Positions 1 through 64,000 of a stretch of 64,000 nucleotides of DNA are shown here, one piece after another; within the stretch, counting starts at the first letter, position 1, and every line of letters begins with the position of its first letter. The DNA comes from Oceanibacterium hippocampi (GTDB lineage Bacteria > Pseudomonadota > Alphaproteobacteria > Sneathiellales > Sneathiellaceae), in assembly GCF_900172325.1 (NCBI RefSeq), contig NZ_FWFR01000003.1, forward strand, positions 434,001 to 498,000. Direction: 5' to 3'. The translations under genes were made by a program, and so were the position numbers. The notes under the pieces are model-generated. The model was not told where the DNA came from, made no database searches, and saw nothing but the letters and a program-made list of their open reading frames with translations.

Positions 1-44
1 ACATCGCGGCGTGCTGGAACGCACCGCCCGTCGACGTCGCCTGA
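1..44 (+). CDS. C-terminal end of an ABC transporter ATP-binding protein (DppD/OppD-like), truncated by the window edge
   Basis: Reading from base 3, fourteen codons end at a TGA at 42-44 and give ..[13 protein letters not shown]. The A-C-W signature near the end is typical of the extreme C-terminus of oligopeptide/dipeptide ATPases, where it closes the cysteine-containing tail, and the next gene is the partner ATPase. Only the tail is visible, so the assignment rests on this short motif plus context. The following gene starts 17 bases after the stop, consistent with a dppD-dppF gene pair in one operon. Confidence 0.5.
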
Positions 45-61
45 AGATCCGGGAGAACAAC

Positions 62-1072
62 ATGAACAAGGTCGACGCAAGCGTCCCGGCCGGCCAGACG
101 GACAAGGCCACGCCGGTTCTCGCCGTGAAGGCACTTCGAAAGCATTTCCCGCTGCAAAGCGGTCTGCTGTCCCGCTCGCAACAGGTCGTTCACGCCGTCA
201 ACGATGTCTCATTCCATGTCGATCATGGCGAGACACTCGGCCTGGTCGGGGAATCCGGCTGCGGCAAGTCGACAGTCGGCCGGACGATCCTGAAACTGAT
301 CAATCCGACGGCCGGTTCCATCCAGATCGACGGGACCGAGATCGCCGACCTGTCGCGGCGCGAGATGCGCCCTTACCGCCGCCGCATGCAGATCATCTTC
401 CAGGACCCGTATTCCTCGCTGAACCCGCGCATGACGGCCGGTGACATGGTCGGCGAACCGCTGACCGTTCACGGCATCGCGTCCGGACAGGAGAAGGAAG
501 ATCGTATCGCGGCCCTGTTCCAGAAAGTCGGCCTGCGCAGCGACCAGATACGCCGCTTTCCGCACGAGTTCTCAGGCGGCCAGCGGCAGCGCATCGGCAT
601 CGCGCGGGCGCTTGCGCTCGACCCCAAGCTGATCATCGCCGACGAACCGGTCTCCGCTCTCGACGTCTCCATTCAGGCCCAGGTCATCAACCTGCTGATG
701 GATCTGCAGGAGGAGTTCGGCCTCTCCTACCTGTTCATCGCGCACGACCTCTCGGTGGTCGAGCATATCAGCCATCGGGTCGCGGTGATGTATCTCGGCC
801 ATATCGTAGAGCTTGCCGAGCGCCGCGCGCTGTTCCGGACACCGCAACATCCCTATACCGAGGCCCTGCTCTCGGCGGTCCCGGTCGCGGATCCGAAACG
901 CAAGCGCGCCGACCGCATCATCCTGAAAGGCGACGTGCCAAGTCCCGTGTCGCTGCCGAGCGGATGCCCGTTTCATACCCGCTGTCCGGTCGCCGTCGCC
1001 GCCTGCAAGAGCGAGGTGCCGGCACTGCGCGAGGTTCGGCCGAATCACTGGGCCGCCTGCCACCTGCGCTGA
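62..1072 (+). CDS. Dipeptide/oligopeptide ABC transporter ATP-binding protein (DppF/OppF family)
   Basis: A 336-residue cytoplasmic ATPase that energises peptide (or nickel/glutathione-type) import through an inner-membrane permease pair. The Walker A motif GESGCGKST lies near residue 75, the Q-loop [13 protein letters not shown] follows, then the signature [15 protein letters not shown], Walker [13 protein letters not shown] and the switch histidine in IAHDLSVV. The C-terminal oligopeptide-ATPase tail with CPFHTRCP is present, which separates this family from other ABC ATPases. The ATG at 62 was chosen because a GGGAG precedes it; a GTG at 11 would place 17 Arg-rich codons over the previous gene. 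It is the last gene of its operon and is followed by a strong terminator. Confidence 0.92.
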
Positions 1073-1110
1073 CGGCTCCCTTCCCAAAGGGCCGGGGATA
1101 CCAAGCAAGA

Positions 1111-1142
1111 AAAAGCCCGGCGGTGGATCCGCCGGGCTTTTG
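1111..1142. terminator. Bidirectional rho-independent terminator between convergent operons
   Basis: A perfect 12-base-pair inverted repeat, AAAGCCCGGCGG and CCGCCGGGCTTT with a 5-base loop, is flanked by A's on the left and T's on the right. Read on either strand it gives a GC-rich hairpin followed by a U-run. It sits between the convergent ends of the peptide transporter ATPase and the liv operon substrate-binding gene, so it can stop transcription from both sides. Confidence 0.92.
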
Positions 1143-1162
1143 TCGTCAGGCCAAGTCCCGGA

Positions 1163-2344
1163 TCAGTAAGCGACCGGTCCCACCGCAACCCAGCGGCTGT
1201 CCTTGATCTGGTACATCGTCGCCGATGACCGCGCCTCCGGGCCGAGATGGTCGTCGGCGCCGAACTTGATCGGCGAGCTGCCGAACATGTCGACCCCGCG
1301 CTCGATCTTCTCGATCTCCTTGGCAAGCTTCTCCGCCGTCAGGTCACGGCCGGCCTTGGTCGCCGCCTCGACGAAGACATCCATGCCGGAATAGCCGGCG
1401 ATGGCCTGGAGGTCGGCATCCTTGCCGAACCGCGCCTTGTAGGAATCCATCCACGCCTTGGTTTCCGGCGACGCCGTATCGTAATAGGGGATCGGCGTCT
1501 GACTGGTGCCGTAGAGGCCGTCGGTCGCGCCCTTGGCGAGTTCCGCGGTTTGCGGCGTGAAGCCGGCCGAGGAAACCAGCATGTCGACGTTCCAGCCGCT
1601 CTTGAGCGCCGCGACCTTGGCGCCGATGGTCTCGGAAATGATCGTGCCGAGGCAGACGAGATCGGCATCAGCCTCCTTGAGCAGCGCGATCTGCGAGGAG
1701 AAGTCCTTCGCGCCCCGCTTGAAAGTGGTCTCGGCGACAAGTTTCAGGCCCATCTCCTCGGCCTGGTCCTTGCAGCCGTCGAGCACGTTCTTGCCGAAAT
1801 CGTCGTCCTGCGACAGCACGCCGATGCGTTTCTTGCCCTTGTCCTCGACGAACCATTTCACCGCCGCCCGCATCTGGTCGTAATAGGGCGTGAACAGCGA
1901 GAACTTGAGCGGGTGGAACGGCTCGTACATCTCCTTCGCCGCGGTCAGCGGGAAGAGGTTCGGCACGCCCCGGTCGAGGGCCTGCGGCATCGAGACCATG
2001 TTCATTGGGGTGCCGAGCGCGCCGATCAGGGCGAACACCTTGTCACGTTTCAGCAGCTTGTCGGTGGCCTGCGCCGCCTTGCTTTGCTGATAAGCCGTAT
2101 CCTCGACGATGAGATTGATCTTGCGGCCATTGACCCCGCCCGCCTCGTTCGCCTCGTCCGCCCGCATGCGCAGGCCGTTGGCAACCGAAACGCCCCAGAT
2201 CGCGACCGGGCCGGAAAGCGGCTGGTGGCTACCGACGACGATCTCGTCGTCGGAAATGCCCTGGTCGGCATTCGCCGCGCCGGCGGCGAAGGCAAGCAGC
2301 GAGCCTGCTGCGAGGCCGGCGCCGAGTAGTTTCCTGAACGTCAT
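1163..2344 (-). CDS. HAAT-type ABC transporter periplasmic substrate-binding protein (LivJ-like)
   Basis: A 393-residue exported solute receptor of the type I periplasmic-binding fold (Peripla_BP_6, leucine-binding family). The N-terminus MTFRKLLGAGLAAGSLLAFAAGAANA is a classical Sec signal peptide with an A-N-A cleavage site at about residue 26. The start of the mature protein (ISDDEIVVGSHQPLSGPVA) is characteristic of these receptors. A GGGGAGG ribosome-binding site lies just upstream of the ATG at 2344. It is the last gene of the minus-strand liv operon and ends before a strong terminator. The ligand is not set by sequence; the acyl-CoA ligase gene directly upstream suggests a carboxylic acid rather than, or as well as, an amino acid. 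Confidence 0.9.
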   Translation of the reverse strand: MTFRKLLGAGLAAGSLLAFAAGAANADQGISDDEIVVGSHQPLSGPVAIWGVSVANGLRMRADEANEAGGVNGRKINLIVEDTAYQQSKAAQATDKLLKRDKVFALIGALGTPMNMVSMPQALDRGVPNLFPLTAAKEMYEPFHPLKFSLFTPYYDQMRAAVKWFVEDKGKKRIGVLSQDDDFGKNVLDGCKDQAEEMGLKLVAETTFKRGAKDFSSQIALLKEADADLVCLGTIISETIGAKVAALKSGWNVDMLVSSAGFTPQTAELAKGATDGLYGTSQTPIPYYDTASPETKAWMDSYKARFGKDADLQAIAGYSGMDVFVEAATKAGRDLTAEKLAKEIEKIERGVDMFGSSPIKFGADDHLGPEARSSATMYQIKDSRWVAVGPVAY

Positions 2345-2419
2345 TTCCTGTTCCTCCCCTGGATCAATCCAAGTCGCTTTCCGTATTGCCGCGACCGCGC
2401 GGACCTGTCGAAACAGCCA

Positions 2420-4285
2420 TCAGGCCGCTTCCCGATACATCGATTCGATCAATTCCCTGTACTTCTCGTTCACGAACTTGCGCTTGAGCTTCATTGTCGG
2501 CGTCAGTTCATCATCTTCCGCCGTAAGTTGTTGTTCGATCAAGCGGAACTTCTTGATTTTCTCGACTTGCGCGAAGTTCCCGTTCACCCGTTCAATTTCC
2601 TGCCCGATCAGTTCGATGACTGCAGGCGCATTGCAGAGGCTGGCGAAATTCGTGAACGGGATATCGTTGTCCTGGGCGTATTTCTCGACATTCTCCTGGT
2701 CGATCATCACCAGGCAGCTCAGGAATTTCCGCTTGTCGCCGATGACCACCGCGTCGGACACGTAGGGGCTGAACTTCAGCTGGTTCTCGATTTCCGAGGG
2801 CGTGATGTTCTTTCCGCCCGCCGTGATGATGATGTCCTTCATCCGGTCGGTGATCTTCACGTAGCCCTCGTTGTCGATCGCGCCGACATCCCCGGTATGG
2901 AGCCAGCCGTCGACGACCGTCTCGGCGGTCTTTTCCGGCTGGTTCAGGTAGCCGAGAAAGACATGCGGCCCCCTCAGCAGGATCTCGCCTTCGGGCGACA
3001 GCCGGACCTCGGTGCCGGGCGCCGCCTTGCCTACGGTGCCGAGCTTCATGTTGCCGGCGAAGTTGGTCGTCGCGAGCCCGGTATTCTCGGTCTGGCCATA
3101 GACCTCGTACATGTCGAGGCCGAGCGACAGGTACCAGCGGATCAGGTCCGGCGAGATCGGCGCGGCGCCGGTGCCGAGATAATGGGTCCGGTCGAGGCCC
3201 AGCATGCGCTTCACGTTGCGCAGCACGAGCTGGTCGGCGAGCCAGAACCTCGCCCGCAGCAACGCCGGCGGGCGGGTCCCGTCGATCCGGTGCGCGGCCA
3301 TTTCCTGCCCGATACCGATCGCCACGCGGTAGGCCCAGCGGCCGAACGCGGTCGCGTCATGCATGCGCAGCGTGATCGAGGAGTAGAATTTCTCCCAGAT
3401 CCGCGGCACGGCGAAGAACACCGTCGGCTGTACCTCCCTGACATTCTCCGGCACGGTGTCGAGATCCTCGGCGAAATTCACCGTCGAACAGGCGTAAATC
3501 GGCCCGAAGATCGTGAAGTTCCGTTCCGCGATATGGCAGAGCGGCAGGAAGGAAAGCTGCTGGTCGGTCTCGCCGAATTCGATGATCTCGGTGAGCGCGG
3601 CCATCTGGAACAGCAGGTTGCGATGGCTGATCATCGCCCCCTTCGGCGGGCCGGTGGTACCGGATGTGTAGATCAGGATCGCGAGATCGTCCGGCCGGGC
3701 GACGTCGCGCCGCTGCTCCCAGACCTCGGGATGGTCCGCCGCGTAGGCCCGGCCGCGCTCGAGCAGGTCGTCGAAACTGATAACCATCGGGTCATCGAGG
3801 TCGCGCAGCCCTTCCATGTCGAAGACGATGATCTTCTCGAGGCTCGGGATCTGGTCGCGGGCTTCGAGGATCTTGTCGAGGAACTCCTCGTTCTCGGCGA
3901 AGAAATAGCGGGTGCCGGAATCCCGACAGAGATAGGCGACCTGTTTCGCCGAATCGGTGGTGTAGACGCCGTTGGTCACCCCGCCCGCACACAGGGTGCC
4001 GAGATCGCAATAGAGCCATTCCGGGTTGTTCTCGCTCATCACAGAGGTGACGTCGCCGGGCGCGAAGCCGAGCGAGACCAGGCCGAGGCTGACATGCTTC
4101 ACGTGTTCGCCATACTCGCGCCAGGTGATGCTGCGCCAGATGCCGAATTTCTTCTCGCGCATGGCGATCTTGTCACCGAGCCGGACGACACGCTGATGGA
4201 AAAGCTTCGGGACCGTATCGCAACCGTCGATCACGGTCGGCGGATAGGTGACTGCACCTGTCCCGGCACCCTCAAGACGACTCAT
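2420..4285 (-). CDS. Long-chain acyl-CoA synthetase (AMP-binding, FAA1/FadD15-type) within the liv operon
   Basis: A 621-residue ANL-superfamily ligase that would activate a fatty or aromatic carboxylate with ATP and CoA. The P-loop-like motif YTSGTTGPPKGAMISH, the LPLCHIAERN core, the YGQTENTG motif and the WLHTGDVG and DRMKDIIITAGGKNI motifs are present and in order. The size and IAERN segment match the larger long-chain branch. The ATG at 4285 (MSRLEG) is preferred because AGGAGG lies about 8 bases upstream; the frame stays open to 4546, but that part is an Arg/Ser-rich shadow of livF. It lies between livF and the substrate-binding gene on the same strand. Confidence 0.88.
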   Translation of the reverse strand: MSRLEGAGTGAVTYPPTVIDGCDTVPKLFHQRVVRLGDKIAMREKKFGIWRSITWREYGEHVKHVSLGLVSLGFAPGDVTSVMSENNPEWLYCDLGTLCAGGVTNGVYTTDSAKQVAYLCRDSGTRYFFAENEEFLDKILEARDQIPSLEKIIVFDMEGLRDLDDPMVISFDDLLERGRAYAADHPEVWEQRRDVARPDDLAILIYTSGTTGPPKGAMISHRNLLFQMAALTEIIEFGETDQQLSFLPLCHIAERNFTIFGPIYACSTVNFAEDLDTVPENVREVQPTVFFAVPRIWEKFYSSITLRMHDATAFGRWAYRVAIGIGQEMAAHRIDGTRPPALLRARFWLADQLVLRNVKRMLGLDRTHYLGTGAAPISPDLIRWYLSLGLDMYEVYGQTENTGLATTNFAGNMKLGTVGKAAPGTEVRLSPEGEILLRGPHVFLGYLNQPEKTAETVVDGWLHTGDVGAIDNEGYVKITDRMKDIIITAGGKNITPSEIENQLKFSPYVSDAVVIGDKRKFLSCLVMIDQENVEKYAQDNDIPFTNFASLCNAPAVIELIGQEIERVNGNFAQVEKIKKFRLIEQQLTAEDDELTPTMKLKRKFVNEKYRELIESMYREAA

Positions 4286-4364
4286 CGTCGACGCCTCCTG
4301 CCCTCGCGGGCGTTTCCCTTCCCGGCGCGCACGCCGGCCCAGCTTCAGAACGCGATGCCGCGCA

Positions 4365-5138
4365 TCAACGCCATGTCTTGCGCTTCTTCCAGCGCCGCTT
4401 TCCGCGAATCCCCTCGTCCTTGATGCCGAGATAGAATTCGCGGATATCCTCCTTCTCGCGCAGCCGTGCGCAGGTGTCTTCCATGACGATTCGCCCGACC
4501 TCGAGCACATAGCCGAAATCGCCGGTATTGAGGGCGATGCTTGCATTCTGCTCGACCAGCAGCATGGTCGTGCCCTGTTCGCGGTTGAGCCGGGTGATGA
4601 TCTCGAAGATTTCCTTCACCAGGCGCGGGCTCAGGCCCAGGCTCGGTTCGTCCAGCAGCATCAGTTTCGGCCGCGCCATAAGCGCCCGGCTGATCGCCAG
4701 CATCTGCTGCTCGCCGCCGGAAAGCTGGCCGGCCGGCTGCTCCTTCCGTTCCTTGAGCACCGGGAAATAGTCGTAGCAGAGCTCGATATCGGCGGCGACG
4801 GCGTCCCGGTCCGTGCGGGTATAGGCACCCATCATCAGGTTCTCGTAGACGCTCAGGAACGGGAAGACCTCGCGCCCTTCCGGAACATGGCTGATTCCCT
4901 GGCGGACGACCCAGTCCGGATCGTGCCTCGTGATATCGCCGCCGAGAAAGCTGACGCTGCCCTTCTGCGGATCCATGACGCCACAGATCGTCTTCAGGAT
5001 GGTCGTTTTGCCGGCCCCGTTGCCGCCGAGCACGGTGACGATCGAGCCCTCGCGGACCTCCAGGCTGATCCCGCGGATCGCCATGATCGGCCCGTAGTAG
5101 GTTTCGATGTTGCTGACCTTGAGCAGCGGCTCCGCCAT
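4365..5138 (-). CDS. livF: HAAT ABC transporter ATP-binding protein LivF
   Basis: A 257-residue ATPase of the high-affinity branched-chain-amino-acid-type importer. Walker A GGNGAGKTT, signature LSGGEQQMLAISRAL and Walker B LMLLDEPSLGLSP are present; the SLGLSP following Walker B is the usual LivF mark. The last 20 residues are unusually basic (Lys/Arg/Trp-rich) and extend beyond the normal LivF end. Two bases separate its start from the stop of livG, indicating translational coupling. The substrate of this particular system is not fixed by the ATPase sequence. Confidence 0.92.
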   Translation of the reverse strand: MAEPLLKVSNIETYYGPIMAIRGISLEVREGSIVTVLGGNGAGKTTILKTICGVMDPQKGSVSFLGGDITRHDPDWVVRQGISHVPEGREVFPFLSVYENLMMGAYTRTDRDAVAADIELCYDYFPVLKERKEQPAGQLSGGEQQMLAISRALMARPKLMLLDEPSLGLSPRLVKEIFEIITRLNREQGTTMLLVEQNASIALNTGDFGYVLEVGRIVMEDTCARLREKEDIREFYLGIKDEGIRGKRRWKKRKTWR

Positions 5139-5140
5139 CG

Positions 5141-5899
5141 TCAGCCTCCCAGATAGGCGCGGATCACTTCCGGATCGCGCTGCACGTCCTGCGGGCTGCC
5201 CTCGGCAAGGACGCGGCCGTAGTTGAGCACCAGCACTCGGTCGGAGACCTCGTTCACCAGGCCCATGTCGTGCTCGACCATGAGCACGGTGATGCCGAGA
5301 TCCTTCTTGATGTCCTCGATCCAGAACGAGACGTCCTGGGTCTCCTCGACATTGAGGCCGGACGACGGTTCATCGAGCAGCAGCAGCTCGGGCTCGGTAC
5401 AGAGCGCGCGGGCAAGCTCGACCACCTTACGGACCCCGTAGGGGAGGTTCATGATCATCTGGTCGCGATAATGGGCCAGGTTCAGGAAATCGATGACCTC
5501 CTCGACCTTCTCCCGGTGCGCGAACTCGGCGCGCCGTACCGACGGCAGGAACAGCGCCTCGCTGAAGACATTCGATCGGCTGTGCGCATGCCGGCCGATC
5601 AGCAGGTTCTGGAGAACCGTCGCGGTTTCGAAGAGCTCGATATTCTGGAAGGTCCGGGCGATACCCAGGCCGGCGATCCGGTGCGGTGCGGCGCGCGTGA
5701 TGTCCTGGTCGCGGAAGGTGATCGTGCCCTCGGTCGAATCGTAGATCCGGCTGATCAGGTTGAAGATCGTCGTCTTGCCGGCGCCGTTCGGACCGATGAT
5801 CGTGAAGACCTCGCCCCTGGCGATCTCGAAGGTAACGCCGTCGACCGCCTTCACGCCGCCGAAATGGATCGCCAGGTTCTCCACGCGAAAGAACGTCAC
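5141..5899 (-). CDS. livG: HAAT ABC transporter ATP-binding protein LivG
   Basis: A 252-residue ATPase partnering LivF on the cytoplasmic side of the LivHM permease. Walker A GPNGAGKTTIFN, the LivG-typical GLGIARTFQNIELF Q-loop region, and Walker B LLLLDEPSSGLN are clear. The family signature region reads LPYGVRKVVELARAL, in which the usual LSGG becomes LPYG; this is common in LivG proteins. The C-terminal PQDVQRDPEVIRAYLG tail is the standard LivG ending. The start overlaps the livM stop by four bases (ATGA). Confidence 0.92.
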   Translation of the reverse strand: MTFFRVENLAIHFGGVKAVDGVTFEIARGEVFTIIGPNGAGKTTIFNLISRIYDSTEGTITFRDQDITRAAPHRIAGLGIARTFQNIELFETATVLQNLLIGRHAHSRSNVFSEALFLPSVRRAEFAHREKVEEVIDFLNLAHYRDQMIMNLPYGVRKVVELARALCTEPELLLLDEPSSGLNVEETQDVSFWIEDIKKDLGITVLMVEHDMGLVNEVSDRVLVLNYGRVLAEGSPQDVQRDPEVIRAYLGG

Positions 5900-6972
5900 C
5901 GCAGTCGCTCCGACTTCATGTAGGACTTCTGCCGCTTGAAGGTCGCCTTCTTGTAGAGCGGGAAAAGCTGGAAATAGAGTTTGACCTTGAGCCAGCGGCC
6001 GTAGATCCCGAACGGTTCGAACAGGATGAAGAAGATCAGGATCAGGCCGAAGATCAGCGGCTCGAACCCCGGCTGCTCACCGATCGCCGGCGGCAGGTGA
6101 TCCTTCATGATGGCGAGCGCCTGCGGCAGGGCGAGCACGAAGATCGCGCCGAAAACCGCCCCGTGCAGCGAGCCGATGCCCCCCACGATGACCAGCACCA
6201 AAAGCTCGATCGACTGCAGGATCGTGAAGCTTTCCGGCGACAGGAAACCGAGCTTGTGGGCGAACAGCGCGCCTGCCAGGCCGGTGATCCCGGCGCTGAC
6301 CGCGAAGGCCGTCGTCTTCACCACCGCCAGGTTCACGCCCATGCTTTGGGCCGAGATCTCGCTGTCGCGAATCGCCACCATGGCGCGCCCGGTCGGTGCG
6401 CGCAGCAGGTTGAGAACCAGCAGGATCACCAGGACCAGGATGGCCATCGTCAGGAAATAGAAGGGCAATCCGCTGGAAAGGCTGAAATCGCCGATGTCGA
6501 TGGAGGGGACCAGGAGCCCGGTATAGCCGTTGGTCACCGATTCCCAGCGCCCCATGATCTCTTCCACGATCAGGGCGAAGGCGAAGGTGGCGATCGCCAG
6601 GTAGATGCCGGCGAGCCTCAGTGCCGGGATCCCGACGATGATGCCCACCGCCGCGGCGCTCACCGCCGCCGCCGGCATGGTGACGAAGAAGGGCACGCCG
6701 AGCCCGAGCAGCACCGCCTCCGCGTAGGCGCCGACGCCGAAGAAGGCGGCATGGCCAAGGCTCACCAGGCCGGTGTAACCGGTCAGTACCATCAGGCCGA
6801 CGCCCGCGATCGCCATGATGCCGACCTGGGTAAGCTGCCCGACATAATACTCATCGAGGGCGAACGGCGCGGCGATCACCAGCGCCAGCAACAGGCCGTA
6901 CCAGAAGACATGGCCCGAATGCGGCGCCAGCCGGATATCCTGATGATAGTCGGTCTTGAAAATGAAACGCAT
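5896..6972 (-). CDS. livM: HAAT ABC transporter permease LivM
   Basis: A 358-residue inner-membrane permease with about ten hydrophobic segments. The conserved GLVSLGHAAFFGVGAY and the ALRLAGIYLAIATFAFALIVEE region are LivM hallmarks, and GGIGSLHGAVFGA forms the cytoplasmic EAA-like loop that contacts the ATPases. The ATG at 6972 (MRFIFKTDY) follows GAAGAAGG and lies two bases from the livH stop. The C-terminal extension after the last membrane segment is Lys/Tyr-rich and carries no known domain. Confidence 0.92.
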   Translation of the reverse strand: MRFIFKTDYHQDIRLAPHSGHVFWYGLLLALVIAAPFALDEYYVGQLTQVGIMAIAGVGLMVLTGYTGLVSLGHAAFFGVGAYAEAVLLGLGVPFFVTMPAAAVSAAAVGIIVGIPALRLAGIYLAIATFAFALIVEEIMGRWESVTNGYTGLLVPSIDIGDFSLSSGLPFYFLTMAILVLVILLVLNLLRAPTGRAMVAIRDSEISAQSMGVNLAVVKTTAFAVSAGITGLAGALFAHKLGFLSPESFTILQSIELLVLVIVGGIGSLHGAVFGAIFVLALPQALAIMKDHLPPAIGEQPGFEPLIFGLILIFFILFEPFGIYGRWLKVKLYFQLFPLYKKATFKRQKSYMKSERLR

Positions 6973-6974
6973 CG

Positions 6975-7946
6975 TCAGACCTTCTTCCGGGTTTTTTCGC
7001 CGAACAGGCCCTGCGGCCGCAGCATCAGCACCAGCAGCAGCACGACATAGGCGGCGACGTCCTTGACCCCCGGCGGCGCGTAGAAACCCGCGAAGGATTC
7101 GATGATGCCGATGATCAGGCCGCCGACCACCGCCCCGGGGATCGAGCCAAAGCCGCCAAGTACCGCGGCCGGGAAGGCCTTGAGCGCGAGAAAGCCCATG
7201 TTGGTGTCGATCAGCGTTGTGGGCGCCAGCAAGATCCCGGCGATCCCGGCGACGGCGGCGCTGATCCCCCAGATCATCGAGAAGACGAGCTTCACCGGGA
7301 CGCCCATGTAATAGGCGGCGAGCTGGTTCTGCGAGGCCGCCTGCATGGCGACGCCGATCCGGGTATGACGGAAGAAGAGATAGAGCAGCAGGCAGAGCGC
7401 GGCGGTCGCGACGATGACCGAGAGATCCTGTTCCGAAATCACCAGCTTGCCCACCGATTCGGGAATCAGGGCCAGTCCTTCCTTGGAAAACGGCGTCTCG
7501 ATCGCATAGGTCTCGGTGCCCCATCCCGGCACCATGCCGGCAACGCTCCGCAGCACGAATCCGAGGCCGATGGTCACCATCACGATCGCGAACTGCGGCT
7601 GGCCGAGGACCGGGCGAAGCACGAAACGGTCGAGCGTGCCGCCGATCAGGAACATCCCGGCAGGGGCCAGCAGGAAGGCGACCCAGTAAGGCAGGCCCCA
7701 GAGCGAGATGATGGTGAAGGCCAGGAAGGCGCCGACCATCATCAGGTCGCCCTGGGCGAAATTGACGACTTCGGTCGCCTTGTAGATCAGGACGAAACCG
7801 AGGGCCACCAAGCCGTAGATGCAGCCGATCGACATCCCGTTGATGGCGAACTGAACAAGATCAAACAGATCAACCTCCCCGGCACCTGTACTGCCCCGAT
7901 CGCGGATTCTCCGGCCCGCTTGCCCCGTCCCCGTATCCGGGAACAT
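6975..7946 (-). CDS. livH: HAAT ABC transporter permease LivH (start uncertain)
   Basis: Inner-membrane permease of the importer, paired with LivM. The family landmarks are FAINGMSIGCIYGLVALGF (first membrane helix), NFAQGDLMMVGAF, and GGFGSIPGAVVGG in the ATPase-contact loop. The ATG at 7946 gives 323 residues but adds about 26 polar, arginine- and glycine-rich residues before the first helix, unlike LivH proteins of about 290-300 residues. A perfect GGGGAGG at 7874-7880 sits 5 bases before a CTG at 7868 that would give 297 residues (M-FDLVQFAING). No ATG, GTG or TTG lies in frame nearby. The gene is first in the liv operon; the stop is firm, the start is not. Confidence 0.88.
   Translation of the reverse strand: MFPDTGTGQAGRRIRDRGSTGAGEVDLFDLVQFAINGMSIGCIYGLVALGFVLIYKATEVVNFAQGDLMMVGAFLAFTIISLWGLPYWVAFLLAPAGMFLIGGTLDRFVLRPVLGQPQFAIVMVTIGLGFVLRSVAGMVPGWGTETYAIETPFSKEGLALIPESVGKLVISEQDLSVIVATAALCLLLYLFFRHTRIGVAMQAASQNQLAAYYMGVPVKLVFSMIWGISAAVAGIAGILLAPTTLIDTNMGFLALKAFPAAVLGGFGSIPGAVVGGLIIGIIESFAGFYAPPGVKDVAAYVVLLLVLMLRPQGLFGEKTRKKV
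7874..7880 (-). promoter_or_regulatory. Strong Shine-Dalgarno pointing to a CTG start for livH
   Basis: On the minus strand GGGGAGG is followed after TTGAT by CTG TTT GAT CTT, in frame with LivH and just before its first membrane helix. Spacing (5 bases) is good for initiation. The TTG inside the spacer is out of frame. This makes a non-ATG start at 7868 likely. Confidence 0.5.
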
Positions 7947-8101
7947 CGTCGGCGTCCCTAAACTCTAGGGTGGCCTCTCGAGCTTGGTCAACGTTGCCGC
8001 AACGGCAACCGGCGCGGATTATCCGGACCTGTCCAGAGCGCCCGCTTCCCCCTAAGATGTCGACCGCTTTTTCAGCCGCAACGGGAGCGACGCAAACCAT
8101 C

Positions 8102-9010
8102 ATGACGCAGGATCTGGTGTTCAACCGCGAGCTCGAGTTCGACTATGCCACGGCGGAAACCGTCAGCCCGCTGATCCGGCGCGTGATCGCCCGCAATCCC
8201 GGCCCCTTCACCTTTCACGGCACCGGCACCTACATCATCGGCCACGGCAAGGTTGCCATCGTCGACCCGGGCCCGGACATCGCGGAGCATGTCGACGCGC
8301 TCCTCCACGCGCTCCGTGGCGAGGACATCAGCCATATCCTCGTCACCCATACCCACCGCGACCATTCGCCGGCCGCCGCGGCGGTCGCCGCCGCGACCGG
8401 GGCGCCGACCTACGGCTTCGGCCCCCATGCGGCCGGCCGCTCGGACGTCAAGATCGAGGAAGGCGGCGATACCGACTTCCGCCCGGTTCACACGACCGGC
8501 GACGGCGACGTGATCGCGGGCGCCGGCTGGACGGTCGAGGCGGTCCACACGCCGGGCCATCTGTCGAACCACCTCTGTTTCGCGCTGCGCGAGGAGGCGG
8601 CGCTCTTTTCCGGCGATCACGTCATGGGCTGGTCGACCTCGATCGTCTCACCGCCCGATGGCGACATGGCCGACTACATGGCCAGCCTGGAAAAGCTGTT
8701 GCCGCGGGAGGAGCATCGCTATTACCCGACCCACGGCGCGCCGATCGACGATCCCCGCCACCATGTCGCCGGCCTTATCCGGCATCGCAAGGGCCGGGAA
8801 GCGCAGATTCTCGCGCGCCTGAAGGAGGGCCCGCAGACGATCATGGACATGGTCCGTGTCAATTACCGCGACACGCCGGCAATCCTGCACCCGGCGGCGG
8901 CGCGCTCGATGCTGGCCCATCTCATCGACATGACGGAGCGCGGGCTGGTCCTGGCCGAGCGCCCGGAAAGCGGAAGGGCGAGCGAAACCGCGACCTATCG
9001 CCTGCCCTGA
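8102..9010 (+). CDS. Metallo-beta-lactamase-fold hydrolase (LACTB2-like)
   Basis: A 302-residue cytoplasmic protein of the MBL superfamily. The metal-binding motif HTHRDHS (His83, His85, Asp87, His88) follows a typical beta-strand ILVT, with HTPGHLSNH and FSGDHVMGW as the later metal ligands. The C-terminal 65 residues (RKGREAQIL onward) resemble the winged-helix extension of LACTB2-type enzymes, some of which are endoribonucleases; others are hydrolases of unknown substrate. The ATG at 8102 (MTQDLV) begins the conserved part; a further ATG at 8057 is possible. It is divergent from the liv operon, with a 155-base shared promoter region. Confidence 0.85.
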   Translation: MTQDLVFNRELEFDYATAETVSPLIRRVIARNPGPFTFHGTGTYIIGHGKVAIVDPGPDIAEHVDALLHALRGEDISHILVTHTHRDHSPAAAAVAAATGAPTYGFGPHAAGRSDVKIEEGGDTDFRPVHTTGDGDVIAGAGWTVEAVHTPGHLSNHLCFALREEAALFSGDHVMGWSTSIVSPPDGDMADYMASLEKLLPREEHRYYPTHGAPIDDPRHHVAGLIRHRKGREAQILARLKEGPQTIMDMVRVNYRDTPAILHPAAARSMLAHLIDMTERGLVLAERPESGRASETATYRLP

Positions 9011-9046
9011 CGCCCGGGGCGAAGCGGGTCTTTCAGGGCCGGGAAA

Positions 9047-10063
9047 TCAGGGCTGGCCGATCTGCAGGACGAGCTTGCCGAAATTGCGGCCCTCGAAGAG
9101 CATCACCAGCGTATCGCGGAAATCGTCGAGGCGACCCTCGACGACATGTTCGCGGAATTTCAGCTTGCCTTCGGCGTACCAGCCGGCGAGGTCCTGTATC
9201 GCCTGCGGATAACGGTCCTGGAAATCGAAGACGATGAAACCCTGGACCTTGGCCCGGTTGGCGAGCAGCGAGAGATAGTTCTTCGGTCCCGCCGGCGGCT
9301 CCGTCGCATTGTAGATCGAGATCGCACCACAGAAGGCGATCCGCGCGAAGACGTTGATACGCCGGAGAACGGTGTCCAGCGTCTCGCCGCCGACATTGTC
9401 GAAATAGCAGTCGATGCCGTCCGGGCAATGTTCCTTCAGTCCGGCGTTGAGATCGCCCGCCTTGTAGTCGATGCAGGCATCGAAGCCGAGTTCGTCACGG
9501 ACATACGCGCATTTCTCGGCGCCGCCGGCGATCCCGACTGCCCGGCAGCCCTTCAGCTTGGCGATCTGGCCGACCACCCCGCCGACCGCGCCGGCGGCGC
9601 CGGAGATCACCACCGTCTCGCCGGGCTTCGGCGCGCAGATATCGAGAAGCCCGAAATAGGCCGTCAGTCCCGGCATTCCGAGACCGCCGAGGAAACTCGG
9701 CAGCGGCGCTGCCTTGGGTATCGCCGGCGTCAGATCCTTGGCCTGCAGGAGCGCCATCTCCTGTACCCCCGTCAGGCCGACCACATAATCGCCGACGGCG
9801 AACCTGGCATCGCCGGAAGCGACTACCTGGCCCAGTCCGAGGGCGCGCATCACCTCGCCGATCCGGACCGGCCGGACATAGGACTTGCCCTCGTTCATCC
9901 AGCCGCGCATCGCCGGGTCGAGCGACAGATAAATCACCCGGACAAGCACCTCTCCCTCGCCGGGTTCCCCGACCTCACCGGCAACGATCTCGAAATCGCT
10001 GTCCTTCGGCAGCCCGAACGGGCGCGCCGCGAGCTTGAGCTGGCGATTGGCGTGGGCGGTCAT
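9047..10063 (-). CDS. NADP-dependent oxidoreductase, zinc-free MDR family (CurA / prostaglandin-reductase-like)
   Basis: A 338-residue medium-chain reductase. The N-terminus (RPFGLPKDSDF, then SLDPAMRGWMNE) is the signature of the leukotriene/curcumin reductase branch, which reduces alpha,beta-enones or enals with NADPH. The Rossmann motif GAAGAVGGVVGQIAKLKG and YFDNVGGE segment are intact. Catalytic zinc ligands are absent, as expected. It follows the acyl-CoA ligase at 10145-11773 on the same strand after 81 bases and is probably cotranscribed. Confidence 0.88.
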   Translation of the reverse strand: MTAHANRQLKLAARPFGLPKDSDFEIVAGEVGEPGEGEVLVRVIYLSLDPAMRGWMNEGKSYVRPVRIGEVMRALGLGQVVASGDARFAVGDYVVGLTGVQEMALLQAKDLTPAIPKAAPLPSFLGGLGMPGLTAYFGLLDICAPKPGETVVISGAAGAVGGVVGQIAKLKGCRAVGIAGGAEKCAYVRDELGFDACIDYKAGDLNAGLKEHCPDGIDCYFDNVGGETLDTVLRRINVFARIAFCGAISIYNATEPPAGPKNYLSLLANRAKVQGFIVFDFQDRYPQAIQDLAGWYAEGKLKFREHVVEGRLDDFRDTLVMLFEGRNFGKLVLQIGQP

Positions 10064-10144
10064 GGATTCCCCTTTTCGCGGGTCGGCACCGGCGCCGGCG
10101 ACGGACAGGAAGACCGCCGCCGGCCGATGGCATTCACGCAGGCG

Positions 10145-11773
10145 TCAGGCGGTCGGCAGCTTGTAGTCCTTGAACTGCTCCCGCAGCTTGGTCTTGAGCA
10201 GCTTGCCGGTCGCCGTATGCGGCAACTCGTCGACGAAGACGATGTCGTCCGGCAGCTGCCACTTGGCGATATGCCGCGTCAGATGGTCGAGCACGGCCTC
10301 CTTGGTCACATCGGCGTCGGGCTTGCGGACCGCGATCATCAGCGGCCGCTCGGCCCATTTCGGATGGGGAACGGCGATCACCGCGGCCTCGGCGATGCCG
10401 GGGCAGCCGACCGCCTCGTTCTCGACATCGATCGACGAGATCCATTCGCCGCCCGACTTGATCACGTCCTTGGAACGGTCGGTGATCTGCATGTAGCCAT
10501 CGGGATCGAGGGTCGCGACGTCGCCGGTGTCGAAGAAGTCCTCATCGTCGAGGATCTTCCCGCCCTCGCCCTTGAAGTAGCCGTTGGTGATCCACGGGCC
10601 GCGGACCAGCAGATGGCCGAACGCCTTGCCGTCGTGCGGCAGTTCCTTGCCGTCGTCGTCGACGATCTTGAGATCGACGCCGAAGATCGCCCGGCCCTGC
10701 TTGACGCGAACGTCGATCTGCTTGTCGAAGGGCAGCGCGGCATGCTTGGCGCGCAGATTGCCGGTCGTGCCGAGCGGGCTCATCTCGGTCATGCCCCAGG
10801 CATGGATAACGTCGACGCCGTAGTCGCGCTGGAAGGTCTCGATCATCGAGCGCGGCGCCGCCGAGCCGCCGATGACGGTGCGGTTCATGGTCGAGAATTT
10901 CAGGCCCTTCGCCTTCACGTGGCCAAGCAGCATCAGCCAGACCGTCGGCACACCGGCCGAGAGCGTGACATTCTCGGTCTCGAGCAGCTCGTAAACCGAT
11001 TCACCGTCGAGCCGGGCGCCCGGCATCACCATCTTGGCGCCGCACATCGCCGCCGCGTAGGGCAGGCCCCAGGCATTGGCGTGGAACATCGGCACCACTG
11101 GCAGCACGACGTCGTGGCTCGACAGGGCAAGCCCGTCCATGGTGCAGACCGCCCAGCTGTGCAGGACCGTCGAGCGATGGGAATAGAGCACGCCCTTCGG
11201 ATTGCCGGTCGTGCCGGAGGTGTAGCAGAGCGATGAGGCCGTCCGCTCGTCGAAGCTCGGCCATTCGTAATCGTCGGTCTCCGCTTCGAGCAGGGTCTCG
11301 TAGCAATGCAGGCGGTCGACCTTGATGTCCGGCATGTGGGCGGCGTCGGTCATCGCGACGAAGCCCTTCACGTTCGGCAGATGGTCGGCGAGCGCCTCGA
11401 TCAGCGGCGCGAAGGTCAGATCGAAGAAGATGTATTTGTCCTCGGCATGATTCGCGATGTAGGTGATCTGCTCGGGAAACAGCCGCGGATTGAGGGTGTG
11501 CAGCACCGCACCCATGCCGGAGACTCCGAAATAGAGCTCCATGTGGCGATAGCCGTTCCAGGCCAGTGTGCCGATCCGGTCGCCGAGCGCGACGCCGAGC
11601 CGATCGAGCATCCTGGCAACCCGCTTGGAGCGGCTCGCCAGGTCCCGATAGGTGCAGCGGTGTATCGGGCCCTCGACCGTCCGCGAGACGATCTCGACGT
11701 CGCCGTGGAACTCAGCCGCGAAGTCGATCAACGAATGAATGAGTAGCGGCCGGTCTTGTATCAATCCGAGCAT
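10145..11773 (-). CDS. Acyl-CoA ligase (AMP-binding, medium/long-chain type)
   Basis: A 542-residue ANL-family ligase activating a carboxylic acid to its CoA thioester. Motifs in order: [55 protein letters not shown]-like [34 protein letters not shown], and the catalytic lysine segment [13 protein letters not shown] at the C-terminus. The HANAWGLPY motif is typical of AlkK-like medium-chain ligases. The ATG at 11773 is preceded by GGGGGGAT at good spacing; the frame runs further upstream, but over the neighbouring divergent gene. Probable operon with the reductase downstream. Confidence 0.9.
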
Positions 11774-11894
11774 TGCATCCCCCCGGGAGCCGAAAACTTG
11801 TTGTATGTGGTATGAGCATATATTCAGATTCGGGCCGCGAAAGGCAATCGCTTTGCACGACATTGTGGGGCGCTGGGGGGGTTGACGTCGCGTC

Positions 11895-12314
11895 ATGCTG
11901 CCGATCGAGATTCTGCTGCCGGTCGCGGCCGCGTCGGTTGCCCTTGTCATCGCGATCATCTGGATGCTTGGCGGGCGCCGCACGGCACGCCTCGATGAGG
12001 CCGCGGTTCGTGCCTTGCTCGCCGCGGAAGACCCGCCGCCGGACATCGTTCACCTTCTGATCGGACAGGACGAGCGCGCCGCGCTGGCGCAGGACGGCGC
12101 AGGACAGGTGTGGCTGGCCTATGCCCATGGCGACCGGACGAACCTGCGCCCGCTGGCCGCGCAGGACATTCGCGCCGCGGTGGTCCGCGAGCGATCGGGC
12201 AGCGCCCTGCTGGAACTGCGCCTCCGCGATGTCGCCCGACCCTGGCAGGTCCTGGCCTGCACCGACCGGGCAACCGCCGAATGCTGGCGCGAGCGTCTCG
12301 TTGCCCGTCGCTGA
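11895..12314 (+). CDS. Small membrane-anchored protein of unknown function
   Basis: A 139-residue protein with one N-terminal membrane helix (about residues 5-26, [21 protein letters not shown]) followed by a soluble, mostly cytoplasmic domain rich in Ala, Arg and Leu. I recognise no family motif. It lies divergent from the acyl-CoA ligase and 99 bases upstream of the EncFtn-like gene on the same strand. Codon use matches its neighbours, so I treat it as a real gene rather than a shadow. Confidence 0.6.
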
Positions 12315-12413
12315 TCGAAAGCATTGCGGCCCGGCACGCCGGTTGCCATTCTGGAAACGGGCCGCCACCATGACCGGCCCGCTGTTCGGACCGTAACGGA
12401 ACCAGGAATCATC

Positions 12414-12719
12414 ATGTCGAGCGAAAATCTCCATGCCCCCCGCGAGCGCCTCTCCAAGGAAACCCTTGCCATGCATCACGCGATCGTGTCGCTGATGGAG
12501 GAGCTGGAGGCGGTCGACTGGTACCGCCAGCGGGCCGACGACTGCGATGACGCCTCGCTGAAGGCCATCCTGCTGCACAACATGCGCGAGGAGATGGAGC
12601 ACGCCGCGATGGTGCTGGAATGGATCCGCCGCAACAACAAGGACTTCGAGAAGGAGATGAAGGACTACCTCTTCACCGACGGCGACATCGCCGGCCAGGA
12701 AGCGGAGCTTCACGACTAG
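12414..12719 (+). CDS. Encapsulated-ferritin (EncFtn) family ferroxidase, without an encapsulin tag
   Basis: A 101-residue two-helix protein. The segment VSLMEELEAVDWYRQRADD followed by EEMEHAAMVLEWIRR closely matches the EncFtn protein of Rhodospirillum rubrum. Residues corresponding to the dimer-interface ferroxidase centre are present: Glu30, Trp36, Tyr37, Glu60 and His63, plus entry-site acids Glu29 and Glu32. Members of the family assemble as an annular decamer that oxidises Fe(II) and passes it into an encapsulin shell. Here the C-terminus ends GDIAGQEAELHD with no recognisable cargo-loading peptide, and no encapsulin gene lies next to it. Five bases separate it from the membrane hydroxylase gene, so the two are probably cotranscribed. 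Confidence 0.88.
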   Translation: MSSENLHAPRERLSKETLAMHHAIVSLMEELEAVDWYRQRADDCDDASLKAILLHNMREEMEHAAMVLEWIRRNNKDFEKEMKDYLFTDGDIAGQEAELHD

Positions 12720-12724
12720 CTGCC

Positions 12725-13624
12725 ATGGACCTGCCCAAGGTTGTCGAGCTCGCCATTCCGGCCTTCGTCGTCCTGATCCTGATCGAGGCGGCGCTCGGCT
12801 ATTTCGACAGGCGCCGCGCCGATTACGAGGTTCGGGACACCGCGGCGAGCCTGCTGATGGGGCTCGGCAACTTCTCCTCCGGTCTGCTGACCGGGGTGCT
12901 CTACATCGTCGCGGCCGAGTGGCTCTACCAGTACCGGCTGTTCGACATCGGCTATGCCTGGTGGGCCTTCGTGCTGGTCTTCTTCCTGGAGGATCTCTGC
13001 TATTACTGGTTCCACCGGTTCAGTCACGAGCACCGCTTCTGGTGGGCGGCCCATGTGAACCACCATTCCTCCCAGCATTACAATCTCTCGACCGCGCTCC
13101 GGCAGACCTGGACCGGCAATCTCTGTTTCTCCTGGGTGGTCTGGCTGCCGCTGTCGCTGCTCGGCTTTCCGACCGCGCTGATCGTCTTCCAGAAGGGTGT
13201 CAGCCTCGTCTATCAGTTCTGGATCCATACCGAGGCGGTCCGGCGCCTGCCGGCGCCCATCGAATGGCTGTTCAATACGCCGAGCCATCACCGCGTCCAT
13301 CACGCGACCAACCCGCGCTATCTCGACCGGAACTATGCCGGGATCCTGATCATCTGGGACCGGATCTTCGGCACCTTCGTGCAGGAGGATGACGCTCTGC
13401 CCTGCCGCTACGGTATCGTGAAGCAGATCGGCAGCTTCAATCCGCTCAGGATTGCCTTCCACGAATGGTGGGAAATCGCGCGCGACCTGAAGGGCAGCCG
13501 GTCACTCCGGGAAGCGATCGGGTACCTGTTCGGGCCGCCGGGCTGGAGTCCCGACGGCTCCCGCCTCACTTCCGAGGCCATCCGCGCCCGGGCAATCGCG
13601 GACAGGGCCTCGGCGCCGTCCTGA
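12725..13624 (+). CDS. Sterol desaturase / fatty acid hydroxylase family membrane di-iron protein
   Basis: A 299-residue inner-membrane protein with at least four hydrophobic segments. The three histidine clusters of the family are complete: HRFSH (97-101), HVNHH (110-114) and HRVHH (189-193), together binding a non-haem di-iron centre. Such enzymes hydroxylate or desaturate lipids (sterols, fatty acids, carotenoids); the substrate cannot be told. The ATG at 12725 follows the EncFtn stop by five bases, so it is translationally coupled to an iron-oxidising protein. Confidence 0.88.
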   Translation: MDLPKVVELAIPAFVVLILIEAALGYFDRRRADYEVRDTAASLLMGLGNFSSGLLTGVLYIVAAEWLYQYRLFDIGYAWWAFVLVFFLEDLCYYWFHRFSHEHRFWWAAHVNHHSSQHYNLSTALRQTWTGNLCFSWVVWLPLSLLGFPTALIVFQKGVSLVYQFWIHTEAVRRLPAPIEWLFNTPSHHRVHHATNPRYLDRNYAGILIIWDRIFGTFVQEDDALPCRYGIVKQIGSFNPLRIAFHEWWEIARDLKGSRSLREAIGYLFGPPGWSPDGSRLTSEAIRARAIADRASAPS

Positions 13625-13631
13625 ACCGGCC

Positions 13632-14960
13632 TTGACCGTCGGGCCCGTCGCGCTCGCCGCATTCGTCGCGATCGCCGCGCTCCTGGGCGGCTGCGGCCCG
13701 CGCTTCGACAGTCAGCAGGCCGATCTCTGCGAGGCCGTGCTGCCGGCGATCGAGGACAGCGGCGCATTGCCGCAGGTCGTCGCCCGGGCGAGCCTGGAGC
13801 GTCCGGCGGGCAGCATCGAGATCCGCTACCGTCTTGCCGGCGGCGATCAGCTCTTCTGGCTGCGCTGCCGCTTCGAAGGCACCGGGTTCGACCGCGACCG
13901 GCTGGTGCTGGCCGCGGTCGAAAGCGAACGGCATGGCGCGCTCGACGACATATCGCTGCATTTCCTGAAGCGCTTCTGGCTCGGCGCATTCCGGGGCGGT
14001 GACGCGGTCGCAAGCGACAGCATGGACATCGGCGCGCAGCTCGCCTATGCCGCGCAGCAGCTCATCAATGCCTCGTCGCTCGCGGCCGTCTACGCCCTGC
14101 TGGCACTCGCCTACGCGCTCATCCATCAGGTCATCGGCCGCTTCAACCTCGCCTTCGGCGAATTCGCCATGATGGGCGCCTTCACCGCCTTCGTCGCGAT
14201 CACGCTCGCCAACGGCGCCGGGCTGGTGCTTCCGGTCGTTCTGCTGCTTTCCGCCGTCGCCGCGGGGCTGTTCGGCGGCCATGTCGGCATCGCCGTCAAC
14301 GCCACCGTGTTCGCCCCGCTGGCGCGAAGCCGGAGCCAGGCGCCCCTGATCGCCACCATCGGCCTGGCCATCGCCATCCCGGAAGCGGTGCGGATCGTCA
14401 CCGGCGCGGACGAGCATTGGGTGCAATCGGTCTATGGCGACAGCTTGCGCATTGCCAGCCTCGGCAGTTTCGATGTCACGGTGACGGCGCGCCAGCTTCT
14501 GCTCGTCGGCGTCGCCATCGGGCTGATCGCGGCGGTTCTCCTCGGTCTCCGCGGCAGCGCCTTCGGCCGTGCCCATCGCGCCGTATCGGACGATCCGGGA
14601 ATGGCGGCGCTCTGCGGAATCGATACCGCCGCCACGATCCGCCAGAGCTTCGCGCTCGCCTCTGCGCTGGCCGGGATCGCCGGCTTCATCCACCTGGTCC
14701 ATTACGGCGGGATCGGTTTCGCCAGTGGCACGATGCTGGGCTTCAAGGCGCTGGTCGCGGCGATCGTGGGCGGCCTCGGCTCGCCGGCCGGGGCCATTGC
14801 CGGGGCACTGTTCGTCGCCCTCCTGGAAACCGGCTGGGCCGCCTATTTCGATATTGCCTACAGGGAAGTCGCGGTCTTCGCGCTGCTCGCGCTGGCGCTC
14901 GTGATCCGCCCCGACGGCCTTCTCGGCCCGAGACCCCCGGTCGTCGGCCCGAACGGCTGA
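13632..14960 (+). CDS. Orphan LivH-type ABC permease with a lipoprotein-like N-terminal domain
   Basis: A 442-residue protein read from a TTG at 13632, 8 bases after the previous stop. Residues 5-21 form a hydrophobic leader ending in LLGGC, a possible lipobox (Cys21). About 100 residues of soluble sequence follow (DLCEAVLPAIED, FWLRCRFEGTG, LHFLKRFWLG). From about residue 137 it is a LivH permease: SSLAAVYALLALAYAL, FGEFAMMGAFTAF and VGGLGSPAGAIAGAL in the ATPase-contact loop. No livM, livG, livF or receptor gene adjoins it; the next gene is on the opposite strand. I have seen similar N-terminal extensions on alphaproteobacterial LivH homologues, but the role of the domain is unknown. Confidence 0.82.
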   Translation: MTVGPVALAAFVAIAALLGGCGPRFDSQQADLCEAVLPAIEDSGALPQVVARASLERPAGSIEIRYRLAGGDQLFWLRCRFEGTGFDRDRLVLAAVESERHGALDDISLHFLKRFWLGAFRGGDAVASDSMDIGAQLAYAAQQLINASSLAAVYALLALAYALIHQVIGRFNLAFGEFAMMGAFTAFVAITLANGAGLVLPVVLLLSAVAAGLFGGHVGIAVNATVFAPLARSRSQAPLIATIGLAIAIPEAVRIVTGADEHWVQSVYGDSLRIASLGSFDVTVTARQLLLVGVAIGLIAAVLLGLRGSAFGRAHRAVSDDPGMAALCGIDTAATIRQSFALASALAGIAGFIHLVHYGGIGFASGTMLGFKALVAAIVGGLGSPAGAIAGALFVALLETGWAAYFDIAYREVAVFALLALALVIRPDGLLGPRPPVVGPNG

Positions 14961-14977
14961 CGGATCGCGCGCCTCGG

Positions 14978-15907
14978 TCAGCCTTCGCCGAGACCGTCCA
15001 GCCAGGCGATCAAGTCGGCAATCACCGCGTCGCGGTTGATCTCGTGCAGCAACTCGTGCCGGGCGTCCGGATAGAGTTTGGAGGTCACCCGGCGCAGCCC
15101 GGCACGTTCGTAGGCGGCGAGCAGGCGCGCCACGCCGCGACCGCGTTCACCGACCGGGTCCTCGGTGCCGGCGAAGACATAAAGCGGCAGGTCCTTCGGC
15201 ATCCGGGCGATCGCCTCGGGCTCGCCAAGGCCCGGCAGGGCATCGAGCAGCGAAACCCAGGTCGCGGTCGAGCAGTCGAACCCGCAAAGCGGATCGGCGA
15301 CATAGAGATCGACCTCGGCCTCGTCCCGCGACAGCCAGTCGAAATCGGTTCGCGCCGGCGCGAAAGGCTTGTTGAAGGCGCCGAAGGTGAGCGACTGGAT
15401 CAGCGGGCTGGGCGCCCGGCGGCCCAGGCGGAACTGCTCGGCACGGGCGACGAGGCGGCCAAGGCGTGCGACTGCGCCCGGCGGCCCGTTCGTCGACGAC
15501 AGCATGATCGCCGAATAGGCCTCGCCATCGTCGATGGCCAGCCGTTGCGCCATGAACGAACCCATGGAATGCCCGAACAGCATGACCGGCAGCGCGGGCA
15601 GGCGTTCGCGGACGATGCCGGTCAGGGTCCGGAGATCACGCACCGCCTTGGCCCAACCGTCCTCGTCCGCCATATGGCCCAGATCGGCGCGGCTCGGGAC
15701 CGAACGGCCGTGCCCCCGATGGTCCGGGGCGTAGACCGCGTAACCGGCACCGTTGAGCGCGCGGGCAAACCCTTCGTAGCGGCTGGCATGCTCGGCCATG
15801 CCGTGGGCGACGATGACCACCGCGCGCGGGGCGTCGAGCGGCCATTCGACGGTCTGGATATCGAGCCCGTCCTCGCCCGCGAAACTGAAGCTCCGGCTTT
15901 CGCTCAC
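14978..15907 (-). CDS. Alpha/beta hydrolase (monoacylglycerol-lipase-like, Hydrolase_4)
   Basis: A 309-residue serine hydrolase. The oxyanion region VIVAHGMAEHASRYEGFA and APDHRGHGRS followed by the nucleophile elbow FGHSMGSFMAQRL are typical of monoglyceride lipases and lysophospholipases; DARHELLHE near the end supplies the catalytic histidine. The GTG at 15907 (V-SESRSFSF) is preferred: GGGAG lies 7 bases upstream and the more N-terminal ATG at 16060 would overlap the divergent aminotransferase. No signal peptide is seen. Confidence 0.85.
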   Translation of the reverse strand: MSESRSFSFAGEDGLDIQTVEWPLDAPRAVVIVAHGMAEHASRYEGFARALNGAGYAVYAPDHRGHGRSVPSRADLGHMADEDGWAKAVRDLRTLTGIVRERLPALPVMLFGHSMGSFMAQRLAIDDGEAYSAIMLSSTNGPPGAVARLGRLVARAEQFRLGRRAPSPLIQSLTFGAFNKPFAPARTDFDWLSRDEAEVDLYVADPLCGFDCSTATWVSLLDALPGLGEPEAIARMPKDLPLYVFAGTEDPVGERGRGVARLLAAYERAGLRRVTSKLYPDARHELLHEINRDAVIADLIAWLDGLGEG

Positions 15908-16041
15908 ATCCCTGCTCCCGCCGCCAGGGCCGGCGCTGCCCCGATGCCCGGCGCCTGCAACATTGCCGTGTACGGCGCACAGTTGGCAAGCCATCGTCGC
16001 CCGTCTAAGGTGCTGGCAAACCTCCACACAGGACATTAAGC

Positions 16042-17439
16042 ATGAGCAACGTTGCAGCAAGCATTGCCAACTCGCCGGCGCGGCGGGACATCGACAACCT
16101 GATCCATCCCTACACCAATCTCGCGCTGCACGAAGAAATCGGGCCGCTGATCATCGAGCGCGGCGAGGGCGTCCATGTCTTCGATTCCGAGGGTCGGCAA
16201 TATATCGAGGGGCTGGCCGGTCTCTGGTGCACGTCCTTCGGCTTCAACGAGAACGAACTGATCGAGGCGGCGATCGCGCAGATGCGGAAGCTGCCGACCT
16301 ATCATGGCTTCGGCCACAAGTCGGTCAATCCGGCGATCGATCTCGCCGAGAAACTGAAGGCGGTCGCGCCGGTACCCTTCTCGCATGTCTTCTTCGCCAA
16401 TTCCGGGTCGGAAGCCAACGACACCGTGATCAAGCTGGTCTGGTACTTCAACAACTCGCGTGGCCGGCCGGAGAAGAAGAAGATCATCAGCCGCATCAAG
16501 GGCTACCACGGCGTCACCGTCGCCGCGGCGAGCCTGACCGGCCTGGCGCCGCTGCACGCCGACTTCGATCTGCCCATCGCCCGCATCCTGCACACCTCCT
16601 GCCCGCATCACTACCGCTTCGGCAAGGACGGCGAGAGCGAGGAAGACTTCGCGACGCGCTGCGCCGAGGAACTGGAGGCGATGATCCAGAAGGAAGGCCC
16701 GGAGACGGTCGCCGCCTTCATCGCCGAGCCGGTGATGGGCGCCGGCGGCGTGATCGTCCCGCCGAAAGGCTACTTCGAGAAGATCCAGGCCGTCCTGAAG
16801 CGTCACGACATCCTCATGATCGCCGACGAGGTGATCTGCGGCTTCGGGCGCACCGGCAACTTCTGGGGCAGCCAGACCTTCGGCATCAAGCCGGACATCC
16901 TGACCTGCGCCAAGCAGCTCTCGTCCGCCTATCTGCCGATCTCGGCGGTGCTTGTCTCCGAAGACATCTACCAGGCGATGCTCGACGAAAGCCGCAAGCA
17001 GGGCGCCTTCGCGCACGGCTTCACCTATTCCGGCCACCCGGTCCCGGCGGCGGTCGGCCTGCGCACCCTGCAGCTGATGGAAGAGCGCGACATCATGGGC
17101 CATGTCCGGGCCGTCGCGCCGCGTTTCCAGCAGCGCCTCAAGGCGCTCGGCGACCACCCGCTGGTCGGCGAAACCCGCGGCGTCGGCCTGATCGCCGGCA
17201 TCGAGCTGGTCGCCGACAAGGCGAGCCATGCCTCCTTCGACGGCAAGAAGGCGGTCGGACCGACGGCGGTCAAGCTGGCCCAGGGCGAAGGCCTGATCAG
17301 CCGTGCCGTGGGCGGCGATACGCTCGCCCTCTGCCCGCCGCTGATCGTCACCGAAGAACAGATCGACGCGATCTTCGATCGCATGGAAGCGGCCCTCGAC
17401 AAGACCGAGGCCTGGGTCAAGGCGGAAGGCCTGCGCTGA
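16042..17439 (+). CDS. Class III aminotransferase (omega-aminotransferase)
   Basis: A 465-residue PLP enzyme of fold type I. Key features: NSGSEANDTVIKLV at about 120 (phosphate cup), the ADEVICGFGRTG motif with Asp262 contacting the pyridine nitrogen, and Lys291 in LTCAKQLSSAYLPI as the Schiff-base lysine. The family moves amino groups between omega-amino acids or amines (for example beta-alanine, GABA, putrescine or taurine) and pyruvate or other oxo acids. Length and the N-terminal HPYTN motif match omega-amino acid:pyruvate-type enzymes. The gene stands alone and ends before a clear terminator. Confidence 0.9.
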   Translation: MSNVAASIANSPARRDIDNLIHPYTNLALHEEIGPLIIERGEGVHVFDSEGRQYIEGLAGLWCTSFGFNENELIEAAIAQMRKLPTYHGFGHKSVNPAIDLAEKLKAVAPVPFSHVFFANSGSEANDTVIKLVWYFNNSRGRPEKKKIISRIKGYHGVTVAAASLTGLAPLHADFDLPIARILHTSCPHHYRFGKDGESEEDFATRCAEELEAMIQKEGPETVAAFIAEPVMGAGGVIVPPKGYFEKIQAVLKRHDILMIADEVICGFGRTGNFWGSQTFGIKPDILTCAKQLSSAYLPISAVLVSEDIYQAMLDESRKQGAFAHGFTYSGHPVPAAVGLRTLQLMEERDIMGHVRAVAPRFQQRLKALGDHPLVGETRGVGLIAGIELVADKASHASFDGKKAVGPTAVKLAQGEGLISRAVGGDTLALCPPLIVTEEQIDAIFDRMEAALDKTEAWVKAEGLR

Positions 17440-17464
17440 CCCGCCTGCGGTAGGGCCAACTGGG

Positions 17465-17502
17465 AACGACGCCGGGCGGGGCTCCGTCCGGCGTTGTTTT
17501 TT
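17465..17502 (+). terminator. Rho-independent terminator after the aminotransferase gene
   Basis: AACGACGCCGG and CCGGCGTTGTT form an 11-base-pair stem with one mismatch and a GC-rich 12-base loop, followed by a continuous T-run (positions 17497-17502). It lies 26 bases after the aminotransferase stop codon. Confidence 0.85.
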
Positions 17503-17611
17503 CCCGCGAACGTGATACACTTTCCTCGCATTTGACGTCGAATGTTGTGTCACATCGATCCAGGCGGAGTCGATGGCCGCAGCGTTCCGTCCAGCTTGGG
17601 AGAGCGCACCG

Positions 17612-18715
17612 ATGGCAAGTTCAAAGAGCGACCGTCTCGCGGAGAGCCTCGCGGCCGATTTCACGTTGCCGCCCGGCCTGACCGACGAGGCCCCCGATCC
17701 CGAGAAGCTGCTGTTCAACGGCGAGGAGCCGCCGGCCTTCCCCGAAGGCAACATCTTCCCGCTGGAATGGCGGGTCGAGACGCCGAAACTGGAAGAGCTT
17801 TACGAGAAGTCCCGCGATCCGGGCTGGTCGCCCGAGCGCCTGCCCTGGGACACGCTCGACGTCGACAGCATGAGCTGGGACGAACGCTACGCGGTCGCCT
17901 ACTGGTTCGCCCTGCTTTCGGTGTTCGACGCCTCGGGCCCGGCGGTCTTCGCCCGCGCCATGATCCACACCTACGAGACGCACGAGGAAGCGCCGATCCG
18001 GAAATGCTTCTTCGCGATCACCCGCGACGAGCATAATCACGAGGAAGTCTGCCAGCGGGCGATCCAGACGATGGTGCCGAACGGGCCACTCGACTTCGAG
18101 CCCAGGACCGTGCTCGGCAAGCTCGCCCGCCACAACATCAAGTGGTACTACCACAACGGCGCGCGCTACTGGACCGGCTACAACAAGGCCGTCTCCCGCT
18201 ATCCGCTGCCGATCCTGTTCACCTCCTTCCTGTTCGGCGAAGTCGCCTCATCGACGCTGTTCAGCTCGATGCACGAGGCGACCACGATCCCGGTCTTCAA
18301 GGAGGCTTTCCGCCGTATTGCCCAGGACGAGGCCCGTCATCGCGCGATCTGCATGTTCGTGCTGAAGAAGCTTCTGCCGGCGCTGACGGACGAGGAAAAG
18401 TCGACCATCACGCGCCAGCTTCGCGCCGGCTTCGTCTTCCTGTCGGGCATCCTCTACGAGCCGCCGGAAGGCGAGTTCTGGGAACTGCCGGCGATCTTCC
18501 GGCCGGCGCACCGGCTCCTGGAGGAAAAGGCCCGTGAAGCCGGTCTCGGCGTGCTCAGCGTCGAGAAGCGGGAAGAGAACTGGCGCGAGGCGGTGCTCAA
18601 GATGAAGGGCGTCATCGAGCCTTACGGCATCGCATTCCCGGCCCTGCCGGAAATCGGCGTCGACGGCGAAACCGTCGCCTTCGATCCGAACGAGGAATTC
18701 GTCGCCGTCTTCTGA
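17612..18715 (+). CDS. Ferritin-like di-iron protein of unknown function
   Basis: A 367-residue soluble protein with the four-helix-bundle di-iron pattern: helix-A glutamates in ETHEE (122-126), E140-x-x-H143 in TRDEHNHEE, a glutamate in LFGEVASS (Glu210), and E240-x-x-H243 in QDEARHRAI. This is the layout of carboxylate-bridged di-iron oxygenases and oxidases such as the AurF, acyl-ACP desaturase and R2 classes; I cannot name the substrate. The ATG at 17612 has GGAGAG 7 bases upstream; an in-frame ATG at 17573 has a poorly spaced site. The C-terminal 90 residues are outside the bundle. It is monocistronic between two oppositely arranged units. Confidence 0.78.
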   Translation: MASSKSDRLAESLAADFTLPPGLTDEAPDPEKLLFNGEEPPAFPEGNIFPLEWRVETPKLEELYEKSRDPGWSPERLPWDTLDVDSMSWDERYAVAYWFALLSVFDASGPAVFARAMIHTYETHEEAPIRKCFFAITRDEHNHEEVCQRAIQTMVPNGPLDFEPRTVLGKLARHNIKWYYHNGARYWTGYNKAVSRYPLPILFTSFLFGEVASSTLFSSMHEATTIPVFKEAFRRIAQDEARHRAICMFVLKKLLPALTDEEKSTITRQLRAGFVFLSGILYEPPEGEFWELPAIFRPAHRLLEEKAREAGLGVLSVEKREENWREAVLKMKGVIEPYGIAFPALPEIGVDGETVAFDPNEEFVAVF

Positions 18716-18759
18716 TATCGCCCGCTTCGGGCGCTCCGGCCGCTCAGCGCGGACGGCGT

Positions 18760-19497
18760 TCAGACATGCTGTCCGCCGTTCGCGTGAATTTCCGTGCCGG
18801 TGACGTAGGACGCGGTCGGCGAGCAGAGGAAATAGATCGCGCTGGCCACCTCTTCCGGCTTGCCGAGGCGACGAAGCGGGATGTCCTCGACCAGCTTCTC
18901 CGTGCCTGGCGACAGGATCGAGGTGTCGATCTCGCCCGGCGCGATGGCGTTCACGCGGATCCCGTGCGGCCCGAGATCGGCCGCCATTTCCCGGGTCAGC
19001 GCGGCAAGCGCCGCCTTCGACGTCGCGTAGGCGGTACCGGCGAAGGGATGGACGCGGCTGCCGGCGATCGAGGTCACGTTGACGATCGAACCGCGGGCGG
19101 CCTTGAGTTCCTCGAGCAGCCCCTGGGCGAGCAGGACCGGCGCGAACAGATTGACGTTGTAGACCTTATAGAAGGTGTCGATATCGGTATGGATCGCGTC
19201 GAGACGGGCGCCATCCGGCCCTTTCGGCGAGATCCCGGCATTGTTGACCAGCGCGTCGACCGGCGCGCCGCCGAGCCGACGCTTGATGTCGGCGATGCCT
19301 TCCCGGATCGAGCCGATATCGGAGAGGTCGAGCTTGACGTGGTTGTCCTCGCCGCCGACCCACGGACAATCCTCGGAAAACGCCTGGCGCGAGATCGTGA
19401 TGACCCGCCAGCCCGCGGCGCTGAAACGCTTGACGGTCGCATGGCCGATCCCCCGGCTGGCCCCGGTCAGAATCAGAATCTTGCCGCTGTCGGTCAT
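18760..19497 (-). CDS. SDR family NAD(P)-dependent oxidoreductase
   Basis: A 245-residue classical short-chain dehydrogenase. TGASRGIGHA near residue 12 binds the dinucleotide, NNAG marks the central strand, the catalytic Ser is in NVTSIAGS and Tyr/Lys in AYATSKAAL; the end VTGTEIHANGGQHV is the usual SDR finish. The ATG at 19497 follows GAGGGCACC. Two tandem hairpins lie immediately upstream in its leader. The substrate cannot be inferred. Confidence 0.88.
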   Translation of the reverse strand: MTDSGKILILTGASRGIGHATVKRFSAAGWRVITISRQAFSEDCPWVGGEDNHVKLDLSDIGSIREGIADIKRRLGGAPVDALVNNAGISPKGPDGARLDAIHTDIDTFYKVYNVNLFAPVLLAQGLLEELKAARGSIVNVTSIAGSRVHPFAGTAYATSKAALAALTREMAADLGPHGIRVNAIAPGEIDTSILSPGTEKLVEDIPLRRLGKPEEVASAIYFLCSPTASYVTGTEIHANGGQHV

Positions 19498-19514
19498 GGT
19501 GCCCTCGCACTGCG

Positions 19515-19562
19515 CTCGTGCCGCCCCTGCGGCACCATCTCGTGCCGCGTCCGCGGCACCAT
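19515..19562. repeat. Two tandem 24-base repeats, each a hairpin with a conserved stem and variable loop
   Basis: Copies at 19515-19538 and 19539-19562 are identical except for the four loop bases (CCCT against GTCC). Each contains the inverted repeat GTGCCGC / GCGGCAC. They lie 18-65 bases upstream of the SDR start codon on its leader side. The pattern of conserved stems with changed loops suggests selection on structure or a short repeated element. Confidence 0.75.
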
Positions 19563-19665
19563 CCTGTGACTTAAGGGAAAGTTCACGACCTGCCAATGAT
19601 GATGATAGGCCGTCTCTGCCATGAGATGGCATCGCGTAGTGGTTACATCAACGGGATCGGGTGCA

Positions 19666-19998
19666 ATGGGCCTGTTCGGACCGAAGCGTGCCAACATGCC
19701 GGGTCACGACCGGCGGCAGTATGTCAGGGTTTCGAACCGGGTCCTCAAGATCATCATAGAGGGTCGCGCCTACCGGACCGCCGACTGGTCGGCCGGCGGC
19801 TTTCGCCTGGACGATCGGCCGGAAGGCCTGTCGATCAGCGACAATGTCGACGGCATCATCCGGGGCATCGGCTTCGGCGTCCCGGGCGATTTCACCGCCC
19901 AGGTGGTCCGCTTTCCGGCCGAGGGCGGCGTCGCCATGCGCTTCGTCGATATCCACGGGCGCTGCTTCTCCGCCTTGCTGGAACTCAGCGGCAACTGA
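19666..19998 (+). CDS. PilZ domain protein (probable c-di-GMP receptor)
   Basis: A 110-residue single-domain protein. The two c-di-GMP-binding motifs are present: RxxxR at Arg17-Arg21 (RQYVR) and D-x-S-x-x-G at Asp40-Gly45 (DWSAGG). Single PilZ proteins of this kind relay c-di-GMP levels to flagellar, polysaccharide or pilus targets. The ATG at 19666 (MGLFGP) was chosen; a more upstream ATG at 19621 adds unlikely residues. It ends 13 bases from the convergent acyl-CoA ligase gene. Confidence 0.85.
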   Translation: MGLFGPKRANMPGHDRRQYVRVSNRVLKIIIEGRAYRTADWSAGGFRLDDRPEGLSISDNVDGIIRGIGFGVPGDFTAQVVRFPAEGGVAMRFVDIHGRCFSALLELSGN

Positions 19999-20010
19999 CC
20001 CCCGACCGCG

Positions 20011-21528
20011 TCAGCCCGCGGCCGCGGTCTCCGCGGCGCGCAGGCGGAAATGCTGGACCTTGCCGAGCGCGTTTCGCGGCAGGCTGTCGCGGAACTCGAC
20101 CGCGCGCGGATGCTTGTAGCGGGCCAGCACACCCTCGAACCGGCCGAGGATCGTCGCCGCATCGATAGTGCTGCCGGGCTTCGCGACCGCATAGACCACG
20201 GGCACCTCGCCCCAGCGTGCATCCGGCCGGGCGACCACGGCGTATTCGGCAAGCTCGTCCATCCGCGCCAGTACCTGCTCGAGTTCGGCCGGATAGATAT
20301 TCTCGCCGCCGGAAATGATGACGTTCTTCTTCCGGTCGTCGATGTAGCAGAAGCCCGCCGCATCGCGATGGCCGATATCCCCGGTCCGGTACCAGCCGTC
20401 CAGGAAGGCCTCGGCGGTCGCCGCCGGATTGTTCCAGTAATTGCGCATGATGTTCCGCCCGCGCACGAGGATCTCACCGCGTTCGCCGACGCCGACGTCG
20501 CGATCCCGGTCGTCGACCAGGCGGATCTCGCAATGCAGCGCGGCCTTGCCGCAGCTCCCGGCATGGGCCATCGCATCCTCGGCCCGGAGACAGATCGCCA
20601 CCGGCGCCGTCTCGGTCGAGCCGTAGACCTGTCCGACCGGGACCCGGCGCGCGTGAAAGGCCTCGATCAGCGCCAGCGGCACGGTCGATGACCCGGCCAT
20701 CGCCAGTCGGAGCGAGCCGAGATCGGTCGTGGCCCAGTCGTCGTGGCCGATCATCGCCGCCATCGTCGCCGGTACCATCAGCACCAGCGTCGGCCGGAGC
20801 CGGGCGATGTCCCGCAGCGCCAGCCCCGGATCGAAGCGCCGGTGCAAGGTCACCCGCGCGCCGGCATGGAGCGCCGGCAGGGTCTGGATGTTGAGCCCGC
20901 CGACATGGAACAGCGGCAGGTTGGTCAGCACGTGATCGGCCGCCGTCAGGTCATGGGCATGGGTCGCGTTCACGGCATTGTAGAAGACCGCCTCCTGGGT
21001 CAGCACCGCGCCCTTGGCCTGCCCTGTCGTGCCCGAGGTGTAGACGAGCAGCAGCGGATCGGCCGGTTCGCCCCGGGCGGGCGGGGTGTTATCGAGGGCA
21101 GCCTCCAGAAACGCCTGGTAGGCGGTCATGCCCGACGAGCGGCCGTCGAGACAGACCCGGATTGCGGCCTCGGCCGGCGTCCCGATCCCGGCGACATGTT
21201 CGGCGAAGGCGGCGTCGGCGAACAGGAGCTTCGGCGCGCTGTCGGCGAGGATCGCGGCATGCTCGTGCGGCGTCAGCCGCCAGTTCAGTGGCACCAGCAG
21301 CGCCCCCCGGTGGGCACAGGCGAAGACCAGTTCGATCGCTTCCGGCCTGTTGTTGCCGAGATGGGCGACCCGATCGCCGGCTTCAATGCCGGCGGCGTCG
21401 AGAGCGGCGGCAAGCCGGCGGATGCGGGCCGCCAGCATGGCGTAGCTGAGGTCGGTGTCCTCGAAGGCGATTGCCGTCGCCCCGGGCCGATGCTCGGCCC
21501 AGCGCTCGATCCAGAGATGCAGGCTCAT
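20011..21528 (-). CDS. Acyl-CoA synthetase (AMP-binding; catabolic operon)
   Basis: A 505-residue ANL ligase. Motifs: VYTSGTTGQAKGAVLTQ, LPLFHVGGLNI, QVYGSTETAPVA, WYRTGDIGHRD, DDRKKNVIISGGENIYPAE and the catalytic lysine segment LPRNALGKVQHF. Length and the HVGGLN motif fit the smaller branch that activates medium-chain, aromatic or branched acids. Its ATG lies 3 bases after the acyl-CoA dehydrogenase stop, so it is the third gene of a tightly packed operon headed by the alpha/beta hydrolase and controlled from the MarR operator. Confidence 0.9.
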   Translation of the reverse strand: MSLHLWIERWAEHRPGATAIAFEDTDLSYAMLAARIRRLAAALDAAGIEAGDRVAHLGNNRPEAIELVFACAHRGALLVPLNWRLTPHEHAAILADSAPKLLFADAAFAEHVAGIGTPAEAAIRVCLDGRSSGMTAYQAFLEAALDNTPPARGEPADPLLLVYTSGTTGQAKGAVLTQEAVFYNAVNATHAHDLTAADHVLTNLPLFHVGGLNIQTLPALHAGARVTLHRRFDPGLALRDIARLRPTLVLMVPATMAAMIGHDDWATTDLGSLRLAMAGSSTVPLALIEAFHARRVPVGQVYGSTETAPVAICLRAEDAMAHAGSCGKAALHCEIRLVDDRDRDVGVGERGEILVRGRNIMRNYWNNPAATAEAFLDGWYRTGDIGHRDAAGFCYIDDRKKNVIISGGENIYPAELEQVLARMDELAEYAVVARPDARWGEVPVVYAVAKPGSTIDAATILGRFEGVLARYKHPRAVEFRDSLPRNALGKVQHFRLRAAETAAAG

Positions 21529-21531
21529 CGC

Positions 21532-22755
21532 TCAGTCGTCACGTTCGCCGGCCTCGTAGAGGGTCTCCCGCCCGAGCCGGTCGAGGCAGAGTTCCGCCGT
21601 CCAGGGCAGCATCAGGCTGCCGCAGCGGCTGTCCCGGTAAAGCTGTTCCAGCGGCAGGGACTTCAGCATCGACTGCCCGCCGCAGGTCCGGATGCCGAGC
21701 CGGCACATGTCGTTGGCGCCCTCCATGATGGTGAACTGGGCGGCGTAGGTGCGCAGCCGTTCCTCCTTCGAGGGCTTGTATTTCGCCTCACCGATGACCC
21801 GGCGGAAGAGCGCCCGCATCTGCTCCAGCTTGATATACATCTCCGCCGTCGTGATCTGTTTCGTCGGGAACATCCGTCGCTTGACCGGCGGCGTCCCCGG
21901 GGCCTCGCCGCGCAGGTAGGAGACGGTGAAGGCATAGGCCGCCTCGGCGATGCCCATGTAGGTCGGTGCCAGCGTGAAAAACATGTGCGGCCAGGCCGAC
22001 GCCGCCTGGAAATAGATCCCGCGCGGCATGAGCTGCATGTTGTCGGCGACGAAGACATCCTTCATGATCAGGTTGCGCGAGACCGTCGCCCGCATGCCGA
22101 GCGGATCCCAGTCGCCGTTGATCTCGAGACCATCGGCCTCCTTCGGAACGGCCAGATAGAGCGTGTCGCGCATATCCGGCTTCTGGCCCGGCACGTCCTC
22201 GGTACAGAGAATGCCGTAGTAATCCGCGGCGCCCGAGAGGGAAGCGAAGATCTTGCGACCGTTCATCAGCCAGCCGCCGTCGACCTTCCGAGCGGTGGTG
22301 CCGAACGGGGCATGGCCCGCGGCGGCCGCCGAGCCCTCGGAAAAGGGTTGGGCGTAAATCGCGCCCTGCTCGATCACGCGGGCGAAATGCTCGCTCCGCC
22401 GGCGTTCGTGCCGGTCGAGCTGCTCGGTATCCATCGGCAGATCGTCGGCCAGCCGGCCCGACCACATCATCGCGCAGCTATGCATGTTGAAGGTCAGCGC
22501 GGTTGGTCCGCAATAACGCGCGATCTGCTGCGAGACCAGGCAGTAGGTCTCGAAATCGGCGCCGAGGCCACCGTAGGCTTCCGGGATACAGAGCCCGAGC
22601 AGACCGTTCTCGCGGAGATCGTCGTAATTCTCGAACGGGAAGCTCGCCGTGCGATCGTATTCGGCGCGGCGCGGCGCGAATTTCTCGCGCCCGAGCCGAT
22701 CGACAAGGTCCAGCAGCTCCTGCTGTCGCGACGTGAGATCGTGGTTCACCGGCAT
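21532..22755 (-). CDS. Acyl-CoA dehydrogenase family flavoprotein
   Basis: A 407-residue FAD enzyme of the acyl-CoA dehydrogenase fold. LGLCIPEAYGGLGAD, the middle-domain region with GWLMNGRKIFASLSGAADYYGIL, and the C-terminal helical bundle with YAAQFTIMEGANDMCRLGIRTCGGQSML are recognisable. The usual catalytic glutamate region is not certain, and the sequence is more divergent than beta-oxidation enzymes, so a role on an unusual acyl-CoA or as an oxygenase-like member is possible. It overlaps the hydrolase gene by 10 bases and is followed by the ligase at a 3-base spacing. Confidence 0.85.
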   Translation of the reverse strand: MPVNHDLTSRQQELLDLVDRLGREKFAPRRAEYDRTASFPFENYDDLRENGLLGLCIPEAYGGLGADFETYCLVSQQIARYCGPTALTFNMHSCAMMWSGRLADDLPMDTEQLDRHERRRSEHFARVIEQGAIYAQPFSEGSAAAAGHAPFGTTARKVDGGWLMNGRKIFASLSGAADYYGILCTEDVPGQKPDMRDTLYLAVPKEADGLEINGDWDPLGMRATVSRNLIMKDVFVADNMQLMPRGIYFQAASAWPHMFFTLAPTYMGIAEAAYAFTVSYLRGEAPGTPPVKRRMFPTKQITTAEMYIKLEQMRALFRRVIGEAKYKPSKEERLRTYAAQFTIMEGANDMCRLGIRTCGGQSMLKSLPLEQLYRDSRCGSLMLPWTAELCLDRLGRETLYEAGERDD

Positions 22756-23537
22756 GCCTCCAGGTTTCCGAGAAAGCCGTCGAGCGCGTCGTTGAACGCG
22801 CCCGGTTGTTCCATGTTGGCGAGATGTCCCGCTTTCGGCAGCAGGACGAAATCGGCGCCGGCGATCCGCTCGGCCATCCGGCGCATGACCTCGGCCGGCG
22901 CGGTCCGGTCCTCTTCGCCGGCGATCAGCAGCGTCGGGACCGAGATCGCATGCAGTTCGTCACGGCGGTTGAAGGTGACAAGATTGCGGAGCGCGTGACG
23001 GTATGTCTCTTCCGGCACCCGCCCCATCGCCGAGAGCGCGCTGGCAACGCCGTCCGGATTGGGATCCCGGCCGAGCATCGCGGGCACCAGAGCCTTCGCC
23101 AGCGCGGCCATGCCCTGCCCTGCTTCCAACGGCTTCAGCCGATCGGCGACAAAGGCCTGCTGCCAGTCGCCGTCCGGGCGGCCGAACGAACTGGTCGTCG
23201 CCGAGAGAACGAGTGCGCCGGGCCCGGCAGGGTAACGGCAGGCATATTCCTGGGCCAGCATCCCGCCCATTGAATGGCCGACCAGCACCGGCCTCTCGAC
23301 GCCGTGCCGGTTGATGAAGGCGTTGAGGGCGGCCGCGAGTCCGGCCCAGTTGTATGGATCGACCAGGGGCGTGCCGCCATAGCCCGGCAGGTTCCATGCG
23401 AGGCCACGGGCGCGCCCGGTTCGGGCAAGCCAGTCCAGTTGCCGCGTCCAGGCGTCCGCGTTTCCACCGATGCCGTGCAGGAAGACGAGGGTCGTCTGCC
23501 CCCTGCCCGCTTCGATATAGCTGCCGTCTTCCGCCAT
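22746..23537 (-). CDS. Alpha/beta hydrolase (first gene of the MarR-linked operon)
   Basis: A 263-residue hydrolase of the 3-oxoadipate enol-lactonase / C-C hydrolase type. The oxyanion segment FLHGIGGNADAW, the nucleophile elbow VLVGHSMGGMLAQEYA and the C-terminal LPKAGHLANMEQP carry the Ser-Asp-His triad. In this operon it could release or cleave an ester, lactone or thioester before or after CoA activation. Its start is 130 bases from the divergent marR-type gene, with the palindromic operator between. Confidence 0.87.
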   Translation of the reverse strand: MAEDGSYIEAGRGQTTLVFLHGIGGNADAWTRQLDWLARTGRARGLAWNLPGYGGTPLVDPYNWAGLAAALNAFINRHGVERPVLVGHSMGGMLAQEYACRYPAGPGALVLSATTSSFGRPDGDWQQAFVADRLKPLEAGQGMAALAKALVPAMLGRDPNPDGVASALSAMGRVPEETYRHALRNLVTFNRRDELHAISVPTLLIAGEEDRTAPAEVMRRMAERIAGADFVLLPKAGHLANMEQPGAFNDALDGFLGNLEACR

Positions 23538-23594
23538 CCGCCCCGCCTTTCCTCCGCGCCGCGCCGCGTTCGTGCCGCGGGCGTCAATCTTGCT

Positions 23595-23641
23595 TTGACA
23601 GGCAGCCTAGCACCGGCCAATTTACATGAAAAGTCATGTAA
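23595..23641 (+). promoter_or_regulatory. Perfect palindromic operator (MarR-type) with an upstream -35-like element
   Basis: TTACATGA-AAAG-TCATGTAA at 23622-23641 is a perfect 8-base inverted repeat, a form typical of MarR-family operators. A consensus TTGACA lies at 23595-23600; 17 bases on is a weak -10 (CAATTT, 23618-23623), which overlaps the left arm. The site is 25 bases upstream of the regulator start and about 85 bases from the divergent hydrolase start. Binding would block the plus promoter and probably the minus one. Confidence 0.78.
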
Positions 23642-23666
23642 TCATGAAACGGAACGGAAGAACTGA

Positions 23667-24101
23667 ATGGGCAGCTTCGTCGACGACTATCTGCTCTACC
23701 TGCTGGCCAGCGCCAGTCACGACACGAGCGCGGAATTTCACGCCGAGATCAAGGCGGCCGGGCTGTCCGTCGCGGAATGGCGCGTGCTCGCCACGTTGCA
23801 CGACCGGAACGGCCTGTCGATCGGCGAGCTTGCCGCCTTCACCCTGTCGCAGCAACCGACCCTGACCAAGCTCATCAACCGCATGGAGCGCGACGGCCTG
23901 GTCAAGCGGATCGGCGACGACGCGGACGGCCGCAAGGTCCGGGTCGCGGTGACCGAGCGGGGCCGCACGACGGCGACCCGCTTCGTCGCCGCCGCGCGCC
24001 GACATGAAGATGGCCTGCTCGGCGATTATACCGAGGTCGAGAAAGCGCAGTTGAAGCGTATCCTGAAGCGGCTGATCCGGCGCGCCGAACCGCCCGCCTG
24101 A
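23667..24101 (+). CDS. MarR family transcriptional regulator
   Basis: A 144-residue winged-helix repressor. The recognition core LSIGELAAFTLSQQPTLTKLINRMERDGLVKRIGDDADGRKVRVAVTERG shows the MarR wing (D-x-R) intact. MarR proteins of catabolic clusters are commonly relieved by an acyl-CoA intermediate, which fits the divergent ligase-dehydrogenase-hydrolase operon. The perfect palindrome just upstream suggests autoregulation. It ends 7 bases from the convergent RND pump gene. Confidence 0.9.
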   Translation: MGSFVDDYLLYLLASASHDTSAEFHAEIKAAGLSVAEWRVLATLHDRNGLSIGELAAFTLSQQPTLTKLINRMERDGLVKRIGDDADGRKVRVAVTERGRTTATRFVAAARRHEDGLLGDYTEVEKAQLKRILKRLIRRAEPPA

Positions 24102-24108
24102 GCCTTCC

Positions 24109-27100
24109 CTATTCCGCCGGCCCGGGCCTCGTTGCCGGCTTCGCGGCTTCCGTCGCGGGCGGCGTCTCGTCCTCGGGACGCAGCCGATGCCGGGCTTCGA
24201 GCTCATGCAGGCGCCGCTGGATGATGCCCGCCGGCTTCGTGAAATGGGCAAAGATCAGGTAGAACACCGGCACCACGAACAGCGACAGCACGGTCGAGAA
24301 GCTGACGCCGCCGACGATGACGACGCCGATCGCCTCGCGGCTTTCGGCGCCCGCCCCGGTCGCGATGGCGAGCGGCAGGGCGCCCAGCGCGGTCGAGATC
24401 GTCGTCATCAGGATGGGTCGGAGCCGGATCACCGAGGCCTCGAGCACGGCCTCGTAAACGCTCAGCCCCTCGTCGCGAAGCTGGTTCGCGAATTCGACGA
24501 TGAGGATCGCGTTCTTCGCGGTCAGCCCGATCAGCATGACGATGCCGATCTGGCTGTAGACGTTGAGCGAGAGCCCCCCGATGGCCAGCGAACCGAGCGC
24601 CCCGGTTACCGCGAGCGGGACCGAGACCATGATGATGAGCGGATGGATGAAGCTTTCGAACTGTGCTGCCAGCGCCAGGAAAACGATCAGCAGCGCGATC
24701 GCGAAGGTGAACAGCAGCGCCGAGCTCGATTCCTTGAATTCCCGGCTGACGCCGCCGTAGGAAACGCGAGCCTCGGCCGGCAGTTCCTCGGCCGCCAGCC
24801 CCTCCATGTAGCGGAGCGCCTCGTCGAGCGTGTAGCCATCGGCAAGCGACGCCGAAACGGTGATCGAGCGGAGCCGGTCGACTCGGTTCAGGACCGAGGC
24901 GCCGGCCGCCTCCTCGAAGCGCAGCAGGTTGCCGAGCGGGACGTTCATCCCGGTCCGCTCCGAACGCACGTAGATGTTCGAGAGATCGTCCGGGGTCACG
25001 CGGTCCTCCGGCCGCGCCCGCAACACCACGTTGTAAAGCTTGCCGCCCTCCTCGAAGGTCGTGACCAGGCGGCCGCCGAGCATCGTCTCGAGGGTCCGGC
25101 CGATGGCCTCGATCGAGATCCCGAGATCGGCGGCCCGGTTGCGGTCGACATTGACATGGAGCTGCGGCTGGCTTTCCGAGAAGTCGGTGTCGACATTGAG
25201 CAGGCGCGGGTTCTCGTCCTCCGCGCGCTGCACGATCCGGTCGGTCCATTCCTTGAGCGCTTCGTATGACGGCCCGCCGACAACGATCTCGAGTGGTGCC
25301 CCCCAGCTTCTCAGGCCGAGGCTCGGCGGGTTGATCGCGAAGGCCCGCACGCCCGGAATGGCGAGCAGCTTCGGAAACAGCTCGCTGACCACCGACTGCT
25401 GCGAACGGGGCCGTTCCGCCCAGTCGGAGAGACGGACGAAGAAGAAGGCCGAATCGACCGGTCCGGGCCGGCTCGCACTGCCGAGGATATAGAAGATCCG
25501 GGGCATCAGCCCCTCGTCCTGGTAGGGCTGCAGCAGCGCCGCGATCTCGTCCGCATAGCGCCGGGTGAATTCGAACGAACTGCCGTTCGGCGCCGAGACC
25601 GAGATGAAGAAGACGCCCCGATCCTCCAGCGGCGCATGCTCCTTCGGCAGCTTCTCGAAAATGAAATAGGCGACGCCGGAGACGATCACTGCCAGCGCCA
25701 CGATCACCAGCGGCGCCGCAAGCGCCCCGCGCAGCAGCCAGCGATAGCCGCGGGCCAGCCCCTGGAACAGGCTTTCCGTGGTGCGATAGAAGATTCCTTC
25801 CGATTTCGCCGGCCTGAGCAGCTTCGAACAGAGCATCGGCGTCAGCGAAAGCGCGACGAAGCTCGAGAACAGGACCGCCGTGGCGACCGCGACGCCGAAT
25901 TCGCGGAACAGCCGGCCGGTATTGCCCTCGAGGAAGGAAAGCGGCAGGAACACCGAGATCAGCACGATGGTCGTCGCGATCACCGCGAAGCCGACCTGCC
26001 GGGTGCCGCGGCTCGCGGCGAGCAGCGGCGGCTCGCCAAGCTCGATCCGCCGATGGACATTCTCCAGCACCACGATCGCATCGTCGACGACGAGGCCGAT
26101 CGCCAGCACCAGCGCCAGCAGGGTCAGCACGTTGACCGAATAGTCGAGCGCCGCGAGAACGGTGACCGTGGCGATGATCGAGACCGGTATGGCCACCGCA
26201 GGGATGATCGTCGCCCGGGCCGAGCGGAGGAACAGGAAGATCACGCTGACGACCAGCGTCATGGCGATGCCGAGCGCGATGAAGACTTCCTGGATCGAAC
26301 GCTCGATGAAGATCGACTGGTCGTAGGAAACCGCGAGCGAGACCCCGTCCGGCAGCGACGGGCGGATTTCCTCGACCAGTTCCTTGACCGCGTTCGCGAC
26401 GGCCAGCGTGTTGCCCTTGGACTGGCGGACGATGCCGAGGCCGATGGTCGGTTCGCCGTCCGCCTTGAGGCTGACGCGGTCCTGTTCCGGGCCGACCTCG
26501 ACATGGGCGATGTCACCCAGGCGGACCAGGTAGTCCGGCCCCTGCGCGACCACGATAGCGGCAAAATCCTGGGCGGAGGTCAGGTCGGAACGGGTCTTGA
26601 CCGAAAGCTCGCGCTGCTGCATCTCGACCCGGCCGGCCGGGATCTGCACATTCTGGGCACGAACGGCTCTTTCCACGTCCTGAACCGTGATCTCGCGCGC
26701 CGCCATCGCCAGCCGGTTCAGCCAGACCCGCATCGAGTAGCGCCGTTCGCCGCCGATCCGGACGTTGGCGACGCCGGGCACCGTGGTGAAGCGATCGACC
26801 AGGAAGCGTTCGGCATAATCGGTCAGTTCCAGCCCGTTCAGGCGGGCACTGCTGAGACCGAGCCAGAGGATCGGCCGGGCGTCGGAGTCGGTCTTGCTGA
26901 TCTGCGGCGGATCGGCCTCATCGGGCAGATTGCCGGTGACCCGCGAGACCGCCGCGCGCACGTCGTTGGCGGCGTCCTCGATATCACGCTCGAGCGTGAA
27001 CTCGATCGAGACGGAGGAGGACTCCTCGCGGCTCTGCGAGGTGATCCGCCGGACACCGTTGATGCCCGAGACCGAATCCTCGATCACCTGGGTTACCTGG

Positions 27101-27282
27101 CTCTCGATGATCGTCGCCGAGGCGCCACGGTACTGCGTCGTCACCGAGACGATCGGCGCGTCGATATCCGGATATTCCCGGACCGAGAGATCGCGATAGG
27201 AAAAGATCCCGAAAATCACCAGGATCGCCGACATCACGAAGGCGAGGACGGGGCGCCGGATCGAGAGGTCGGGGAGGAACAT
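24109..27282 (-). CDS. RND efflux pump inner-membrane permease (HAE1/MdtB-like)
   Basis: A 1057-residue proton-driven multidrug exporter. The N-terminal helix and SVREYPDIDAPIVSV porter segment, the paired acidic residues in GLVVDDAIVVLENVHR (TM4 proton relay) and the second-half GLTAKNAILIVEFANQLRD are canonical. Length matches the family. The C-terminal 40 residues are charged and proline-rich. Its start is 3 bases after the adaptor stop; no outer-membrane TolC-type gene is in the window, so a shared channel is likely. Confidence 0.93.
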   Translation of the reverse strand: MFLPDLSIRRPVLAFVMSAILVIFGIFSYRDLSVREYPDIDAPIVSVTTQYRGASATIIESQVTQVIEDSVSGINGVRRITSQSREESSSVSIEFTLERDIEDAANDVRAAVSRVTGNLPDEADPPQISKTDSDARPILWLGLSSARLNGLELTDYAERFLVDRFTTVPGVANVRIGGERRYSMRVWLNRLAMAAREITVQDVERAVRAQNVQIPAGRVEMQQRELSVKTRSDLTSAQDFAAIVVAQGPDYLVRLGDIAHVEVGPEQDRVSLKADGEPTIGLGIVRQSKGNTLAVANAVKELVEEIRPSLPDGVSLAVSYDQSIFIERSIQEVFIALGIAMTLVVSVIFLFLRSARATIIPAVAIPVSIIATVTVLAALDYSVNVLTLLALVLAIGLVVDDAIVVLENVHRRIELGEPPLLAASRGTRQVGFAVIATTIVLISVFLPLSFLEGNTGRLFREFGVAVATAVLFSSFVALSLTPMLCSKLLRPAKSEGIFYRTTESLFQGLARGYRWLLRGALAAPLVIVALAVIVSGVAYFIFEKLPKEHAPLEDRGVFFISVSAPNGSSFEFTRRYADEIAALLQPYQDEGLMPRIFYILGSASRPGPVDSAFFFVRLSDWAERPRSQQSVVSELFPKLLAIPGVRAFAINPPSLGLRSWGAPLEIVVGGPSYEALKEWTDRIVQRAEDENPRLLNVDTDFSESQPQLHVNVDRNRAADLGISIEAIGRTLETMLGGRLVTTFEEGGKLYNVVLRARPEDRVTPDDLSNIYVRSERTGMNVPLGNLLRFEEAAGASVLNRVDRLRSITVSASLADGYTLDEALRYMEGLAAEELPAEARVSYGGVSREFKESSSALLFTFAIALLIVFLALAAQFESFIHPLIIMVSVPLAVTGALGSLAIGGLSLNVYSQIGIVMLIGLTAKNAILIVEFANQLRDEGLSVYEAVLEASVIRLRPILMTTISTALGALPLAIATGAGAESREAIGVVIVGGVSFSTVLSLFVVPVFYLIFAHFTKPAGIIQRRLHELEARHRLRPEDETPPATEAAKPATRPGPAE

Positions 27283-27285
27283 CGC

Positions 27286-28401
27286 TCAGCCTTCCGCGGC
27301 GGGCGGAGACCCGCCTTTCCGGTCCGAGCTGCCGGCAGCATCCCGTATCTCGACCGGGGCGCCGTCGCGCAGCTTCTGGACGCCGCCGGTGACGACCACG
27401 TCGCCGGCCGCGACGCCGCTCAGGATCTCCACCGTGCCCTCGCTGCGCTGGCCGAGCTCGACCGGTACCCGGTAGGCCTTGCCCTCGCGGATGACGAAGA
27501 CGCGCTGGCCGGTCGCACTGACGACGATCGCCTGCTCGGGGACAAGGACGCCGTTCTCTTTCGCGCCCAAGGTCATGCGGATGCTCATGAACATGCCGGG
27601 CCTGAGCAACCCCTCCTTGTTGTCGAGTGTCGCACGGACGCGCACGGTCCGCGTCACCGGGTCGACCCGGTTGTCGACGATGTCGACGACACCATCGAAA
27701 CTGCGCCCCTCGTAGGCGTCCGACAATGCCGCGACGCCGAGGCCGGGCCGGAGATGGGCGAGCAGCCGTTCCGGAACCTGGAAGTCGATCTTGATCCGCG
27801 ACAGGTCGTCCAGCGTGGTGACCGTGTCGCCCGGTCGCACCAGCGCGCCGATCGAGACCTCGCGAAGCCCGATGGTGCCGGAGAACGGTGCCAGGATGCG
27901 GTAATCGGCAAGGCGGGCGGCGTCGGCTGCGACGCCGGCCTCCCCGGCCCGCTGCTCGGCCAGCAGTTCGTCGACGCGGGCCTGCGGCACGTTCCGGGTC
28001 TTCAGCAGTTGCTGCGCCCGTTTCAGGCCCTGCTCGATATAGCGCAGGTTGGCGCGCGACTCCTCGACCTCAGCCTCCAGTTCGGTGGCGTCGAGTTCGA
28101 GCAGCAGCGTCCCCTTCTTGACGAACTGGCCCTCCTGGAAACCGAAGCCGACCACCTTGCCGGTGACCTTCGACGTCAGCACGATCGATTCATTGGCCCG
28201 CGCCGTACCGATCGCCTCGGCGACCAGCGCGATCGTGCCGGCCCGGGCCGTCGCCGCGTCAACCTGCACGGCACGCGGCGCGCCACGACGGTCGGGCACC
28301 GTTTCGGTCTGGAAGAACGGCAGCGATTCCCGATACTCCCAACCCGCCCAGGCGGCGCCCGCGAGCACGGCAAGAATCCCGATCTGGTAACCGACTTTCA
28401 T
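27286..28401 (-). CDS. RND efflux periplasmic adaptor (membrane fusion protein, HlyD family)
   Basis: A 371-residue adaptor anchored by an N-terminal hydrophobic segment (YQIGILAVLAGAAWAGW). The barrel-sandwich GKVVGFGFQEGQFVKKGTLLLELD, the alpha-hairpin with ARANLRYIEQGLKRAQQLL-type sequence, and the second lipoyl half-motif ILAPFSGTIGLREVSIG are present in order. It links the permease to an outer-membrane channel. It is first in the two-gene operon; the 183-base gap before the divergent deacetylase gene should hold its promoter. No adjacent regulator is seen. Confidence 0.92.
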   Translation of the reverse strand: MKVGYQIGILAVLAGAAWAGWEYRESLPFFQTETVPDRRGAPRAVQVDAATARAGTIALVAEAIGTARANESIVLTSKVTGKVVGFGFQEGQFVKKGTLLLELDATELEAEVEESRANLRYIEQGLKRAQQLLKTRNVPQARVDELLAEQRAGEAGVAADAARLADYRILAPFSGTIGLREVSIGALVRPGDTVTTLDDLSRIKIDFQVPERLLAHLRPGLGVAALSDAYEGRSFDGVVDIVDNRVDPVTRTVRVRATLDNKEGLLRPGMFMSIRMTLGAKENGVLVPEQAIVVSATGQRVFVIREGKAYRVPVELGQRSEGTVEILSGVAAGDVVVTGGVQKLRDGAPVEIRDAAGSSDRKGGSPPAAEG

Positions 28402-28584
28402 CGCGTGTCGTTCATGACGCGGAACAGGGGCCCATGATCGGACATGGTCGCGCCAACCCTTTCGCGCGACAAACTAGCACTGTTTGGCCCTCAGCAAACC
28501 CGGCACGTTGCCATTCGGGGCCGCGACTGGTGACGCTTTCGTGAAATTGCGATAGACGTTGGGGGTCGTATTCACGGGCCTGTC

Positions 28585-29499
28585 ATGACCACGCTGCTGA
28601 TTTCCCATACCGACTGTCTCTACCACGATACCGGGGACGGCCACCCCGAGCGACCCGATCGCCTGCGGGCGATCCTGCATGCGCTCGACGAGGAGGCCTT
28701 TCCCGATCTGCTGCGCCGGGAGGCGCCGCTGGCGACCCGGGAACAGCTCGCCCGCGTCCATGACGACGCCTATCTCGACACCCTGATCGCAAGGGCGCCG
28801 GAACGGGGCACGATCTACCTGGACCCCGATACCGTCATGTCGCCCGGCAGCCTGAGCGCCGCGCTGCGCGCCGCCGGCGCGGTCTGCGCAGCGGTCGACG
28901 CGGTGCTCGCCGGCGAGGTCACGAATGCATTCTGCGCCGTTCGCCCGCCCGGCCATCATGCCGAGCCGCACCAGGCGATGGGCTTCTGCCTGTTCAACAA
29001 CGTTGCGGTCGGCGCGGCCCACGCGCGTGCGCAGCATGGCATCGCCAAGATCGCCATCGTCGATTTCGACGTCCATCACGGCAACGGCACGCAGGCCGCC
29101 TTTCTCGACGACCCGCAGACCTTCTTCGCGTCCTGCCACCAGTGGCCGCTCTATCCGGGGACCGGTCGCGAGCAGGACCTCGGCAAGGGTCCGCTCGTCA
29201 ACGTCTGCCTGCCGCCCTTCGCCGACGGGGCCGCCTTCCGCGCCCGGATGGAGGAGCGGGTATTGCCCGAACTCGACCTGTTTCGCCCGGATCTGGTCAT
29301 GATTTCGGCGGGTTTCGATGCGCATGTGAACGATCCGCTTGCCAACCTGAACTATGAAGACGATGACTACCGCTGGATCACCGAACAGCTGATGACGATA
29401 TCGGACGGCCGGATCGTCTCGACCCTCGAAGGCGGCTACGATCTCGGCGCCCTCGCGTCGGCCGGCGCCGCCCATGTCCGCGCCCTGATGGCCGCGTGA
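28585..29499 (+). CDS. Histone-deacetylase-family amidohydrolase (acetoin utilisation / acetylpolyamine type)
   Basis: A 304-residue zinc deacetylase of the arginase/deacetylase fold. PPGHHAEPHQAMGFCLFNN carries the active-site histidine pair, and IVDFDVHHGNGTQ the zinc ligands Asp and His; a third Asp lies in the AGFDAHVNDPL region. Bacterial members deacetylate acetylpolyamines, acetylated proteins or small amides. It precedes xseB by 31 bases and commonly heads the xseB-ispA-dxs block in alphaproteobacteria. Confidence 0.9.
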   Translation: MTTLLISHTDCLYHDTGDGHPERPDRLRAILHALDEEAFPDLLRREAPLATREQLARVHDDAYLDTLIARAPERGTIYLDPDTVMSPGSLSAALRAAGAVCAAVDAVLAGEVTNAFCAVRPPGHHAEPHQAMGFCLFNNVAVGAAHARAQHGIAKIAIVDFDVHHGNGTQAAFLDDPQTFFASCHQWPLYPGTGREQDLGKGPLVNVCLPPFADGAAFRARMEERVLPELDLFRPDLVMISAGFDAHVNDPLANLNYEDDDYRWITEQLMTISDGRIVSTLEGGYDLGALASAGAAHVRALMAA

Positions 29500-29530
29500 C
29501 ACCCACCGCGTCCGCCAATCGGAGAAGATG

Positions 29531-29785
29531 ATGACCGAGAACGCGCAGAACCCGATTGCCTCGATGAGCTTCGAGGCAGCGCTCGCCGAACTCGAGACGA
29601 TCGTGCGCGATCTCGAACGCGGCGACATTCCGCTCGAGGATTCCATCGAGGCCTATGCCCGCGGCACGGCGCTGCGCAAGCATTGCCAGGAACGGCTGAA
29701 CGCGGCCGAGGAACGGGTCGAGAAGATCGTTGCTGGCACCGGCGAGAATACCCCGGCCCGCACCGAACCCTTCGATCCCGCCTGA
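29531..29785 (+). CDS. xseB: Exodeoxyribonuclease VII small subunit
   Basis: An 84-residue protein that binds XseA to form the single-strand-specific exonuclease VII. The family core SFEAALAELETIVRDLERGDIPLEDSIEAYARG is intact. Two adjacent ATGs (29528 and 29531) are possible; GGAGA is better spaced from the second. Its conserved position just before ispA supports the call; xseA lies outside the window. Confidence 0.93.
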   Translation: MTENAQNPIASMSFEAALAELETIVRDLERGDIPLEDSIEAYARGTALRKHCQERLNAAEERVEKIVAGTGENTPARTEPFDPA

Positions 29786-29801
29786 CGGCAAGCCGGTGAG
29801 C

Positions 29802-30698
29802 ATGGTAACCGACGGTCTGGATTTCCCGGCCGCCCTCGGCGCGGTCGCGGCGGCGGTCGAGGCGGAAATGACGGCCTTGCTCGGCGACGATTCCGAGGCC
29901 CCGTCGCGGGTCACCGAGGCGATGCGCTACGCGGTGCTCGCCGGCGGCAAGCGGCTGCGGCCTTTCCTCGTGGTCACCGTGGCCGACCTGTTCGAGGTGC
30001 CGCGCCCGCGCGCGCTTCGGGTCGCCGCGGCGCTCGAGTTCGTGCACACCTATTCGCTGGTCCACGACGACCTGCCCTGCATGGACGACGATGATCTCAG
30101 GCGCGGCCAGCCGACCGTGCACCGGCAGTTCGACGAGGCGACCGCGGTGCTCGCCGGCGACGGACTGCTGACCCGGGCATTCGACATCCTCGCCGATCCG
30201 GCAACCCATCCGGATGGCGCGGTCCGGGCCGACCTGGTTCGCCGGCTGGCGCTCGCGGCCGGGCCGCGCGGCATGGTGGGGGGCCAGGCGCTTGACCTCG
30301 CGGCCGCCGAGGCGCGCCTCGACATCGCCGCCATTAATCGGTTACAAAGCCTGAAGACTGGTGCGTTGATCCGTTTTGCCTGCGAGGCGGGCGCCGTGCT
30401 CGCCGGTGTCAACGATCAGCTCGAACGGCTCGGGTCTTATGCGGAGGCCCTCGGATTGGCCTTCCAGATCGCCGATGATCTACTCGATACCGAGGGCGAT
30501 GCCGCCGAACTCGGCAAGGCCGTCGGCAAGGATGCGGCACTCGGCAAGGCGACCTACGTGGCGTTGCTGGGCCCTGACGAGGCGCGCCGGCGTGCCCGCG
30601 CCCTGGCCGAGCGGGCCGCCTCCGAGGTCGACCACTGGGGTCCGCGTGCGGCGCTTCTGAAGGAAGTCGCCGAGTTCGCCGTCAGGCGGCGCGTTTGA
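29802..30698 (+). CDS. ispA: Polyprenyl synthetase, probable (2E,6E)-farnesyl diphosphate synthase
   Basis: A 298-residue cytoplasmic prenyltransferase that condenses isopentenyl diphosphate with DMAPP and geranyl diphosphate. GGKRLRP, the first Asp-rich motif [16 protein letters not shown] and the second Asp-rich motif FQIADDLLD are present. Start ATG at 29802; GTG at 29796 is an alternative. It lies between xseB and dxs, the usual order. Confidence 0.92.
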
Positions 30699-30717
30699 AG
30701 GTTGCGTGGATAGATCG

Positions 30718-32631
30718 ATGACGAGCAAGACACCGACACTGGACCGTGTTCACCTCCCTGCCGACATGCGCGGCATGTCGCAGGAGGAACTGCGTCGGCT
30801 TGCCGACGAATTGCGCCAGGAGACCATCGACGCGGTCTCGACGACCGGTGGCCATCTCGGCGCGGGGCTTGGCGTCGTCGAGCTGACCGTGGCGATACAC
30901 CATGTCTTCAACACGCCGGCGGACCGGGTGATCTGGGATGTCGGCCATCAGTGCTACCCGCACAAGATCCTGACCGGGCGGCGCGACCGCATCCGCACGT
31001 TGCGCCAGGGCGGCGGCCTGTCCGGCTTCACCAAGCGGGCGGAAAGCGCCTACGATCCGTTCGGCGCGGCGCATTCCTCGACCTCAATTTCCGCCGGGCT
31101 CGGCATGGCGGTCGCCCGCGACCTGGCCGGCGGCGACAACAACGTGATCTGCGTGATCGGCGACGGCGCGATGAGCGCCGGCATGGCCTACGAGGCGATG
31201 AACAACGCTGGCGCCCTCGGCTCGAGGCTGATCGTCGTCCTCAACGACAACGACATGTCGATCGCGCCACCGGTCGGCGCGATGAGCGCCTATCTGTCAC
31301 GGCTGCTCTCGGGACGCTCCTACATGAGCCTCCGCCAGATCGCCAAGGCCCTCGCCGGCCGTTTCCCCGACACGCTCGAGCGGACCGCCAAACGGGCCGA
31401 GGAATATGCCCGCGGCCTGGTCACCGGCGGGACGCTGTTCGAGGAATTCGGCTTCTACTATGTCGGACCGATCGACGGCCACAACCTGGACCACCTCCTG
31501 CCGGTACTGCGGAACGTCCGCGACGCCGACGACGGGCCGATCCTCGTCCATTGCGTGACCCAGAAGGGCAAGGGCTATCCGCCGGCCGAGGAAGCCGCCG
31601 ACAAGTATCACGGCGTTTCCCGCTTCGACGTGATCACCGGCGCCCAGGCAAAATCGACCAGCAACCGGCCGAGCTACACCAATGTCTTCGCCGAGGCCCT
31701 GATCCAGGAGGCGGAAGCCGACGACAAGGTCGTCGCGGTCACTGCCGCCATGCCGTCGGGGACCGGACTCAACAAGTTCCAGAAGCGTTTTCCGGAGCGC
31801 TGCTTCGATGTCGGAATCGCCGAGCAGCATGCGGTGACCTTCGCCGCCGGCCTCGCGTCCGAGGGGTTCAAGCCGGTCGCGGCGATCTACTCGACCTTCC
31901 TGCAGCGGGCCTACGACCAGGTCGTCCACGACGTCGCGATCCAGAGCCTGCCGGTCCGCTTCGCCATTGACCGCGCCGGACTGGTCGGCGCCGACGGCCC
32001 GACGCACGCGGGATCGTTCGACATCGCCTACCTGGCGACCCTGCCCGGCTTCGTCGTCATGGCGGCGGCGGACGAGGCGGAACTGAAGCATATGACGGCG
32101 ACCGCGATTGCCATCGATGACCGGCCATCCGCCTTCCGCTATCCGCGCGGCGAGGGCCTCGGCGTGACCATGCCGGAACGTGGCGAGGTCCTCGAACTCG
32201 GCAAGGGTCGCGTCCTTCGTGAAGGCAGCAAGGTCGCCATCCTGTCCTTCGGCGCGCGTCTAGGCGAGAGCCTGAAGGCGGCCGACGAACTGGCCTCGCG
32301 TGGCTTCAGCACCACCGTCGCGGATGCCCGCTTCTGCAAGCCGCTGGACGAGGATCTCGTCCGCCGACTCGCCGCCAACCACGAGGTCCTGATCACCATC
32401 GAGGAAGGCGCCGTCGGCGGCTTCGCGAGCCACGTGCTTCAGTTCCTTGCCGTCAACGGGCTGCTCGATCACGGCCTGAAGATCCGTCCGCTCTGCCTGC
32501 CCGATCGCTTCATCGACCAGGACAAGCCGCAGACGATGTATGACATCGCCGGACTGAACGCGCCGCAGATCGTCGATGCGGCGCTCGCCGCGCTCGATAT
32601 CGCCGCCGACCGCCGTCCGGCCAGCGCCTGA
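30718..32631 (+). CDS. dxs: 1-deoxy-D-xylulose-5-phosphate synthase
   Basis: A 637-residue thiamine-diphosphate enzyme, first step of the MEP isoprenoid pathway (pyruvate plus glyceraldehyde 3-phosphate). The N-terminus holds [15 protein letters not shown], the ThDP/Mg motif [18 protein letters not shown] is intact, the central domain has [15 protein letters not shown] with the catalytic glutamate, and the C-terminal transketolase domain is complete. The ATG at 30718 is chosen; a GTG at 30706 would add four residues. It lies 19 bases after ispA. Confidence 0.95.
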
Positions 32632-32668
32632 CCGGGGAGCCGCTGCGCGATAACCGGGAGGAAGCGCG

Positions 32669-33427
32669 GTGAGCGAACGCGAACGCCTCGACCTGCTGCT
32701 GGTCGCCCGCGGCCTCGCCCCCAGCCGTGTCCGCGCCCAGGCGATGATCGCGGCAGGCCGCGTGCGGGTCGACGGACGAACGGCGGAGAAAGCCAATCTT
32801 CGCCCCTCGCCCGACTGCGCGCTCGATATCCGGCCCAGCGACGATGACCGCTGGGTCAGCCGGGCGGCGCTCAAGCTCAGGCACGGCCTGGCCCATTTCC
32901 GGCTCGACCCGGCCGGCCGCGTGGCCCTCGACATCGGCGCCTCGACCGGCGGTTTCTGCCAGGTCCTGCTGGAAGGCGGCGCGCGCCGCGTCTACGCCGT
33001 CGATGTCGGTCACGGCCAGCTCGTCCCGGCCCTGCGTGCCGATCCGCGCATCGTCACACTGGAAGGCGTCAATGCCCGCGACCTCGGGCCGGCACAGGTG
33101 CCCGAGGCGGTCGACGTGGTTACCTGCGACGCGAGCTTCATCGGCCTCGCCAAGGTGCTGCCGCCGGCGCTCGCGCTCGCCGTTCCGGCGGCGTTCCTGG
33201 TGGCACTCATCAAGCCGCAGTTCGAGGCCGGCCCCGACGCCCGCGACCGTCACGGCGTGGTGCGCGATCCGGCCCGCCACGACGCGGTCTGCGAGGCGGT
33301 CCGCGACTGGCTTGGCGGCCAGGCGGGCTGGCATGTGCTCGGCATCACCGACAGCCCGATCGCCGGCGGCGACGGGAACCGGGAATTTCTCATCGCCGCC
33401 GAACTGAAAGCGAGCGACAAGCCATGA
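32669..33427 (+). CDS. tlyA: TlyA-type rRNA (cytidine-2'-O)-methyltransferase / hemolysin A family
   Basis: A 252-residue protein with an N-terminal S4 RNA-binding domain (ERLDLLLVARGLAPSRVRAQAMI) and an FtsJ-type methyltransferase domain; the SAM motif is ALDIGASTGGFCQVLLEGGA. KPQFEAGPD and DGNREFLI are typical of the family. The GTG at 32669 follows GGGAGGAAGCGCG. Its stop overlaps the next gene's start by 4 bases. Alphaproteobacterial genes of this order often sit right after dxs. Confidence 0.92.
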   Translation: MSERERLDLLLVARGLAPSRVRAQAMIAAGRVRVDGRTAEKANLRPSPDCALDIRPSDDDRWVSRAALKLRHGLAHFRLDPAGRVALDIGASTGGFCQVLLEGGARRVYAVDVGHGQLVPALRADPRIVTLEGVNARDLGPAQVPEAVDVVTCDASFIGLAKVLPPALALAVPAAFLVALIKPQFEAGPDARDRHGVVRDPARHDAVCEAVRDWLGGQAGWHVLGITDSPIAGGDGNREFLIAAELKASDKP

Positions 33428-34680
33428 CGGAACTCGTCATATCCGGGATCGGACAGGGCGGCGACGGCCTTGCCGAACAGGACGGGGGGCGCTGGTTCGT
33501 GCCCTTCGCCGCGCCCGGCGACCGCGTCATCGTCCGCCCCGGCGCCCGCAGGGGCGGTGGCCACGAGGGGCTGGTCGAGCGCCTCGTCACGCCCGGGCCG
33601 CACCGGGTGGAACCCGCCTGCCGCCATTTCGGCAATTGCGGCGGCTGTGCCCTGCAGCATGTCGATGGCGAGACCTATCGCGCGCTCAAGCGGCAGTGGC
33701 TTACCGACGCGCTCGGCCATCGCGGGCTCGACGCGCCGGCGCTGGAGGAAGCGGCGGCGAGTGAACCGGGCACCCGGCGGCGGACCGCGTTCAGCGCCTT
33801 CCGGCATGCCCGCGGAGTGGCGCTCGGCTATCACCGCCGGCGCGGCCACCATGTCGTCGACATCGACGAATGCCCGGTCCTCGACCCGGCCCTGGTGGCA
33901 CTGGCCCAACCGCTCCGGGCCCTGCTGGAGACCCTGCTCCGCCCCGGCGGAACGGCGCGCATCGAGGTCAGCCGGCTCGACAACGGCACGGAGATGGTAC
34001 TGGCATTGCCCTATGCCCCGGATCTCGCCGCCCGCGAAAAGCTGGCCGGCTTCGCCGAAGCCCAGGACATCGCCCGCGTCGCGCTGGCCGATCGCGAGGG
34101 AGGCCCGGCCGAAATCGCGCTGCTCCGGCGACCGCCTGAGATCCGCTTCGACGGCATCCCCGTCATCGTGCCGCCCGGTACCTTCCTGCAGGCCACCGGG
34201 GCGAGCGAGGCGGTGCTGAGCCGCTTTGCCGTCGAATCGCTGGCGGGCTCGCGCATGATTGCCGACCTGTTCAGTGGTCTCGGCACTTTCTCGCTGCCGC
34301 TGGCGCGCGAGGCCCGCGTCCACGCGGTCGAGACCGACCAGGCGGCGCTTCGCGCCCTCGCCCAGGCGGCAGGCGGGGCAAGCCGGCCGGTCACGACGGA
34401 AGCGCGCGACCTGTTCCGCCGCCCGCTGATGCCGGCGGAGTTGAAGCGTTTCGACGGCGTGCTGTTCGACCCGCCTCGCGCCGGGGCCGAGGCACAGGCA
34501 CGCATGCTGGCCGAATCCAGCGTCGACCGGGTTGTCGCGGTGTCCTGCAATCCGGGCACCTTCGCCCGCGATCTGCGTCTGCTCGCCGATGGCGGCTACA
34601 GGATCGAGCGGCTGCTGCTGGTCGACCAGTTCCTCTGGTCGCCGCACCTGGAGGCGGCAGCCCTTCTCAGGCGCGGCTGA
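33424..34680 (+). CDS. Class I SAM-dependent RNA methyltransferase of the TrmA/RlmC/RlmD (RumA) family
   Basis: A 418-residue uracil-C5 RNA methyltransferase. An iron-sulfur cluster site is formed by Cys66, Cys72 and Cys75 (ACRHFGNCGGC) plus a later cysteine in IDECPVLD. The Rossmann SAM motif DLFSGLGTFSLPLA and the catalytic cysteine motif VAVSCNPGTFARDL are complete. A TRAM-like domain is short at the N-terminus. It could be RlmD or a tRNA enzyme; rRNA against tRNA specificity cannot be told. It overlaps the tlyA stop (ATGA). Confidence 0.9.
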   Translation: MTELVISGIGQGGDGLAEQDGGRWFVPFAAPGDRVIVRPGARRGGGHEGLVERLVTPGPHRVEPACRHFGNCGGCALQHVDGETYRALKRQWLTDALGHRGLDAPALEEAAASEPGTRRRTAFSAFRHARGVALGYHRRRGHHVVDIDECPVLDPALVALAQPLRALLETLLRPGGTARIEVSRLDNGTEMVLALPYAPDLAAREKLAGFAEAQDIARVALADREGGPAEIALLRRPPEIRFDGIPVIVPPGTFLQATGASEAVLSRFAVESLAGSRMIADLFSGLGTFSLPLAREARVHAVETDQAALRALAQAAGGASRPVTTEARDLFRRPLMPAELKRFDGVLFDPPRAGAEAQARMLAESSVDRVVAVSCNPGTFARDLRLLADGGYRIERLLLVDQFLWSPHLEAAALLRRG

Positions 34681-34683
34681 GGT

Positions 34684-35961
34684 TCAGGCCAGCCGGCAAG
34701 CCGGGCCGGGCCTGTGGAGCATCGGCGCCAAGGCCCTGCCATTCAGATAGCGGAAGCCGAGGCGGCATGCGGTGGTCGCGGCATCCGTCGTGCCGATCGC
34801 GCCGAGGAAGGGACGCAGCCCGGCCCGGGAGGCCGTTGCCACAAGCTTCTCGAGACGCTCCAGCCTGGCCACACGGCGGCCGTCTAGGGCGATGCCCAGC
34901 GCATGCAGCCCTTCCAGGGCCTGGAAATGCGCGAAGTCGGGTTCGACCTGCCAGACCGTGCCCATGACCAGCGGCTTGATGCTGGTCACGATCTGCCGCA
35001 ACCGGGTATTCGGCGTGCCGTCCGGCAAGCCCTCGATTTTCAGGATCAGGCGACGCTCGCCGGCGCCCGGCAGTTCCTTCAGCGCCTCGACATAGGCTGT
35101 GCGATGATAGCGCGCGGCCAGCGTCTCGAAATGCACCGGCACCATCAGGAGCGCCTTGTGCATCAGACCGCCGAGTGAGCCGAGATGCGTTCCGGCCTCC
35201 TGCAGGACCAGCAGGTCGAATTCGCTCCGGCCGTCGCCCGAGGCCGGGATCACCGGGTCATCCGGCGCCAGCATAGAGGCACCGTCGGGTCCGTCGCGGG
35301 TTGCGGCGCATTCGTATATCGAGATCATCCGCTTCGAGACGTTGACCGTCGGCCAGAAGCGGAACCCCAGTTGTGACTGCGCGGCCTCGATGGCCTCGAC
35401 CTCGCGACCGCGCTGGCGGTCCTGTGCCGCCTTGAAGCAGCGCACGAGGTCTTCGACGCTCGTTACCTCGTCGAGCCCCTCCAACTCGTCCAGGGTCATG
35501 GCAAGCCCCTCGACCGAGATCAGCTCGCCGTGCGGAACCTGCCCGAACAGATGGTTGGCCAGTTGCCCGGCGATCTTGCGGGCCTGGGCGCGCGCCTCGT
35601 CACGGCTCAGTTCGGCGAAGACGATGGCGAATTGCTGCGTGCCGAGCGGAATCAGAAGATCCTGCTTGCCAAGGCGACTGGCGATGAAGGTCTCGACGAT
35701 CTCGCCGATGCGGGCCTCCAGCCGCGCCCAGTCGGCAGCATAGCGTTCGCGCACCTCGTCGAGCCCGAGCACCTGGATACTGCCGGCCAGCAGGGCGTCG
35801 ACCGCCCGGGCCTGGGTTTCGCCCATGTGCTTGAGGAGACCGGCAAGCTCCCCGATTTCGTGGTGCCGGACCTTGCGGGCCGTGCGCGTACCCAGGGATA
35901 CGCCGCCGCCGGCATCCCGGCGGAAAAGCGTCGCGGTGCTTGTATAGGGTGCCATCGCCAT
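34684..35961 (-). CDS. Degenerate GGDEF-EAL protein (probable non-catalytic c-di-GMP-type regulator)
   Basis: A 425-residue soluble protein. The region ADWARLEARIGEIVETFIASRLGKQD...QQFAIVFAELSRDEA has the secondary-structure rhythm of a GGDEF domain but lacks GGDEF. The C-terminal part resembles an EAL fold: ILKIEGLPDGTPNTRL where the E-A-L motif should be, ALGIALDG at the DDFG position and GFRYLNGRALAPML at the end. Catalytic glutamates of the EAL domain are missing, so phosphodiesterase activity is unlikely. ATG at 35961 chosen; the frame continues upstream with non-coding-like sequence. It ends 3 bases from the convergent methyltransferase gene. Confidence 0.68.
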   Translation of the reverse strand: MAMAPYTSTATLFRRDAGGGVSLGTRTARKVRHHEIGELAGLLKHMGETQARAVDALLAGSIQVLGLDEVRERYAADWARLEARIGEIVETFIASRLGKQDLLIPLGTQQFAIVFAELSRDEARAQARKIAGQLANHLFGQVPHGELISVEGLAMTLDELEGLDEVTSVEDLVRCFKAAQDRQRGREVEAIEAAQSQLGFRFWPTVNVSKRMISIYECAATRDGPDGASMLAPDDPVIPASGDGRSEFDLLVLQEAGTHLGSLGGLMHKALLMVPVHFETLAARYHRTAYVEALKELPGAGERRLILKIEGLPDGTPNTRLRQIVTSIKPLVMGTVWQVEPDFAHFQALEGLHALGIALDGRRVARLERLEKLVATASRAGLRPFLGAIGTTDAATTACRLGFRYLNGRALAPMLHRPGPACRLA

Positions 35962-36088
35962 CGCAGCGATTTGTCCTTGCCATCGGTCGGTCGGGTCGGC
36001 GACGGAACAGGGCGCCGAACGGAGGAATTCTGCGCCGAACCGCGTAAAGGAAGGCTTAAATTGTTGCTTTCCGGCCCGGCAAGGCCGG

Positions 36089-36964
36089 TCAGGCGACAAG
36101 CAGCAGCGCGACACCGGCAACGGACAGTCCGACCCCGAGTGCCGCCGATGGCGCGAGCGAGCGATCGCCGCGCAGGATCCGGTTGAGGGCAAGGGTCGCC
36201 AGCGGATAGCATGCGACGATCGGCGCGACCAGCGTGACCGGGCCGCGGGCGAGCGCGGCATAAAGCGCCAGGACCGCCGCACCGTTGCAGATCCCGACCG
36301 CGGCGAACCAGAACCGCCCCCGGCGACCGGCCGAGTTCCCGGCAGCGGGCGGTTCACGCCGGCGCATCGCGGCAATGGACAGCACCACAAGGGCCGAGAC
36401 GAGGTAGCCGATCGTCGCCGCCGCGATCGGATCCGGCCATGCGATCAGGCCGAACTTCACCACCGGCTGCACAAGCCCGCGAACGAGAGCGGCCGCGAGC
36501 GGCAGGAGATAGGCCCAGCGCGGGACGGTCGATCCGTCCCGCCCGCGCCCGCGGAAGAGCAACGCGATGCCGAGGCAGATCGTCGCGATGCCGGCGAACT
36601 GCCCGGCGCTCGGGGCCTCGCCGACCAGGATGATCGCGAAGGCAACCGCGAAGAGCGGCGTCAGGTTCCCGAGCGAACCGGTAAGATCCGGGCCGATAAG
36701 CCGGTTCGCGGCGAAGGTCAGCAATGTCACCGAGACCGGGAAGACGAGCCCGGCGAAGGCGAAGAGAAGCGCGCTGTGGCGGTTCCACCCGGCCGGATCG
36801 ACGAGGACGGGCGCAAGCACCAGGAACAATCCGGCAGTGGTCGGGATGCTGATCGACGCCCCGGTCGCCGGGCCGACGCCGCGCAGCCCGAACTGGGTCA
36901 GCACGAGGGCAAGCGCGAAAGCAAATGCCGATACAAGCGAGAGCGCCAGAAGCGAACCGTCCAT
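36089..36964 (-). CDS. DMT superfamily (EamA) transporter
   Basis: A 291-residue inner-membrane protein with ten predicted helices in two EamA repeats (the first begins MDGSLLALSLVSAFAFALALVLTQFGLRG, the second near GICNGAAVLALYAALARGPVTLVAPIVACYPL). Such proteins export amino acids, nucleobases or other metabolites. The start at 36964 has about ten helices ahead of it and no obvious alternative. It faces an AT-rich region that could carry its promoter. Confidence 0.87.
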   Translation of the reverse strand: MDGSLLALSLVSAFAFALALVLTQFGLRGVGPATGASISIPTTAGLFLVLAPVLVDPAGWNRHSALLFAFAGLVFPVSVTLLTFAANRLIGPDLTGSLGNLTPLFAVAFAIILVGEAPSAGQFAGIATICLGIALLFRGRGRDGSTVPRWAYLLPLAAALVRGLVQPVVKFGLIAWPDPIAAATIGYLVSALVVLSIAAMRRREPPAAGNSAGRRGRFWFAAVGICNGAAVLALYAALARGPVTLVAPIVACYPLATLALNRILRGDRSLAPSAALGVGLSVAGVALLLVA

Positions 36965-37065
36965 GGCGCCGACAATAACGCTCGGAAGCGTGCGGATCGG
37001 CAGAAATTTGTCAGATCCTCGAACGACAGGTGGACTGTCTTTTCGCCAATCGTCAGCTAATATTC

Positions 37066-37095
37066 ATAATATAAAAACGATCCAATTTTGAACAA
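37066..37095 (-). promoter_or_regulatory. Possible sigma-70-type promoter for the DMT transporter
   Basis: On the minus strand TTGTTC (37090-37095) is followed after 18 bases by TATTAT (37066-37071), the latter 5/6 to consensus. It lies about 100 bases upstream of the transporter start, inside an AT-rich segment that stands out from the GC-rich surroundings. Confidence 0.35.
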
Positions 37096-37135
37096 ATTCA
37101 ATCCAACAGTGATTTCGATTTATGAAACAGATGAC

Positions 37136-37151
37136 TTGATTCTGAAATCAA
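37136..37151. repeat. Perfect inverted repeat TTGATT-CTGA-AATCAA in the AT-rich island
   Basis: A 6-base perfect palindrome with a 4-base spacer lies about 70 bases upstream of the small hypothetical gene at 37220. It resembles an operator, but not the FNR/FixK box, which needs four rather than six bases between TTGAT and ATCAA. No DNA-binding partner can be named. Confidence 0.4.
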
Positions 37152-37219
37152 TTGATATCACCTAGTTTTCACAGATAGAAAGGCTCGTCTCTTCGTACTC
37201 GCACGTTCCGGTTGCCGAT

Positions 37220-37573
37220 ATGGACAAACCCTACAGTGAAGCGGAAACAGCTCAGGCTGAGAAACTTCTTGCTGCCCATGGCGACGGGGCCGAGCGCGCC
37301 GCCGCCGATATCCTTGTCGACATGCTGGCGCGCGGACGCACCGAAGAGGCCATTTTCTGGCTTCGGGTCCGACGGTATCTGCGTCTTCGCTGCCAGACGG
37401 AACGCCATACAAGGCGACTCAGCGACAAGTTGATGCTGGCGATCGAGCAGGCCGTGTCACAAGGACGCTTCGACGTCGCCCGGGGACTGGTCCCGGTCGT
37501 GCACGACAACAGGCAGCATGACGAGGCAGTCAGCGAACGGCGTCGGCGAACCGACGTCGCCAACGACGATTGA
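37220..37573 (+). CDS. Small hypothetical protein
   Basis: A 117-residue soluble, highly charged protein. The N-terminal half (AQAEKLLAAHGDGAERAAADILVDMLARGRTEEAIFWLRVRRYL) is helical and resembles short uncharacterised alphaproteobacterial proteins; the C-terminal 25 residues are disordered and Arg-rich. No membrane segment or cysteine pattern is seen. The ribosome-binding site is weak. It is the only gene fed by the AT-rich region on this strand. Confidence 0.5.
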   Translation: MDKPYSEAETAQAEKLLAAHGDGAERAAADILVDMLARGRTEEAIFWLRVRRYLRLRCQTERHTRRLSDKLMLAIEQAVSQGRFDVARGLVPVVHDNRQHDEAVSERRRRTDVANDD

Positions 37574-37687
37574 ACCGTCATCGGCGTCCGCCCCTTCCAG
37601 GCGCAAAGCAATCTCCCGCAGACCATTGATCCGAACCGGCGGTGCGTGATCTATAGTGCCGTCGTTGCATCTTGGAGGAGGCTGGCC

Positions 37688-37774
37688 ATGATCGTCGAAC
37701 ACAGGACCATTCGCTGTCGCGGTCCCGTCGACGTCGCCTTGGACAGGAATCGCGAGGCGCACGGCAATGCCTGA
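37688..37774 (+). CDS. 28-codon ORF with a strong ribosome-binding site, overlapping tusA-like gene
   Basis: ATG at 37688 is preceded by GGAGGAGG at good spacing. The 28-residue product (MIVEHRTIRCRGPVDVALDR...) resembles nothing I can name, apart from a faint likeness of its first six residues to NIPSNAP starts. Its TGA overlaps the ATG of the next gene (ATGCCTGA). It may be a leader that couples translation of the sulfurtransferase-like gene, or a gene remnant. Confidence 0.4.
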   Translation: MIVEHRTIRCRGPVDVALDRNREAHGNA

Positions 37775-38036
37775 GACGAACCGGCTCGCGGCCGAAGGGG
37801 CCGTCCTCGACACTTCCGGGCTCGCCTGCCCGCTGCCGGTCCTGAAGGCGAGAAAAGCGCTTCGCGACGTCGCCCCGGGAAACATCCTCACGATCATCGC
37901 GACCGATCCCGCCTCGGTCATCGATTTCCGCCACTTTTGCGACGTGTCCGGCAACGAACTCGTCTCGCAGACGGAATCGGCGGGTATCTTCACCTACGTG
38001 ATACGTCGCGGAGAGGCCACGGCCGGCAAGCGGTGA
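37767..38036 (+). CDS. TusA-like sulfurtransferase (SirA/YedF family)
   Basis: An 89-residue protein with the family motif CPLPVLKARKAL (Cys21 as the persulfide carrier). TusA-type proteins relay sulfur for tRNA 2-thiolation, molybdenum cofactor or dissimilatory sulfur metabolism. The start overlaps the stop of a 28-codon ORF, so translation is probably coupled. It converges, 3 bases apart, on a small exported protein. Confidence 0.88.
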   Translation: MPETNRLAAEGAVLDTSGLACPLPVLKARKALRDVAPGNILTIIATDPASVIDFRHFCDVSGNELVSQTESAGIFTYVIRRGEATAGKR

Positions 38037-38039
38037 GCC

Positions 38040-38237
38040 TCAGTTCGGCGTCTTCGTCCCGCTGCCCGTCCGGTCTGCGGACGCCGTCTTCAGATCGGGA
38101 AGGACGACGACCGGGGTCTCTGCTGTCGAGGCCGTGACATGGGACTTGCCCGCGCATCCCGCCATTGCCGGCGCCGCGAGCAGCGACATCCCGGCCAGCG
38201 CCAGGCCCGTGAGTGAGATCGTCAGCAGTTTCCGCAT
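38040..38237 (-). CDS. Small exported protein or lipoprotein
   Basis: A 65-residue protein with a clear Sec signal (MRKLLTISLTGLALAGMSLLAAPAMA) followed by GCAGKSH. The A-M-A site suits signal peptidase I, while M-A-G-C could be a weak lipobox. The mature part is about 40 residues, rich in Thr, Ala and Val, with no domain. Strong ribosome-binding site GGAGAGG upstream of 38237. It lies 113 bases downstream of the nitrile hydratase operon, on the same strand. Confidence 0.68.
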   Translation of the reverse strand: MRKLLTISLTGLALAGMSLLAAPAMAGCAGKSHVTASTAETPVVVLPDLKTASADRTGSGTKTPN

Positions 38238-38349
38238 GGGACACCTCTCCTATTAGAGATCTCGCATATGGTCTGCCGACGCGACGCAGGCGTCAACCAC
38301 GATTTGCGGAATCGGTCGCTCCGAGGCGCGGCCGGAGGCCGGCGCCAGG

Positions 38350-38709
38350 TCAATCGGACGGCAGGTTGACCGGGGAACCGTGCGGTGTCGTGCGGTACGC
38401 CTCGGCCCAGCTTTCCTGTCGCGACGACCGTTCATCCGGACTGGTAAGGCCCCGGCCATCGGTCAGTTCCTCGAGCGCTGCCAGCCAGGCCCGGTAGTAT
38501 CCGCCGCCGTCCGCGTCTGCTTCGGCCGTCTGCCCGGCGAGTTTCCGGCTGAGCGTCGCTGCCCAGTCGGCCCAGCTGAAATGACCCGCGGCGGACAAGG
38601 CGACCGCCATCGCGAAGGCCTGCGCCTGCCAGGGTTCCCGGAATACGGGGCCCGCCTCGTCACCGGGCAGGACAGCCTCGGCGGCCGCCCGGAAGTTCGG
38701 ATCAGTCAC
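38350..38709 (-). CDS. Nitrile hydratase accessory protein (activator, NHase beta-like)
   Basis: A 119-residue protein read from a GTG at 38709, overlapping the nthB stop by 8 bases. FREPWQAQAFAMAVALSAAGHFSWADWAATLSRKL resembles the N-terminal part of the beta subunit; proteins of this type act as metallochaperones that swap into the complex to deliver cobalt to the alpha subunit. The frame runs upstream over nthB but only with shadow sequence. It is the last of three coupled genes. Confidence 0.82.
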   Translation of the reverse strand: MTDPNFRAAAEAVLPGDEAGPVFREPWQAQAFAMAVALSAAGHFSWADWAATLSRKLAGQTAEADADGGGYYRAWLAALEELTDGRGLTSPDERSSRQESWAEAYRTTPHGSPVNLPSD

Positions 38710-39367
38710 CGACCGGCTCCAGATACTCGTCCCAGAGATCGACCAGGACACAATCCCGGGCATTGCCCCTGCCGCCCCAGAGCTCGTTGGCGGAAAACCG
38801 CACCGCATAGACATGTTGCGGCGACTGGCCGGCCATGACGGCGTTCGTATCGGGGAGGATGAAGACACCGTGGTCGATCGAGACAACCCCCTCCCGTCCG
38901 CGTGCATAACGCGGCAGACGGGTGTGTCCGGTCGGATGCGTGTTCCTGGCCCGAACCCGCTGGCCGACGGCGAATCGCGGCGCGATGTCGGCATCGACAC
39001 GCGCCGAGCTGCCGCGCATCAGCGCCGGCAGCACCGCTTCCCCGGTCAGCGCCGGGGTCGCCCTGGGCAAAGCCGGGTCGGGCTTGCCGGTCTCGATCTC
39101 GTGACGGCTGAGCAGGCCGGTCTCGAGCATCAGGTCCACACAAGCCTCGAGCCAGCGTTCGTAGTAGGTCTTGTTGAGCTGATCCGCCGGGCTGAGCTTC
39201 TCGCGGGCGAAACGGGCGCCGTCCAGCGTCCATTTCCCGTGCGGCGCCATGGCGAGAACCAGGGCGAAGGCCCGCCGCTCCCACTCGGCATGAAAGATCG
39301 GCTCATCGCGCTCCGGGACGACCGGGCCGAAACCGTCCATGCCCCCCATGTCATGCAGACCGTTCAT
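38702..39367 (-). CDS. nthB: Nitrile hydratase beta subunit
   Basis: A 221-residue protein, of the usual length. [17 protein letters not shown] at the N-terminus, [35 protein letters not shown] in the middle, and [26 protein letters not shown] in the C-terminal SH3-like barrel are all family landmarks. It pairs with the alpha subunit to make the enzyme that hydrates nitriles to amides. Start ATG at 39367 overlaps the alpha stop (ATGA). Confidence 0.94.
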
Positions 39368-40011
39368 GCGCCTGCTCCCGGCAGGCTGACCTTCGCGACG
39401 CCGATCATGGCGTCGCGCCCGACGAGCGCGGCAAGCGCGGCCTCGTCCAGATGCTCGCTGCCGGCGGGCCGTTCGGGCAGGACCAGGTAGCGGAGCTCGG
39501 CGGTGCTGTCCCAGACGCGGATCTCGACATCGTCGTCGAGAACGAGGCCAAAGTCGGCCAGAACGCCGCGCGGATCGATGACCGCCCGCGAGCGGTAAGC
39601 CTGCGACTTGTACCAGGCCGGCGGCAACCCGAGCACCGGCCACGGATAACAGGAGCATAGCGTGCAGACGACGAGATTGTGGACGGTCGCCGAGTTCTCG
39701 ACCACGACCATGTCCTCACCCTGGCGACCGGTATAGCCGAACTCGGCAATCGCGGCCGAACCGTCGGCCAGCAGGCGTTCCCTGTAGGCCGGATCGGTCC
39801 AGGCCCTGGCGACCACAGCGGCCCCGTTTCGCGGTCCGATGCGGTTCTCATACGTGTCGATCAGCGCGTCGAGCGCGGCCGGATCGACGAGTCCCTTCTC
39901 GATCAGAAGCGATTCCAGCGCCTTGACCCGCAGAACGACCTCGGACGGTATGTGATCGTGTCCGTCGTCATGGGTGTCGTGATCATGCCCGTGATCGTCA
40001 TGACCGGCCAT
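39364..40011 (-). CDS. nthA: Nitrile hydratase alpha subunit, cobalt type, with a His-rich N-terminus
   Basis: A 215-residue metal-binding subunit. The claw-setting motif CTLCSC (Cys116-Cys121) has threonine in the second position, the mark of cobalt rather than iron enzymes; two of these cysteines are normally oxidised. The first 20 residues hold seven histidines and six aspartates ([20 protein letters not shown]), a likely metal-binding tail. The ATG at 40011 follows GGGAGTGGGAAG; an ATG at 40029 is possible. No amidase, aldoxime dehydratase or cobalt transporter adjoins the operon. Confidence 0.94.
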
Positions 40012-40088
40012 CTTCCCACTCCCGCACAATCATCGACTATCACGGCAGGTTAGCGGCGCAGCCCACCCGGCGCCAGAGCGACGGTCGC

Positions 40089-40141
40089 AAAACTCCCGTG
40101 CCCCGCGGCTGCGGGGCCGGATCGCACCAGGATCGGGTGCG
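40089..40141 (-). terminator. Hairpin pair after the XRE gene, possible weak terminator
   Basis: Two hairpins lie between the XRE stop and nthA: CGCACC/GGTGCG (40124-40141) and a perfect 7-base-pair GCCCCGC/GCGGGGC stem (40100-40117). On the minus strand the second is followed by ACGGGAGTTTTG, a short T-run starting 8 bases on. This may end the XRE transcript before nthA, or act as leader structure. Confidence 0.35.
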
Positions 40142-40145
40142 CCGT

Positions 40146-40607
40146 TCAGGCCGCCTTGCGGCGCCGCCTGCGCGGCGCCTTGCGCCCGGCAAGGACCTCG
40201 GTATCGAATGCCTTGACGAGCTCGAACACCCGCTTCCGGACAAGCGGCGACTTGATCCGGTAGTAGGTCTCGACGAGCGAGCGCGTCTCCTCGTCATCGC
40301 TCGCCTGGTCTTCGGCCTGCTCGTGCGAGACGGCGACCGGAGATGGCGCGGTCGCGGCCACTTCGGCCGGCATGTCGTCGAAGAAGAATGATGGCGGAAC
40401 GTCGAGCACCTGAGCGAGCTGGAAAAGCCGCGACGAGCCGATCCGATTGGCGCCGCGTTCGTATTTTTGTATTTGCTGAAAGGTGAGGCCGATTGCGAGG
40501 CCGAGCTTCTCCTGGCTCATGCCCTTGAGGTTTCGCCGCAACCGGACCCGACTGCCCACATGGATATCGATCGGATCGAGTGCCACACTAAAACTCCCTG
40601 ATGTCAT
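40146..40607 (-). CDS. XRE family helix-turn-helix regulator
   Basis: A 153-residue protein with a Cro/C1-type HTH at residues 17-70: RVRLRRNLKGMSQEKLGLAIGLTFQQIQKYERGANRIGSSRLFQLAQVL. The segment after it (FFFDDMPAE) is typical of alphaproteobacterial single-domain regulators; the C-terminus ends in a basic tail (GRKAPRRRRRKAA). It precedes nthA on the same strand with a 134-base gap, so it may or may not control the nitrile hydratase operon. Confidence 0.87.
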   Translation of the reverse strand: MTSGSFSVALDPIDIHVGSRVRLRRNLKGMSQEKLGLAIGLTFQQIQKYERGANRIGSSRLFQLAQVLDVPPSFFFDDMPAEVAATAPSPVAVSHEQAEDQASDDEETRSLVETYYRIKSPLVRKRVFELVKAFDTEVLAGRKAPRRRRRKAA

Positions 40608-40759
40608 TACACGACTTATGTTCGCCCCGATCCCCCAATCGGAGCGGATTCATACTATTGTACGGGGAAAGTTGACGCAACCGTCGTTAGAAATAGATCG
40701 ACGGGCACAGGCGGAAAAGCTGCGGAAACAACGGGTAGACACGGAGAAATCGAGCGGAC

Positions 40760-41410
40760 ATGAACGAACGGGAATTGCGCGACGAGTTGATCGCAACGGT
40801 ACGATGCTTCAACCCGCTGGGGATCAATCAGGGCACCTCCGGCAATGCCAGCGTCCGCAGCGGCGACGGCATCCTGATCACCCCCTCCGGGCTTGCCTAT
40901 GACCAGCTTGATCCGGCCGATATCGTGCATATGCGCTTTGACGGCAGTTTCAGCGTACCGCGGCAAGGACGGAAGCCGTCGAGCGAGTGGCGTTTTCACC
41001 TCGACCTGCTGCGCGAACGGCCGGACCTGAACGCCATCGTCCATACCCACGGCGTCTCGGTGACCACGCTGGCCTGTCTCGGCCGCGGCATTCCGGCGGT
41101 GCATTACATGATCGCGCTGGCCGGCGGCAACGACATCCGCTGCGCTCCCTATGCGACATTCGGGACCCAGGAACTGTCCGACCACGCGCTCGCCGCGATG
41201 CGAGACCGGAAGGCCTGCCTGCTGGCCAATCACGGCCTGATCGCGGGCGGCACCAGCCTCGCCAAGGCCCTGGCGCTGGCGGTCGAGGTCGAAACGCTCG
41301 CCGAGATCTATTGGCGGGCCCTGCAGATCGGCGAACCGGTCATCCTGTCCGACACCGAGATCGCGGCGGTCGCGGAGAAATTAGCCGCCGGCTATGGCAG
41401 CGCCGACTGA
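40760..41410 (+). CDS. Class II aldolase/adducin family protein (fuculose-phosphate-aldolase-like)
   Basis: A 216-residue zinc-dependent aldolase. NQGTSGNASVRSGDGILITPSGLAYDQLDP binds the phosphate or carboxylate, the HTHGVSVT segment holds zinc ligands and ALANHGLIAGG-like LLANHGLIAGG closes the site. The family includes L-fuculose-1-phosphate, methylthioribulose-1-phosphate and 3-oxo-tetronate-phosphate enzymes; the substrate cannot be told. It is a single gene between the XRE regulator (divergent) and the hybrid kinase. Confidence 0.85.
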   Translation: MNERELRDELIATVRCFNPLGINQGTSGNASVRSGDGILITPSGLAYDQLDPADIVHMRFDGSFSVPRQGRKPSSEWRFHLDLLRERPDLNAIVHTHGVSVTTLACLGRGIPAVHYMIALAGGNDIRCAPYATFGTQELSDHALAAMRDRKACLLANHGLIAGGTSLAKALALAVEVETLAEIYWRALQIGEPVILSDTEIAAVAEKLAAGYGSAD

Positions 41411-41561
41411 ACGTCCGGGAAGATCGAGACACCTGGCCGCCGCGCGCCCTGACGAATGCGGTAGCCGAATATTCCTTAAGCTGGCAATATCGCGAAAATG
41501 AGTATCGACTGAGCACTTTAATCACGTCGCTGCCGTTCCAGCTCGAGGCGTCTCACGTATC

Positions 41562-44552
41562 ATGTTCGCTCCCGGTCATCTTGGCAAACATGGTATGTTT
41601 GCGTTCGAGCCGTCGAGCGGCCGTCCGATCTGGTCGGTCGAGCTTTTCGAGCTCCTCGGGTTCACGCCGGCCCCCGCGCCTCCCGCTCTCCGCCAGCTTC
41701 TGAAGCGCCTCGACAGCAGCGACCGCGCCGCCGCGATCACGCTGCTTCGCGCCCTGCGGCGGGGCGAGATCCCGGAAGAGCGCGTATTCTCCTGGCGAGA
41801 ACGGACGGGCGCCCCCTTGCGGCTGGTCGTACGTCCGGCTTCCCGGGCCGGACCGTCCGAAACCGGCTTCCCGATCAGCGGGATCGTGCAGGTCATCGGA
41901 GCATCCGGCGCCCGGCCGCCAGAGACGTTGACCGGCGTACTCGACCGCCACGGCCGGGAAGGCGTTCTCGTGCATCGCGACTTGAAGCCGTTGCATGCGA
42001 ATGCCGCGGCGGCGCGCTATCTGGGCCTGGGCACGCCCGACGATATCCTCGCCATGGCCTCCGTCGCCGAACTGTTTCCGGCCGATGCTCGTGCCGCGAT
42101 GTCGACAGGCGAGACCATGTTCGACGTCGAGATACTGGGCAGCGACGGCGATCCGGTTCTGCTGGAATGCGCCCGTCACGAGGTCGATTGGCCCGGCGGA
42201 CCGGCCACGCTGTTGCTGTTGCGCGATGTCTCCCGGCGGCGCGCGGCCGAGCGCGCCATGGCCGCGACCGAGGCCCGGCTTGGCGACTTCGCCGAAGCCG
42301 CTTCCGACTGGTTGTGGGAGACCGATGCGGACCTGCGGTTGCGCTTTGTCTCGCTGAAGAGGAAGGGCAAGGATTCCGGCCTGGCCCGGCTTCTCGGCCT
42401 CAATCCCTGGGAACTGCCCGGCGCCAATGTCGACGATCCCGCGTGGCAGCGCCACCAGAGCGACATTAAGGCGAGACGGCAGTTCCGGAATTTCCGCTTC
42501 GCCTACCGCGATGCCAAGGACCGATGGCGCCATGGCGAGGTGAGCGGCAAACCCTGTTTCGACGAGGCCGGGCGGTTCATCGGCTATCGGGGTGCCGGCC
42601 GGGATATCACGCTTCGGGTCCTGGCCGAGGAGAAACGAGACGACCAGCGCCTGCTCCTTCAGACGGTCCTCGACGCGGTGCCGATGATCATCACGCTGAA
42701 GGATACCGGCAACCGCGTGGTCTACCATAATCGCTACGCGGTCGATCATTATGGCCTTACCGGTCGGGACGTCATCGGCAAGACGCCCTTCGATCTGTTC
42801 CCTGAGGATTTCGCCCGCGCCGTCGTCGCGCATGACCGGGAGGTGATCGACAGCGGCGATAGCCGGAAATTCTTCGAAGCCGAGCTCGTGCTCGAGGACA
42901 AGGTCATCCAGACGCTTTCCAACAAGATCCCGCTGCGCAACGAGGCTGGCGAGACCACCGGGATCCTGACCATCGCCATCGACATCTCCGACTGGAAGAC
43001 GGCCCTGGCCGAGCTCGAACTCAGCGAGAAGGCCCTACGGAAGCAGGCCGCGATGCTCGAGAACACGCTCGAAAACATCGATCAGGGGCTGCTGGTACTG
43101 GATGCCCGGCAACGCATCCTGCTGATCAATCAGCGGGCGCGGGTATTGTTCGCCCTGCCCGAGGGGGCCGCTTTGCCCGGCAAGCCGCTGCTGGACGGCC
43201 TGGCCAGCGAAATCGGCACCAATCTCCACCTGATCCGTGAAGCCTCCTCGGAACTGCCGGATGCCGGCGGCGAAGGCGACGTCACCCCGGGGCATACGAC
43301 GAGCGTCCTGCCCGGCGGCACCATCGTCGAAGTCGGCGTCAATCAGGGCGCCGATGGCGGCAGTGTCATCACCATCACGGACATAACCGGACGACGGGCC
43401 TTGCAGGAGCAGGTGCGCCAGCTCCAGAAAATGGAGGCGGTCGGTCATCTGACCGGTGGAATCGCCCACGAGTTCAACAATCTGCTCGCCGTCATCGTCG
43501 GCAACCTGGAACTGATCGAACACGATCTCACCACGTCCGACAATCGCGCGAGCCGCATGGCCAAAGTGTTCGGCGCAATCGAACGCGGCGCCGAACTGAC
43601 TCAGCGCCTGCTTGCCTTCTCGCGGCGCCAGACCCTGACGCCGCGCAATGCGGATACCGGGATGCTGCTGGCCGACATGGCCGAATGGATCCGTCGCGCG
43701 GTCGGCCCGGGTGTCGAGGTCTCCGTCGACTGCGTTCCGGGGATCTGGCCGCTTCGCGTCGATGTCGATCAACTCGAACAGGCCGTCATCAACATCGCGC
43801 TGAACGCCCGCGATGCGATGAACGGCACCGGCCGCTTCCGGATCCAGGCCGAGAACACGCGCCTCGATCAGGAATTCGCCGAATCGCACGCCGATACACG
43901 GCCCGGCGACTACGTCTGCCTTACCTTCAGCGACACCGGCCGCGGCATGTCGCACGCCGTTCGCGACCGCGCCTTCGACCCCTTCTTCACGACCAAGGAA
44001 GTCGGCCAGGGCACCGGGCTCGGCCTGTCCATGGTCTATGGATTCGTGAAGCAGTCGGGTGGCGATGTGCAGATCGACAGCACGCCCGGCGAAGGGACAA
44101 GCTTCCGCCTTTATCTGCCGCGCGCCTGGGACCGCGTCTTCCCGGGTTCCGGCGAGGACCGCATGTCGGGCCAGCCGACCGCGCGGCGGAAGCATGTTCT
44201 CGTCGCGTCGGACGATCGGGAATTCGGACGCAGCATGGCGGACATCCTCGACGGCCTAGGCTATCACGTCACCGCCGCCGACAGCGCTGCGAACGCGCTC
44301 CACATCGCCGGCGACAGCGAGACCATCGACCTGCTCATCGCCGACCTGCATATCCGGGGAACCCCGGACGGCCCGGCACTCGCCCGCGAAATCGCCGCGC
44401 ACCAGCCCGGTATCGCGGTCATCTTCATATCCGGCCGGCCCGATCTTGATGGCGGGATCGACAGCCACGCAACGGTCTTCCTGAAGCGGCCGCTTCGCGC
44501 CGAAACCGTGGCGCGCGCCGTCCGCAAGGCACTCGGCGAGCGCGGGATCTAG
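41562..44552 (+). CDS. PAS-containing hybrid sensor histidine kinase/response regulator
   Basis: A 996-residue signalling protein without obvious membrane segments. At least three PAS-type segments precede a HisKA domain whose phosphoacceptor is His636 in GGIAHEFNNLLAVIVGN. The HATPase domain has the N box (NIALNARDAM), G1 box DTGRGMS and GTGLGLSMVYGF. The C-terminal receiver (VLVASDDREFG...LLIADLHIRG, Asp928) retains the phosphoacceptor, though the first acidic pair reads S-D-D. No separate regulator gene adjoins it. ATG at 41562 chosen; an in-frame ATG at 41595 is possible. Confidence 0.9.
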   Translation: MFAPGHLGKHGMFAFEPSSGRPIWSVELFELLGFTPAPAPPALRQLLKRLDSSDRAAAITLLRALRRGEIPEERVFSWRERTGAPLRLVVRPASRAGPSETGFPISGIVQVIGASGARPPETLTGVLDRHGREGVLVHRDLKPLHANAAAARYLGLGTPDDILAMASVAELFPADARAAMSTGETMFDVEILGSDGDPVLLECARHEVDWPGGPATLLLLRDVSRRRAAERAMAATEARLGDFAEAASDWLWETDADLRLRFVSLKRKGKDSGLARLLGLNPWELPGANVDDPAWQRHQSDIKARRQFRNFRFAYRDAKDRWRHGEVSGKPCFDEAGRFIGYRGAGRDITLRVLAEEKRDDQRLLLQTVLDAVPMIITLKDTGNRVVYHNRYAVDHYGLTGRDVIGKTPFDLFPEDFARAVVAHDREVIDSGDSRKFFEAELVLEDKVIQTLSNKIPLRNEAGETTGILTIAIDISDWKTALAELELSEKALRKQAAMLENTLENIDQGLLVLDARQRILLINQRARVLFALPEGAALPGKPLLDGLASEIGTNLHLIREASSELPDAGGEGDVTPGHTTSVLPGGTIVEVGVNQGADGGSVITITDITGRRALQEQVRQLQKMEAVGHLTGGIAHEFNNLLAVIVGNLELIEHDLTTSDNRASRMAKVFGAIERGAELTQRLLAFSRRQTLTPRNADTGMLLADMAEWIRRAVGPGVEVSVDCVPGIWPLRVDVDQLEQAVINIALNARDAMNGTGRFRIQAENTRLDQEFAESHADTRPGDYVCLTFSDTGRGMSHAVRDRAFDPFFTTKEVGQGTGLGLSMVYGFVKQSGGDVQIDSTPGEGTSFRLYLPRAWDRVFPGSGEDRMSGQPTARRKHVLVASDDREFGRSMADILDGLGYHVTAADSAANALHIAGDSETIDLLIADLHIRGTPDGPALAREIAAHQPGIAVIFISGRPDLDGGIDSHATVFLKRPLRAETVARAVRKALGERGI

Positions 44553-44570
44553 GATCGGCCCACCGACCGC

Positions 44571-45038
44571 TCAGAGCGTCCGGGACAGGCGCGGCAGGAA
44601 CCGGCCCGGAATCGCGGTCGAGACCGCCACCCCGCAGCGCGTCATGCCACCACGTTCATAGAATCCCGCCGCATGCGGATCGGCGTCGACCACAAGCCTC
44701 CGCATCCCCGCCCGACGGGCCCGCGCGATCAGGTCGCGCCACAGCAGGCCGCCGAGGCCGCGGCCGATCCATTCGGGCGCGACGAAGAAGTTCTCGATCA
44801 CGCCGTCGGACGGCTCGCCGCCAAGCTGATAGAAGCCGGCCCGCAGATCGCCGGCAACGGCCAGACGGAAATCACCGGCTGCAACCTCGTCCGGGGTGAA
44901 GCTCAGCACCGTCCGGCAGGCCTCCATGAAGGACGGGTCGTAGCCCCAGTATGCCTTGGACCGAAAGGCGATATCACCCAGGAGGCCGGCTTCGGAGGGC
45001 ACGGCATCCCGGAACTCGAATTGCTCAGTATCGGTCAT
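44571..45038 (-). CDS. GNAT family N-acetyltransferase
   Basis: A 155-residue acetyltransferase. The coenzyme A-binding motif reads IENFFVAPEWIGRGLGGLLWRDLIARARRAGM (Q/RxxGxG/A region RGLGG), followed by VVDADPHAAGFYERGGM, both standard for the fold. The acceptor substrate is unknown. ATG at 45038 gives the domain start; the frame continues further upstream over the divergent ligase gene and is not used. Confidence 0.85.
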   Translation of the reverse strand: MTDTEQFEFRDAVPSEAGLLGDIAFRSKAYWGYDPSFMEACRTVLSFTPDEVAAGDFRLAVAGDLRAGFYQLGGEPSDGVIENFFVAPEWIGRGLGGLLWRDLIARARRAGMRRLVVDADPHAAGFYERGGMTRCGVAVSTAIPGRFLPRLSRTL

Positions 45039-45203
45039 CGCGCGAGCGGCCCCTTCAAGGATGCAGCCTGTTCGAATCTCGCGGGCAAGATCCGGCCCCG
45101 TCAAGCCCTCAGGGCGACCGCGCTGCGCGCATTCGGGACTTGCCATGCCGGGGCGGCTGCGGCCAGTCTCGACGCAAAGAAGGGCGAAACGGGGGATAAT
45201 GCG

Positions 45204-46757
45204 ATGACGGCGGCATTGACGGTGGCGGAAGTGACGCGGCGACACGCCGCCGACCGGGGCGGGCAGACGGCGCTCGTTTTCGGCGATCGGGCGACCGACT
45301 TCGCGACCCTCGATCGCCTCGCCAGCCAGATCGCCAACGGCCTGATCGCCGCCAGGCTCCAGGCCCAGGCGCGGGTTGCCGTGCTCGCCAGGAACAGCGA
45401 CAGCTATCTCGAGATCATGTTCGGATGCGCCAAGGCGAACTGCGTCCTGGTGCCGGTCAACTGGCGCCTCGCCCCTCCCGAAATCGCCTTCATCATCCAG
45501 GACGCCGATACCGAGTTCCTGTTCGTCGGACCGGAGTTCGAATCCATCCTGGCGGTTCTCGAGGAGGCAGGCCGCCTGCCCGCCCACGTCGTTCGTCTGG
45601 CGGAGAGCGGCGAGAGCCGCTACCGGCCTTGGCGCGACCGGCAATCCCCCGCCGATCCGGGCCTAGTTCCGGCTGCGGACGACGTCGTCATGCAGCTCTA
45701 TACCAGCGGTACGACCGGTCATCCGAAAGGCGCGCAACTCACCAACGGCAACGTCCTGGGCGATCTCGACGTCTGCATCCGGAACTGGGACACCCGGCCC
45801 GGCGAGGATGTGACGGTTGTCGTCATGCCGCTGTTCCACATCGCCGGCATCGGCTGGGCGCTTCACCTTCTCGCCATCGGCGGGACCTGTGTCGTGCTGC
45901 CCGATGTCGAGCCGAAGGCAATCCTCGACGCCATCGCCCGACACCGGGTCACCACGACGATCCTCGTGCCGGCGGTGATCCTGATGGTCCTGCAGGATCC
46001 GGAAAGCCGGCGTACGGACTTTTCTAGCCTGCGCAGCCTGTTCTACGGTGCCTCGCCGATCCCGCTCGACTTGCTGCGCCGGGCCATGCAGGTGATCGGC
46101 TGCCAGTTCATCCAGCTTTACGGCCTGACCGAGACAACCGGGGCGATTACCTATCTGGCACCCGGGGATCACGACCCGGAAGGGACGGCCCGGATGCGCT
46201 CCTGCGGCCGCGAGATGGAACCCGGCACGGTTCGCGTGGTCGATGCCGAGGGCAACGATGTCGCGCCGGGCGAAGTCGGCGAAGTGATCTATCGCGGCAC
46301 ACGGCTGATGAAGGGCTACTGGAACCTGCCCCAGGCCGATGCCGCGGCGATCCGCGACGGCTGGTTCCATTCCGGCGATGCCGGCTACGTCGACCCGGAC
46401 GGCTATGTCTACATCCATGACCGGGTCAAGGACATGATCGTCTCGGGTGGCGAGAACGTCTATCCGGCGGAAGTCGAAAGCGCGCTCTTTGGCCATCCGG
46501 ACATCGCCGACGTCGCCGTCATCGGCGTTCCGGACGAACGCTGGGGGGAGACGGTCAAGGCGATCGTCGTGCCGGCTCCGGGCACCTCGCCGAGCGAGGC
46601 CGATATCATCGATTTCGCGCGCGGCCGGATCGCCGGCTTCAAGCTGCCGAAATCGGTCGATTTCGTCGACGCCCTGCCGCGCAACCCGTCCGGCAAGATT
46701 CTCAAGCGGGAACTGCGCAGGCCCTACTGGGAGAACCGGGAGCGCCAGGTCAACTGA
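45204..46757 (+). CDS. Acyl-CoA synthetase (AMP-binding)
   Basis: A 517-residue ANL ligase, the fourth in this window. Motifs: LYTSGTTGHPKGAQLTN, MPLFHIAGIGWAL, QLYGLTETTGAITYL, WFHSGDAGYVDPDGYVYIHDRVKDMIVSGGENVYPAE and the catalytic lysine segment LPRNPSGKILKRELR. The ATG at 45204 has GGGGGAT upstream; the frame runs open over the divergent GNAT gene without coding sense. It converges on the carboxyltransferase gene with a 21-base gap; the acyl-CoA it makes could be that enzyme's substrate, which is only a guess. Confidence 0.9.
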   Translation: MTAALTVAEVTRRHAADRGGQTALVFGDRATDFATLDRLASQIANGLIAARLQAQARVAVLARNSDSYLEIMFGCAKANCVLVPVNWRLAPPEIAFIIQDADTEFLFVGPEFESILAVLEEAGRLPAHVVRLAESGESRYRPWRDRQSPADPGLVPAADDVVMQLYTSGTTGHPKGAQLTNGNVLGDLDVCIRNWDTRPGEDVTVVVMPLFHIAGIGWALHLLAIGGTCVVLPDVEPKAILDAIARHRVTTTILVPAVILMVLQDPESRRTDFSSLRSLFYGASPIPLDLLRRAMQVIGCQFIQLYGLTETTGAITYLAPGDHDPEGTARMRSCGREMEPGTVRVVDAEGNDVAPGEVGEVIYRGTRLMKGYWNLPQADAAAIRDGWFHSGDAGYVDPDGYVYIHDRVKDMIVSGGENVYPAEVESALFGHPDIADVAVIGVPDERWGETVKAIVVPAPGTSPSEADIIDFARGRIAGFKLPKSVDFVDALPRNPSGKILKRELRRPYWENRERQVN

Positions 46758-46778
46758 TCCGCTGCCGCCTTCCTGCTT

Positions 46779-48326
46779 TCAGGGCCGCATGCCGAAGCGG
46801 CTCGGCCCCGGACGGCGGAGTGGCGCCGCCAGGTTGGCGAACTCGCACAGAAGCGGCCGGGTATCGCGAGGATCGATGATCTCCTCGACCGAGAAATGCT
46901 CGGCCGAGCGGAAGGGTGAGCGGACCTTGTTGAGACGATCCTCTATTTCCGACCGGAGCGCGACCGGATCGTCGGCCGCGGCCAGATCGGCCTTGTAGGC
47001 CGCCTCGAGCCCGCCTTCGACCGGCAATGAACCCCAGTCGCCGCTCGGCCAGGCATAGCGGAATCGGCACCGTGCGGCATTCGTATGGGCGGCACCGGCG
47101 ACCCCGAAGGCCTTTCTCACCACGACCGAGCACCAGGGGACGGTCGCCTGGTAGATCGCGGACAGGGCCCGGGCGCCGTGGCGGATCGTCGCCGCCTGCT
47201 CCGACGCGGTGCCGATCAGGAACCCAGGACAATCGACCAGGTGGACGACCGGCAGGTGGAAGGTCTCCGCCATGTCGACGAAGCGGGTGATCTTGTGCGA
47301 GGCCGCAGCCGTCCACGCGCCGCCGTAGTGGGACGGCTCGCCGGCCATGACCGCGACCGGCCAGCCGTCGAGACGGGCAAGGCCGGTAATGATCGAACGA
47401 CCCCAGCGCCGCCCGATCTCGAAGAAGCTGTCGCGGTCGAAGACGGCGTCCAGGATCGGCCGCATCCTGTAGATCTTCCGCCGGTTGCGCGGGATCGCGT
47501 CGATCAGGCTGGCATCGCGGCGGCCGGCATCGTCGCTCACCGGCCGGCGCGGCGGCAGTTCGTCGACCGATCGCGGCATGTAGGAGAGAAAGCGTCGCGC
47601 CGCCTGGATCGCCTCGTCCTCGGTCGCGACCTCGTCATCGATGGCACCGTTGCGGGTATGGATGGCACTGCCGCCGAGGCCTTCCTTGTCGACGGTCTCG
47701 CCGGCACCGGCAACGACCGGCGGACCGGCGACGAAAAGCTGCGACAATCCCTTCACCATGACCGAATAGTGGCTGCTGACCGCCCGCGCGGCGCCGAGCC
47801 CGGCGACCGGACCCAGGGCCAGCGAAACCACGGGCACGGTCGCCATGTTGGCGACCACCCATTCCCAGGCCGGGTTGGCGGGAAGGTAGGTGTAGCCTTC
47901 GATCTCGATGCTCTTCACGGAGCCACCGCCACCCGTGCCTTCGATCAGACGGACGATCGGCAGGCGATATTCGTTGGCCATCTGCTCGGCCGCGCCCTGC
48001 TTGCCGCGGATCGAGGCGTCGGAGGCGCCGCCGCGAACGGTGAAGTCGTCGCCGGCGACGACGATCGGCCGACCATCGACAAGACCACGGCCGAACACGA
48101 AATTGGCCGGCATGAAGTCTGCAATCTCGCCCGCCGGGTCATAGGTGGCGCGTCCGGCCAGGGCGCCGACCTCATGAAAGCTGCCGGGATCGAGGAGCCG
48201 ATCGATCCGTTCCCGCACGGTCAACCGCCCGGCATCGTACTGGCGCTTGACCTTGTCGGCCCCGCCCATCCGGCGGGCCAGCGCCTCGCGACGGCGCAGT
48301 TCCTCGATATCCGCTTCCCAGCTCAC
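46779..48326 (-). CDS. Acyl-CoA carboxylase carboxyltransferase (beta) subunit, orphan
   Basis: A 515-residue biotin-dependent carboxyltransferase of the propionyl/methylcrotonyl-CoA carboxylase beta type. The N-terminal half has RLTVRERIDRLLDPGSFHEVG and the oxyanion region, the C-terminal half EAGIARRWGRSIITGLARLDG-type sequence and FGVAGAAHTN. The GTG at 48326 follows GGGGAGGAAGCG. The biotin carboxylase / biotin-carrier subunit that must supply carboxybiotin is not beside it. CoA-ester specificity is unknown. Confidence 0.87.
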   Translation of the reverse strand: MSWEADIEELRRREALARRMGGADKVKRQYDAGRLTVRERIDRLLDPGSFHEVGALAGRATYDPAGEIADFMPANFVFGRGLVDGRPIVVAGDDFTVRGGASDASIRGKQGAAEQMANEYRLPIVRLIEGTGGGGSVKSIEIEGYTYLPANPAWEWVVANMATVPVVSLALGPVAGLGAARAVSSHYSVMVKGLSQLFVAGPPVVAGAGETVDKEGLGGSAIHTRNGAIDDEVATEDEAIQAARRFLSYMPRSVDELPPRRPVSDDAGRRDASLIDAIPRNRRKIYRMRPILDAVFDRDSFFEIGRRWGRSIITGLARLDGWPVAVMAGEPSHYGGAWTAAASHKITRFVDMAETFHLPVVHLVDCPGFLIGTASEQAATIRHGARALSAIYQATVPWCSVVVRKAFGVAGAAHTNAARCRFRYAWPSGDWGSLPVEGGLEAAYKADLAAADDPVALRSEIEDRLNKVRSPFRSAEHFSVEEIIDPRDTRPLLCEFANLAAPLRRPGPSRFGMRP

Positions 48327-48488
48327 CGCTTCCTCCCCGACGTCCGGAGTTCCCGCATCCGGTCCGCAGAGTGCAGCACGAGGAAGCGGCGCGGACCACC
48401 GGAAATGATGCAAAGGCGCTGTTCCAGCCCCTCACCGCCATGATATGTGCGAACCTGGCCTCGCATCCTGACCAATGGAACCTGAGCG

Positions 48489-49766
48489 ATGATTGCCGAG
48501 CATCCGCCTTCCTACTACGCGGCGACCGCCAATCGAACGACCCGCCACGCGTCGCTCGACGGCACGGCCGAGGCCGATGTCTGCATCGTCGGCGGCGGCT
48601 ATACCGGCCTGTCGGCGGCGCTCCATCTGGCCGAACGGGGCTATGACGTCGTCCTTCTGGAAGCGGAGCGGATCGGCTGGGGCGCCTCGGGACGGAACGG
48701 CGGCCAGGTCGGCAGCGGCCAGCGCAAGGAACAGGATGCGCTGGAGAAGATGGTCGGGCGCGACGATGCGCGGCGGCTCTGGCAGCTCGCCGAAGACGCC
48801 AAGGCACTGGTCAAGGACCTGATCCGCCGCCACGACATCGCCTGCGACCTGAAGCCGGGCGTGATCCACGCCGCGCACAACGCCAGGCTCGCGGAAGAGC
48901 TGAAACACTATGCCGAGTTCCTGCAACGGCATTACGACTATCCGCATGTCCGCGCGCTCGACCGCCGGGAGGTCGCCGAGGCGGTCGGCAGCGACGTCTA
49001 TTTCGGCGGCTCAGTCGATCTCGACGCTGCCCACCTGCATCCGTTGAACTACGCCCTCGGCCTCGCGGACGCGGCCAGCGCCGCCGGCGCCCGCCTGCAC
49101 GAGGGAAGCCGGGTGATTCGCCGGACCGCCGACGGGCCGATCCGGGTCGAGACGGCGACCGGCAGCGTTGCCGCGCGCCACCTGATCTTGGCCTGCAACG
49201 GCTACCTGGGAAACCTGGAGCCGGGACTGGCCGGCCACATCATGCCGATCAACAATTTCATCATCGCGACCGAACCGCTCGCCGAGGCCAAAGGCGGCCG
49301 GATCCTCGGCGCCGACATGGCGGTCGCCGACACCAAGTTCGTGATCGACTATTTCCGGCTGTCCGCCGACAAGCGGCTGCTGTTCGGTGGCGGCGAGACC
49401 TACACGTCCCGCTTTCCCGACGATATCGCCGGGTTCGTCCGGAAATACATGCTCAGGGTCTTTCCCGGGCTTTCCGGGGCGGCGATCGACTATGCCTGGG
49501 GCGGCACCCTCGCGGTCACCATGGAGCGGATGCCGCACTTCACGCGGCTCGCCCACGATGTCTATTCCGCGCAGGGCTTTTCCGGACACGGCGTGGCAAT
49601 GGCCACGCTCGCCGGCAAGGTGATCGCCGATGCGGTTGCCGGCACCGCGGAAAGCTTCGATGTCTTCGCCCGCGTTCCGCTGTCGCGATTCCCGGGCGGC
49701 AGGCTGTTGCGGCAACCGCTGCTGATCCTCGGCATGCTCTACTACTCGCTGCGCGACCGCCTCTGA
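48489..49766 (+). CDS. FAD-dependent amine oxidoreductase (PuuB / gamma-glutamylputrescine-oxidase-like)
   Basis: A 425-residue DAO-family flavoprotein. The dinucleotide motif CIVGGGYTGLSAALHLAERG follows an N-terminal PPSYYAATA that is typical of PuuB. RIGWGASGRNGGQVG matches the covalent-type or tight FAD region, and the C-terminus has GFSGHGVAMATLAGK. PuuB oxidises gamma-glutamylputrescine to an aldehyde; related enzymes act on other secondary or primary amines. No other puu gene is near, so the physiological amine is uncertain. Confidence 0.87.
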   Translation: MIAEHPPSYYAATANRTTRHASLDGTAEADVCIVGGGYTGLSAALHLAERGYDVVLLEAERIGWGASGRNGGQVGSGQRKEQDALEKMVGRDDARRLWQLAEDAKALVKDLIRRHDIACDLKPGVIHAAHNARLAEELKHYAEFLQRHYDYPHVRALDRREVAEAVGSDVYFGGSVDLDAAHLHPLNYALGLADAASAAGARLHEGSRVIRRTADGPIRVETATGSVAARHLILACNGYLGNLEPGLAGHIMPINNFIIATEPLAEAKGGRILGADMAVADTKFVIDYFRLSADKRLLFGGGETYTSRFPDDIAGFVRKYMLRVFPGLSGAAIDYAWGGTLAVTMERMPHFTRLAHDVYSAQGFSGHGVAMATLAGKVIADAVAGTAESFDVFARVPLSRFPGGRLLRQPLLILGMLYYSLRDRL

Positions 49767-49898
49767 ACCGGCGCATTGCACCACCCCCTTGGCGCGAGAT
49801 GGATGACATTCATTCAATCTCGGGGGATAGTATGTGCATGAGGTTTCCCTGCCCACGCCGTCACGGCAAGGAACGACGTCAATCGGGGCCGCGTTTGC

Positions 49899-50768
49899 TT
49901 GACGACGACAAACTCCACACGGCCCGACCAGGACGGCCGCGCACCGGGCTCAGACACCGCCGTGCCTGAAACGCTCGACGATTCCCTCGAACCTGTCCTC
50001 GCCAAAGCCATCTCGGGCATGGCTCAGGGCCTGGCGATCTGGCACGGCAGTCTGCGGTTCCGGACGCGCAACCGCGCGTTCCCGGTCGCGGAAGCGGCGG
50101 AGTTGGGAATCGATCACCCAGTTGATTATGTTGAGCTTGCGCTCAGCGATTCCGGGGTCGGCATTCCGGATGACGCGCTGGAGCATGTGTTCGAACCCTT
50201 CTTTACCACAAAGGACATCGGCAAGGGTTCGGGAGTCGGACTTTCCAGGGTCTACGGTTTCGTCCAGCAATCGAAAGGAACGATCTCGATTGCCAGCCGC
50301 CGGGAAGCCGGAACCACTGTCTGTATCCGACTGCCGCGAAGCGAAAAGGATTCCATGATAGAGAGAACGCCGGCATCCACCGCTGAACAGGGTGAGAATG
50401 AAATGATCCTTGTGGTCGAGGACGAACCCGACGTCCGCGCGACGACCGTCGCGCTCCTGCGTATTCTCGGCTACCGCTCGATCGAGGCTGAATCCGGCGC
50501 CCAGGCGATCGAGGTTCTGTCGGGTCGGCAGGATGTCGATATCCTGATTTCCGATATCGGCCTGCCCGGTGGCATGGACGGCCGGGAACTGGCGGAAGCC
50601 GCCCGGAAGCTGCGCCCGACACTGCCGATCCTGTTGATTTCCGGCCATGCCGCCGCCCATTACGAGGACGGCGCGACCCTGCCGGCGCGGATGCAGCTTC
50701 TCGAGAAGCCGTTCCGCAAGAACCAGCTCGGTGACGCGATCAGGTCTCTCATCGATTCGAAGGACTAG
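49899..50768 (+). CDS. Internally deleted hybrid kinase: PAS fragment joined to a partial HATPase and a receiver domain
   Basis: A 289-residue protein read from a TTG. Residues 35-60 (AISGMAQGLAIWHGSLRFRTRNRAF) look like the start of a PAS domain. At about residue 70 it jumps to the G1 box of a kinase ATPase domain (LALSDSGVGIPDDALEHVFEPFFTTK). The phosphoacceptor helix and the N box are absent. The receiver (VVEDEPDVRATTVALL, Asp219, ISGHA, EKPF) is complete. It cannot autophosphorylate, so it is either a decayed kinase whose receiver still works or a designed partner. The SDR start follows its stop by 4 bases. Confidence 0.72.
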   Translation: MTTTNSTRPDQDGRAPGSDTAVPETLDDSLEPVLAKAISGMAQGLAIWHGSLRFRTRNRAFPVAEAAELGIDHPVDYVELALSDSGVGIPDDALEHVFEPFFTTKDIGKGSGVGLSRVYGFVQQSKGTISIASRREAGTTVCIRLPRSEKDSMIERTPASTAEQGENEMILVVEDEPDVRATTVALLRILGYRSIEAESGAQAIEVLSGRQDVDILISDIGLPGGMDGRELAEAARKLRPTLPILLISGHAAAHYEDGATLPARMQLLEKPFRKNQLGDAIRSLIDSKD

Positions 50769-50772
50769 CGCC

Positions 50773-51555
50773 ATGACCCGCACCGACCCCGGAATTGCCT
50801 GGATCACCGGTGCGAGTTACGGAATAGGCCGGGCGGTCGCCCTCAGGCTCGCGGCCGACGGCTGGCGCGTCGCCGCATCGGCTCGCAGCGCCGATGCCCT
50901 GAAGACGCTTGGCGACGAGGCCGGAAGGCTTCCGGGCAGCATCGCCGCCTATCCGCTTGATCTCACCGACGGGCCGGCGATCGCCGCGACGGTCGCGCGG
51001 ATTCGCTCGGACCTCGGCCCGATCGACCAGGCGATCCTGAACGCGGGCAGCCACGAGCCCACGGGCATCGATCCGTTCGAGACAGAGATCTTCGAACGGC
51101 TGATCCGCCTCAACCTGCTCGGCACGGTTCACTGCGTCGACGCGCTGTTGCCCGCGATGCGCGAACGCGGTCGTGGCCGGATCGCCGTTGTCGCCTCCGT
51201 CGTCGGCTATGGCGGGCTTCCCGGAGCCGCCGCCTACGGAATGACGAAGGCCGGCCTGATCAACATGTGCCAGGCGCTTCGTCCCGAACTCGAACGCGCC
51301 GGCATCATCCTCCAGATCGTCAATCCGGGCTTCGTCCGTACGCCGCTGACCGACCGCAACGACTTCCCCATGCCCATGCTGATGGAGGTAGAGGACGCGG
51401 CCGAGGCATTTGTCCGCGGTCTCGCGAGCGATCGCTTCGAGATCGTCTTTCCGCGCCGGTTTGCATTCCTGATGAAGTTGCTCGGCATCCTCCCCTACCC
51501 GCTTTTCTTCGCTGCAACCCGTCGCATGCTGCGCAAGCCGGGCAAGCGGGACTAG
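50773..51555 (+). CDS. SDR family oxidoreductase
   Basis: A 260-residue short-chain dehydrogenase. TGASYGIGRAVAL binds the cofactor; NAGSHEP, the catalytic Ser in VVASVVGYG and the Tyr/Lys in AAYGMTKAGL are in place. The C-terminal 40 residues are hydrophobic and basic (LLGILPYPLFFAATRRML), suggesting membrane contact, as in SDRs acting on lipids. It converges on a cyclopropane-fatty-acid synthase, 8 bases apart, which fits a role in membrane-lipid modification. Confidence 0.87.
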   Translation: MTRTDPGIAWITGASYGIGRAVALRLAADGWRVAASARSADALKTLGDEAGRLPGSIAAYPLDLTDGPAIAATVARIRSDLGPIDQAILNAGSHEPTGIDPFETEIFERLIRLNLLGTVHCVDALLPAMRERGRGRIAVVASVVGYGGLPGAAAYGMTKAGLINMCQALRPELERAGIILQIVNPGFVRTPLTDRNDFPMPMLMEVEDAAEAFVRGLASDRFEIVFPRRFAFLMKLLGILPYPLFFAATRRMLRKPGKRD

Positions 51556-51562
51556 CGACGCC

Positions 51563-52735
51563 TCAGGGACGGCCGAGAGCAATCTGCCGGACATCGATCC
51601 GGCCGTTCCGGAAGCCTGCCTCGCAATAGGCAAGATAGTAGCGCCACAGGCGCCGGAAACGCTCGTCGAACCCCATGGCCAGCAGTTCCGGCCAGGCGCG
51701 TTCGAAGCGCCCGCTCCATTGCGCGAGGGTCGCCGCGTAATCGTGGGCAAAGCCGCTGTCACCCACATAGCTCAGCCCGGCGCGGGCGACCTCCGCGCGG
51801 ATCGCCGCCGGCGAGGGCAGCATGCCGCCCGGGAAAATGTGGCGCTGGACGAAGTCGGTGCCCTTCCGGTAGCCGTCATAGAGGTGGTCGGCGATGGTGA
51901 TCACCTGCATCGCGGCCCGCCCGCCGGGACGCAGCGACATGCGCATCTTGTCGAAGAATTGCGGCCAGTAGGCCTCGCCCACCGCCTCGAACATCTCGAT
52001 CGAGGCAATCCGGTCGTAGGCTCCCTCGACATCGCGGTAATCGCGCTTCTCGACGGCGACGCGCTCGTTCAGGCCGGCCCGGAAAATCCGTTCGGCGGCA
52101 TATTCGTACTGTGCGTCGGAAATCGTGATCGCCGTGATGCGGGCGCCGATCCGCGACGCGGCGAATTCCGCGAAGCCGCCCCAGCCGCAGCCGATCTCGA
52201 GCACGTGATGGCCGTCGCGGATATCGGCGGCCTCGGCGATGCGCCGATACTTTGCCGCCTGGGCGTCGCCGAGCGCCATGTCGGGCGCCTCGAACACGGC
52301 CGACGAATAGGTCATGCTGTCGTCAAGCCAGCGGCGGTAGAACTCGTTGCCGAGATCGTAGTGCGCCCGGATGTTGCGCCGGGCGCCACGCGGGGTGTTC
52401 GCATGCAGGGCGTGATAGATCCATCTGCCGACACGGTAGAGGCGCGAGCCCTCCATTTCGTCACGCCAGCCGCCCATGTTCCGGGCCAGCAGATCGAGCA
52501 GCGCGCGGAGATCGGGAGTGTCGCATTCCCGGGCGATATAGGCTTCGGCAAAGCCGACACTGCCACCGCTCATGAGCCGGCGATAGAAGCGCGGGCTGTC
52601 GATATGCAGTGTTGCTCCCGGTCCCGGCTCAGCCCCCTCGAACCGTCGCCAGCTGCCATCCGGCAGACGAACGCGGAGGCTGCCGCACCGAATTCGGCTG
52701 CCGAGCCGATCCAGAAGATAGCTGGATGCTGTCAT
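51563..52735 (-). CDS. Cyclopropane-fatty-acyl-phospholipid synthase (CFA) family methyltransferase
   Basis: A 390-residue SAM-dependent enzyme. An N-terminal domain (SPRFYRRLMSGGSVGFAEAYIARECDTPDL) precedes HYDLGNEFYRRWLDDSMTYSSAVF, the SAM motif LEIGCGWGGFAEFAAS and YDRIASIEMFEAVGEAYWPQFF. The family adds a methylene or methyl to unsaturated acyl chains of membrane phospholipids. ATG at 52735 chosen. It belongs to the branch often found beside SDR genes; a second CFA-type gene lies at 61025. Confidence 0.9.
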   Translation of the reverse strand: MTASSYLLDRLGSRIRCGSLRVRLPDGSWRRFEGAEPGPGATLHIDSPRFYRRLMSGGSVGFAEAYIARECDTPDLRALLDLLARNMGGWRDEMEGSRLYRVGRWIYHALHANTPRGARRNIRAHYDLGNEFYRRWLDDSMTYSSAVFEAPDMALGDAQAAKYRRIAEAADIRDGHHVLEIGCGWGGFAEFAASRIGARITAITISDAQYEYAAERIFRAGLNERVAVEKRDYRDVEGAYDRIASIEMFEAVGEAYWPQFFDKMRMSLRPGGRAAMQVITIADHLYDGYRKGTDFVQRHIFPGGMLPSPAAIRAEVARAGLSYVGDSGFAHDYAATLAQWSGRFERAWPELLAMGFDERFRRLWRYYLAYCEAGFRNGRIDVRQIALGRP

Positions 52736-52952
52736 GGCGCGCGTCGGCTCCCTGTTGCCCGGCGGCAGGGCGGCGCCGGTCCGCGCTCGAAAATCTAGCG
52801 GCAACGCACCGCATCGACTAGTCAGACTACGCTGATTGCAGAAGAATGGATCGCCAGCCGACCGGCGATCACGCCGGCACCAGGCAATACCGATACAGCG
52901 CGCTGCCACCGCCGCGCTGATCCGCTTTTCCGGATGGAGCGTAAGCCGTAGC

Positions 52953-53840
52953 ATGACGATCCTTCGCCTGCGTCCGCTGATCCCGGCAGTCCTCGCCTTC
53001 GCCCTCCTCCTGTCGGCCTGCTCGCCGCTCGGGATGCTCGACGCGATCGTGCCGAACGAGGGCTACCGGCTGGAAACCGGCATCGCCTATGGCGACGGAC
53101 CGAGGCGGAAACTCGACCTCTACCATCCGGTCGCCGGTGATTCGGACACGGTGATCATTTTCTTCTACGGCGGCAGCTGGAAGCGGGGCGAACGCGCCGA
53201 CTACCGTTTCGTCGGCCAGGCCCTCGCCGCTGCCGGATTTACCGTGGTCATTCCCGACTACCGGCTCTATCCCGAGGTGCGCTTCCCGGCCTTCATGGAT
53301 GACGCGGCCAGGGCGGTCGCCTGGACCCGGCGCCACCTTGTCGCGACGGGCCGGGATCCGGATCGGATCGTGCTCGCCGGACATTCCGCCGGGGCGCACA
53401 TCGCCGCCCTCCTGGCCCTCAACCCGCGCTACCTCGCGGCCGAGGCAGTGCCGCGGACCGCGATCGCCGGCCTTGTCGGGCTGGCTGGCCCGTATGCCTC
53501 CTACATGCAGGACTACGATTCGGTGAAAGCGGTCTTCGCCGGCATCCCGAAGGACGGCAGCCGCCCCTACGATTTCGTCAACGCCGAGGCGCCGCCGACG
53601 CTGCTGCTGCACGGCACCGGCGACGACACGGTCTATCCGCAGAATTCCGAGGAACTGGCGAAGGCACTCCGGGCGCTCGGCGTGCCCGTCGTATACCGCC
53701 CGATCGCCGATATCGGCCATGCGCGCATCCTCATGGACATCGCCGAACCGTTCCGTAACGACCGGACCTTCGCCGCCATCGTCGACTTTGCCGGCAACAG
53801 CGGACCGCGCCTCGCTTCCGGCGCCCGCGTCGGCGACTGA
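52953..53840 (+). CDS. Lipoprotein alpha/beta hydrolase (carboxylesterase)
   Basis: A 295-residue esterase with an N-terminal lipobox: LLLSAC (Cys23) after a hydrophobic leader, so it is probably tethered to the outer or inner membrane. FFYGGSWKRG is the oxyanion region (YGG in place of HGG), LAGHSAGAHIAALLALN the nucleophile elbow, and DIGHARIL the catalytic histidine. It resembles the BD-FAE / kynurenine-formamidase-like esterases. The ATG at 52953 starts the leader; the natural substrate is unknown. Confidence 0.85.
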   Translation: MTILRLRPLIPAVLAFALLLSACSPLGMLDAIVPNEGYRLETGIAYGDGPRRKLDLYHPVAGDSDTVIIFFYGGSWKRGERADYRFVGQALAAAGFTVVIPDYRLYPEVRFPAFMDDAARAVAWTRRHLVATGRDPDRIVLAGHSAGAHIAALLALNPRYLAAEAVPRTAIAGLVGLAGPYASYMQDYDSVKAVFAGIPKDGSRPYDFVNAEAPPTLLLHGTGDDTVYPQNSEELAKALRALGVPVVYRPIADIGHARILMDIAEPFRNDRTFAAIVDFAGNSGPRLASGARVGD

Positions 53841-53953
53841 GGCCGGGCGCGGGGCGCCGGACTATCGTCCCGGCCTGGCCGGCGGACTGTACGGTCGGAA
53901 CGCGAACGCCTAGACTGTCGCCAAGCAATCCGCAATTTCCGAGGAGCCCGCGC

Positions 53954-54745
53954 GTGATCGTCGAGCAGATCTGGACCGGCAACGCCTACCGCAATTTCAA
54001 CTATCTGATCGTCTGCCCGGAAACCGGCGAGGCACTGGCCATCGACCCGCTCGACCACAAGAAGTGCCTGGCCGTGGCGAAGGAGAAGGGCTGGACGATC
54101 CGCCAGGTTCTGAACACCCACGAGCATGGCGATCATATCGGCGGCAACAAGCCGGTTATCGCCGCGACGGACGCCAAGCTTCTCGCCCACAGGAATGCCC
54201 GGGACAAGATCCCCGGGATCGATCGCGGCCTCTCGGCCGGCGACATCATCAAGGTCGGCAAGACCGTCGAGATCGAGGCCCTGGACACGCCGGGCCACAC
54301 GATGAGCCATGTCTGCCTGCTCAGCCATACCGACCAGCCGGCCCTGATCTGCGGCGACACGCTGTTCAATGCCGGCGCCGGAAACTGTCACAACGGCGGC
54401 CATCCGAACGAGCTGTACGACACCTTCGCCAACCAGATCAGCAAGCTCGCCGACAACACGCTGGTCTACCCGGGGCACGAATACCTGGCCAACAATCTCC
54501 AGTTCACGCTCGACCGGGAACCGGACAATGCCCGCGCGAAGACGCTGCTGGCCGAGGCCGAGACCCAGGACCCGGAAAAGGCGCTGGTGACCACTCTGGC
54601 GCTGGAAAAGGAAATCAATACCTTCCTGCGGCTGCGAAACCCGGGCGTCATCGCCAGGATCCGGGAATCCTTTCCCGACCTGCCGGACGCCCCCGACCCG
54701 CGCACCGTTTTCGTCAAGCTGCGCGAACTCCGGAACAGCTGGTAA
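53954..54745 (+). CDS. gloB: Hydroxyacylglutathione hydrolase (glyoxalase II)
   Basis: A 263-residue metallo-beta-lactamase-fold enzyme. THEHGDHIGGN (His56, His58, Asp60, His61) binds the first metal; DTPGHTMSHVCLL and GDTLFNAGAGN the second. The C-terminal all-helical domain (YPGHEYLANNLQF and FVKLRELRNSW) is the glyoxalase II glutathione-binding part. It hydrolyses S-lactoylglutathione to lactate. GTG at 53954 follows GAGGAG. Single gene. Confidence 0.93.
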   Translation: MIVEQIWTGNAYRNFNYLIVCPETGEALAIDPLDHKKCLAVAKEKGWTIRQVLNTHEHGDHIGGNKPVIAATDAKLLAHRNARDKIPGIDRGLSAGDIIKVGKTVEIEALDTPGHTMSHVCLLSHTDQPALICGDTLFNAGAGNCHNGGHPNELYDTFANQISKLADNTLVYPGHEYLANNLQFTLDREPDNARAKTLLAEAETQDPEKALVTTLALEKEINTFLRLRNPGVIARIRESFPDLPDAPDPRTVFVKLRELRNSW

Positions 54746-54814
54746 GCGTGCAGGCCCGGGCGGCGGACGGCAGCCTCCGGGCCCGCCCCGCCGGGCTTGA
54801 TGACAACAGCCGGG

Positions 54815-55594
54815 TCAGCTGCCAGCCTTTCCCCGCAGCTGCCCTATTCCGTCGCTGAGGCCGTTCGCGAGCAGGCCGATGTCGTAGGAATAGGACACCA
54901 TGTTGAAGCCCTGTCGCATCCAGTCCCGCGCGATCTCGACCGTGGGCGCCATGCAGGCCGCGAACTTCCCGTGCGCCTTGCAGGCAGCGAGCAGCGACTG
55001 GACCGCCGCGTCGATCCTCGGATGATCGACCTGCCCGGGGATCCCGAGCGAGAGCGAAAGGTCGAACTGGCCGAGATGGGCGCCGTGTATGCCGTCGACC
55101 GACATGATCTCGTCAACGTTGGCGACCCCCTTTTCCGTTTCGATCATCGCGAGCACGATGGTTCGGTCCTCGGCGATCCGCATTTTCTCCGCGACGTCAC
55201 CCGGCGCGTAGTCGTCATGCGCGCCGCCGAACATGGCACCGCGCACGCCGCGCGGCGCATAGCGCGTCCAGGAGACGATTTCTTCGGCCTCGGCGCGGGA
55301 TTCGACCATCGGCAGCATCAGTCCCATCGCGCCGAGATCGAGCAGGCGCGAGACGAACTGGTACTGCTTGCCCGGCGGCCTGACGATCGGGACCAGCCCG
55401 AGACCCCGGCCATAGGCGAACTGGCGCTTCATCTCTTCCATCGAGATGCCGCTGTGTTCCATGTCGTAGAGCGCGAACTCGGCGCCGGCGGCGCTCAGGA
55501 TTGCCGGCAGGCCGGGCGATACCAGTTCGAAAACCATCGTTCCGAAGGCGGTTTCGCCGCGCTGCAGCTTCTGCTTGACGGGATTGTCTCTCAT
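54815..55594 (-). CDS. HpcH/HpaI family aldolase
   Basis: A 259-residue metal-dependent class II pyruvate aldolase. EFALYDMEHSGISMEEMKRQFAY, RPPGKQYQFVSRLLDLGAMGLMLPMVESRAEAEEIV and APRGVRGAMFG match the family, whose members cleave 4-hydroxy-2-oxo-acids to pyruvate and an aldehyde. It lies directly downstream of the dioxygenase gene and TRAP operon, same strand, 8 bases apart. The aldol substrate is inferred only to be a 4-hydroxy-2-oxo acid. Confidence 0.88.
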   Translation of the reverse strand: MRDNPVKQKLQRGETAFGTMVFELVSPGLPAILSAAGAEFALYDMEHSGISMEEMKRQFAYGRGLGLVPIVRPPGKQYQFVSRLLDLGAMGLMLPMVESRAEAEEIVSWTRYAPRGVRGAMFGGAHDDYAPGDVAEKMRIAEDRTIVLAMIETEKGVANVDEIMSVDGIHGAHLGQFDLSLSLGIPGQVDHPRIDAAVQSLLAACKAHGKFAACMAPTVEIARDWMRQGFNMVSYSYDIGLLANGLSDGIGQLRGKAGS

Positions 55595-55602
55595 TTCTTC
55601 CT

Positions 55603-56409
55603 CTATTTGGCCGCGTTGTCCCGATAGCGAAGCAGGCAGTCCTCGCCGAGCGGCAGAATCGGGGAAAAGTCGCGCGCCGCCAGGTATTCCGGCCTCTTGA
55701 AGCTACGCCCGCAATTATCGACGGAACAGACGTTGAGATAGAGGATCACCCGGCGCAGCGGCGTGATGTTGACGGTCGAGCCATGCACCACGTTCATGTT
55801 CATGAACAACACCGATCCGGCCGGCCCGGTGATCGCTTCCAGGCCCTGCTCCCGGACCAGCCGTTCCAGTGTCTCCAGCGGAATGTCGTAGCGATACTTC
55901 GCCGCCGCCGAATGGTCCTCGGCATCGCGGTTTACCCGTGCCTCCTGGACGATACCGATCTTCTGCGTCCGCGGCACCAGCATCAGCGGCGCGTTGCAGG
56001 CGGTGACCTCGTCCAGAAGGATCGAGATCATCAGCCCGTCGGGTTCCGGCACGCCGTCGACACGATTGTAGGTGCCGAAGTCCTGGTGCCAGTCGACGAT
56101 GGCGCCGCCCATCTGCTTCACGTTGACCCGTGACTGGTGGACGTAGATCTGCTTGCCGAGAAGCTGCTCCGCAGGCCCCACCAGTCCGGGGTGCCGGGAA
56201 AGCGTGCCGAAACGCTCATCCAGCAGATGCATCCCGTAAACGACATGCGGCTTGCCGTCCTTCTCCCGCATGACTTCGGGGCCATCGTGCCGGCCCAGGT
56301 CTTTCACCGCGGCATCGAGAACCTCGAGCTCCGGCGCGCTCAGGACCCCGGGAACGAGGACGTAGCCCTTGTCCCGGTACTCCGCGATCTGTTCCTCTGT
56401 GAGATGCAT
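55603..56409 (-). CDS. Phytanoyl-CoA dioxygenase (PhyH) family Fe(II)/2-oxoglutarate oxygenase
   Basis: A 268-residue non-haem oxygenase. The iron ligands are His108 and Asp110 (WHQDFGTYNRVDG) and His209 (NVVHGSTVN), with Arg219/220 for 2-oxoglutarate. The HQDFGTYNRVDGVPEPDGLM and ACNAPLMLVP segments resemble ectoine-hydroxylase-type members (HSDFxxW..DG..). The ATG at 56409 follows AGGAGCTGATACGC. In this operon it is likely to hydroxylate the imported substrate before aldol cleavage. Confidence 0.88.
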   Translation of the reverse strand: MHLTEEQIAEYRDKGYVLVPGVLSAPELEVLDAAVKDLGRHDGPEVMREKDGKPHVVYGMHLLDERFGTLSRHPGLVGPAEQLLGKQIYVHQSRVNVKQMGGAIVDWHQDFGTYNRVDGVPEPDGLMISILLDEVTACNAPLMLVPRTQKIGIVQEARVNRDAEDHSAAAKYRYDIPLETLERLVREQGLEAITGPAGSVLFMNMNVVHGSTVNITPLRRVILYLNVCSVDNCGRSFKRPEYLAARDFSPILPLGEDCLLRYRDNAAK

Positions 56410-56453
56410 GCGTATCAGCTCCTGTTGGGATTTCCGGAGGCGCTCGTTCGGTG

Positions 56454-57758
56454 TCAGCGACCCACGAACCAGAGTGCCAGGGGCGGCCAGAACAGCAGCA
56501 CCCCGAGCGCGACTGCCTGCAAGGCGATGAAAGGGGCGAGACCGGCGAAGATCTCCTGCAGCGTGATGTCCGGTGGCGCGACACTCTTCAGAAAGAATGC
56601 CGCCGGGCCGAACGGCGGACTCAGGTAAGCCATCTGGACGTTGACGCAGAACAGGACGCCGAACCACACGGGGTCGAACCCCAGCTGGCTGACCAGCGGC
56701 ACGAAGATCGGCATCGTCAGCAGGCAGATGCCGATCCAGTCCATCACCATGCCGAGCGCAAAGACGATCAACATCATCACCGCGATGATGCCGAGCGGGC
56801 CGATGGGCAGGTTCGTCATGAGGTCGCCGACGAAGCGGGTTCCACCGATCAGGCCGTAGACGCCGATCAGGGCGCTGGCGCCGAAGGTCAGCCAGAGGAT
56901 CGTGCCGCAGACGCGCATCGTCTGCTTCAGGCTGTCGATCAGCAGACCGGAAGTCAGTGCCCGACGCACCGCGGCGCAGACCATCGCGCCCGCGACGCCG
57001 ACGGCGGCCGCTTCGCTGACCGAGGCGATCCCCATGTAGATGCTGCCCAGCACGACGCCGACCACGCCGAGCGGCAGGACCAGCCCCTTCAGGTGGACGA
57101 TCTTCTCGCGGAAGCTGAGCGTGGAGCCGATGTCGGATGGCGGGCCGAGCGAGGGGTTCAGCGTACAGCGCACCCAAATGTAGCCGAGATAGAGAAACGC
57201 GAGCAGCAGACCCGGTCCGATCGCCGCGAGGAAAAGATCCCCGATGGAAACGCTCGCAGTCAGACCGTAGATGATCAGCACGAGCGATGGCGGGATCATC
57301 GTGCCGAGCGATCCGCCGGCGCAGATCGTGCCAATGGCGAGTTTCCGGTCGTACTTGAGGCGCAGCATCTGGGGCAGCGCGACCATCCCGAGCAGCATGA
57401 TCTCGCCGCCGACGATGCCGGTCATGGCCGCCATGACGACGGCGGCGATCATGGTCTGCAATGCCACGCCGCCTTTGAGCCGCCCGGACCAGACATGCAT
57501 GGCGTCGTACAATTCCTGCGCCACCCCGGCCTTTTCCAGGATCGCCGCCATCAGCACGAACATCGGCACCGCGACCAGCGCGTAGCTGTCGACCGTCGTG
57601 TAGATCCGGCTGGCAATGAGCGGCAGCGCGTTCGGACCGAAGGTCAGGAGGGCCGTGACCACGGCAACCGAGCCGGTCACGAATACCAGCGGCACGCCCA
57701 GCATCATGAAGATGACGATCGCCCCGCCCATGAGGGCTGTTATCGTGCCGAGATCCAT
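56454..57758 (-). CDS. dctM: TRAP transporter large permease (DctM)
   Basis: A 434-residue inner-membrane permease of the sodium-coupled TRAP type with about 12 helices. The N-terminus (MDLGTITALMGGAIVIFMMLGVPLVFVTGSVAVVTALLTFG) and the GGEIMLLGMVALPQMLRL and GSLGTMIPPSLVLIIYG motifs are standard. Residues PPFGPAAFFLKSV near the C-terminus form the final gate. It lies 18 bases from dctQ. Confidence 0.92.
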   Translation of the reverse strand: MDLGTITALMGGAIVIFMMLGVPLVFVTGSVAVVTALLTFGPNALPLIASRIYTTVDSYALVAVPMFVLMAAILEKAGVAQELYDAMHVWSGRLKGGVALQTMIAAVVMAAMTGIVGGEIMLLGMVALPQMLRLKYDRKLAIGTICAGGSLGTMIPPSLVLIIYGLTASVSIGDLFLAAIGPGLLLAFLYLGYIWVRCTLNPSLGPPSDIGSTLSFREKIVHLKGLVLPLGVVGVVLGSIYMGIASVSEAAAVGVAGAMVCAAVRRALTSGLLIDSLKQTMRVCGTILWLTFGASALIGVYGLIGGTRFVGDLMTNLPIGPLGIIAVMMLIVFALGMVMDWIGICLLTMPIFVPLVSQLGFDPVWFGVLFCVNVQMAYLSPPFGPAAFFLKSVAPPDITLQEIFAGLAPFIALQAVALGVLLFWPPLALWFVGR

Positions 57759-57776
57759 CTGCCGGAACTGCCCTGT

Positions 57777-58262
57777 CTAACGGGGTTTGTTGCGTTGCTG
57801 CACCAGGAGCAGCACCGCCATGAGGGCCGCGATGACAACGATCAGCGGCTTCAGGATCGCCGGGGTCGGCGAATTGAAGGCGGTCCGCGTGCTGTGCCAG
57901 TTGGAGAGCGCCTCCCAGGCGTGCGACCAGCCGCCCCAGACGATCGCCAGCAGGAAGACCAGTCCGAGCAACAGGCTGAGAAGATCAACCGCCCGCCGCG
58001 CCGAGGGCGGCAGGCGGTCTCTCAGAACGGTGACCTGGATATGCTCGTTTCGCGCCAAGGCATAGAGGCCGCTCACGACGAAACAGCAGGCGCTGAGCAG
58101 CACCGTGAGTTCATGCACCCAGGATGTCGGCGCATCGAAACCGTAGCGAAGCGCGACCTCGTAAACCGAAATGATCACGGCGACGAGGAACAGCGGCGAC
58201 ATCCATTCGCCAAGCATTTCCGCGAAGCGCGTCAACGGGTCGCTTTTTCGATTCGCATCCAA
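57777..58262 (-). CDS. dctQ: TRAP transporter small permease (DctQ)
   Basis: A 161-residue protein with four helices. The segment ALRYGFDAPTSWVHELTVLLSACCFVVSGLYALARNEHIQVTVLRDRLP shows the DctQ hallmark (E near HELT, R-N-E-H-I-x-V). It forms the membrane heterodimer with DctM. It begins 24 bases after dctP. Confidence 0.9.
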   Translation of the reverse strand: MDANRKSDPLTRFAEMLGEWMSPLFLVAVIISVYEVALRYGFDAPTSWVHELTVLLSACCFVVSGLYALARNEHIQVTVLRDRLPPSARRAVDLLSLLLGLVFLLAIVWGGWSHAWEALSNWHSTRTAFNSPTPAILKPLIVVIAALMAVLLLVQQRNKPR

Positions 58263-58286
58263 GGCGGTAACTCTGGTGCCGCCCGG

Positions 58287-59342
58287 TTACGACAGCAGGC
58301 CGATCTGTTTCAGGAACGTGGTCTGGCTGTCGACGATCTTTCTCGCCATCGGCGAATCCGCCGCGAGTTCCTGCCAGATATCCGACGCGGCCTCGCGGAA
58401 CTTCCGGCGCTCTTCCATCGGCCAGTCGATCAGTTCCAGCCCGCGATCCTTCGCGGTCTGCGCGATCTTCTGATCCTCGATCATCAGTCGCTGATACATG
58501 TCACGGCCGAAATCGCGCGTCGCGACGACAAGGATCGACTTGAGATCGTCCGGCAGAGCGTTCCAGCGATCCATGTTGACCACGATGTCGGTCGCCGGCA
58601 TCGAGTGGAAGCCCGGATAGAGCGCGTAAGGCGCGACCTTTTCGAAGCCCAGGTCGACGTTCATCGAGAGAGTGCCCCAGTCCGTCGCGTCGAGGACGCC
58701 GCGTTCGAGCGAGGTATAGACCTCGCCGCCCGGCAGGTTGACCGGGGCGCCGCCGAAATGCTGCAGGATCTTGCTCACGGCACCGGTCGGGGCCCGCATC
58801 TTGACGCCCTTCAGATCGCTGACGCCGCGGATCGGGACCTTGCTCGGGATCGATTCCATGCCGTGCCAGACGAGGCCCGCATGATAGGTGCCATGCGCCG
58901 CGTAGAGCTCCCGGGCCAGTTCCTTGCCGCCGCCATACTCGTACCAGGCCTGCATCTGGTCCGGGCGCTCGTAGGCACCCGCCAGATCGCCGAGCATCAC
59001 GAAGGCGATGTCCTTCTGGGCGACATATCCGCCGCCACCGTTCTGGCCGTCGAGGATGCCGTTCTGAACCGCGTCGTAGAGTTCCAGGGCGCCGACGACG
59101 GAGCCGCCCGCCAGCGGCTCGATCGTCAGGCGTCCGCCACTCATCTCGCCGACGTTCGTGCAGAATGCCTTGAAGATCTCCATGTTGATGGAGCCGGCGG
59201 CCCAGAGGGTCTGGAAACGCCAGCTGAACTGGGCCTCCGCCTTCGCCGAGCCGGCCCCGAGGCCGAGCGCGATCGGCGCTGCGCCACTGGCGATCATGAA
59301 GCGGCGGCGACCCTTGGAAACAGATTTCTCAGTCAATGTCAT
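58287..59342 (-). CDS. dctP: TRAP transporter periplasmic substrate-binding protein (DctP family)
   Basis: A 351-residue receptor. The N-terminal SKGRRRFMIASGAAPIALG is a twin-arginine signal, so the mature protein is folded before export. The start of the mature part (FSWRFQTLWAAGSINMEIFKAFC) and GGSVVGALELYDAVQNGILDG resemble the TakP branch, which binds 2-oxo acids through a sodium ion. The ATG at 59342 abuts GGGAGGG without a spacer, and a TTG six bases on would have ideal spacing, so the true start is uncertain. Confidence 0.9.
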   Translation of the reverse strand: MTLTEKSVSKGRRRFMIASGAAPIALGLGAGSAKAEAQFSWRFQTLWAAGSINMEIFKAFCTNVGEMSGGRLTIEPLAGGSVVGALELYDAVQNGILDGQNGGGGYVAQKDIAFVMLGDLAGAYERPDQMQAWYEYGGGKELARELYAAHGTYHAGLVWHGMESIPSKVPIRGVSDLKGVKMRAPTGAVSKILQHFGGAPVNLPGGEVYTSLERGVLDATDWGTLSMNVDLGFEKVAPYALYPGFHSMPATDIVVNMDRWNALPDDLKSILVVATRDFGRDMYQRLMIEDQKIAQTAKDRGLELIDWPMEERRKFREAASDIWQELAADSPMARKIVDSQTTFLKQIGLLS

Positions 59343-59433
59343 CCCTCCCTGGAGTTTTTTTGTTTCTGGCTGGCGGGTCTCGGACCCGCGCCGGAGCCGA
59401 GGGACTCTAGCGGCTCCCTGAAAGGCCGGCATC

Positions 59434-59450
59434 ACCCGAACGGGTTACCC
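59434..59450. promoter_or_regulatory. Nested inverted repeats between dctP and the LuxR-type gene
   Basis: ACCCG-AA-CGGGT (59434-59445) and GGGT-T-ACCC (59442-59450) share the GGGT half-site. Three alternating ACCC/GGGT half-sites lie in the 186-base divergent gap, about 80-95 bases from the LuxR-type start. They could be the regulator's binding site; short GC-rich palindromes arise by chance, so confidence is low. Confidence 0.35.
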
Positions 59451-59528
59451 ACGAGCGCGCGGCCTTGTGCGGACCTCCTGATTGCCCCATGCTCGGCTGT
59501 TCTCAGTGTTCATGAGGAGACCGCCATC

Positions 59529-60656
59529 GTGCAGTTGCCCGACCGCCTGGTGGAGCGCATCTACGATGCCAGCGTCTTGGACGCCGCTTGGTCGGACGTT
59601 GTGCCCGCGATAGCGGACCTCTGTGGCGCACGCAGCGCCGTCATCCTGGTCAATGACAGGGTTACGGGAGAATTGTCCTTCGCCGACGAGTTCGGCGTCG
59701 GAACCGAGTATCGCCGCGCCTATCTCCAGGACCTCCGGCAGGACGACCTGCGTCTCGACGACCTCGTCCAGCAGCCGCTCGGAACCGTGCGAACCGACAC
59801 GATGATTCCCCGCTATGCCGCCTACCGGCAGAGCCGGGCCTATCGCGAACTGTACAAGAAGCTGGGCACGGAGCATGCCCTCGGTGCCTTCATTTTCAGC
59901 GACGGCCGTCGATCCTATGGCCTGCGGGTTTTCCGCTCCGAGAATGAAGGCGCGTTCGGCAGCGCCGAGATCGAGCGCTACCAGGGGCTTCTCCCGCACC
60001 TGGCGCGGGTCTTCCGGATCCGCAGCCTTCACCAGCGCGAGCGTGACCTTGCCTCGCGGTTGCAACACGTTCTGGATGTCCTGCCCTGGGGCATCTGCCT
60101 GGTCGACGAGGACGGTGCCCTTGCCGCCCATAACGGCATCGCGAAGGAACTGCTCTTCAATGCGGAGCGGCCGCTGGCGACGAAGGTCCGCCGCCTCGCC
60201 GGCGAGGCACTGTCCGAGTGGCGGGTATCGGGCCGGCAGCGCCAGGTTTCGGTTCTGCGCGTCGACGGAAGAAACGATCAGGACGAGACCGCGCGGCTGC
60301 ATGTCCTGATCGAGGTGATCCCGGAGAATTCGACCTGGACAGGAAACGCGGAACCCCTGGTCATGGTGGTGCTCGCCACGCCGGCGCCGGATGCCGAGCG
60401 CCAGGCGGAGAACCTTGCCGCGCTTTACGACCTGACCTGCCGCGAACGGGCGGTCGCCCGGCATCTCCTGTCGGGTCAGCGCATTGCCGCGACCGCGGAA
60501 CTGCTGGACATCGCCTTCGAGACGGCCCGCAGCCATCTTCGGAGCATCTTCGCGAAGACCGGGGTTTCGCGGCAGACCGACCTGGTGCGTATCGGGCTGA
60601 GCACGCCGGCGATAGCCGGATCGCGGCCACCGGAAAGCGACCTGATCGATCACTAG
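59529..60656 (+). CDS. LuxR-type (GerE HTH) transcriptional regulator
   Basis: A 375-residue protein. The C-terminal HTH (LTCRERAVARHLLSGQRIAATAELLDIAFETARSHLRSIFAKTGVSRQTDLV) is a LuxR/GerE domain; the N-terminal 200 residues look like a PAS/GAF-type sensor without a phosphorylatable receiver. GTG at 59529 follows GAGGAG. The frame is open for more than 1000 codons upstream, but this is the antisense shadow of dctPQM. Placement opposite the TRAP operon suggests it controls that operon. Confidence 0.85.
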   Translation: MQLPDRLVERIYDASVLDAAWSDVVPAIADLCGARSAVILVNDRVTGELSFADEFGVGTEYRRAYLQDLRQDDLRLDDLVQQPLGTVRTDTMIPRYAAYRQSRAYRELYKKLGTEHALGAFIFSDGRRSYGLRVFRSENEGAFGSAEIERYQGLLPHLARVFRIRSLHQRERDLASRLQHVLDVLPWGICLVDEDGALAAHNGIAKELLFNAERPLATKVRRLAGEALSEWRVSGRQRQVSVLRVDGRNDQDETARLHVLIEVIPENSTWTGNAEPLVMVVLATPAPDAERQAENLAALYDLTCRERAVARHLLSGQRIAATAELLDIAFETARSHLRSIFAKTGVSRQTDLVRIGLSTPAIAGSRPPESDLIDH

Positions 60657-60657
60657 T

Positions 60658-60679
60658 CGATGGCCAGGCCGGGCCATCG
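60658..60679. repeat. Perfect 8-base inverted repeat directly after the LuxR-type gene
   Basis: CGATGGCC-AGGCCG-GGCCATCG starts one base after the TAG stop codon (60654-60656). It forms a stable hairpin but lacks a T-run, so it may be a terminator without a U-tract or an mRNA 3' protective element. The rest of 60657-60783, up to the tRNA, shows nothing else. Confidence 0.5.
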
Positions 60680-60783
60680 CCAATGACCGGCTCGGCCCGC
60701 CTGTCCAGCAGTCGGCGGTCGTGATTGCGTCTATTGAAGGATCGGGCAGCGGGCCTCGGCCCCGGCATGACCCGAAAGATCGA

Positions 60784-60858
60784 TGGCGTCCCCTAGGGGA
60801 ATCGAACCCCTGTTTCCGCCGTGAGAGGGCGATGTCCTGACCGCTAGACGAAGGGGAC
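60784..60858 (-). tRNA. tRNA-Glu (anticodon CTC)
   Basis: On the minus strand GTCCCCT pairs with AGGGGAC (7-base acceptor stem, discriminator G, encoded CCA). D-arm GTCTAGCGGTCAGGAC, anticodon loop CTCTCAC between TCGCC and GGCGG, and T-arm CAGGGGTTCGAATCCCCT are all standard. The anticodon CTC reads GAG (Glu). The 166 bases between it and the next gene (61025) contain only its promoter-side sequence. Confidence 0.95.
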
Positions 60859-61024
60859 GCGGTCGAGGCGCTGTAGATAGCGACAATCGGCGATCGGATC
60901 AAGGGGTTTCCGACAGCCTCGCGGGCCTTCACCCGCTGCGACCGGCCGGATTGTCCGGAGCCGCTTGCGCCTTTCGCCGGGCGACCCGACAATCGGCCGT
61001 TGTCGCCGACCTGGGGGATCCCTT

Positions 61025-62374
61025 ATGCCGTCTGCCGCGAACGACCGCGCGCTCGCCGATGGGCGCCGCCTGCTCCGCCACCTGGCGGCGCGAATCGACT
61101 TTCCCGTGGCGTTCCGGCTCTGGGACGAAAGCGTGATCCCGTTCGACGGAACGGCATCCGGCGCCGATACGGGCGCCGCAGGAGAGCCTCGCCATGTCGT
61201 CCGGATCGCCGGGCCGGACGTCTTCCGCGCGCTTATTCGCCGGCCGGGACTGGAGACCCTGTTCCGGCTCTATGCGACGGGCCGGATCGACATCGAGGGC
61301 CGCGACCTGATCGGCCTGTTCCGCGCCGGCCAGTCCTGGAAACGCGGCCGGCCCTCGCCCGGGAGCCTGATCCGCGGCCTGCCGCTCGGGGCAACCCTCC
61401 GCCTCGCCCTCGGCGGCCGGAGCGACGCGGGACCCGCCGCCGGCCATGTCTATGAAGGCGAGGAAACCGGGCGCGACGCGGCCCGACGCGACAACAGCCG
61501 CTTCATCCAGTTCCATTACGATGTAAGCAACGATTTCTACCGGCTCTTCCTCGATCCGGAGATGCTCTATTCCTGCGCCTATTTCCACGACTGGTCCGAG
61601 CCGCTCGAGCAGGCGCAGAAGAACAAGCTCGACATGATCTGCCGCAAGCTCCGCCTGCGGCCGGGCGAGCGTTTCCTCGACATCGGCTGCGGCTGGGGCG
61701 CGCTGATCTGCCACGCCGCGACCCATTACGGGGTCACCGCCCACGGCGTCACGCTGAGCGAGGCGCAGTTCGAGCATGCCCGGGCGAAGATCGATCGGCT
61801 CGGCCTCGCCGACCGGGTAACGGTCGAGCTCCGCGATTACGCGACCCTTGACGGCGAATGGGACAAGATCGCCTCGATCGGCATGTACGAGCATGTCGGG
61901 ATCGCCAACTACCCGGCCTATTTCAAGAAGCTCCAGCACCTGCTGCGCGACCGTGGCATCCTGCTCAACCACGGCATCACCCGGCGCGCCAAGCGCAAGC
62001 CGAAGACCTTCCGGCGGATCAGCCAGGGCCGGCGGATCATTCTCCGCTACATCTTCCCCGGCTCGGACCTCGACCATATCGGCAATACGCTGGACGTCAT
62101 GGAGACCGCCGGCTTCGAGATCCACGACGTGGAAGGCTGGCGGGAACATTACGCGCTCACCTGCCAGCACTGGTATGAACGGCTCACCGACAATGCCGAC
62201 GCGGCGATCGACGAGATCGGGGCGGAACGCTACCGGATGTGGCTCGCCTACCTCGCGGGCGTCTCGGTCGGTTTCGAGGCGGGGCCGCTCCGCATCTTCC
62301 AGGTCGTCGCCAGCAGCCAGGCGCGCAAGGGACCGTCGGAACTGCCGCCCACCCGGGCCGACCTCTACGCCTGA
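61025..62374 (+). CDS. Cyclopropane-fatty-acyl-phospholipid synthase (CFA), second copy
   Basis: A 449-residue SAM methyltransferase. N-terminal domain (FPVAFRLWDESVIPFDG), then HYDVSNDFYRLFLDPEMLYSCAYFHDW, SAM motif LDIGCGWGALICHAA, the bicarbonate-type region EHVGIANYPAYFKKLQ, and C-terminal HGITRRAKR with WREHYALTCQHWYERL. It is of the longer class and differs clearly from the copy at 51563. ATG at 61025 follows GGGGGAT. Its stop overlaps the convergent threonine-aldolase gene by 10 bases. Confidence 0.9.
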   Translation: MPSAANDRALADGRRLLRHLAARIDFPVAFRLWDESVIPFDGTASGADTGAAGEPRHVVRIAGPDVFRALIRRPGLETLFRLYATGRIDIEGRDLIGLFRAGQSWKRGRPSPGSLIRGLPLGATLRLALGGRSDAGPAAGHVYEGEETGRDAARRDNSRFIQFHYDVSNDFYRLFLDPEMLYSCAYFHDWSEPLEQAQKNKLDMICRKLRLRPGERFLDIGCGWGALICHAATHYGVTAHGVTLSEAQFEHARAKIDRLGLADRVTVELRDYATLDGEWDKIASIGMYEHVGIANYPAYFKKLQHLLRDRGILLNHGITRRAKRKPKTFRRISQGRRIILRYIFPGSDLDHIGNTLDVMETAGFEIHDVEGWREHYALTCQHWYERLTDNADAAIDEIGAERYRMWLAYLAGVSVGFEAGPLRIFQVVASSQARKGPSELPPTRADLYA

Positions 62375-63441
62375 ACGCCGGCGTGGGCGCGGGCCGAGGC
62401 AATGAGCGCGGCGACGCTCTCCGCCTCGCTGTTCCAGGCGGTGACAAGACGGACCACCGGCGCCTCGGCGGTCCCCATCACGTAGAAACGGAAGCCGTCC
62501 GCCTGCAGGCCCGCGATCACCGGCCCGGGCATCGCGAGGAACAGCTCGTTGGCCTCGACCGGCTGGAGCAGTTCGACACCCGGTATCGCGCCGAGGCCGT
62601 CGGCCAGCCGCGCCGCCATGGCGTTCGCGTGCCGGGCGTTGCGGAGCCAGAGATCGTCGGTCACATAGGCGCGGAGCTGCGCCGAGATATAGCGCATCTT
62701 TGAATAGAGCTGGCCGGCCCGCTTGCGCCGGAAGGCGAAATCGCCGGCCTTCCCAGGATCGAAGAAGATCACCGCCTCGGCGGCCATGGCGCCGTTCTTC
62801 GTCGCGCCGAACGACAGCACGTCCACGCCGGCTTTCCAGGTGAGGTCCGCGGCGCTGCAATTCTGCGCCGCGACGGCATTCGCGAAGCGCGCGCCATCCA
62901 TGTGCAACGGCAACCCGGCTGCCTTCGCGACGCCGGCAATGGCGGCAATCTCGTCGGCACTGTAGACCGTGCCGAGTTCGGTCGCCTGGGTGATGCTGAC
63001 CGCCGCCGGCTGGACGTGGTGGACGACACCGGCCCCGGCATTGGCGATCCGCGCTGCGAGGGCCGCCGGGTCGAGCTTGCCGCGCGGGCTCGGCAACGGC
63101 ACGATCTTGGCGCCGCCGGTGAAGAATTCCGGTCCGCCGCATTCATCGACGTCGATGTGGGCGTCCTCCTGGCAATAGATCGCGCCATAGGGCGGCACCA
63201 GCACCGAGAGTGCCAGCGCGTTGGCGACCCCGCCGGTCCCGACCGGGAAGGCCAGGACCTCGCGCTCGAACAGCTCCGAACAGAGGCGGGAAAAGGCCTG
63301 CGTCTCCTCGTCGTCGCCGTAGCCCATCGCGTTGCCGTGATTGGCGCGGGCCAGCGCCTCCATGATTTCCGGGCAGACGGGGGCGGTATTGTCGCTGGCG
63401 AAATTCACGGCACGTGCTCTCTGCTGGTTCCTGTTCGGCAT
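62365..63441 (-). CDS. Low-specificity L-threonine aldolase family (beta-eliminating lyase)
   Basis: A 358-residue PLP enzyme of fold type I. NFASDNTAPVCPEIMEAL and YGDDEETQAFS open the domain, EDAHIDVDECGGPEFFTGG replaces the usual H-x-x-x-E cofactor stacking, HMDGARFANAVA supplies the PLP aspartate, and the Schiff-base lysine is in SFGATKNGAMAAEAV. It cleaves threonine or related beta-hydroxy amino acids to glycine plus aldehyde. ATG at 63441 (MPNRNQQ) chosen. Confidence 0.9.
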   Translation of the reverse strand: MPNRNQQRARAVNFASDNTAPVCPEIMEALARANHGNAMGYGDDEETQAFSRLCSELFEREVLAFPVGTGGVANALALSVLVPPYGAIYCQEDAHIDVDECGGPEFFTGGAKIVPLPSPRGKLDPAALAARIANAGAGVVHHVQPAAVSITQATELGTVYSADEIAAIAGVAKAAGLPLHMDGARFANAVAAQNCSAADLTWKAGVDVLSFGATKNGAMAAEAVIFFDPGKAGDFAFRRKRAGQLYSKMRYISAQLRAYVTDDLWLRNARHANAMAARLADGLGAIPGVELLQPVEANELFLAMPGPVIAGLQADGFRFYVMGTAEAPVVRLVTAWNSEAESVAALIASARAHAGVQA

Positions 63442-63443
63442 TA

Positions 63444-63878
63444 TCAGGCGGCGGCGCCCTCGGCAATGATCAGCGGCATCGGCGCGAAGCCGCCGCGCCG
63501 GTCGGGCCGGAAGGCGTTTGCGGCGATCATCTGGCCATCGAGAATGCCGGCAATCAGCCAGACCAGGTCCGGTTCGAAGATGTTGGCTGCGTCGGTCGCC
63601 GAGGGAAAGGCCCACCCGTCCGGATGGCTATGCCAGGCGCCGACCACCGCCGGTCCGCCCTGGCGATGCTGGCGTTCGAGACCGATGCGCAGGCCCGGAT
63701 CCACCTCGAAGCCGCGCACCGGGTCGTCCGCCAGGTTGGCGCTCGGCTCGACCGCGGTAACCCAGCGGGCGCCGCCCGGCCCCTTCCGTCCGACCAGCAG
63801 GCCGCAGGACTCCTCGGGCCACGCCGCCTCGCAGTTGTCGGCGATCCGCTTCATCAGTTCCGGCGGAATCACCAGCAT
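63444..63878 (-). CDS. JAMM/MPN+ (Mov34) family metallopeptidase
   Basis: A 144-residue single-domain protein. EESCGLLVG holds the catalytic Glu (Glu22/23), and the zinc motif is HSHPDGWAFPSATD (His83, His85, Ser93, Asp96). Bacterial MPN+ proteins remove C-terminal extensions from sulfur carrier proteins (ThiS, MoaD) or isopeptides. No E1-like or sulfur carrier gene is in view, though the window ends nearby. Stop precedes the aldolase-family start by 2 bases, so they are probably cotranscribed. Confidence 0.88.
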   Translation of the reverse strand: MLVIPPELMKRIADNCEAAWPEESCGLLVGRKGPGGARWVTAVEPSANLADDPVRGFEVDPGLRIGLERQHRQGGPAVVGAWHSHPDGWAFPSATDAANIFEPDLVWLIAGILDGQMIAANAFRPDRRGGFAPMPLIIAEGAAA

Positions 63879-63882
63879 CGGT

Positions 63883-64000
63883 TCAGTCTCCGGCCGATGG
63901 TACGAGCGTGACGATGCCGAGCCGCCGCCCGTTTGCCAGATCGAGCAGCCAGAGCTCGCTCCGGCCGTCCGCCAGCGCGATCGTCAGCACCAGCCTGCCG
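63883..64000 (-). CDS. C-terminal part of an unidentified gene, cut by the window edge
   Basis: The last 38 residues are read in one frame (RLVLTIALADGRSELWLLDL..., ending LVPSAGD) to a TGA at 63883-63885, four bases before the JAMM peptidase start. The alternating hydrophobic and charged residues suggest beta strands. No family is recognisable from this fragment. Confidence 0.45.
   Translation of the reverse strand, partial: GRLVLTIALADGRSELWLLDLANGRRLGIVTLVPSAGD

What the first reader, a model, noticed from the sequence alone, without database searches (positions are those of the whole stretch)
12414..13624. EncFtn-type ferroxidase without encapsulin or cargo tag, coupled to a membrane di-iron hydroxylase
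The 101-residue protein keeps the EncFtn ferroxidase residues (Glu30, Trp36, Glu60, His63) but ends GDIAGQEAELHD, with no encapsulin-targeting peptide, and no encapsulin gene adjoins it. Instead it starts 5 bases before a sterol-desaturase-family hydroxylase that itself needs two irons. This suggests, as inference, a shell-free ferroxidase that works with the membrane di-iron enzyme (iron delivery or protection). EncFtn is known mainly as encapsulin cargo, so a free version with a different partner would be new.
Basis: partly seen in the sequence, partly recalled or inferred. Interest (0 to 1): 0.68.

Follow-up and report, generated by a model that had tools for sequence, protein, structure and literature searches.

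The report
Tagless ferroxidase gene inserted beside hydroxylase
This is a real iron-oxidising ring protein of the EncFtn family in a genome with no encapsulin shell gene, but tagless, shell-free versions are common and already described, and its place next to a membrane hydroxylase is a one-lineage insertion that no relative examined shares.

Summary
The sequence reading is correct. 12414-12719(+) encodes a 101-aa EncFtn with every ferroxidase residue and no cargo tag, 5 nt before a PF04116 hydroxylase, and the genome has no family-1 encapsulin. (1) Tagless EncFtn is a named class: "s-FLP", PDB 3k6c, earlier called non-encapsulated. Of the 80 closest named relatives, 77 are tagless with no shell gene in the fetched flanks; only the 3 tagged ones have one. 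In 387 alphaproteobacterial genomes, 64 carry EncFtn; 49 of these lack encapsulin, and all 15 with a clear shell carry a tagged EncFtn. (2) The hydroxylase partner is not conserved. It is next to EncFtn in none of the 80 relatives. In the sister genus the two never lie together, and 11 of 25 genomes have the hydroxylase without EncFtn. There the hydroxylase directly follows a small ORF inside a conserved block; here EncFtn has been inserted between those two genes, and it resembles EncFtn of unrelated taxa (up to 87%) more than that of the sister genus (61-67%). Best reading: a shell-free decameric ferroxidase, probably horizontally acquired. Residual interest: shell-free EncFtn is the majority form in this class, and tag and shell occur together.

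The parts
12414..12719 (+). Short, tagless EncFtn-like ferroxidase (s-FLP), 101 aa
   Evidence: PF22277 132 bits; PDB 3k6c/5n5f/5da5; model pLDDT 87.6; ferroxidase residues invariant
12725..13624 (+). Membrane fatty-acid-hydroxylase/sterol-desaturase family enzyme, 299 aa; resident gene of the conserved block
   Evidence: PF04116 104.8 bits; 64-70% identical copies in 21 of 25 sister-genus genomes
11895..12314 (+). Small ORF of unknown family, 139 aa; N-terminal hydrophobic stretch; adjoins or overlaps the hydroxylase gene in the sister genus
   Evidence: no Pfam hit; 28-37% identical copy next to the hydroxylase gene in all 14 sister-genus loci fetched
12315..12413 (+). 99-nt gap between the small ORF and EncFtn; Shine-Dalgarno-like AGGA before the EncFtn ATG; no sigma-70 promoter or terminator pattern found
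   Evidence: sequence
10145..12046 (-). Acyl-CoA-ligase-like AMP-binding enzyme (start uncertain); left part of the conserved block
   Evidence: PF00501; 64-78% identical at the same place in the sister genus
14978..16060 (-). Putative alpha/beta hydrolase (named from its sequence, not profile-tested here; start uncertain); part of the conserved block
   Evidence: 52-56% identical at the same place in the sister genus
16042..17439 (+). Class-III aminotransferase; right part of the conserved block
   Evidence: PF00202; 68-71% identical at the same place in the sister genus

Best explanation
The gene encodes an ordinary short EncFtn (s-FLP): two long helices per subunit, expected to form a decameric ring with a di-iron ferroxidase site at each subunit pair, working free in the cytoplasm because the genome has no encapsulin. 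It most likely oxidises Fe(II) as an iron-buffering or detoxifying enzyme; the genome also has a bacterioferritin and a Dps-like protein that could store the product. The gene was acquired horizontally (or relocated) in this lineage, landing between a small ORF and the hydroxylase gene that follow each other directly in the sister genus. The 5-nt spacing makes cotranscription with the hydroxylase plausible, but there is no evidence of a conserved functional partnership. Shown: family, active-site residues, absence of shell and tag, insertion site. Inferred: ring assembly, ferroxidase activity of this particular protein, cellular role, hand-over of iron to bacterioferritin.
For: Family and fold. 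Active site invariant in 145 homologues. No shell in the genome. 77 of 80 named relatives tagless; encapsulin lies beside the 3 tagged ones only. Class survey: 64 genomes with EncFtn, 15 with a clear encapsulin, all 15 within the 64; tag-bearing tail in the 15 shell genomes, none in the other 49. Hydroxylase not a neighbour in relatives. Sister-genus block without EncFtn. DNA similarity to relatives confined to 12392-12707, essentially the EncFtn coding sequence. A tag-truncated R. rubrum EncFtn forms decamers and oxidises Fe(II) without the shell but cannot store iron: PMC5012862. Bacterioferritin and Dps-like genes in the genome.
Against: No biochemistry exists for this protein or, in the papers read here, for any s-FLP; 3k6c is an unpublished structure. 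Relocation and horizontal transfer cannot be told apart firmly because the EncFtn tree has only 97 columns and many unresolved forks. The 5-nt spacing may reflect selection for joint expression in this one lineage.
Confidence: 0.85

Rival explanations
1. Functional partnership as proposed by the first reader: a free ferroxidase that delivers iron to, or protects, the membrane di-iron hydroxylase.
For: 5-nt spacing and same strand; both proteins bind two irons by family.
Against: The pair is absent in 80 of 80 named relatives and in all same-family genomes: 10 sister-genus genomes have both genes at unlinked places and 11 have the hydroxylase without EncFtn. Oxidising Fe(II) is also an unlikely way of loading a di-iron enzyme, which takes up Fe(II) (general knowledge, inference).
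Confidence: 0.06
2. The protein is still encapsulin cargo, binding a shell through an unrecognised short tail, as PMC11202242 considers possible for s-FLPs.
For: s-FLPs share the decamer and core of cargo EncFtn (PMC11202242).
Against: No family-1 or family-2 shell gene in this 99.4% complete genome; 49 of 64 EncFtn-bearing alphaproteobacterial genomes also lack a family-1 shell.
Confidence: 0.03
3. Non-functional passenger: an acquired gene drifting without a role.
For: Isolated insertion; no conserved neighbour.
Against: Open frame with all active-site residues kept and up to 87% identity to homologues in other taxa, which points to purifying selection.
Confidence: 0.05

Closest known systems
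s-FLP, short ferritin-like protein without targeting peptide: NE0167 of Nitrosomonas europaea, PDB 3k6c
   Same: 95-101 aa, two-helix EncFtn core, di-iron residues, no tag; about 60% identity; tagless class described in PMC11202242
   Different: This protein lies in a different subclade (LHAPRERL-type N terminus); the sister genus carries a type whose N terminus (GYHEP..LSDETRDMHRAI) resembles NE0167
Rhodospirillum rubrum EncFtn Rru_A0973 (PDB 5da5), encapsulin cargo
   Same: Same fold (TM 0.79/0.87) and identical ferroxidase, entry and exit residues
   Different: R. rubrum EncFtn is 140 aa with a tail carrying the shell-localisation sequence, and has a shell (PMC5012862); here neither exists
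PF04116 fatty acid hydroxylase superfamily (only NCBIfam hit: ornithine lipid hydroxylase OlsE, far below its cut-off)
   Same: Membrane enzyme with the histidine boxes HX3H, HX2HH, HX2HH
   Different: 63 bits against a cut-off of 475 for OlsE: substrate unknown, not an OlsE

Membership tests
EncFtn-like (PF22277) | Profile match above the curated cut-off | tested here: met
   132.3 bits against 27
EncFtn-like (PF22277) | Ferroxidase ligands E32, E62, H65 and neighbouring W38/Y39 (R. rubrum numbering) | tested here: met
   E30, E60, H63, W36, Y37 present and invariant in 145 homologues
EncFtn-like (PF22277) | Two long antiparallel helices plus a short third helix | tested here: met
   Model helices 15-42, 47-74, 76-85; best PDB matches are EncFtn chains
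EncFtn-like (PF22277) | Decameric ring with ferroxidase activity | not testable with these tools
   Only a monomer was modelled; activity known for truncated R. rubrum EncFtn (PMC5012862)
Encapsulin-associated EncFtn (TIGR04535, cargo type) | C-terminal targeting peptide such as LGIGSL | tested here: not met
   Tail is GDIAGQEAELHD; 109.9 bits, below the cut-off of 125
Encapsulin-associated EncFtn (TIGR04535, cargo type) | Encapsulin shell gene in the genome | tested here: not met
   PF04454 absent, control rings; PF19307 absent
s-FLP (short tagless EncFtn, 3k6c type) | About 95-105 aa, no long disordered tail, no targeting peptide | tested here: met
   101 aa, no tag
Conserved EncFtn-hydroxylase two-gene system | The pair kept together in relatives | tested here: not met
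   0 of 80 named relatives; 0 of 12 sister-genus EncFtn loci

The most novel reading that the evidence does not exclude
Shell-free EncFtn rings are the commonest form of this family in Alphaproteobacteria and act as a separate iron-oxidising system without a cage. Encapsulation would then be a derived state reached more than once, by gaining a tag together with a shell gene.
Probability: 0.35. Interest if true: 0.5.

Novelty: new member of a known kind. Interest (0 to 1): 0.25.

Why it matters
It removes a tempting but false lead, an EncFtn-hydroxylase module, by showing with sister-genus gene order that EncFtn is a recent insertion there. It also bears on a point left open in the 2024 review (PMC11202242), whether tagless EncFtn might still be packaged: in 49 of 64 EncFtn-bearing alphaproteobacterial genomes there is no family-1 shell to package it in, and presence of a tagged EncFtn and of a shell match in all 64.

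Tried and rejected
Conserved partner gene of tagless EncFtn: ORF clustering over 80 loci found no neighbour family shared beyond 5-7 loci (larger clusters were only antisense or frame-shifted readings over EncFtn itself); the representatives checked are unrelated to each other, e.g. LysR regulator, sigma factor, molybdopterin oxidoreductase, EF-G, amidase, Cys-tRNA ligase. Iron- or redox-responsive upstream motif (ICE, IRO, Fur-, OxyR-, FNR-like): no enrichment upstream of 159 EncFtn genes, none in the window. Promoter or terminator between the genes: none matched. Solved structure of the hydroxylase by sequence: none. A first encapsulin scan of the named loci used wrong ORFs as queries and was redone correctly.

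Full report
Observation. The two genes are real and the coordinates correct. 12414-12719(+) encodes 101 aa starting MSSENLHAPRERL and ending GDIAGQEAELHD. It matches PF22277 EncFtn-like with 132.3 bits and, in the PDB, EncFtn of Haliangium, Rhodospirillum and Nitrosomonas. The hydroxylase starts at 12725, five bases after the EncFtn stop codon, and matches PF04116. An AlphaFold model (pLDDT 87.6) has EncFtn crystal structures as its best matches, 56-57% identical with rmsd 1.5-1.9, and 3k6c at about 60%.

Shell. The genome (4.83 Mb, 99.4% complete) has no family-1 encapsulin (control rings in three genomes) and no family-2 shell (the same profile rings strongly in two of 241 genomes of the class). 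It has a single EncFtn, plus a bacterioferritin and a Dps-like protein.

Is a tagless EncFtn new? No. A 2024 review names a class of short ferritin-like proteins without targeting peptide, s-FLP, with PDB 3k6c (NE0167, Nitrosomonas europaea) as its structure, and says they were first classified as non-encapsulated, citing Giessen and Silver 2017 (PMC11202242). In the closest 80 named relatives, 77 are tagless and 3 have a tail with a targeting motif. Encapsulin lies directly downstream of exactly those 3 and is absent from the fetched flanks of the other 77 (flanks up to 6 kb, shorter in some). In an even sample of 387 alphaproteobacterial genomes, 64 have a strong EncFtn match (E below 1e-30, counted from the table) and 15 a strong encapsulin (a sixteenth hit, G411, is marginal at E 7e-7). 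All 15 lie within the 64. EncFtn of those 15 carries a long tail ending in motifs such as LGIGSL, LGIRSL or LTIGRM, and none of the other 49 carries such a motif (one, L212, is 112 aa with a lysine-rich end). G401 has both a tailed copy beside the shell and a tagless copy elsewhere. So a tagged EncFtn and a shell go together, and tagless, shell-free EncFtn is the usual form. On the tree, tag state needs at least 4 changes, at least 2 forced by well-supported branches (97 columns only, many forks unresolved).

Is the hydroxylase a partner? The evidence says no. Among 80 named loci, 77 with at least 1 kb downstream, none has a hydroxylase next to EncFtn; one (L038) has a 26% identical one about 2 kb away. 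In the sister genus of the same family, 12 of 25 genomes have EncFtn and 21 of 25 a 64-70% identical hydroxylase. Ten have both, always on different contigs or about 360-405 kb apart; eleven have the hydroxylase without EncFtn (some of these genomes are incomplete). The EncFtn loci of the sister genus contain no hydroxylase.

How did the pair arise? In the 14 sister-genus hydroxylase loci fetched, the hydroxylase lies in a conserved block: acyl-CoA-ligase-like AMP-binding gene, hydroxylase, putative alpha/beta hydrolase, aminotransferase. The small ORF that stands at 11895-12314 in the window has a 28-37% identical counterpart directly upstream of the hydroxylase in all 14 loci. In the loci read in detail its end abuts or overlaps the hydroxylase start. 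In the window the same order is kept, but EncFtn stands between the small ORF and the hydroxylase. EncFtn is therefore the newcomer and the hydroxylase the resident (the alternative, independent loss of EncFtn from the same spot throughout the sister genus, is less economical). The window's EncFtn is 61-67% identical to the sister genus's EncFtn but up to 87% identical to EncFtn of unrelated alphaproteobacteria, gammaproteobacteria and MAGs assigned to other phyla, so horizontal acquisition is more likely than a move within the genome. DNA similarity to relatives covers 12392-12707 only, so no flanking DNA identifies a donor.

Mechanism. The best-supported role is a shell-free ferroxidase ring. 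A truncated R. rubrum EncFtn without targeting sequence forms decamers and oxidises Fe(II) alone, gives a precipitate at high iron, and needs the shell for storage (PMC5012862). A tagless natural protein with the same residues should behave likewise. The cell's bacterioferritin could take up the iron; this step is inference. Delivery of iron to the hydroxylase is not supported, and oxidising Fe(II) is an unlikely way of loading a di-iron enzyme (inference from general knowledge). Joint transcription in this lineage remains possible given the 5-nt gap and the lack of a recognisable promoter or terminator between the genes, though that scan covers one promoter type only.

Verdict. Interest 0.25. 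The residual open point is the biology of shell-free EncFtn as a group, and whether encapsulation was gained repeatedly.

Noticed in passing
window 13632-14960(+): Branched-chain-type ABC permease with an extra N-terminal stretch of about 140 aa (TTG start uncertain), standing between the hydroxylase and the putative hydrolase, whereas several sister-genus loci have the hydrolase directly after the hydroxylase; possibly a second lineage-specific insertion at the same spot.
   Followed up: partly
window 17573-18715(+): 380-aa protein with weak rubrerythrin, ribonucleotide-reductase-small-chain and AurF similarity (34, 25 and 23 bits) and no NCBIfam hit: a possible further di-iron protein in the neighbourhood.
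   Followed up: no
L124 and L211 (genome G401): One genome carries two EncFtn genes: a tailed one beside encapsulin (tail ending DLGIRSLKA) and a tagless one elsewhere on the same chromosome, suggesting the two forms do different jobs.
   Followed up: partly
L059, L075, L076, L095: Tagged EncFtn with an encapsulin only about 29% identical to the main alphaproteobacterial type, nested in the otherwise tagless LHAPRERL clade: a separate gain (or retention) of encapsulation.
   Followed up: partly
window 11895-12314(+): Small ORF with an N-terminal hydrophobic stretch and no Pfam match, kept beside the hydroxylase in the sister genus and in a related family (L181): a likelier functional partner of the hydroxylase than EncFtn.
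   Followed up: partly
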